Virus record (IMG/VR): IMGVR_UViG_3300009790_000092
Span: 1 to 21,790 of that record
DNA length: 21,790 nt
DNA from: a virus
Reading direction: 5' to 3' (one strand)
Part shown: piece after piece, positions 1 through 21,790 of the stretch
How positions within the stretch are numbered: the first letter of the stretch is position 1
Layout: every line of letters starts with the position of its first letter
The notes under the pieces: model-generated
The model's database searches: none
Told to the model about the DNA's origin: nothing
What the model saw: the letters and a program-made list of their open reading frames with translations, nothing else
Program-made: the position numbers and the translations under genes

Positions 1-122
1 TAAAGCATGGAGTAAAAAAAGGTGATGAAGTAGCTTTTCAACCTGAAAGTGAATATGAATTTAGAATTGATGATGTATTAATGTATAGAGTTATGTCTCA
101 ATTCATAACAGTTAAATTATGA
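1..122 (+). CDS. GroES-like co-chaperonin, C-terminal fragment (5' end outside window)
   Basis: The frame that opens at base 3 reads 39 residues to a TGA at 120-122, with no start codon in view. The fragment contains GVKKGDEVAF, then SEYEFRIDD and a hydrophobic end, ITVKL. This is the layout of the last half of GroES-type subunits: a VKxGD(x)V strand, a turn, and a final strand of the beta-barrel. Phage GroES relatives (functional analogues of T4 gp31) cap the host GroEL and help it fold capsid protein, and a place just before the head genes suits that role. The stop overlaps the next start as ATGA, so the two genes are probably translationally coupled. Identity rests on a short fragment. A different small beta-barrel structural protein cannot be excluded. 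Confidence 0.6.
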   Translation, partial: KHGVKKGDEVAFQPESEYEFRIDDVLMYRVMSQFITVKL

Positions 123-622
123 GTATAATCAATATGTATGCGGTAGAGGATGTAATTAAGAATCCAAATAAATATGTGTCTGAAATTTTAAAAGAATCTT
201 TTAAGGATGTAGAGGCTTACAACGAAAAAGGTGAAAAGATTATTTTTAAAAATTTACAAATGAGGGAGGGTGATGAGTTTGCTGAATTTTTAAACCAACA
301 TTTACCTAATTTTGAAATTAAATATAATTTTGTTAGGCAGTCACCTTTGAAACAGAAAGAGCCTAATTTTATTCATAAAGATGATATTATGGGAGATGTA
401 ACTTGTTTGTTGTATTTAAATAATTCTCATCCTCAAGATTATGGCACTACAATTTATGATGATAATAAGAAAAAAACATTTACTTATTATGCGAAATATA
501 ATAGCCTATTGATTTTTGATTCACGATTAAATCATTCTCGTAATATAGAAAATAACTTTGGTGTTGAAGATAAATCAAGATTAGTACAAGTGGCGTTTTT
601 AAAATATAAAAATGGAGATTAA
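119..622 (+). CDS. Fe(II)/2-oxoglutarate-dependent oxygenase (prolyl-hydroxylase-like fold)
   Basis: The 167-residue product carries the facial triad expected of this superfamily. An HxD pair lies at H86/D88 (IHKDD), the distal histidine is H139 (LNHSR), and an arginine at R154 (SRLVQVAF) is suited to binding the 2-oxoglutarate carboxylate. Between them are the predicted core strands (VTCLLYLN, then NSLLIFDSR). Such enzymes couple decarboxylation of 2-oxoglutarate to hydroxylation of a substrate, and they are frequent in marine phages, usually with unknown substrate. The start is fixed by the ATGA overlap with the co-chaperonin gene. A second Met at residue 6 is a weaker alternative. The 3' end overlaps the next gene by 11 bases. 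The triad is seen directly. The substrate is unknown, and a virion or host chaperone-bound protein is only a guess from context. Confidence 0.82.
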   Translation: MSIINMYAVEDVIKNPNKYVSEILKESFKDVEAYNEKGEKIIFKNLQMREGDEFAEFLNQHLPNFEIKYNFVRQSPLKQKEPNFIHKDDIMGDVTCLLYLNNSHPQDYGTTIYDDNKKKTFTYYAKYNSLLIFDSRLNHSRNIENNFGVEDKSRLVQVAFLKYKNGD

Positions 623-887
623 AGAAATTAAATTAAAAATAATTGAAGCAGGACAAAAGGCAGTCGATGAATTGATTAGTGTGGCTAAAGAAAAAATAGT
701 TACCGGAAGCGAAGATGATTTGTCGGCTGATAGATTAAAAAATGCAGCAGCTACAAAAAAGTTAGCAATATTTGATGCATTTGAAATACTAAATAGAATC
801 GAACAAGAAAGAGATGTTATTGAACTAGAAAATAAAGGTATAAAACAAACAACAAATCAGGGTTTTGCAGAAAGACGTTCTAAATAA
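612..887 (+). CDS. Small helical protein, candidate terminase small subunit
   Basis: This 91-residue, charged, almost wholly helical protein lies directly before and overlaps the large terminase gene. The central stretch (LSADRLKNAAATKKLAIFDA, residues 37-56) is rich in Ala, Lys and Leu and is followed by an acidic-basic helix to the C-terminus. Small terminase subunits recognise viral DNA and regulate the large subunit. They are short, helical, poorly conserved and usually encoded just upstream of the large subunit, as here. No helix-turn-helix can be assigned with confidence by eye, so the call depends mostly on position and size. It overlaps the preceding gene by 11 bases and the next by 23 bases if the large subunit begins at TTG 865. 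It could instead be an unrelated small virion or regulatory protein. Confidence 0.45.
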   Translation: MEIKEIKLKIIEAGQKAVDELISVAKEKIVTGSEDDLSADRLKNAAATKKLAIFDAFEILNRIEQERDVIELENKGIKQTTNQGFAERRSK

Positions 888-3111
888 ATTATATACCAAA
901 TTAGTTGGAATCATTCCTAAAAATGTGCTTGTTAAAAAAAATAAAAGTGCAACTTGGAAATATGGATACAATGAAAAATATGACATTGTTGTTATATCAA
1001 AAACAGGTGAAATTGGAGATATAATAAAAATGAATGGTATAAATATTGCATTACCACTCCAACCAAAAAAAATTACTAAAAGACATAGTGCAACAAAGCA
1101 TCAATATTGGGAAAGGCACGAATACCCTAAATCACTAAAAAGAATTTCTACCATATTTCAATGGAACGACCAACCCAATACATTTAAAAACCAATGGATT
1201 GATTATATAGAACAAGAGTTTGATTATAGAGAATATGGGTATTGGTTTTACAATAACGGTATTCCGACATATATGACAGGTTCTCATTATATGTATTTAC
1301 AATGGACAAAAATTGATGTAGGTTATCCTGATTTTAGAGAAGCAAACAGATTGTTTTTTATTTATTGGGAAGCGTGTAGGGCAGACCAAAGAAGTTTCGG
1401 TTTATGTTATTTAAAAATAAGACGTTCCGGTTTTTCTTTTATGGGTTCTTCCGAATGTGTTAATACAGGAACATTAGCTAAAGATTCAAGGGTAGGTATT
1501 CTTTCTAAAACAGGTTCGGATGCTAAAAAAATGTTTACAGACAAGGTTGTGCCTATTGGAAGTAATTTACCATTTTTCTTTAAACCTATTCAAGATGGTA
1601 TGGATAAGCCAAAAACTGAATTAGCTTTTAGAGTACCTGCTTCAAAAATTACAAAGAAAAATATGTATACCGTTGAAGAGGAAGAGCTAGATGGGTTAGA
1701 TACTACTATAGATTGGAAGAATACTGATGACAACTCTTATGATGGTGAAAAATTATTATTATTAGTTCATGATGAAAGTGGTAAATGGCTAAAGCCAAAT
1801 AACATATTAAATAATTGGCGTGTTACTAAAACTTGTTTAAGGTTAGGTAGTAAAGTTATTGGTAAATGTATGATGGGCTCTACTTCCAATGCATTAAGTA
1901 AGGGGGGTGATAATTTTAAAAGTTTGTATGAAGATTCGGATAGTTCTAAAAGAAATGCGAATGGTCAGACAAAAAGTGGATTATATAATTTATTTATTCC
2001 TATGGAGTGGAATATGGAAGGGTTTATTGATAGATATGGAATGCCTGTTTTAGAAACCCCATCTACACCAATTTTAGGAATCGATAATGAAATGATTAGA
2101 ATAGGAGCAATTGAGTATTGGGAGAATGAGGTTGAATCATTAAAATCCGACCCTGATGCTTTAAATGAATATTACAGACAATTTCCTAGGTCTGAATCTC
2201 ACGCATTTAGAGATGAAAGTAAACAGTCATTGTTTAATCTAACAAAAATATACCAACAAATAGATTATAATGATTCATTAATAATTCAACATCATGTTAC
2301 TCAAGGAGGGTTTTATTGGAAAAATGGAATAAAAGACAGCGAAGTAATGTTTAAACCTGATAAACGAGGAAGATTTTTGGTTGGATGGACTCCATCAAAA
2401 CAACTTCAAAATAAATATTATATCCGCAATGGGAAAAAATATCCGGGCAATGAACATATTGGTTCTTTTGGATGTGACTCCTATGATATTTCAGGTGTTG
2501 TTGGAGGTGGAGGTTCTAATGGTGCTTTACATGGGATGACTAAATTTAATATGGATGACGCACCAAGTAATGAGTTTTTTTTAGAATATGTAGCAAGACC
2601 TCAAACTGCTGAAATATTTTTTGAAGAAGTTTTAATGGCTTGTGTATTTTATGGTATGCCAATATTATGTGAAAACAATAAACCTCGTCTATTATATCAT
2701 TTTAAAAACAGAGGGTATAGGGGTTATAGTTTAAATAGACCCGATAAAGTATATAATAAATTATCAAAAACAGAAAGAGAATTAGGTGGTATCCCTAACT
2801 CAAGTGAAGATGTAAAACAATCACATGCCGCAGCAATAGAATCATATATTGAAAAATATGTAGGTTTAGATTTTGAAGGAACATTTAGAGATTCCGAAGA
2901 TATGGGTACAATGTATTTTACAAAGACGCTTGAAGATTGGGCAAAGTTTGATATTTCAAATAGAACTCGTTTTGATGCAACTATAAGTTCAGGTTTGGCA
3001 ATAATGGCTAATCAAAAACACTTATATTTACCGACCAAAAAAGAGTCAAAAATAAGCATTAACTTTGCAAGATACACGAATACAGGAACATTAAGCAAAA
3101 TATTACAATGA
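865..3111 (+). CDS. terL: Terminase large subunit (ATPase-nuclease DNA-packaging motor)
   Basis: The 748-residue product pumps phage DNA into the procapsid and cuts it. The ATPase half shows a Walker A-like loop at residues 185-195 (IRRSGFSFMGS), a Walker B at 297-304 ending in D303/E304 (LLLLVHDE), and a coupling motif at about 337-340 (MGST). The nuclease half shows the acidic residues of an RNase H-like fold: D538 in GCDSYD, E603 in LCENNK and D649 in SSEDVKQSH. The loop has Phe where the usual GK(S/T) lysine sits. The start is uncertain. The frame opens with TTG at 865, and the first ATG (near 1030) would remove an N-terminal segment, including YDIVVISKTGEIGDI, that I recall as conserved in related terminases; GTG 925 is an alternative. 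The TGA stop overlaps the portal start as ATGA. Confidence 0.88.
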   Translation: MQKDVLNKLYTKLVGIIPKNVLVKKNKSATWKYGYNEKYDIVVISKTGEIGDIIKMNGINIALPLQPKKITKRHSATKHQYWERHEYPKSLKRISTIFQWNDQPNTFKNQWIDYIEQEFDYREYGYWFYNNGIPTYMTGSHYMYLQWTKIDVGYPDFREANRLFFIYWEACRADQRSFGLCYLKIRRSGFSFMGSSECVNTGTLAKDSRVGILSKTGSDAKKMFTDKVVPIGSNLPFFFKPIQDGMDKPKTELAFRVPASKITKKNMYTVEEEELDGLDTTIDWKNTDDNSYDGEKLLLLVHDESGKWLKPNNILNNWRVTKTCLRLGSKVIGKCMMGSTSNALSKGGDNFKSLYEDSDSSKRNANGQTKSGLYNLFIPMEWNMEGFIDRYGMPVLETPSTPILGIDNEMIRIGAIEYWENEVESLKSDPDALNEYYRQFPRSESHAFRDESKQSLFNLTKIYQQIDYNDSLIIQHHVTQGGFYWKNGIKDSEVMFKPDKRGRFLVGWTPSKQLQNKYYIRNGKKYPGNEHIGSFGCDSYDISGVVGGGGSNGALHGMTKFNMDDAPSNEFFLEYVARPQTAEIFFEEVLMACVFYGMPILCENNKPRLLYHFKNRGYRGYSLNRPDKVYNKLSKTERELGGIPNSSEDVKQSHAAAIESYIEKYVGLDFEGTFRDSEDMGTMYFTKTLEDWAKFDISNRTRFDATISSGLAIMANQKHLYLPTKKESKISINFARYTNTGTLSKILQ

Positions 3112-5543
3112 AAGATATAAAAATAGATATAAGTGCAGCCGGTTTTCCAAGTCAATTTGTGTCTGATGCTAAAAAAGCAACAGTAGAGTTTGGTTTACAG
3201 ATTGGTCAAGCAATACAATACGAGTGGTTTAGAAAGGATGGAGTAGGGTGTAGATACTATAATCAATGGGGTAATTTTAATAGATTAAGATTATATGCTC
3301 GTGGTGAACAATCAGTAGGAAAATATAAAAACGAATTAGCTGTTGATGGAGACTTGTCTTACTTAAATTTAGATTGGTCTATAGTTCCTGTAATTCCTAA
3401 GTTTGTTGACATTGTTGTAAATGGAATGGCTGACAGATTGTTTAAGGTTGAAGCATATGCACAAGATGCAATGTCTCAGGCAAACCGTTCAAAATATCAA
3501 GATATGGTTGAGGGTCAAATGTCTGCTAAACCTATTCTTGAAAACATTTCTAAAAATTTTGATGTTGACCCTTTTGTTGTACAACCTGACAGTTTACCTG
3601 AAACGGATGAGGAGCTTCAGTTGTTTATGAATTTAAATTATAAACCTGCTATTGAGATAGCTGAAGAAGAAGCAATCAATACTTTATTTGATGATAATCA
3701 TTATCAAGATATTAGAAAAAGATTAGATTATGATATTACTGTTTGTGGAATAGCGTGTGCTAAACATGAATTTTTAGAAGGTAGTGGTGTAACAATAACT
3801 TATGTTGACCCTGCAAATTTAGTATACAGTTACACAGAAGATAAACATTTCAAAGATTGTTTTTATTGGGGTGAAATCAAAACCCTTCCTATAATAGAGC
3901 TGATGAAGATTGACCCATCATTAACAAATGAAGATTTAGAAAAGATAAGCAAATACAGTCAATCATGGTATGACTATTTTAACACAGCACAGTATTATCA
4001 GAATAGTATTTTTTATAGAGATACTGCTACCATTATGTATTTTAATTATAAAACCACAAAAGAATTTGTTTATAAAAAGAAAAAATTAGATGGCGGAGGT
4101 GCTAGGGTTCTTGAAAAAGATGACCAATTTAATCCGCCTGATGAAGTACAGGAAGAGGGTAATTTTGAAAAAATTAGTAAACGTATAGATGTATGGTATG
4201 AAGGAGTAATGGTAATGGGTACTAACTTTATTTTAAAATGGGAATTATCTAAAAATATGGTTAGACCAAAATCAGCATCTCAACATGCAATGCCTAATTA
4301 TGTTGCTGTTGCACCTAGAATGTATAAGGGTAATATTGAGTCTTTAACAAGACGAATGATACCATTTGCTGATTTAATTCAAATCACTCACTTAAAGCTA
4401 CAGCAAGTAATTGCTAAAACTGTCCCTGACGGTGTTTATATTGACGCTGACGGGCTTAATGAGGTAGACCTAGGTACAGGTAACGCTTATAACCCCGAAG
4501 ACGCTCTACGGCTTTATTTTCAAACAGGTAGTGTTGTAGGTAGGAGTTATACTCAAGATGGTGAATTTAATAATGGTAGAGTCCCGATTCAACAGCTTAC
4601 TTCTAATAGTGGAGCAAGTAAAACTCAAATGCTTTTAACTAATTATAACCACTATATGGATATGATTAGAACTGTTACAGGACTAAATGAAGCTAGAGAT
4701 GGTTCTACACCAAATCCTGACGCTTTAGTTGGTGTTCAAAAATTAGCAGCATTAAATTCCAATACCGCAACAAGGCATATTTTGGATGCAAGTTTATATT
4801 TATATAGAACTCTTGCGGAAGCATTGTCGTATAGAGTGGCAGATGTGTTAGAGTATTCTGCTTTTAAAGAAGAGTTTATAAATCAAATAGGTAAATACAA
4901 TGTGTCTATATTAAGGGAAATACAAGATTTATATATATATGATTTTGGAATATTTATAGAAGTTTCTCCTGATGAAGAAGAAAAAGCTATGTTAGAACAA
5001 AATATTCAAATGGCTTTATCTAAGCAAGACATAAACTTGGAAGACGCAATTGATATCAGAGCTTTAAGAAATATTAAACTTGCAAATCAATTGTTGAAAA
5101 TGAAGCGTAAAAGAAAGAAAGAAGACGACGAAAAAAGAGAAATGACTAAACAAGCTGTACTTGCAAAACAACAGCAAATGTCTCAACAAATGGCTGCTCA
5201 ATCAGCAATGCAAAAAATTCAAGCTGAAGGTCAAATGAAAATGCAATACAGACAAGCAGATGTTGCTTTTGAAATAGAAAAACTTAAAGTGGAAGCGGAA
5301 TTAAAACGTTCACTTATGGCTGAAGAGTTTCAATATAACATGCAGATAAAAGGACAAGAAGATGCTGCTTTATCAAAAAGAGAAAGTGATAGAGAAAAAG
5401 CAAAAGCTAATAGAATAAGTCAACAAAATACGGAACAATCTAATCTGATAAATCAAAAGAAAAATAATTTACCTCCTCAAAGTTTTGAATCTAATGAGGA
5501 CAGTTTAGATGGTTTTAATCTATCGGAATTTGACCCAAGATAG
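3108..5543 (+). CDS. Portal protein
   Basis: The product is 811 residues, long for a portal, and it follows the terminase with a 4-base overlap. Portals form the dodecameric ring at one capsid vertex through which DNA enters and leaves. Residues 57-110 (NRLRLYARGEQSVGKYK, then LNLDWSIVPVIPKFVDIVVN) and the helical core at about 405-580 (MYKGNIESLTRRMIPFADLI; LNEARDGSTPNPDALVGVQK) match the pattern I recognise from portals of short-tailed Bacteroidota phages. The last 150 residues or so (about 650-780) are strongly helical and rich in Gln, Met, Lys and Glu. They would make a long coiled coil or barrel projecting into the head, as the C-terminal barrel does in P22-type portals. The gene ends in two consecutive TAG codons. 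Confidence 0.85.
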   Translation: MKDIKIDISAAGFPSQFVSDAKKATVEFGLQIGQAIQYEWFRKDGVGCRYYNQWGNFNRLRLYARGEQSVGKYKNELAVDGDLSYLNLDWSIVPVIPKFVDIVVNGMADRLFKVEAYAQDAMSQANRSKYQDMVEGQMSAKPILENISKNFDVDPFVVQPDSLPETDEELQLFMNLNYKPAIEIAEEEAINTLFDDNHYQDIRKRLDYDITVCGIACAKHEFLEGSGVTITYVDPANLVYSYTEDKHFKDCFYWGEIKTLPIIELMKIDPSLTNEDLEKISKYSQSWYDYFNTAQYYQNSIFYRDTATIMYFNYKTTKEFVYKKKKLDGGGARVLEKDDQFNPPDEVQEEGNFEKISKRIDVWYEGVMVMGTNFILKWELSKNMVRPKSASQHAMPNYVAVAPRMYKGNIESLTRRMIPFADLIQITHLKLQQVIAKTVPDGVYIDADGLNEVDLGTGNAYNPEDALRLYFQTGSVVGRSYTQDGEFNNGRVPIQQLTSNSGASKTQMLLTNYNHYMDMIRTVTGLNEARDGSTPNPDALVGVQKLAALNSNTATRHILDASLYLYRTLAEALSYRVADVLEYSAFKEEFINQIGKYNVSILREIQDLYIYDFGIFIEVSPDEEEKAMLEQNIQMALSKQDINLEDAIDIRALRNIKLANQLLKMKRKRKKEDDEKREMTKQAVLAKQQQMSQQMAAQSAMQKIQAEGQMKMQYRQADVAFEIEKLKVEAELKRSLMAEEFQYNMQIKGQEDAALSKRESDREKAKANRISQQNTEQSNLINQKKNNLPPQSFESNEDSLDGFNLSEFDPR

Positions 5544-5571
5544 TAGCTTAAAATAATTATAACATATTGTT

Positions 5572-5579
5572 TAACTTTG
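5572..5579 (+). promoter_or_regulatory. Candidate promoter -7 element (TAACTTTG) before the scaffold-capsid unit
   Basis: TAACTTTG is an exact match to the Bacteroidota -7 consensus TAnnTTTG and lies in the 58-base gap between portal and scaffold, ending 22 bases before the ATG. A start point about 6-7 bases downstream would leave a leader near 15 bases. No TTG occurs at the usual 17-23 base spacing upstream; the nearest, at 5567-5569, is far too close. The same TA(A/T)CTTTGT form recurs at 9022 and 17096. Confidence 0.55.
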
Positions 5580-5601
5580 TACAAAATTAAAATTAAATCC
5601 A

Positions 5602-6681
5602 ATGAATCTAGAAAATATTAAAGTAAGAGAAGTTAGTGCACCTGAAAAAGGGAAAGCTGAAGTCGAACAAGAGCTTTTAGATAAAGCTGAAGAAAAAAAA
5701 GTTGTTGAAGAACAAGAAGTTGTTGAAGAGACAATAGTAGATACTCCTGCATTAGATGATAATACAGTTTTAGAGTATTTAGGAAAAAGATATAATAAGA
5801 CCATCAATTCATTTGATGAGTTGATGCAAGAAAGAGAGGAACAAGAAGCATTGCCTGAAGATGTTTCATCTTTCTTAAAATATAAAAAAGAAACAGGTAG
5901 AGGAATTGAAGACTATGTTCGTCTGAATAGAGACTTTGATGAATTACAACCTGATAATTTGTTAGCTGAGTATTATTTAGCAACTGATGAAGCTATAGAT
6001 ACAGAAGATGTAGACGATTTGTTAGATGAGTTTAGATTTGATGAAGATGTAGATGATGCTAAAGTTGTTAAGAAAAAAAGGTTAGCAAAAAAACGAGCTG
6101 TTGTTCAAGCTAAGAAGTATTTTAATGAACAGAAAGAACAATACAAACAACCCCTTGAGTCAAGTGCGGGAGTTAGTTCTGATGACAATAAAAAACTAGA
6201 AGAGTATGAACAATATCTCAAGAGTGTGAGAAGTAATGAGGAAGCGGCTAGAAAAAAGCAAGATTGGTTTTCTAAAAAAACTGACGAGGTTTTTTCAAGT
6301 GAGTTCAAAGGTTTTGAGTTTACCGTAGGCGATAAGAATGTTACCTATAGTCCGGGTGATGCATCTGAATTGAAATCTAAACAATCTAATGTTTTGAATT
6401 TTATAAACAAGTTTGTAGATGGAGAAACAGGATTGATGAAAGATGCACAGGGATACCACAGAGCTTTATCACTAGCTATGAATCCTGAGAAGTTTGCCAA
6501 ATTCTTTTATGAATTAGGTCAAGCCGAAGGAGTTGAAGATGTTGTCCGTAAAACAAAAAATGTTAGTATGGATATTCGTAAAACTCCCGAAACTGCAACT
6601 ACTCAAGGAGGAATGAAAGTTAGAGCTTTAAACACCGACTCAGGTCGAGGTTTGAAGATTAAAAGTATGAAAAAGAAATAA
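5602..6681 (+). CDS. Probable capsid scaffolding protein
   Basis: This 359-residue protein lies between portal and major capsid genes, the usual place for a scaffold. The N-terminal 60 residues are very acidic and predicted coiled coil (runs of Glu, Lys and Val). The middle (about 105-230) alternates acidic and basic helical stretches, and the C-terminus ends in a strongly basic tail (GRGLKIKSMKKK). Scaffolding proteins are typically highly charged, elongated helical proteins whose basic C-terminal segment binds the capsid protein during procapsid assembly and which then leave or are degraded. No catalytic motif is visible, and I see no protease signature such as a Ser-His pair. The start ATG lies 22 bases after a promoter-like element. 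A head-tail or decoration role is possible but less likely. Confidence 0.65.
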   Translation: MNLENIKVREVSAPEKGKAEVEQELLDKAEEKKVVEEQEVVEETIVDTPALDDNTVLEYLGKRYNKTINSFDELMQEREEQEALPEDVSSFLKYKKETGRGIEDYVRLNRDFDELQPDNLLAEYYLATDEAIDTEDVDDLLDEFRFDEDVDDAKVVKKKRLAKKRAVVQAKKYFNEQKEQYKQPLESSAGVSSDDNKKLEEYEQYLKSVRSNEEAARKKQDWFSKKTDEVFSSEFKGFEFTVGDKNVTYSPGDASELKSKQSNVLNFINKFVDGETGLMKDAQGYHRALSLAMNPEKFAKFFYELGQAEGVEDVVRKTKNVSMDIRKTPETATTQGGMKVRALNTDSGRGLKIKSMKKK

Positions 6682-6704
6682 GTAACAATTAAAAATTATT
6701 AATT

Positions 6705-8159
6705 ATGGCAGTATTAGCAAGTCCAACGTTTCAGTTGCAGCCAAGTGCTCAACAGGTAGCGTTGTCGTCAAACTATATTACTAATGCTCAATTTAACTTT
6801 TTGAATCAGTATCTTCCTGATACTTATGAAAAAGAGTTTGAGAGATATGGTAATAGAACTGTTTCATCATTCTTAAGAATGGTAGGAGCAGAAATGCCTT
6901 CTAACTCTGACCTTATCAAATGGGCAGAACAAGGAAGGTTACATATTAAATATGTAAACTGTGTCTTAGGTGGTGCAGGTGCAGGTGCAGCTTCAGAAAC
7001 TTTTACAGTTCCTGCAGCACAAATTGACCCTGCAAGACAACCATCAGGTTCAGTAGCACCGGCAGGTGCAGCAGGGCAAATCGGTATCAGAAAAGGTCAA
7101 ACAGTAATGATTTCTGATGATACAGCAGGTTCTGCATTAAACAACAAAGGTATTGTAACAGCGGTTACAGCTACTACATTTACTGTTGCAATGTATGAAG
7201 CAGCAGGTTTAGCAGCTTACGCAGGTACAGCATCAGTTTTCATCTATGGTTCTGAATTTAAAAAAGGAACTGTTGGAATGGAAGGTGGATTAATATCTAA
7301 CGACTTCATTTTTGAAAACTCTCCAATTATATTAAAAGATAAGTACCAAGTATCAGGTTCTGATATGGCACAAATCGGTTGGATTGAAGTTCAAACAGAA
7401 GATGGAGCAAGTGGATATTTATGGTATCTTAAATCAGAACACGAAACTAGATTACGTTTCGATGATTACTTAGAAACAGCGATGGTAGAAGCTGTACCGG
7501 CAGAAGCAGGTTCAGGTGTTGCTACTCAAGCAGTTTATGCAGATGCAGGTAACAAAGGTTCTGAAGGGGTATTCTACGTTGTAGAAGCAAGAGGTAACGT
7601 TTGGGGTGCAGGAAATCCGGCTGATTTAGCAGGATTTGATAGCATTATTCAAAGATTAGACAAGCAAGGTTCTATTGAAGAAAATGTAATTTTCGTAAAC
7701 AGAGCATTCTCGTTTGACATTGATGATATGTTAGCAGCTCAAAATTCTTATGGTGCAGGTGGTTCTTCATATGGACTATTTGACAATGATGAGGAAATGG
7801 CTCTTAACTTAGGATTTACAGGATTTAGAAGAGGTTACGACTTCTATAAGTCTGAATGGAAATACCTAAATGACCCAACAATGAGAGGTGGATTAGTAGG
7901 TGGAGCAATTAATGGACTATTAGTTCCTGCAGGTTCTACTACAGTTTATGACCAAATTTTAGGTAAAAACGCTAAGAGACCTTATTTACATGTTAGATAC
8001 AGAGCTTCAGAAGCTGAAGACAGACGTTATAAGTCTTGGATTACAGGTTCTGCAGGTGGAGCAACAAACAAAGATTTAGATGCAATGGAAGTTAACTTCC
8101 TTTCTGAAAGATGTGTTTGTACTCTAGGTGCTAACAATTTCTTCTTATTCAAGTCATAA
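6705..8159 (+). CDS. Major capsid protein
   Basis: This 484-residue product builds the icosahedral head. The call rests on position (after portal and scaffold), size, the strong terminator that follows, and signatures I associate with capsid proteins of Bacteroidota podoviruses: the N-terminal segment with YLPDTYEKEFERYGNRTVSS (residues 37-56) and the C-terminal MEVNFLSERCVCTLGANNFF (461-480). The core is expected to have the HK97 fold, although this cannot be proved by eye. Residues about 88-188 form an Ala/Gly-rich, beta-strand-like segment (IRKGQTVMI; GIVTAVTATTFTVA) that looks like an inserted small barrel domain. The DNA for residues 89-95 carries a short GGTGCA triplication. The leader is A/T-rich with no Shine-Dalgarno sequence, so expression probably depends on the upstream element at 5572 and low leader structure. 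Confidence 0.85.
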   Translation: MAVLASPTFQLQPSAQQVALSSNYITNAQFNFLNQYLPDTYEKEFERYGNRTVSSFLRMVGAEMPSNSDLIKWAEQGRLHIKYVNCVLGGAGAGAASETFTVPAAQIDPARQPSGSVAPAGAAGQIGIRKGQTVMISDDTAGSALNNKGIVTAVTATTFTVAMYEAAGLAAYAGTASVFIYGSEFKKGTVGMEGGLISNDFIFENSPIILKDKYQVSGSDMAQIGWIEVQTEDGASGYLWYLKSEHETRLRFDDYLETAMVEAVPAEAGSGVATQAVYADAGNKGSEGVFYVVEARGNVWGAGNPADLAGFDSIIQRLDKQGSIEENVIFVNRAFSFDIDDMLAAQNSYGAGGSSYGLFDNDEEMALNLGFTGFRRGYDFYKSEWKYLNDPTMRGGLVGGAINGLLVPAGSTTVYDQILGKNAKRPYLHVRYRASEAEDRRYKSWITGSAGGATNKDLDAMEVNFLSERCVCTLGANNFFLFKS

Positions 8160-8176
8160 GAAGTGTATATATAATT

Positions 8177-8207
8177 AAGGGAGGATTAACCTCCTCCCTT
8201 TTTTTTT
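8177..8207 (+). terminator. Intrinsic terminator after the major capsid gene
   Basis: A perfect 8-bp stem (AAGGGAGG at 8177-8184, CCTCCCTT at 8193-8200) with an 8-base loop runs straight into nine T (8199-8207). A competing smaller hairpin, GAGG/CCTC with a five-base loop, is nested inside. It lies 18 bases after the capsid stop codon and should cap a very abundant capsid transcript, while allowing some read-through to the next gene. Confidence 0.88.
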
Positions 8208-8229
8208 AATCTAATTAAATTTAAATAAA

Positions 8230-8979
8230 ATGAAAAAGACAAAAGAATTTGTAGATAAAGTCTACCGTTTAGTAGGCGATAAATATCCCTTATCTTTTAT
8301 GTTGGCTACACAACACAGTAGAAGATTCCCATTAATGCATTTTGATAAAGAGACAGGTGTTAACAAACCTATGCGTTATGCTAGAAACCAAAAGTCTCCA
8401 TTTGTTGACGACCAAGACGGTAATGTTATTTTAGAACCAATTGTGTTTGAAGATGGTATGCTAGTAGTTGCCAAAGAAAATCAAGTGTTACAAGAATTTC
8501 TTTCTATACATCCACAAAACGGTGGCGTATTTGAAGAGGTTGATAAAGGCAAAGAAGCAGCTGAAGATGTAGAAACATTATACGCTGAAGTAGATGCATT
8601 AATTCTTGCAAGAGAAATGACGTTAACACAGCTCGAAACTATTGGTAGAGTTTTGTTTGGAGATATTAACAAACTAACTACAGCTGAATTAAAAAGAGAT
8701 ATGCTAGTATTTGCTAGAAGACATCCTTCAGATTTAGTAAACATGGTTAATGACCCAATGTTAAAATTATATTCTAAGGTTCAATTATTCTTTGACAATA
8801 AACTATTGGTTTATAGAAATGGAAAAAAAGATGTGCACTTTAACACTTCTTCTAACAAGAAGAGAATGGTTAGTGTTCCATACGGAGAAGACCCTGTGTA
8901 TATAGTATCATCATTTTTACAATCTGATGATGGAATAGAAGCATTAAAACTACTTGAAAAACGCTTGGAAGACAAGTAA
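8230..8979 (+). CDS. Conserved-looking virion-associated protein of unknown function
   Basis: The 249-residue product has two parts. Residues 1-105 look beta-rich (FPLMHFDKETGVNKPMRYAR, then VILEPIVFEDGMLVV). Residues about 110-190 are acidic and helical (ETLYAEVDALILAREMTLTQ), with a short C-terminal alpha/beta region. I recall similar proteins directly after the capsid gene in Bacteroidota phages but know no function. Position suggests a head-associated role such as capsid decoration, portal vertex or assembly factor. There is no signal peptide, membrane segment or catalytic motif that I can see. The gene lies between two intrinsic terminators and has no TAnnTTTG element of its own in the 22 bases after the first, so it is probably expressed by read-through at a level below the capsid protein. 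Confidence 0.6.
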   Translation: MKKTKEFVDKVYRLVGDKYPLSFMLATQHSRRFPLMHFDKETGVNKPMRYARNQKSPFVDDQDGNVILEPIVFEDGMLVVAKENQVLQEFLSIHPQNGGVFEEVDKGKEAAEDVETLYAEVDALILAREMTLTQLETIGRVLFGDINKLTTAELKRDMLVFARRHPSDLVNMVNDPMLKLYSKVQLFFDNKLLVYRNGKKDVHFNTSSNKKRMVSVPYGEDPVYIVSSFLQSDDGIEALKLLEKRLEDK

Positions 8980-8985
8980 TTTGAG

Positions 8986-9018
8986 AAGGGGATGAAAAAA
9001 TCATCCTCTTTTTTTTTT
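8986..9018 (+). terminator. Intrinsic terminator closing the capsid region
   Basis: A 10-bp stem with one G-U pair (AAGGGGATGA at 8986-8995, TCATCCTCTT at 9001-9010) encloses an A5 loop and is followed by T10 (9009-9018). It begins seven bases after the stop codon of the preceding gene. The next promoter-like element starts four bases after the T-run, so this is a clean boundary between two transcription units. Confidence 0.88.
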
Positions 9019-9021
9019 GCT

Positions 9022-9029
9022 TATCTTTG
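9022..9029 (+). promoter_or_regulatory. Candidate promoter -7 element (TATCTTTG) before the connector-tail unit
   Basis: TATCTTTG matches the Bacteroidota -7 consensus TAnnTTTG. It ends 15 bases before the ATG at 9045, implying a leader of only about 8-10 bases. The place where a -33 TTG would lie (about 8996-9004) is occupied by the loop and 3' arm of the preceding terminator and holds no TTG. The identical octamer occurs at 17096. Confidence 0.6.
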
Positions 9030-9044
9030 TAAAAAAGATAACAG

Positions 9045-9782
9045 ATGATACAACAGGTTTATGATGCTGTTCTTGCTATATTGAATAAGAATAACTACGG
9101 TTACTTATCACCTGCAGATTTTAATTTATATGCCCAACAAGCACAATTAGATTTGTTTGAAGATATATTTTATCAATATAACGCTCAAGTCACTAAAGAA
9201 AACTTAAGAGGGTCAGGTACAGGTTATGCAGATATTAAGAAAGGTATTGTTGAAGTAATTGATATGTTTTCAGTTACTGCAGCATTGAATCATTTAGCTA
9301 ACAATACTTACAGTATGCCATCTACTCCAACCACAGGTTCTGATTTTTATTTTATAAACAAAGTTTTATGCTATGATGCGGCAGGTGTTACTTTTACAGG
9401 TGAAGCAGAGAGAGTAAGTCAAGCTAAAATAACATTATTAAATAATTCTTTATATACAGCACCAACAACTACATACCCTGCTTACACTACTGAAGGTAGT
9501 GTAATGACTGTGTATCCATCATCAATTATACTTGCGGGTCAAGTACAGGCACAATACATAAGATATCCGGCTACTCCACAATGGACATATGTTTCTTTGG
9601 GTGCAGCTCAACAACCACAATTTAGTGTAACAGCTAGTTATCAAGATTTTGAACTACCTCTAGATTATTTTCAAGATTTAGTAAATAAAATATTACAATT
9701 TGCAGGTATGGAAATTAGAGATGGAGAAATAGTCCAATTTGCTTTAGGACAAGAACAGATTGAAAACCAAGATGAACAATAA
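9045..9782 (+). CDS. Head-tail connector / ring-type protein 1
   Basis: This 245-residue protein is first in the tail unit. The N-terminal helical region (VYDAVLAILNKNNYGYLSPA, residues 5-24, then NLYAQQAQLDLFEDIFYQYN) and the distal pattern with TVYPSSI, QAQYIRYP and ELPLDYFQDLVNKILQFAGM (198-217) recall proteins found between capsid and nozzle genes in short-tailed Bacteroidota phages. In podoviruses this slot encodes small adaptor rings that bind below the portal and close the head (compare P22 gp4 or T7 gp11). The C-terminal helix is amphipathic and acidic, fit for ring contacts. It overlaps the next gene by one base (TAATG), so translation is probably coupled. Assignment to adaptor rather than another neck protein is inference. 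Confidence 0.6.
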   Translation: MIQQVYDAVLAILNKNNYGYLSPADFNLYAQQAQLDLFEDIFYQYNAQVTKENLRGSGTGYADIKKGIVEVIDMFSVTAALNHLANNTYSMPSTPTTGSDFYFINKVLCYDAAGVTFTGEAERVSQAKITLLNNSLYTAPTTTYPAYTTEGSVMTVYPSSIILAGQVQAQYIRYPATPQWTYVSLGAAQQPQFSVTASYQDFELPLDYFQDLVNKILQFAGMEIRDGEIVQFALGQEQIENQDEQ

Positions 9783-10705
9783 TGGCTTATATAACAGACT
9801 ATCAATATTATACAAATAACAATACCACTCCGCAAGATGCTAATTGGGGGTCATATCAATATATAAGTTTAGAAGATGTAGTGACAAACTTTCTGTTGAT
9901 GTATAATGGAAACCATTCATTAGTGAACAATGAGGAAAGGTTTAAAATTTTGTTTCATGCAAAAAGAGCAATACAAGAATTAAACTATGATGCATTTAAA
10001 GAAATCAAAGCATTAGAACTTCAAATAACAGATACTCTTAGATATGTTTTACCTCAAGATTATGTAAATTGGGTAAGGGTTTCTATGTATTATGATGGGT
10101 ACTTACGTCCATTGGTAGAAAATGTTCAAATCAATTCTGCAAGTGCGTATCTTCAAGACCATCAAGGTAATATATTGTTTGACCATTTAGGTAATATTTT
10201 AAAACCTGAGTATTCAGAATTGACTAGACAAAGATTAACAGGGGTTCAAAAAACACAATATTTAAATCAAGGTGCTCCATATGACGGATATTGGGGTTAT
10301 TGTTTAGATGGTTTTTGGTATTTTGACATGGCAATAGGAGCGGCATGGGGATTAAATACCGAAACTGCAAATGCAAACCCTACATTTACTATAGATAAAA
10401 AAGCGGGGGTTATAAACTTTAGCTCTGCTATGAATGATAAATTGGCTATTTTAGAATACATCTCAGATGGAATGGAAAATGGAGATGATTCTAAAGTAAC
10501 AGTAAATAAAATGTTTGAAGAGTACATTTATGCTGCTATTGAATTTGGCATCTTAAATAGCAAACTTGGAGTTCAAGAATACATTGTAAATAGAGTTAGA
10601 AAAAGAAAATTAGCTTTATTAAGAAATGCAAAATTAAGACTGAGCAATATACATCCGGGTCGTTTGTTACAAAATATGAGAGGTCAAGATAAATGGATAA
10701 AGTAA
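9782..10705 (+). CDS. Head-tail connector / ring-type protein 2
   Basis: This 307-residue product is marked by segments I associate with a structural protein conserved in crAss-like and other Bacteroidota podoviruses: YISLEDVVTNFLLMYNG (residues 27-43), RFKILFHAKRAIQELNYDAF (53-72) and LPQDYVNWVRVSMYYDGYL (94-112). The C-terminal 60 residues form helices (KMFEEYIYAAIEFGILNSKL) ending in a very basic run (RVRKRKLALLRNAKLRL), plausible for contact with portal or DNA. It starts on the last base of the preceding stop codon and ends two bases before the nozzle gene. It probably forms a neck ring between portal and nozzle, functionally similar to P22 gp4-type tail accessory factors. The precise ring assignment needs a structure comparison. 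Confidence 0.65.
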   Translation: MAYITDYQYYTNNNTTPQDANWGSYQYISLEDVVTNFLLMYNGNHSLVNNEERFKILFHAKRAIQELNYDAFKEIKALELQITDTLRYVLPQDYVNWVRVSMYYDGYLRPLVENVQINSASAYLQDHQGNILFDHLGNILKPEYSELTRQRLTGVQKTQYLNQGAPYDGYWGYCLDGFWYFDMAIGAAWGLNTETANANPTFTIDKKAGVINFSSAMNDKLAILEYISDGMENGDDSKVTVNKMFEEYIYAAIEFGILNSKLGVQEYIVNRVRKRKLALLRNAKLRLSNIHPGRLLQNMRGQDKWIK

Positions 10706-10706
10706 G

Positions 10707-13700
10707 ATGGCAAAATTACAAAGAAATTTCGTACAGGGCAAAATGAATAAAAGCGTTGATGAACGCTTAGTTCCTAATGGACAATACATAGATGCTTTAA
10801 ATGTAAGACTTGGTTCTACTGAAGATTCTGAAATAGGTTCGGTAGAAAACTCTAAGGGAAACACACAGCTTACTACATTAACTTTTAACGGGACGAATCT
10901 GAGCAATCAAGCAAGATGTATTGGTGCTTATGAGGATGGAGCTAATCAAACAATTTATTGGTTTGTACATGACCCTGCGTATACCGTAGGTGCAGCAGGT
11001 AAAATAGATATGATTGTTTCATATGATGCACAAGTTGATACAGTAACTTATCATGTGATTACCATGGATGACGCAACCGGCAACCAAACTACTATATTAA
11101 ATTTCAACCCTACATATTTAATTCATAGTGTAAATAAAATAGAAGATTTACTTTTTTTTACAGATAATTATAATCCTCCGAGATTTATAAATGTTAAAAG
11201 AAACTATCCTAACCCTTTTGGAAATATTGACCAAGTAAGTGCAGAATCATTATTGGTTGTAAAAAAACCCCCTATTACTAGTCCTTCTTTTAATATGTAT
11301 ACTGCTTCAGGTGAAAATACGTTTTTGGAAGACAAACTACTTTGTTTTGCTTATAGATATGAATATGGAGATAATGATTTTTCGGCTACTTCTCAATGGT
11401 CAAAAGCAGCTTTTATTCCAAAAGCATTTGGTATAAGTAGTGCTTCGTATACAAATGAAGGAATGGAAAATAGTAGAAATGGAGTTGAGATAACATTTAA
11501 CACAGGAGGACCTTTAGTAAAAGGAGTAGAGGTTTTATTTAAAAACTCCGGTGATGACGTAATTAAAGTTATTGATAATTTTGATAAAGCTGAATATGGA
11601 TATACTGATAATCAAGATGTTACAATAACTTTTAACAGCAATCAAATATTTACTGTACTACCAACTGACCAAATAGGGAGATTATTTGATAATGTTCCTT
11701 TAAAAGCTGCTACACAAACAATGATTGGTAATAGAATAATATATGGTAATTATTTTGAACAATACAATATGGTTGACTACGCAGGTAGTGAAGTTATTTT
11801 AGATTATTCGATAGCATTAGCAAGTGAAGTTGTAGGTCAATTTGCATTAACTGAAACTAAAATAAGTTCTGATTATACTTTTGACCCCACTTCAGGAACA
11901 CAATCTATAGCTGATTCTGCAGTTACAATAGATTTTACTGACATAAGTTTAGTTCAAGGTGGTTTATTAGAAATAGATATTATTTTTAATCACGCACAAT
12001 TTACAGGTTCAGGAGGACCTACAGCCCAAACTACATCAATAAATATAGGATTTGGATTTAATTTAGTTAATAATTATCCCAATGCTTTAGCATTAGCTAC
12101 CTCAACAGAGTTTATTAATGCTGTTGGAACATCTTCAACAGTATCCACTATAGCTAACGCTTGTACCGGAAACACATGGACAGATACATGGAATTGTGAT
12201 ATGCCAAACAACTTAGATACTTATTTTGCTTACAACTCAGGAATTACTCCTGAAGCGTATCCTAATGTTGGACCTATTAACATAATAACTGACCCTGCAA
12301 ATGTTAATCAGTTTACTCTTCAATTTCCTGCTATGGCTTGGTCGGATTGTGATGCCGCATCCTGTACACCTGCAAATATTGTGTATGAGTATTTTAAAAT
12401 TGGTAGTGTAGATGCACAATATAGAGAGCTTTCTGAAACTGAAAGTTTACATAGTGACTTTGATTATGCAGTCGGTATTGTATATATGGATGAATTTAAT
12501 AGGTCTTCACCTGCATTACTTGCACCTGAAGCGAGTCTTCATGTACCTTGTAGTGCGTCAATGTTGAAAAATAGAATAGATGTTACTATACCTACCGAAA
12601 TGAATCCTCCGGTTTGGGCACATCGATATAAGTTTGTTTTAAAACCAACTAACACCACATATAATACTATATATACTAATATATTTTTTAATGACCCTGC
12701 AACATCTGCTACATATTTATTATTAGAAGGGGAGAATAATGAAAAAGTTAGTGAGGGTCAAAGATTAAAAGTTAAGGCAGATACCAATGGTGCTTTGGGT
12801 AGATGTGCTTATGCTACGATATTAGAAAAAAAATCTCAAGCTGCAGGATTTGTAAAAGTTCCATCTTCTCTCAACCCTTCAACGGATATTGATGCACCTG
12901 CAGGAACATATGCAAAAGTTGTTGCCGATGATTTTACAGTTGTAACTTTAAATGAAGATGGGACAGAAGCATCGGAATTAGCGGTTATAGAAGAAAAACG
13001 TTCTACTTATACCGATACTGCAGGTAATTCTGTATTTAATGCTTTACTAGTAAATACATGGGATGCAGCAAACACAAATTATGTGGACTATGATGTACCT
13101 CAAGGTAGTAGAATTAATTTGTATATTAAGTTTGAAAGAAGAGGTCCGGGTAAAGGTAATGGAAATTGTGAAAGGAGAATATATACTCTTGACTTAAAGT
13201 TAACTTCAAGTTCAACTTATTCTAATTTTGCTGAGTGGTTTAATGGAGATAATATACAAGAATATTTAGATGGAGGAGATTGGGAAGGTGGTGATACAGC
13301 AGCAGGAAATCCTCCTGAAAACATTTATGATTCAACCTTATTAACTGCTGCTTTTGACAGAATACCTACTAGCGGCGAAGCTCAAATGACGGCAAACTCG
13401 GTAACTAAAAATAAATATAAATTTGTAAGAAGTTCAACGGATAACGGTTTATGGTTTTGCACTACAGGAACAGAAAGTTGTAGCGGTGTATTTTCTAAGA
13501 AAAAAAGAAGGTCTTCAAGTGAAATGTCTGTTATTGTTTTTAGAGCTGAAAGCACACTTATATTTGAATCAGAACCACAAGAAGCATTGCCTGATGTATT
13601 TTTTGAAGGAGACCAAAGTTATCCAATCATTAATCCCGGTCTATCTAATGCAAGACATGGCGGAGGGACAGCTACTCAAATAACTAATGGTAATGTAACT

Positions 13701-15278
13701 CAGACGGGTGTTACTGCAGGTTTTATAAAAAGTACATTATATAATTGTTACACCTTTGGAAATGGTGCAGAAAGCTATAAAATATTAGATAGGTTAGGAG
13801 GTGCTGAGTTAGCACCGGGCAATAGGGTTGTAACGGTTTCTCAACAAGATTACAGGGAAATGCATAGATTTGCTGATTTAACATATAGTGGTAGATTTAG
13901 TAATGAGTCAAATATAAACCGACTTAATGAGTTCAACTTAAGTATCTCTAATTTTAAAATCCTTGAAGATTCTTTCGGTTCTATTCAAAAATTATTTGGT
14001 AGAGAAACCGATGTATTAGTATTACAAGAGGATAAGATTTCATATGTACTTGCAGGTAAAAATTTATTATCGGATTCAGCAGGTGGAGGTCAAATAACTT
14101 CTGTGCCTGAAATATTAGGTACGCAAATAGCTAGAATTGAAGAGTTTGGTATTAGTCATAATCCGGAAAGTTTTGTTTGTTATGGAAGTGAAAAATATTT
14201 TACTGACGCAAAAAGAGGTGCAGTAATTTTATTATCAGGAGTAACTGCACAATCTGAACAACTTGCAGTAATATCTGAATTAGGTATGCGTGGATGGTTT
14301 AGAGATTTATTTATAGAGAGTTTTTCAACTCAAAAACTTGGTGGATACGACCCTTATATGAATGAATATGTGTTGTCCAATAACTGTATTGAGTTACCTC
14401 AAATTCCACAAGTTGAAAATTGCGGTATACAATTGACATACAATAAGTTAAAAGCAGCAAATACACCAAGAAGTTTTACAGTTGAGCTTGGACAACCGCT
14501 AGGTGAGGTGACACTAACATATACTGTACCGATTTTAGCTGCAGGTTTAACATTTAAAATAGATGTTGTATACGCAGGAGTTACTACTTCCACAGGTGAT
14601 GTAACTGTAGGAGGTACTTTAACATTTGATAAAAATGATTTATCAATCAACACTTGTCTAGTTACTCTAACAGTTGGTGATGTCGGGTCTACGGGGGGTC
14701 AAATAGATGGTCTAAACCTTGGTGTTAGTTGTCCATCACCCAACACAATAACAGTAAAAGCTATAGTTATTACTACAGACGCAAACGCAGGTTTAACAAT
14801 TAGAAGGGGTTATAATTACACCGACAATAGTGTTTCTTATCCATCCAATATTGAACAGGTAATAATGACATCAGGTACTTCAACTCCATTAGTATCTAGC
14901 TTTTATAGCATTACAGGGTATCAAGGAATTAATTCTATTCCTGTTAATGGTTCAACAGTACAAATATTTTCTTTAAAGAAACCTGACGACACTTATACTT
15001 TTGACGTAACAAGTGATAGATTTGGGTATTTAAGAAGTGCAACAAATTATAATAATAATAGTACCGATTTAAATAATTTATTAACAGCTATAACAAGTGC
15101 TAGTAATTGGTTGACTACCAACACATCACTAGCTCCGGGTAAATATTATGGGGATTTTACTATGGATGCCACTAGCAATGATTATTTATATTTGGTATAT
15201 GATTTAAGAACAACTACAAATGTAAGTTTGTGTTACTCAAACACTTCATTTAACGACGCATGTTGTGGGTGTTCATAA
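10707..15278 (+). CDS. Giant nozzle / tail stabilisation protein, apparently lacking its usual C-terminal domain
   Basis: At 1,523 residues this is the largest gene in view. The N-terminus (KMNKSVDERLVPNGQYIDAL at 12-31, then NVRLGSTEDSEIGSVENSKG) and later segments (LLFFTDNYNPPRFINVKRNY near 150; a GISHNPESF...KYFTDAKRGAV block at about 1150-1175; GMRGWFRDLF near 1193; GGYDPYMNEYVL near 1212) fit the beta-propeller nozzle family related in role to P22 gp10 and T7 gp12. These proteins form the tube of the short tail through which DNA leaves. After about residue 1225 the sequence changes to Thr/Ser/Val-rich beta domains and ends in a cysteine cluster (C1509, then ACCGC at 1518-1522). In relatives I expect the propeller to continue after the GGYDP segment. 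That continuation seems to be encoded separately at 16256. Confidence 0.8.
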   Translation: MAKLQRNFVQGKMNKSVDERLVPNGQYIDALNVRLGSTEDSEIGSVENSKGNTQLTTLTFNGTNLSNQARCIGAYEDGANQTIYWFVHDPAYTVGAAGKIDMIVSYDAQVDTVTYHVITMDDATGNQTTILNFNPTYLIHSVNKIEDLLFFTDNYNPPRFINVKRNYPNPFGNIDQVSAESLLVVKKPPITSPSFNMYTASGENTFLEDKLLCFAYRYEYGDNDFSATSQWSKAAFIPKAFGISSASYTNEGMENSRNGVEITFNTGGPLVKGVEVLFKNSGDDVIKVIDNFDKAEYGYTDNQDVTITFNSNQIFTVLPTDQIGRLFDNVPLKAATQTMIGNRIIYGNYFEQYNMVDYAGSEVILDYSIALASEVVGQFALTETKISSDYTFDPTSGTQSIADSAVTIDFTDISLVQGGLLEIDIIFNHAQFTGSGGPTAQTTSINIGFGFNLVNNYPNALALATSTEFINAVGTSSTVSTIANACTGNTWTDTWNCDMPNNLDTYFAYNSGITPEAYPNVGPINIITDPANVNQFTLQFPAMAWSDCDAASCTPANIVYEYFKIGSVDAQYRELSETESLHSDFDYAVGIVYMDEFNRSSPALLAPEASLHVPCSASMLKNRIDVTIPTEMNPPVWAHRYKFVLKPTNTTYNTIYTNIFFNDPATSATYLLLEGENNEKVSEGQRLKVKADTNGALGRCAYATILEKKSQAAGFVKVPSSLNPSTDIDAPAGTYAKVVADDFTVVTLNEDGTEASELAVIEEKRSTYTDTAGNSVFNALLVNTWDAANTNYVDYDVPQGSRINLYIKFERRGPGKGNGNCERRIYTLDLKLTSSSTYSNFAEWFNGDNIQEYLDGGDWEGGDTAAGNPPENIYDSTLLTAAFDRIPTSGEAQMTANSVTKNKYKFVRSSTDNGLWFCTTGTESCSGVFSKKKRRSSSEMSVIVFRAESTLIFESEPQEALPDVFFEGDQSYPIINPGLSNARHGGGTATQITNGNVTQTGVTAGFIKSTLYNCYTFGNGAESYKILDRLGGAELAPGNRVVTVSQQDYREMHRFADLTYSGRFSNESNINRLNEFNLSISNFKILEDSFGSIQKLFGRETDVLVLQEDKISYVLAGKNLLSDSAGGGQITSVPEILGTQIARIEEFGISHNPESFVCYGSEKYFTDAKRGAVILLSGVTAQSEQLAVISELGMRGWFRDLFIESFSTQKLGGYDPYMNEYVLSNNCIELPQIPQVENCGIQLTYNKLKAANTPRSFTVELGQPLGEVTLTYTVPILAAGLTFKIDVVYAGVTTSTGDVTVGGTLTFDKNDLSINTCLVTLTVGDVGSTGGQIDGLNLGVSCPSPNTITVKAIVITTDANAGLTIRRGYNYTDNSVSYPSNIEQVIMTSGTSTPLVSSFYSITGYQGINSIPVNGSTVQIFSLKKPDDTYTFDVTSDRFGYLRSATNYNNNSTDLNNLLTAITSASNWLTTNTSLAPGKYYGDFTMDATSNDYLYLVYDLRTTTNVSLCYSNTSFNDACCGCS

Positions 15279-15453
15279 AATAAAATAAATGGGATTAACA
15301 GTATCAAAATATTTAGACGGACCAACTTTTGCAACAGCAACTGCTGTGTATGATGATGCAACTTTAACAACAAAAGCTGCTGATGGTTGGTATATGGAAA
15401 ACAATAAATACCGAAGACAAAGTGCCGGAGTGCTTCAAGGACTTGTAGTTTGT
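15231..15453 (+). repeat. Tail module copy 1, divided across a gene boundary
   Basis: The region joins the last 15 codons of the nozzle gene (CYSNTSFNDACCGCS) and residues 1-55 of the next product. Read together as protein, they resemble the contiguous module at 16015-16236. A TAA, a 10-base spacer and a change of reading frame separate the halves. Similarity was judged by eye on about eight shared positions. Confidence 0.45.
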
Positions 15454-16245
15454 CCAAGTTGTAATGAAACTTGTAGAACAAATGGTCAAGCACCATTATC
15501 AGCAGGTGAGGGAACAATTGCAATAGACCAAGGAGCAGGGGTTTATTATGTTACTTTTCAAACCGGAACAGGAATAGGTACATTGAGAACTTTTATTGAT
15601 GATTTATCAACCAAAGCGTATGGTATACAGATTAGTCATAATAGCACACTTTATAATAAATGGTCAGATGTAGATAACGGCTATCAATCTCCTGCAAGTG
15701 GATTAAATGCTATATGGTTAGGAGATTCATCTATAGGACCTACTGCAGGAACAGCGTACTCAAGCCAACCAACATTTATTTGGGATGGAGCTGCATGGGT
15801 TTCAGGTAGCACAGTAGCTTATAGTGTTAATAGTGCCGGAACTAATTATACAGCAAATCCGGGGATTACTATGGCGGCTGTACCAAAAACATTTTCTAGC
15901 AACACTACATTAACTCTGACAATATTTAGACCTCCGATAGTAGGGATGGGAGATACTAATGTAGGGCTTATGTGTCCTGACTTACTACCTGCTATACCAT
16001 ATAATACTACTGTATTTGCAAATGCAGTTGATGCATGTAATGCAATAGGAACAACGGGGTCTTTTTATTCCGCAGGTTTTGGTTCATCAAATGCTTTAGC
16101 ACAATTAAATGGATTTGCATTTACAAATTATTATGGAACTACAGCACTTAGTGCAGGTTATTATAAAATTAGTAGTGGAGGTAATGGGTATATGCAAGTA
16201 TCTAGTAACGGAACAATTATAGCTATAGGTAGTTGTCCTCCTTAA
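15289..16245 (+). CDS. Modular cysteine-containing tail protein
   Basis: This 318-residue, Gly/Ser/Thr/Ala-rich beta protein follows the nozzle by 10 bases. Residues 8-55 (YLDGPTFATATAVYDDATLT, then DGWY...YRR...VVC) and residues 243-316 (DACN at 248-251, LNGFAF, TTALSAGYYK, NGTIIAIGSC) look like two copies of one module of the type found in tail fibre or tail tip proteins of Bacteroidota phages. Between them (about 74-190) lies a further beta domain (GVYYVTFQTGTGIGTLRTFI; PTFIWDGAAWV). Cysteines cluster at C55, C58 and C62. The first module lacks the cysteine-containing beginning that the second has; that beginning is present at the end of the preceding gene. It is probably a tail surface or receptor-contact component. 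No enzymatic motif is visible. Confidence 0.6.
   Translation: MGLTVSKYLDGPTFATATAVYDDATLTTKAADGWYMENNKYRRQSAGVLQGLVVCPSCNETCRTNGQAPLSAGEGTIAIDQGAGVYYVTFQTGTGIGTLRTFIDDLSTKAYGIQISHNSTLYNKWSDVDNGYQSPASGLNAIWLGDSSIGPTAGTAYSSQPTFIWDGAAWVSGSTVAYSVNSAGTNYTANPGITMAAVPKTFSSNTTLTLTIFRPPIVGMGDTNVGLMCPDLLPAIPYNTTVFANAVDACNAIGTTGSFYSAGFGSSNALAQLNGFAFTNYYGTTALSAGYYKISSGGNGYMQVSSNGTIIAIGSCPP
16015..16236 (+). repeat. Tail module copy 2, contiguous
   Basis: It encodes residues 243-316 of the tail protein: DACN, then a LxGxxF segment, TTALSAGYYK, and a closing NGTIIAIGSC. It is the intact counterpart of the divided copy at 15231-15453. The resemblance is at protein level; the DNA copies are well diverged, so this is not a recent duplication. 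Confidence 0.45.
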
Positions 16246-16255
16246 AATTAAAAAT

Positions 16256-17089
16256 ATGAGTTGTCAAAATTACACATTAAGTTATAGTAGTGGAGTTCAA
16301 GGGTTTCCATCCTTTTATTCTTTTCATCCAAATTATATGATAGGAATGAATAATTATTTTTATTCCTTTAATCAAGGAAATATATATAGGCATAATTCCA
16401 ATACTGTGAGAAATCAGTATTATGGTACAAATTATAGCTCTACAATAACAAATGTTTTTAATGATAATCCATTAGAGAGTAAGCTGTTTAAAACTATATG
16501 TTTAGAATCAGATTCCCCTTGGGATGTAGATTTTACAAGCGATGTTCAAACCACAGGTTTTATTGCGGATGAATCTTTTGTGAAAAAAGAAGGTGCGTAT
16601 TTTTCGTATTTAAGAACTGAAGGTGCTACAACAGGTTCAGGTACGCCGATAGATTCTAAACAATATCCTTTACGTTCTATTCAGGGAATTATGAATAGTG
16701 CAGCACGAGGAGGTACGGTAGGGAATCCAATAGTACAATTTGATATAGGAGTTAATGCTAATATGGCAACATATATTAATCCACAAATTGTAGTAAATGA
16801 CTATTTGTATTGGAGTGATGTAACTCAAGCAAATCCTGAACTTACTTACGCAGGGCAAATACAATCTATTTCATATTCAGCTATAAATGGTATAGTTTCA
16901 ATATTAATAGACGCTGCAGGAGCTGCGGTTATTCCTGCAGGAACTCTGTATTTTGCAGCTGTTAAAAACCAAATTGCAGAATCTTATGGTATCTTAGGAC
17001 ATTATGGCAGGTTTAAGTTAACTAACAATACAACACAAGCTACAGAACTATTTGCAGTTCAGTCAGATGTTATGAAAAGTTATCCTTAA
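16256..17089 (+). CDS. Nozzle C-terminal propeller segment encoded as a separate tail protein
   Basis: The 277-residue product opens with YTLSYSSGVQGFPSFYSFHP (residues 6-25), MIGMNNYFYSFNQGNIYRHN (28-47) and a YYGTNY...NPLESKLFKTICLES run, followed by FVKKEGAYFSYLR (108-120). It ends with IAESYGILGHYGRFKLTN near 235-252 and an ELFAV...MKSYP close. I associate this order with the C-terminal part of nozzle or stabilisation proteins in crAss-like and related phages, where it follows the GGYDP...EYVL segment in the same chain. Here it is its own gene, about 2 kb downstream of that segment. It should assemble with the 1,523-residue protein into the tail nozzle. The ATG is preceded by an A-rich, SD-less leader. 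Its homology is inferred from recalled sequence patterns. Confidence 0.65.
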   Translation: MSCQNYTLSYSSGVQGFPSFYSFHPNYMIGMNNYFYSFNQGNIYRHNSNTVRNQYYGTNYSSTITNVFNDNPLESKLFKTICLESDSPWDVDFTSDVQTTGFIADESFVKKEGAYFSYLRTEGATTGSGTPIDSKQYPLRSIQGIMNSAARGGTVGNPIVQFDIGVNANMATYINPQIVVNDYLYWSDVTQANPELTYAGQIQSISYSAINGIVSILIDAAGAAVIPAGTLYFAAVKNQIAESYGILGHYGRFKLTNNTTQATELFAVQSDVMKSYP

Positions 17090-17095
17090 AATTAG

Positions 17096-17103
17096 TATCT
17101 TTG
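17096..17103 (+). promoter_or_regulatory. Candidate promoter -7 element (TATCTTTG) giving a near-leaderless mRNA
   Basis: An exact TAnnTTTG match, identical to the element at 9022, lies in the 20-base gap before the GNAT-like gene. It ends six bases before the ATG at 17110, so a start at normal distance would fall on or next to the start codon. No TTG lies 17-23 bases upstream; the nearest TTTG is at 17051. It should drive the GNAT gene and the internal virion genes that follow. Confidence 0.55.
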
Positions 17104-17109
17104 TGCTAA

Positions 17110-17520
17110 ATGAAATTTAATATTAGGGTACTTAAAGAAAACGACTATAATGATATCCTAGTTCCTTGGTGGAAAGATTGGGGTTGGACACCTCCGGTAA
17201 AAGATTTTTTACCACTAAACGGGCTTGGTGGTATCATGATAGAATGGCAGGGAGCTCCGGTTTGTGCGGGTTTTGTAATTCAATCAGATACTAAGGTTGC
17301 TTGGGTCGATTGGATTGTATCTAGTAAAACATTTAGAGAAAAGCCACATAGAAGGGACGCACTCCATTTGTTGGTACAAACATTAACCGATGTAGCGAGA
17401 GAAAGAGGAAATAAATATGTTTATGCATTAATTAAAAACTCCCCTTTAGTTGATGTTTATCTTAACAACGGATATGTGAAGGGAGATAATTATAATTTTG
17501 AAATGATAAAAGCAATATAA
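17110..17520 (+). CDS. GNAT-fold N-acetyltransferase-like protein
   Basis: The 136-residue product has the GNAT layout: an N-terminal beta-alpha unit (IRVLKENDYNDILVPWW), a central beta hairpin (GIMIEWQGAPVCAGFVI; KVAWVDWIVSSKTF), a long helix (ALHLLVQTLTDVARERG, 84-100), a strand (YVYALIKN), and a final helix-strand with VDVYLNNGY. The family moves an acetyl group from acetyl-CoA to an amine. However, the loop that should carry R/QxxGxG/A reads FREKPHRRDA (75-84), with no glycine, so cofactor binding is uncertain. Similar proteins recur inside the tail clusters of Bacteroidota phages, which hints at a virion-linked role. It is followed after one base by the next gene. Confidence 0.72.
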   Translation: MKFNIRVLKENDYNDILVPWWKDWGWTPPVKDFLPLNGLGGIMIEWQGAPVCAGFVIQSDTKVAWVDWIVSSKTFREKPHRRDALHLLVQTLTDVARERGNKYVYALIKNSPLVDVYLNNGYVKGDNYNFEMIKAI

Positions 17521-17521
17521 T

Positions 17522-18508
17522 ATGGGAGCATTTTCAACAATAGCAGCGGCTGCGGCGTTAGCAATATCGGCAGGTACAACAGTAGCTTCAGGAGTACAAG
17601 CGGGTCGTGCAAGAAAAGACATGGCGGCAGCTGAAGACCGAGCTCAAATGTTTATGGATGAAGCAAGAGGAAAATTAGATATAAACTCATATGATGAACT
17701 ATCGTTGCGTACCGAAGTATTTGATAAGCAAAGAGACCAATTAGCTGCTCTTGGCTCAAATATAGTATCAGCTGTTAGTCAAAGCGATAGACCAATGGCA
17801 TCTATACAAAACGTTGTAAGTGCGGTAATGGATTCAGAATCCAAAATTACAGATAAAGAAGTAAAAGAATTACAAGATTTAGATTTAGTACAGGCAGAAG
17901 AAGAAGCAAGACTAAAGGACATTGGTGTACAATTAGATTTAGGAGAAGTAGCAGGTGCACAAAAAGAAGCTGCAGACGCAAAAGCTGCTGCCGCACAATA
18001 TAAAAAGGATTTTGCGAGTGGCTTGACAAGTACACTTATGCAAGGAGTACAATTAGGTGTTCCATTATTTCAGAAGTCGGCACAGATGAAAGGAATTGAA
18101 AATTTTTCATTTAATGATATGACAGGTGCAGAAGCATTAAAAGGTAAACTAACAGATAGTGAATTTTTAAAAGGATTGGGTGAGGGTAAAGGTTTTGCAG
18201 GTTTAACTTCTGATGATTTAGCAAGTCTTAAAGGTCCGGATGCGTTGAAGGGTGATGATTTAACCGCCTTTTTTAGAAATAAATTATCTGCAGGTAATAT
18301 TAAATATTTAGCCGACCCATCTAAAGGAAATGTAAATCCTTATGTACCACAGACAATACATACAACTAACAAAACTTTGTCAGACCTTAGTATGAATCCT
18401 TACACTATAGGAACAGGTGCGGGAACTCAAGATTTAAATGCTCTCGCTACTGCATTAGGAGTGCCGTTAGAAGCTCTTAAGGCATTAATCACAAATCAAA
18501 AAGGATAA
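17522..18508 (+). CDS. Probable internal virion protein with N-terminal hydrophobic helix
   Basis: This 328-residue protein begins with an Ala-rich hydrophobic stretch (residues 4-24, STIAAAAALAISAGTTVASG) that could insert in a membrane. Then come Ala/Glu/Lys/Gln-rich helices (about 30-165), including a segment around residues 65-105 (KQRDQLAALGSNIVSAVSQS), and a looser Gly/Lys/Asp-rich C-terminal half. The layout resembles T7 gp14-like internal virion proteins, which leave the head and help form a channel in the cell envelope. It has no catalytic motif and ends three bases before the next gene. The GNAT gene is one base upstream, so these genes probably share the promoter element at 17096. 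The assignment is by composition and place. Confidence 0.55.
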   Translation: MGAFSTIAAAAALAISAGTTVASGVQAGRARKDMAAAEDRAQMFMDEARGKLDINSYDELSLRTEVFDKQRDQLAALGSNIVSAVSQSDRPMASIQNVVSAVMDSESKITDKEVKELQDLDLVQAEEEARLKDIGVQLDLGEVAGAQKEAADAKAAAAQYKKDFASGLTSTLMQGVQLGVPLFQKSAQMKGIENFSFNDMTGAEALKGKLTDSEFLKGLGEGKGFAGLTSDDLASLKGPDALKGDDLTAFFRNKLSAGNIKYLADPSKGNVNPYVPQTIHTTNKTLSDLSMNPYTIGTGAGTQDLNALATALGVPLEALKALITNQKG

Positions 18509-18511
18509 TAT

Positions 18512-20419
18512 ATGGCAACGAGTTTTGGATATGTAAGAGAAGACAGGGAAGATAGAGTCAATTGGGCACAAATTGGGAAGGATGCAAGTCAAGCAATTTT
18601 AGATGAAAGACAACGTAGAATTGACGAGAAGGAAAGAATAAGAGTAGAGTCAAAGGAATTTAACGACGAGCTCTATGATGCTATTCCATCTGACAATAAT
18701 CTAATTAGAACTCAAGCGTTAGACATGGCTAATCTTATGTCTCAAGAAAGACTTCAACAAGATAGAGACTTACAAGATGGTATTCTTTCTGTAAGAGACT
18801 ATACAATACAAAGACAAAACTTATACACTACGGCTGAAATGGCAGGAGATATAAATTCTAAAAAAGCCGAAGCATATAAAAGCTACATTACCGCAGTTAA
18901 TAATGGAACTTTATCACCTGAAAGTTCTGCGGTAAAAGCATATTACGAACAATTTACTGCTTTAGATAAATACGGTTTACAATTAGACCCTTCAGGAAAT
19001 GGTTATTTTACTCCTAAATTATTTGATGAGAATGGTGTAGTGACAGGATTTTCTGATAACCCAAAAGATTTTGTAGGCATGAAAGGATACCAATCTAATT
19101 TGTTTGCATTAAAACCTGCTGTTGATTTAGAATCAGATAAAGGTATAGTAAATACAGTAATAGGAGCTGCAGCTGAAACATGGAAGATTGCGGGGGGTGG
19201 TTTTAAAACTGTAGCGGATGCATTTCAGAACCCTGCTTTTCAAGAAGAATTAGAAAATATTATAAAAGCACAACTTGTAAATCCTGATGTAACATCAGCT
19301 ATTGCCGGTAAATATTTAAGTAAATACGAATACGAGTTTTTAAAAGGTGGCGAAACATCTAAAGGAGGAAACGTAATACCTTTGCGTATAAATCCTTCAA
19401 GTGGGATGTGGGAGTTTGATGCAGATAGTGAGCAAGGTAAAGTAGTTACAGGAGATGTAGTTGAAATGATAAAAACTAGAGTAAGAGCAGGAATGGGTAG
19501 AGATGAAACTCCATATACTGCATCTGAAATAAAAACATATAGAAGTAATACGGCTGTAAAAACAAATAAAGAAGAAACTGCTAAACAATTATTTGCATTG
19601 CAACAAGGTACTGCCGATGAAGTAAAAGCAGCTATAAGATTCTTTGAGGGCAATAATCAGATTACAAACTTCACTATTGCAGATAATGGTGCATCGTTTA
19701 CTTATGACGTTACTGATACTAATGGTAATACATTCCAAAGAAAAATCGATAGAAGTGTAAATCCTGATTTATTCTTTACACAAGTAGGAGAGAAGTTTAG
19801 TAAGTTTAGCTTAGGTGAATTAAAAGGTACAAAGTTCTTTAAGAACAACCAAAACAATACAGTAGCTGATGCTTCTAATCCTGATAATCAACTAAACTAT
19901 AGTAACCTAAGTGATGAAATAGTGTTTGAAGCTCTAGATGTAACACCTCCTGATAAAGATAAAATCAAAAGTATACTAACAGATACTTACAATAAGGATG
20001 GTGAAATTGTGTCGGTGCAAGAAAGGTTTAAGGAGAACTTACCTAACGGTCTTGAAGAAGCATTAAATATAGAATTAACTTCCTCGAATGTAAACAACGC
20101 ACAATTTGTAGGTGAAGATGGTGAGTATGCTGTAATAAATATACCAAATGTAACTGCAGGACCTGTGTTAATAAAAAATGACGAAGCGAATTTAATTAAA
20201 GCGATTGCTAAAATACAAAATGCAGCTAAACAAGGCGGCACAGTTAGCAACCAAGACATGATAAAACTATTTGGCATAGACCTTAACAGAGGAAAAGTAT
20301 TTTACGAAACAATTACAGGAGCTGACACTCAAGCTGTAGAAGATGCGTTTAGTGCAAATGCAAATGCAGGTTCAGGGTCAGGTTCAAGCTCAGGTGTTAA
20401 TGGCTCAGATTTTAATTAG
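18512..20419 (+). CDS. Probable internal virion / ejected structural protein
   Basis: The 635-residue, mostly helical product has a highly charged N-terminus (residues 8-50, many Arg, Glu and Asp; DERQRRIDEKERIRVESKEF), then mixed alpha/beta regions. It ends in a Gly/Ser-rich tail (AGSGSGSSSGVNG near 618-631). It lies between a gp14-like protein and a large gene running out of the window, the place where podoviruses encode proteins packed in the head and ejected with the DNA (compare T7 gp15 and gp16). I see no peptidoglycan hydrolase, protease or nuclease motif. The Gly/Ser tail looks like an interdomain linker that ends at a stop codon. Start ATG is three bases after the previous stop, and the stop is TAG. 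The function is inferred from order only. Confidence 0.5.
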   Translation: MATSFGYVREDREDRVNWAQIGKDASQAILDERQRRIDEKERIRVESKEFNDELYDAIPSDNNLIRTQALDMANLMSQERLQQDRDLQDGILSVRDYTIQRQNLYTTAEMAGDINSKKAEAYKSYITAVNNGTLSPESSAVKAYYEQFTALDKYGLQLDPSGNGYFTPKLFDENGVVTGFSDNPKDFVGMKGYQSNLFALKPAVDLESDKGIVNTVIGAAAETWKIAGGGFKTVADAFQNPAFQEELENIIKAQLVNPDVTSAIAGKYLSKYEYEFLKGGETSKGGNVIPLRINPSSGMWEFDADSEQGKVVTGDVVEMIKTRVRAGMGRDETPYTASEIKTYRSNTAVKTNKEETAKQLFALQQGTADEVKAAIRFFEGNNQITNFTIADNGASFTYDVTDTNGNTFQRKIDRSVNPDLFFTQVGEKFSKFSLGELKGTKFFKNNQNNTVADASNPDNQLNYSNLSDEIVFEALDVTPPDKDKIKSILTDTYNKDGEIVSVQERFKENLPNGLEEALNIELTSSNVNNAQFVGEDGEYAVINIPNVTAGPVLIKNDEANLIKAIAKIQNAAKQGGTVSNQDMIKLFGIDLNRGKVFYETITGADTQAVEDAFSANANAGSGSGSSSGVNGSDFN

Positions 20420-20424
20420 TAAAT

Positions 20425-21790
20425 ATGAACGAAAAAGCATTTAAACAGTTATACGAGGAGTTCGTAAACACCGGATATAAAGGTGATAGAACAGAGTTTA
20501 TAGAACTTTTATCTACAAACACCGATGCTTTTATGCAAGGTTTTAATGCCTTCACATCAACCGGTTATAACGGTGATGAAGATGCATTCGCTGAATTAAT
20601 AGGGGTTACATCTCCTCTAAAAAAAAAAGACGAACCTCAAGAAAGTGGCGAATCAGTTGTGGAAGATGGTCAATTACTCTCCGATACTCCTGATAAAAAA
20701 ACTGCAATCACAGATAGAGATATTCCTCAAATGCTTGAGAGAATTGAAGCTACAGTTAATGGACAACCATTATGGCAAGTAGTAGGTGCTAGGTCTGCCG
20801 AAGAATTAAGAGAAGCTATAAACATAAATACAGACTACGAACAAAGAGTTGATGCTGACGCTATGCCGCCGGAGGTTCAAGATGACCCTGCATTGATGGC
20901 AGAATATATAAAAAACTTCCCTGCACCAACCGAAAGACAAATGGAACTCTATGCAGAATTTTCAGGAGGTAACTATGATGAAATCTTATATAACTTTGAT
21001 GAAGAAGAAGGAACAGGGGATGTAATTCCTGTAGACCTACCTGAAGTAGCTGTCGAAAAAGAAGCAAAGAAAAGAACGAAAGAAGAAGTTATAGAACAAA
21101 AGGATGAGCTACTACTAGACATGGTAGGAGAAAGTAATCAGACACCACAGGATGTAATAGATAAGGTTGATAATATAGATAAAGAAGCAAGAGCTAAAGT
21201 TACAGAACAAGTAGGTGTAGATTTAAGTAATGCTTCATATTATAATGAAGATGGCACAGTTAATTTAGATAAAGTAAATTTTGAAAGACAAGTTGAAATT
21301 GCTAAAGAAGAAATAGACCCTAACTTTGATGAGTTTGAAGAAGGGGTGACTGCAAGACAAAGACAATTACGAAACCAAAGAATTAAAGCTACTAGGAAAC
21401 TTCAAGAAGAATTTGAAAAAGTAGAATCAAGAGATGATTTAAGTGTTGAGGATTTAACATTATTAAATAATATGTTAAATGAAGACCTTCCATTGATTAC
21501 AGGTGAACTGATAGCTAATGATGACAATGAACAAACCATAGATTTTTTAAATGAAAAGTTTGGAAAATATAATTTAGTTTTTACTCCAACATCCTTAGGT
21601 GGCATGAGAGTTACTAGAGCAGACGGTAAAGCTGATATAGCTATTAATATAGACCCTAATATAGGGTCTACCGAAAAAGAGAGACAAGCATTGGCTAATT
21701 TCATTACATTAAATGCTGATGTTCCTGATGTAGAGCTGATGGATGTAGAAGGTTACCAACAAAAAGCTAAAAGAGCTCAGGACATGAGAA
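20425..21790 (+). CDS. N-terminus of a large internal virion-type protein (3' end outside window)
   Basis: From ATG 20425 the frame stays open for 455 codons to the window edge. Residues 5-60 hold two copies of a 30-residue motif built on F(x)NTGYxGDxxxF (FVNTGYKGDRTEF; FTSTGYNGDEDAF). An acidic low-complexity linker follows, then charged helices (about 200-345) and an alpha/beta segment near 365-425 (NLVFTPTSLGGMRVTRADGK, then IAINIDPNIG). I associate the N-terminal repeats and this later segment with very long internal proteins of Bacteroidota phages. Such proteins may carry lytic or polymerase domains further on, but none is visible here. An A10 run (20619-20628) lies just after the repeats. 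It begins five bases after the preceding TAG. Confidence 0.6.
   Translation, partial: MNEKAFKQLYEEFVNTGYKGDRTEFIELLSTNTDAFMQGFNAFTSTGYNGDEDAFAELIGVTSPLKKKDEPQESGESVVEDGQLLSDTPDKKTAITDRDIPQMLERIEATVNGQPLWQVVGARSAEELREAININTDYEQRVDADAMPPEVQDDPALMAEYIKNFPAPTERQMELYAEFSGGNYDEILYNFDEEEGTGDVIPVDLPEVAVEKEAKKRTKEEVIEQKDELLLDMVGESNQTPQDVIDKVDNIDKEARAKVTEQVGVDLSNASYYNEDGTVNLDKVNFERQVEIAKEEIDPNFDEFEEGVTARQRQLRNQRIKATRKLQEEFEKVESRDDLSVEDLTLLNNMLNEDLPLITGELIANDDNEQTIDFLNEKFGKYNLVFTPTSLGGMRVTRADGKADIAINIDPNIGSTEKERQALANFITLNADVPDVELMDVEGYQQKAKRAQDMR
20437..20604 (+). repeat. Two tandem 30-residue coding repeats (TGYxGD motif)
   Basis: Residues 5-34 and 35-60 of the last gene align with period 30: FVNTGYKGDRTEF against FTSTGYNGDEDAF. 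The core TGY-x-GD and the flanking aromatic residues are shared. The DNA is partly conserved (accggatataaaggtgat against accggttataacggtgat). A short helical protein-binding or anchoring module is likely. Confidence 0.7.
21650..21670 (+). repeat. Perfect intragenic inverted repeat
   Basis: TAGACCCTA (21650-21658) and TAGGGTCTA (21662-21670) form a 9-bp perfect stem with a 3-base loop inside the last gene, encoding the DPNIGS region. No T-run follows, so it is not a classical terminator. It stands out because GC pairs are scarce in this AT-rich sequence. Confidence 0.5.

Follow-up and report, generated by a model that had tools for sequence, protein, structure and literature searches.

Three copies of the nonamer TAWCTTTGT mark, with a probability that we put at roughly one half, the −7 boxes of three late promoters that work independently of a −33 box and are read by the host primary sigma factor, sigma-A, perhaps with the assistance of a further factor. 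They occur at 5572, 9022 and 17096, on the + strand only, of a 21,790-nucleotide viral stretch (IMGVR_UViG_3300009790_000092, positions 1 to 21,790; the window). What the DNA sequence itself shows is the −7 box with its placement and a division of promoters into classes; use of the host sigma-A is likely given the −7 box. "Late" denotes an assignment by gene content and strand, not by time course. The three loci carry the following features.

5546..5552, + strand: GCTTAAA, candidate late upstream element, 26 bp upstream of the octamer (−33 position)
5572..5580, + strand: TAACTTTGT, predicted −7 box of the scaffold-capsid promoter; predicted start ~5584, leader 18 nt
5602..6681, + strand: scaffold-position gene, PHROG 16786 (function not assigned in PHROG)
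6705..8159, + strand: capsid-position structural protein, PHROG 13704
8177..8207, + strand: intrinsic terminator 3′ of the major capsid gene, from a scan (−14.8 kcal/mol, z −2.7)
8983..9018, + strand: intrinsic terminator, hairpin plus T-run at 9009–9018, from a scan (RNA fold −15.7 kcal/mol, z −4.2)
9022..9030, + strand: TATCTTTGT, predicted −7 box of the connector-tail promoter; predicted start ~9034, leader 11 nt
9045..9782, + strand: connector-position structural protein, PHROG 14543
17096..17104, + strand: TATCTTTGT, predicted −7 box of the GNAT-internal virion promoter; predicted start ~17108, leader 2 nt
17110..17520, + strand: GNAT-like gene, PHROG 17252 (function not assigned in PHROG)

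Each nonamer precedes a functional block, as the original prediction held, with the octamer TAnnTTTG beginning 30 bp ahead of the start codon of the scaffold gene, 23 bp ahead of that of the connector gene and 14 bp ahead of that of the GNAT-like gene. Judging from its predicted start, the message from the GNAT promoter would be near-leaderless. The GNAT-like gene has no Pfam match at E 0.05, and in MW202828 the annotation of its homologue reads N-terminal acetyltransferase subunit. The connector octamer begins 3 bp past the end of the terminator at 8983..9018; an inverted repeat at this site (TTATCTTTgtaaaAAAGATAA) folds in the window, but relatives retain parts of it only and it was set aside.

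The number of nonamers is unremarkable (3 against 1.16 expected from shuffles, 9/100 of which reach 3), and it is their placement that is remarkable, with 3/3 inside intergenic DNA that amounts to 266 bp, or 1.23% of positions 119–21789. The octamer has 43 matches in the window compared to 33.8 expected from shuffles, the majority intragenic, including copies of TAACTTTG at 553, 3060, 20991 and 21321 on the + strand and at 13614 on the − strand. The three sites had been described as the only intergenic octamers; they are indeed intergenic, but a fourth, TAATTTTG, lies at 5582–5589 on the minus strand. Equally frequent matches within genes, named in advance as evidence against the proposal, were not found for the nonamer: in the near-identical 50 kb record IMGVR_UViG_3300030376_004672, which has a coding share of 96.8%, 4/4 copies of TAWCTTTGT lie between genes, all of them on the late strand.

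The same junctions carry the octamer in relatives. TAnnTTTG was present within 60 bp in 59/65 relative loci at the scaffold junction, 70/70 at the connector junction and 18/19 at the GNAT junction, while control junctions yielded 0/82 and 0/81 (MCP), 0/59 and 0/46 (g10) and 0/32 and 1/25 (g12) in relatives and held-out loci, respectively. The pattern recurred in 82 held-out loci, which remained after 23/105 new loci had been dropped for near-identity with the first set, with the stricter TAHHTTTG found in 27/30 and 16/16 (scaffold), 25/26 and 32/32 (connector) and 12/12 (GNAT). These counts exclude alignments starting after residue 25 and starts lying 80 bp or closer to a contig end (110 bp for the held-out set). 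None of the octamers listed for these junctions has G at position 3 or 4, and the predicted GNAT leader measures 0–3 nt in 17/18 relatives and 8/12 held-out loci. The portal junction was considered as a further promoter and rejected: TAnnTTTG, mostly TAACTTTG, occurs within 60 bp in 49/56 loci, but lies within TerL codons (window position 3060, ISINFARY). That the elements are not promoters, and instead reflect chance, coding constraint or a leader RNA element, has a nearly negligible probability; the nonamer count is within chance, but the elements are conserved at specific junctions, in divergent relatives as well as in held-out loci, in non-coding DNA and in a single orientation.

The octamer matches the −7 box of Bacteroidota sigma-A, TAHHTTTG (PMC6847099, partial text), at 3/3 window sites, which makes the host RNA polymerase the likely reader. 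In five genomes that served as a host sample and do not include the true host, reached via Bacteroidota-titled MAGs (G012, G013 and the order-mates G016–G018), TAHHTTTG was ~8–39 times denser ahead of starts than in coding DNA. A sigma-70 promoter scan of the window returned 90 matches compared to 90.9 in shuffles and is uninformative for this phylum. The window phage belongs with viruses related to flavobacterial phages. Absence of TTG 17–23 bases upstream, as originally noted, holds for all window nonamers (0/3), and the sole TTGs within 46 bp upstream sit at gaps of 2, 38 and 39. This absence alone calls for no activator, because host promoters of the phylum often lack a recognizable −33 box, as in Flavobacterium johnsoniae, whose promoters have barely any −33 motif (PMC6847099, partial text). 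With −33 boxes weak in flavobacterial hosts, its absence lowers the case for a canonical two-box promoter and not that for reading by sigma-A. The late phage sites share with sigma-ABfr promoters (−33 TTTG / −7 TAnnTTTG) the −7 box, the spacing between this box and starts, and an AT-rich setting, and differ in having no −33 TTG above chance and a strong preference for C at octamer position 4 (C4).

Comparison between strands of the phages turned our reading away from a missing −33 box as merely the host norm. Replication-strand promoters follow the pattern ATTTGG-N18/20-TATATTTGTA, with TTG at a gap of 19–21 in 20/42 sites (shuffle mean 1.9; 0/400 shuffles reach 20) and a peak of 14 sites at gap 20, whereas on the late strand TTG remained at chance level (9/151; shuffle mean 9.8). 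The late consensus is TA(T/A)CTTTG(T/C), and C4 was found in 110/151 late compared to 7/42 replication sites (Fisher 7e-11). Both differences persisted when each gene family contributed a single site (TTG, 2/29 late vs. 17/34 replication, Fisher 2e-4; C4, 20/29 vs. 4/34, Fisher 5e-6). Over 13 records, the late strand had 8 two-box words and the other strand 21, with spacing controls of 15 and 7. Phage and host class counts required at least 6 intergenic bases in the octamer and an ATG start 10–60 bp downstream; near-duplicates were removed at ≤16 mismatches of 66 for class and held-out counts and at ≤12 of 60 in a further alignment set, and the elemoF table leaves out one small CDS (9543–9659) and a tRNA. 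The rule is not universal, as 22/42 replication-strand sites lack TTG at gap 19–21 and in MW202828 a replication-strand TATCTTTGT that precedes a DnaA-like gene has no TTG. Since −33 TTG and C4 differ between strands, two promoter classes, late and replication, are distinguished within these phages on sequence grounds. The late-promoter class that had been proposed from C4 and a following T in all three window sites (TAWCTTTGT, 3/3) is supported, distinct from the replication class in −33 TTG and C4, significant per family and syntenic in held-out loci; its proposed reading by a phage polymerase is not.

The sites could also be ordinary constitutive host-type promoters, in which AT-rich DNA with a strong −7 box suffices and the missing −33 box has no regulatory meaning, with replication promoters being those that need immediate strength. 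We give this explanation a substantial chance, if one short of even. It fits the scarcity of −33 motifs in F. johnsoniae (PMC6847099, partial text), the three sigma-A sub-motifs around TAnnTTTG in F. psychrophilum (PMC9723704, partial text) and the frequency of TTG at gap 19–21 in the host sample (23/229), which was not significantly above that of the late class (9/151, p = 0.19); the similarity of these frequencies means that loss of the −33 box may need no factor. It leaves unexplained the late excess of C4 (110/151 vs. 49/229 in the host sample, p 9e-24). A host subclass linking C4 to TTG absence was not seen in the host sample (TTG 5/49 vs. 18/180, p = 1.0).

Nor does the constitutive explanation account for the constant spacing of CTTAAA in two late groups that are unrelated to each other. 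Allowing ≤1 mismatch, CTTAAA peaked at −25 from the octamer in scaffold promoters (13/34; shuffles ≤5) and in a second, unrelated late group (16/29; shuffles ≤4), where in some members it overlaps codons of the upstream gene; it recurred at −25 in 8/18 held-out scaffold sites and was seen in 0/42 replication sites. Most connector promoters (2/44 with YTNAAA at −26/−27) and GNAT promoters (1/8) lack the element. No upstream box common to all late promoters was found, the corresponding DNA being terminator hairpin at connector sites and coding DNA at GNAT sites. Such occupation might itself exclude TTG, with the connector promoter joined directly to a terminator and that of the GNAT block to the 3′ end of the upstream gene. 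A T-run adjoins the octamer in 69/151 late compared to 2/42 replication sites and the −33 region of the GNAT promoter codes for a conserved C-terminus, yet the scaffold promoter lies mostly in free intergenic DNA and still has TTG in just 2/34 sites (held-out 0/18 and 0/3), which leaves this explanation improbable.

A phage-directed polymerase, as suggested in the original prediction, or a phage sigma factor of its own specificity is very improbable as reader of the nonamer. The late class is distinct from the replication class, and crAss-like phages, another Bacteroidota phage group, carry a virion polymerase (PMC8375218, partial text), but the word here is the host −7 box and no polymerase or sigma-region-4 family was detected in 14 relative records. 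Searches returned 0/14 for T7-type RNA polymerase (PF00940; T7 positive control detected), 0/14 for the Rpb1 type (PF00623; controls 14/14) and 0/14 for sigma region 4 (PF04545), such that very divergent enzymes, possibly crAss-type ones included, or a sigma factor without region 4 (e.g., gp55-like), could escape. The giant protein encoded after the GNAT operon, considered as a virion RNA polymerase, had no Pfam polymerase match in MW202828, the window fragment or phi38:1. Two proteins encoded on the − strand, L143:12703–13269 and L144:527–835, match DnaA domain IV (PF08299), one of them above the cut-off.

Under the favored reading of −33-independent late promoters, the scaffold-capsid, connector-tail and GNAT-internal virion operons would be transcribed by the host's RNA polymerase carrying the primary sigma factor (sigma-A, of the sigma-ABfr type). 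The late class would dispense with the −33 TTTG contact, while about half of the replication promoters keep ATTTGG ~20 bp upstream of TATATTTGTA. Early in infection the host holoenzyme would favor two-box replication promoters, and late promoters would fire once polymerase can do without the contact between sigma region 4 and −33. This could come about through a factor, made or altered by the phage, that substitutes at −33 (where some late promoters have GCTTAAA), or through the larger number of templates that replication provides. The class split hints at a timing switch. We consider possible, and hold only tentatively, a two-step programme on one unchanged host sigma factor, with ATTTGG/TATATTTGTA for replication and a single TATCTTTGT, plus GCTTAAA at −33 in some, for late genes, read only after a phage factor has replaced the contact made by sigma region 4.

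T4 middle promoters are used through sigma appropriation by MotA/AsiA. As at the sites described here, they keep a host −10-type box, lack the second host box and have another word near −30 in some members; unlike them, the present sites serve virion genes. T4 late promoters share the single-box architecture ahead of virion genes, whereas here the box is that of the host primary sigma factor and no sigma-region-4 protein was found in 14 records. CrAss-like phages (phi14:2, crAss001) likewise infect Bacteroidota and are thought to depend on host RNA polymerase for middle and late genes (PMC8375218, partial text), but differ from the present phages, which are elemovirus/callevirus relatives in which no polymerase family was found.

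No description of promoter classes for these phages was found in the open-access literature, as far as its text was accessible, and the timing of Bacteroidota phage genes with the unusual sigma factor of the phylum is scantly described. A replication/late split defined by sequence is testable in cultured members, namely the elemo phages (Flavobacterium sp. BAL314) and phi38:1 (Cellulophaga baltica), and would direct the search toward a candidate late factor. Very compact promoters may be possible for a phylum in which standard E. coli promoters fail, and the two-step programme, if true, would represent an equivalent of sigma appropriation in Bacteroidota.

The window, a virus record of 21,790 bases, encodes proteins assigned in PHROGs to TerL, portal, scaffold-position, capsid, connector and tail functions. 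The capsid protein links it to several named relatives, namely the uncultured podovirus MW202828 (66%), Maribacter phage Panino (52%), the elemo phages of Flavobacterium (47%) and phages of Cellulophaga; phi38:1 shares 38% with the window in the capsid and 31% in the connector. Recorded hosts of these relatives are Flavobacteriaceae genera. A record of 50,231 bases, IMGVR_UViG_3300030376_004672, is almost identical to the window (capsid 100%) and extends it. Its virion operon closes with a giant protein of 2,936 aa (L143:2540-11350, a locus of this relative), whose 3,859-aa counterpart in MW202828 gave no Pfam match above the cut-off. An ORF upstream of TerL (119-622) has weak 2OG-Fe(II) oxygenase similarity, under the cut-off (Pfam E 7e-4). 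Probably because of mis-binning, phage contigs of the clade (L091, L093 and L096) also sit inside public MAGs that bear the labels Aliivibrio, Aenigmatarchaeota and Pseudomonadales.

A motif search of the window for the nonamer TAWCTTTGT returned three sites:
5572, plus strand, before the scaffold-capsid block
9022, plus strand, before the connector-tail block
17096, plus strand, before the GNAT-internal virion block

The original prediction, that these elements are intergenic and lack -33 boxes, was a good observation; TTG was absent 17-23 bp upstream of all three. Their number is within chance, since three or more occurred in 9 of 100 shuffles. Their placement, unlike their number, is beyond chance, all three falling in the 266 bp of intergenic DNA (1.23% of the annotated stretch). 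Equally frequent matches within genes had been named as evidence against a promoter role; in the 50-kb relative, 96.8% of which is coding, all 4 nonamers are intergenic and on the late strand.

To assess conservation, orthologous starts were called in the window, in three named phages and in 80 IMG/VR loci, and the 60 bp preceding each was searched for TAnnTTTG. It was present at 59/65 scaffold, 70/70 connector and 18/19 GNAT junctions, and several scaffold junctions without it retain TAACTTTA. The octamer was absent from this interval at capsid (0/82), g10 (0/59), g12 (0/32) and TerL (0/36), and infrequent at g7 (2/78), g11 (2/35), g9 (8/66) and g14 (2/9). The portal count (49/56) is confounded by TerL codons: TAACTTTG, at window 3060-3067 and 48 bp before the portal start, lies within them and is kept by most relatives, reflecting either an embedded promoter or protein conservation alone. 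A held-out set of 82 loci comprised 38 closer to the window and 44 closer to the elemo phages; in these, TAHHTTTG preceded scaffold (27/30 and 16/16, respectively), connector (25/26 and 32/32) and GNAT (4/4 and 8/8), and never capsid (0/38 and 0/43). The nucleotide 3' of the octamer is T in most loci near the window and C in most near the elemo phages.

PMC7366714 describes recognition of a -7 TAnnTTTG by the Bacteroidota primary sigma factor, with a -33 TTTG in Bacteroides; PMC6847099 gives the F. johnsoniae box as TAHHTTTG, with many starts 4-5 nt 3' of it and a much less evident -33 motif. The three window sites therefore agree with the host box. Five genomes linked to Bacteroidota, none being the true host, carry TAHHTTTG ahead of starts at roughly 8 to 39 times its density in coding DNA. 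We conclude that the three elements are very probably promoters read by host sigma-A.

The connector octamer begins 3 bp past a terminator T-run, and a T-run adjoins the octamer at 69/151 late sites (octamers before starts on the virion-gene strand, late by gene content and strand) vs. 2/42 replication sites. With starts predicted 12 bp after the first base of the octamer, the GNAT promoter (window 17096-17110) would give leaders just 0-3 nt long in 17 of 18 orthologues (12 nt in Panino) and in 8 of 12 held-out sites. Leaderless messages make up 5.5% in F. psychrophilum according to PMC9723704, and the predicted near-leaderless GNAT transcript would be unusual for flavobacteria.

CTTAAA, allowing one mismatch, starts exactly 25 bp upstream of the octamer in 13/34 scaffold promoters (shuffles ≤5) and in 16/29 of an unrelated late group (shuffles ≤4), although the word was spotted in the very sites then counted; the sole independent count, from held-out scaffold sites nearer the window, gave the same peak (8/18). 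The unrelated group comprises promoters of a small gene between g7 and the connector, which many relatives carry with its own late-type promoter (e.g. L037:6621, in one such locus) and the window lacks. The window copy is:
5546-5552, GCTTAAA

From -27 to -23, CTTAAA occurred at 0/42 replication and 2/44 connector sites, and connector and GNAT promoters as groups lack it. Coding constraint is a partial alternative, because in the second group the word falls inside a terminator loop in some members and, by our codon reading, in the 3' end of the upstream gene in others. CTTAAA is a candidate upstream element of some late promoters.

The original prediction also argued from the missing -33 box to a possible special late class. 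That absence alone is insufficient because hosts often lack the box too: among 229 sites of the enlarged host sample, TTG lay at a gap of 17-23 bp in 51 (26.4 in shuffles) and of 19-21 bp in 23 (11.6), a weak -33 signal, and its rarity at late sites (9/151 at 19-21; shuffle mean 9.8) did not differ significantly from this sample (p = 0.19). The point was restored by a contrast inside the phages. Replication-module loci were fetched via primase-like and exonuclease-like proteins (assigned in PHROGs), and their dereplicated intergenic octamers before replication-strand starts (n = 42) carried TTG at 19-21 bp in 20 (shuffle mean 1.9; 0/400 shuffles reach 20), peaking at gap 20 (14 sites), with ATTTGG 5' of TATATTTGTA as consensus; a replication-strand site in the 50-kb relative reads TTTGG-N19-TATATTTGTAG. 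Position 4 of the octamer was C in 110/151 late vs. 7/42 replication sites. Restricting each gene family to a single site left both differences in place (TTG 2/29 late vs. 17/34 replication; C 20/29 vs. 4/34). An earlier, smaller contrast in 13 records gave position-4 C in 55/89 late-strand vs. 4/21 other-strand sites, and TTG at 17-23 bp in 10/89 vs. 6/21. Among leftover octamers, TTG lay at 19-21 bp in 41/260 replication-strand ones from the replication-module loci, a control probably still including unlisted promoters and dropped duplicates, vs. 19/487 late-strand ones from late loci. On the opposite strand of replication loci, 23 sites were late-like in TTG (2/23) and mixed in position-4 C (9/23).

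PF00940, PF04545 and PF00623 had no matches in 14 phage records, 10 of them IMG/VR contigs and possibly fragments; controls for PF04545 and PF00623 gave matches, and PF00940 matched T7. The near-identical relative (loci L143 and L144) has, in its replication module, two proteins with Pfam similarity to DnaA domain IV, one of them above the cut-off:
L143:12703-13269, minus strand, DnaA domain IV-like protein
L144:527-835, minus strand, DnaA domain IV-like protein

Among 12 further records, one is kept in 8 and the other in 10, and action of either on late promoters is a guess. Taken at a probability of roughly 0.85, late and replication promoters form distinct classes in this clade; that a factor beyond the host holoenzyme drives the late class is a tentative reading, somewhat under even odds.

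Follow-up and report, generated by a model that had tools for sequence, protein, structure and literature searches.

The stretch of DNA analysed here (the window) is a virus contig of 21,790 bases. Its structural block runs in the order terminase, portal, further structural genes, N-terminal muzzle gene, gap gene, C-terminal muzzle gene and a small gene assigned to phrog_17252. Three separate open reading frames, coding for 1523, 318 and 277 amino acids, span positions 10707-17089, the coordinates for which a nozzle protein split into separate genes had originally been predicted. The solved member of the muzzle family is a single polypeptide; in the window this region holds three genes. The features of the locus are as follows.

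9782..10705, + strand: upstream structural gene, 307 aa; phrog_13977 virion structural protein, a conserved neighbour of the muzzle
10707..14378, + strand: muzzle N core, residues 1-1224; Pfam crAss_MUZ, phrog_14478, with a model of the equivalent part of a relative (L058); predicted to comprise the end that joins the ring, blades 1-5 of the propeller, two opening strands of the blade after these and an Ig/crass-type insertion
14379..15278, + strand: post-cut tail of the N chain, residues 1225-1523; conserved beta-rich module of about 260 aa
15289..16245, + strand: gap gene, 318 aa; modular tail/adhesin-like protein whose position is kept in close relatives
16256..17089, + strand: muzzle C piece, 277 aa; Pfam crAss_MUZ_C, with a model predicting the remaining propeller strands and the C-terminus
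16256..16318, + strand: strands one and two of the C piece, residues 1-21; probable partner side of the cut hairpin
16634..16981, + strand: small beta-barrel within the C piece, residues 127-242; VIA-align matches to barrel domains

A homologue of the 307-aa gene sits immediately 5' of the muzzle in the relatives checked. The tail of the N chain has a Cys-rich C-terminus (...DACCGCS).

The 1523-aa product matched the Pfam family crAss_MUZ (PF25731) with an E value of 4.9e-13 (48.6 bits, cut-off 27) and phrog_14478 with an E value of 2.6e-202; no nozzle family besides crAss_MUZ was present among its Pfam matches. The 277-aa product matched crAss_MUZ_C (PF25729; E 2.8e-16, 60.1 bits, cut-off 27), phrog_38031 (E 3.8e-63) and phrog_18548, and in the window the crAss_MUZ_C domain was found on this separate product, off the 1523-aa chain. 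The motif GGYDPYMNEYVL occupies residues 1212-1223 of the 1523-aa product, and SGVQGFPSFYSF, MIGMNNYFYSFNQGNIYRHN and the ESYGILGHYGRF..ELFAV..MKSYP end are all on the 277-aa product. These results confirm that the 1523-aa product is the N-terminal part of the crassvirus muzzle (nozzle) and the 277-aa product its C-terminal part. The long protein had been taken for a podoviral nozzle, an assignment that can now be refined from a generic nozzle to the crassvirus muzzle (crAss_MUZ). The motifs and the crAss_MUZ_C match also locate the missing piece where it had been expected, in the gene at 16256 with a modular tail gene in between. The open reading frames, the motif positions, the two Pfam families and the existence of fused homologues (see below) all bear out the split itself. 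Searches of PDB sequences with either product, or with the alignment of the C piece, gave no muzzle match, the products being too divergent for this; the WD40 proteins matched by the C piece in the same database were discarded as weak, repeat-driven matches.

A structure model of the C piece was made from the window sequence with an alignment of 90 sequences. Its mean pLDDT was 84, lower at residues 1-60 and mostly high beyond. Strands were modelled at residues 7-11 and 16-21, where block pLDDT in isolation was 48-65. Low confidence over the first ~60 residues would be expected for strands modelled without their partner, and is compatible with a different arrangement as well. The best PDB matches of the model were the two entries (7qok/7qol; VIA Z 9.3 and 8.9) of the muzzle of phicrAss001, gp44, the solved crassvirus muzzle, a single 1371-residue chain (PDB 7QOK/7QOL; Bayfield et al. 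2023, PMC10172136). The Foldseek E value of the C piece against gp44 was modest, 1.7e-3. By structure alignment the model covers gp44 1181/1224-1371, and in profile comparison the C piece aligns with gp44 from residue 1196-1197 onward, with the barrel (residues 127-242) outside the profile match. With the phicrAss001 muzzle as best PDB match, the 277-residue protein did not turn out to belong to a different family. The fold of the barrel (16634-16981) resembles the barrel domains of the Sen1/Upf1 helicases (Z 6-7), a likeness that probably reflects a common barrel.

The N core was modelled on residues 1-1173 of the relative L058, which is 48% identical to the window. This model (pLDDT 87.7) aligned to gp44 residues 32-1197 and ended there (Foldseek E 8e-20, Z 23; 544 residues in the whole-chain alignment). 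It also aligned to residues 28-308 of the 471 of P22 gp10, with Z 17.9 over 250 residues; the nozzles P22 gp10 and T7 gp12 are single chains without the crass-type insertion. In a 333-residue propeller chain of a G-protein complex, presumably Gbeta, residues 32-289 were covered, and by the blade limits known for Gbeta the end at 289 corresponds to the middle of blade 6. Of the seven blades, the L058 core spans roughly five and a half, and its last strands are at 1159-1163 and 1168-1172. Since the N model ends with two blade strands and the C piece opens with two more, the cut most likely lies inside a blade, about the sixth, at a hairpin turn; on gp44 it falls at residue ~1197, at the turn of a propeller beta-hairpin. 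In the L058 N-core and window C-piece models each half by itself leaves the propeller incomplete, and the ring-joining domain plus the seven-bladed propeller are reached only by both products together (L058 N core 32-1197, window C piece up to 1371). A complete closed propeller made by the long protein alone, the outcome that would have spoken against the original prediction, was not observed: the L058 N-core model, built without the tail, stops at gp44 1197.

We consider it probable that the tail-tip muzzle of this crAss-like phage is built from two polypeptides forming one propeller. The proposal that two chains now build one propeller stands in so far as the halves are complementary on gp44 in single-chain models and the C gene is conserved; that the two chains meet and assemble together in the virion we infer from these models. 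Alternatively, the N chain could close its own propeller with the post-cut tail, the C protein being a tail-tip accessory that keeps only the fold. Conservation of the tail module directly after the cut in most split chains would agree with this, as would the extra barrel of the C piece, and the models cover the N core without the tail. However, the C piece retains its sequence and structure match to gp44, including the strands beside the cut, and the tail has no profile similarity to the C piece (hhalign 0.4% and 0.2%). In addition, the tails of several split chains are unrelated and short (~95-120 aa; BACON-like in L109, for example), too different to replace about 1.5 blades alike. A self-closing N chain is therefore unlikely, and the two-chain propeller is preferred.

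Relatives were collected from annotated phage genomes and by scanning viral contigs four times, using the C piece and its alignments as queries. The survey gave about 250 loci, with some contigs counted twice, in a sample drawn by similarity to the window plus a few phages and not meant as a census. After removal of C pieces at least 95% identical, 134 distinct loci showing both sides of the seam remained, 123 of them split and 11 fused. Among the split loci the gap held no gene in 33, one gene in 75 and two to five genes in 15, and the median length of the post-cut tail of the N chain was 361 aa. Of the 12 closest IMG/VR contigs, all encode the C piece as a gene of its own and 11 keep the three-gene order of the window. 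The split is also present in the phage genomes MW202828 and phi13:2; phi13:2, its sister phages and a genome contig of Aquimarina longa show it with no gene in the gap. Both pieces form one gene in Cellulophaga phi38:1, Calle_1, Flavobacterium elemoF and Tenacibaculum Gundel_1; in fused homologues an NEYVL-type strand is connected to a TLSYS-type strand by a short linker of about 4-22 aa, and phicrAss001 gp44 continues straight into the C-terminal domain within its single 1371-aa chain. The split is fixed in a large environmental crAss-like group, and these observations support the view that it is clade-wide and old, and not peculiar to the phage of the window.

That the coding pieces flanking the gap join cleanly in fused relatives could also mean that the protein is continuous and split in the DNA only, being joined by RNA splicing (intron), protein splicing (intein) or recoding. 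This is very improbable. No Rfam family, introns included, was detected in the window, and no intein was found among the Pfam matches. Across loci the contents of the gap are unrelated and its length varies from about 0 to 5.2 kb, and in every close relative checked a separate start for the C gene lies just behind the gap gene's stop.

All three genes of the window locus are under purifying selection. For the C piece, dN/dS was 0.09-0.17 between the window and five relatives with 75-82% C-piece identity. The gap gene evolves faster, being 50% identical to its counterparts in L012, L016 and L018 as against 75-80% for the C piece, 80% in the case of L012. This pattern is in keeping with the C piece being a constrained part of the propeller and the gap product a variable one that probably faces the surface. 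The idea that the split stems from errors of annotation, sequencing or assembly, or from the decay of a pseudogene, can be dismissed almost outright: although breaks do occur nearby (a frameshift at another place in Panino, an in-frame TGA in the N gene of L017), many samples have yielded more than 100 distinct split loci, all three genes are under the selection just described, and assembly error is excluded because the order is the same in 11 of the 12 closest contigs and the split is present in phage genomes.

The muzzle of Maribacter phage Panino (L006), annotated as two genes, was rejected as another case of the split. Its frameshift lies near a T run at about 7625-7650, upstream of the seam, which is fused, and is probably a sequencing error or mutation. 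In the twelfth of the closest contigs (L017) a single extra in-frame TGA is located further upstream in the N gene, at 5649-5651, and the closely related L016 is open there.

A post-cut module of ~260 aa was homologous in 201 of the 218 N-chain tails examined, and the modules of the phi13:2 type and the window type matched each other with an hhalign probability of 99.9% (E 4e-35). At the turn where the split chains are cut, the fused chains L139 and L160 have different inserts, 137 and 153 aa long, a state expected before the split. The shared post-cut module and these fused chains with inserts support the part of the original prediction according to which tail modules were inserted into an ancestral nozzle gene that then broke up. 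In L109 (4887-9807), L197 and L205 a separate head of ~90 aa with the motif MCxCIKI is on the C chain; by inspection the N chain of these loci has a BACON-like tail, and the extra domains on either side of the cut are unrelated. In L103, L104 and L183 the post-cut tail runs into a DSSGS segment, common to all three, that on inspection resembles a von Willebrand factor A (MIDAS) domain.

On a tree of the core plus the C piece, whose root is unsure because of the long branches of gp44, L160 and L007, at least four changes between split and fused states were needed. An AU test rejected a single split clade weakly (p 0.027). Tree and test thus speak against a single split clade, yet the post-cut module is homologous across the main split lineages. 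The shared module suggests common ancestry or transfer, so that either one origin with later re-fusions or a transfer of the module may account for the pattern.

The N-terminus of the gap gene is a ~58-aa module of the pattern 'YYxDG..R.Q..G.L..C.SC'. Because of its modular make-up and its location, the gene product is a putative adhesin. In a subgroup of the relatives the gap holds enzyme genes: 2OG-Fe(II) oxygenases, a protein of the hydroxyproline O-arabinosyltransferase family (PF23452, 33 bits, cut-off 23.9), other glycosyltransferases, a GDP-mannose-dehydratase-like protein, carbamoyltransferases and a radical SAM protein. The oxygenase is prolyl-hydroxylase-like, with HxD..H motifs. The muzzle chains of enzyme-bearing loci have proline-rich linkers, e.g. 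PTPTPTP. A gap oxygenase was present in 6 of the 8 loci with at least 10 prolines per 30 residues in the N tail or C head and in 0 of the 208 others, counts that come from close kin and so do not represent many independent cases. A search with the arabinosyltransferase as query found 17 loci, each of which has an oxygenase nearby as well; a gene matching the muzzle C profile then follows in 14, the remaining three being loci where the contig stops or the next gene is truncated. The natural reading of these gene contents would be that the phage hydroxylates and arabinosylates its own muzzle linkers, a predicted extensin-like glycosylation of the tail tip. The literature search found no phage paper on hydroxylation or arabinosylation of such linkers.

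The oxygenase and the PF23452-family gene lie between the muzzle halves, beside proline-rich linkers, at L047:4588-8590, L071:5459-8189, L036:6942-8947 and in L250-L266; the copy of the arabinosyltransferase in L036 is without a Pfam match and is related by sequence. Carbamoyltransferases (in L094 by inspection), a radical SAM/SPASM protein, GlcNAc- and DXD-type glycosyltransferases and a GDP-mannose-dehydratase-like protein were seen in the gaps at L082:5658-7094, L094:5826-7370, L025:6450-8226, L078:4296-7810 and L047:5874-6890. At the left end of the window (119-622) a 167-aa product resembles a 2OG-Fe(II) oxygenase (PF13640, E 7e-4, below the cut-off; phrog_1644).

The original prediction had offered insertion followed by break-up, or two chains in one propeller, as alternatives; most likely both hold, as two stages of one history, the order of which would be as follows. 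The ancestral muzzle would have been a single chain, as in phi38:1 and gp44, with one seven-bladed propeller holding the exit gate. A beta module inserted in the tight turn between neighbouring strands of about the sixth blade, as the shared module and the fused relatives with inserts suggest, and the insert then gained a stop and a restart, splitting the gene, the outcome of which is seen in the present loci. The N chain would now provide the ring-joining region and about five blades, and would begin the cut blade with its first half before leaving the propeller with its extra module; the C chain would begin at the next strand, finish the cut blade and add the last one. From the models and the conservation, the chains are expected to pair during folding and to close each of six propellers, and with the chain ends placed at a turn on the surface, the propeller may tolerate the cut. 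The gap could then have become a site for more modules, presumably adhesin-like, and for the enzyme genes found there, so that the tail tip would combine a gate with exchangeable host-contact parts. The full reading, a two-chain gate cut inside one blade in which the cut serves as a port for gene exchange (adhesin modules and, in one subgroup, a linker-glycosylating cassette of prolyl-hydroxylase and hydroxyproline-arabinosyltransferase), is put forward tentatively, as a real possibility.

In the literature searched, the split is not described. The muzzle is regarded as highly conserved among crassviruses, with a gate believed to control ejection. A ring that needs a second chain for closure would offer a testable handle on the assembly and opening of this gate. 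The gap marks where these phages swap tail-tip parts and should point to host-range determinants in uncultured phages. For annotation some caution is advisable, as the C-terminal part of the propeller is left as an unnamed protein in this group.

Among known systems, Caudoviricetes sp. ctfjg026 (MW202828, Manatee Spring) has the same three-gene order and N and C pieces about 42% identical to those of the window, but a shorter gap gene (183 aa) whose similarity is confined to the first ~58 residues. In phi13:2 (gp120/gp121), as in phi18:3, phi19:3 and phi46:3, the same cut is followed by a homologous module, and a separate gene, annotated as a structural protein, again encodes the C piece; these phages differ from the window in lacking a gap gene and, by inspection, in an extra cadherin-like region on the N chain. 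The muzzles of phi38:1, Calle_1, elemoF 6-3D and Gundel_1 are homologous to that of the window over both halves, but are one chain, with the turn free of an insertion. The P22 gp10 and T7 gp12 nozzles share the propeller and the ring-joining fold; they too are single chains, and lack the crass-type insertion according to the phicrAss001 paper (PMC10172136). The best structural match of both halves is gp44, which has the same ring-joining domain, propeller and C-terminal domain and probably also shares its large propeller insertion, made up in this family of IG1, IG2 and the crass fold, whereas the muzzle of the window is cut at the equivalent of residue ~1197, carries a module of ~300 aa on the N chain and has a further gene in the gap.
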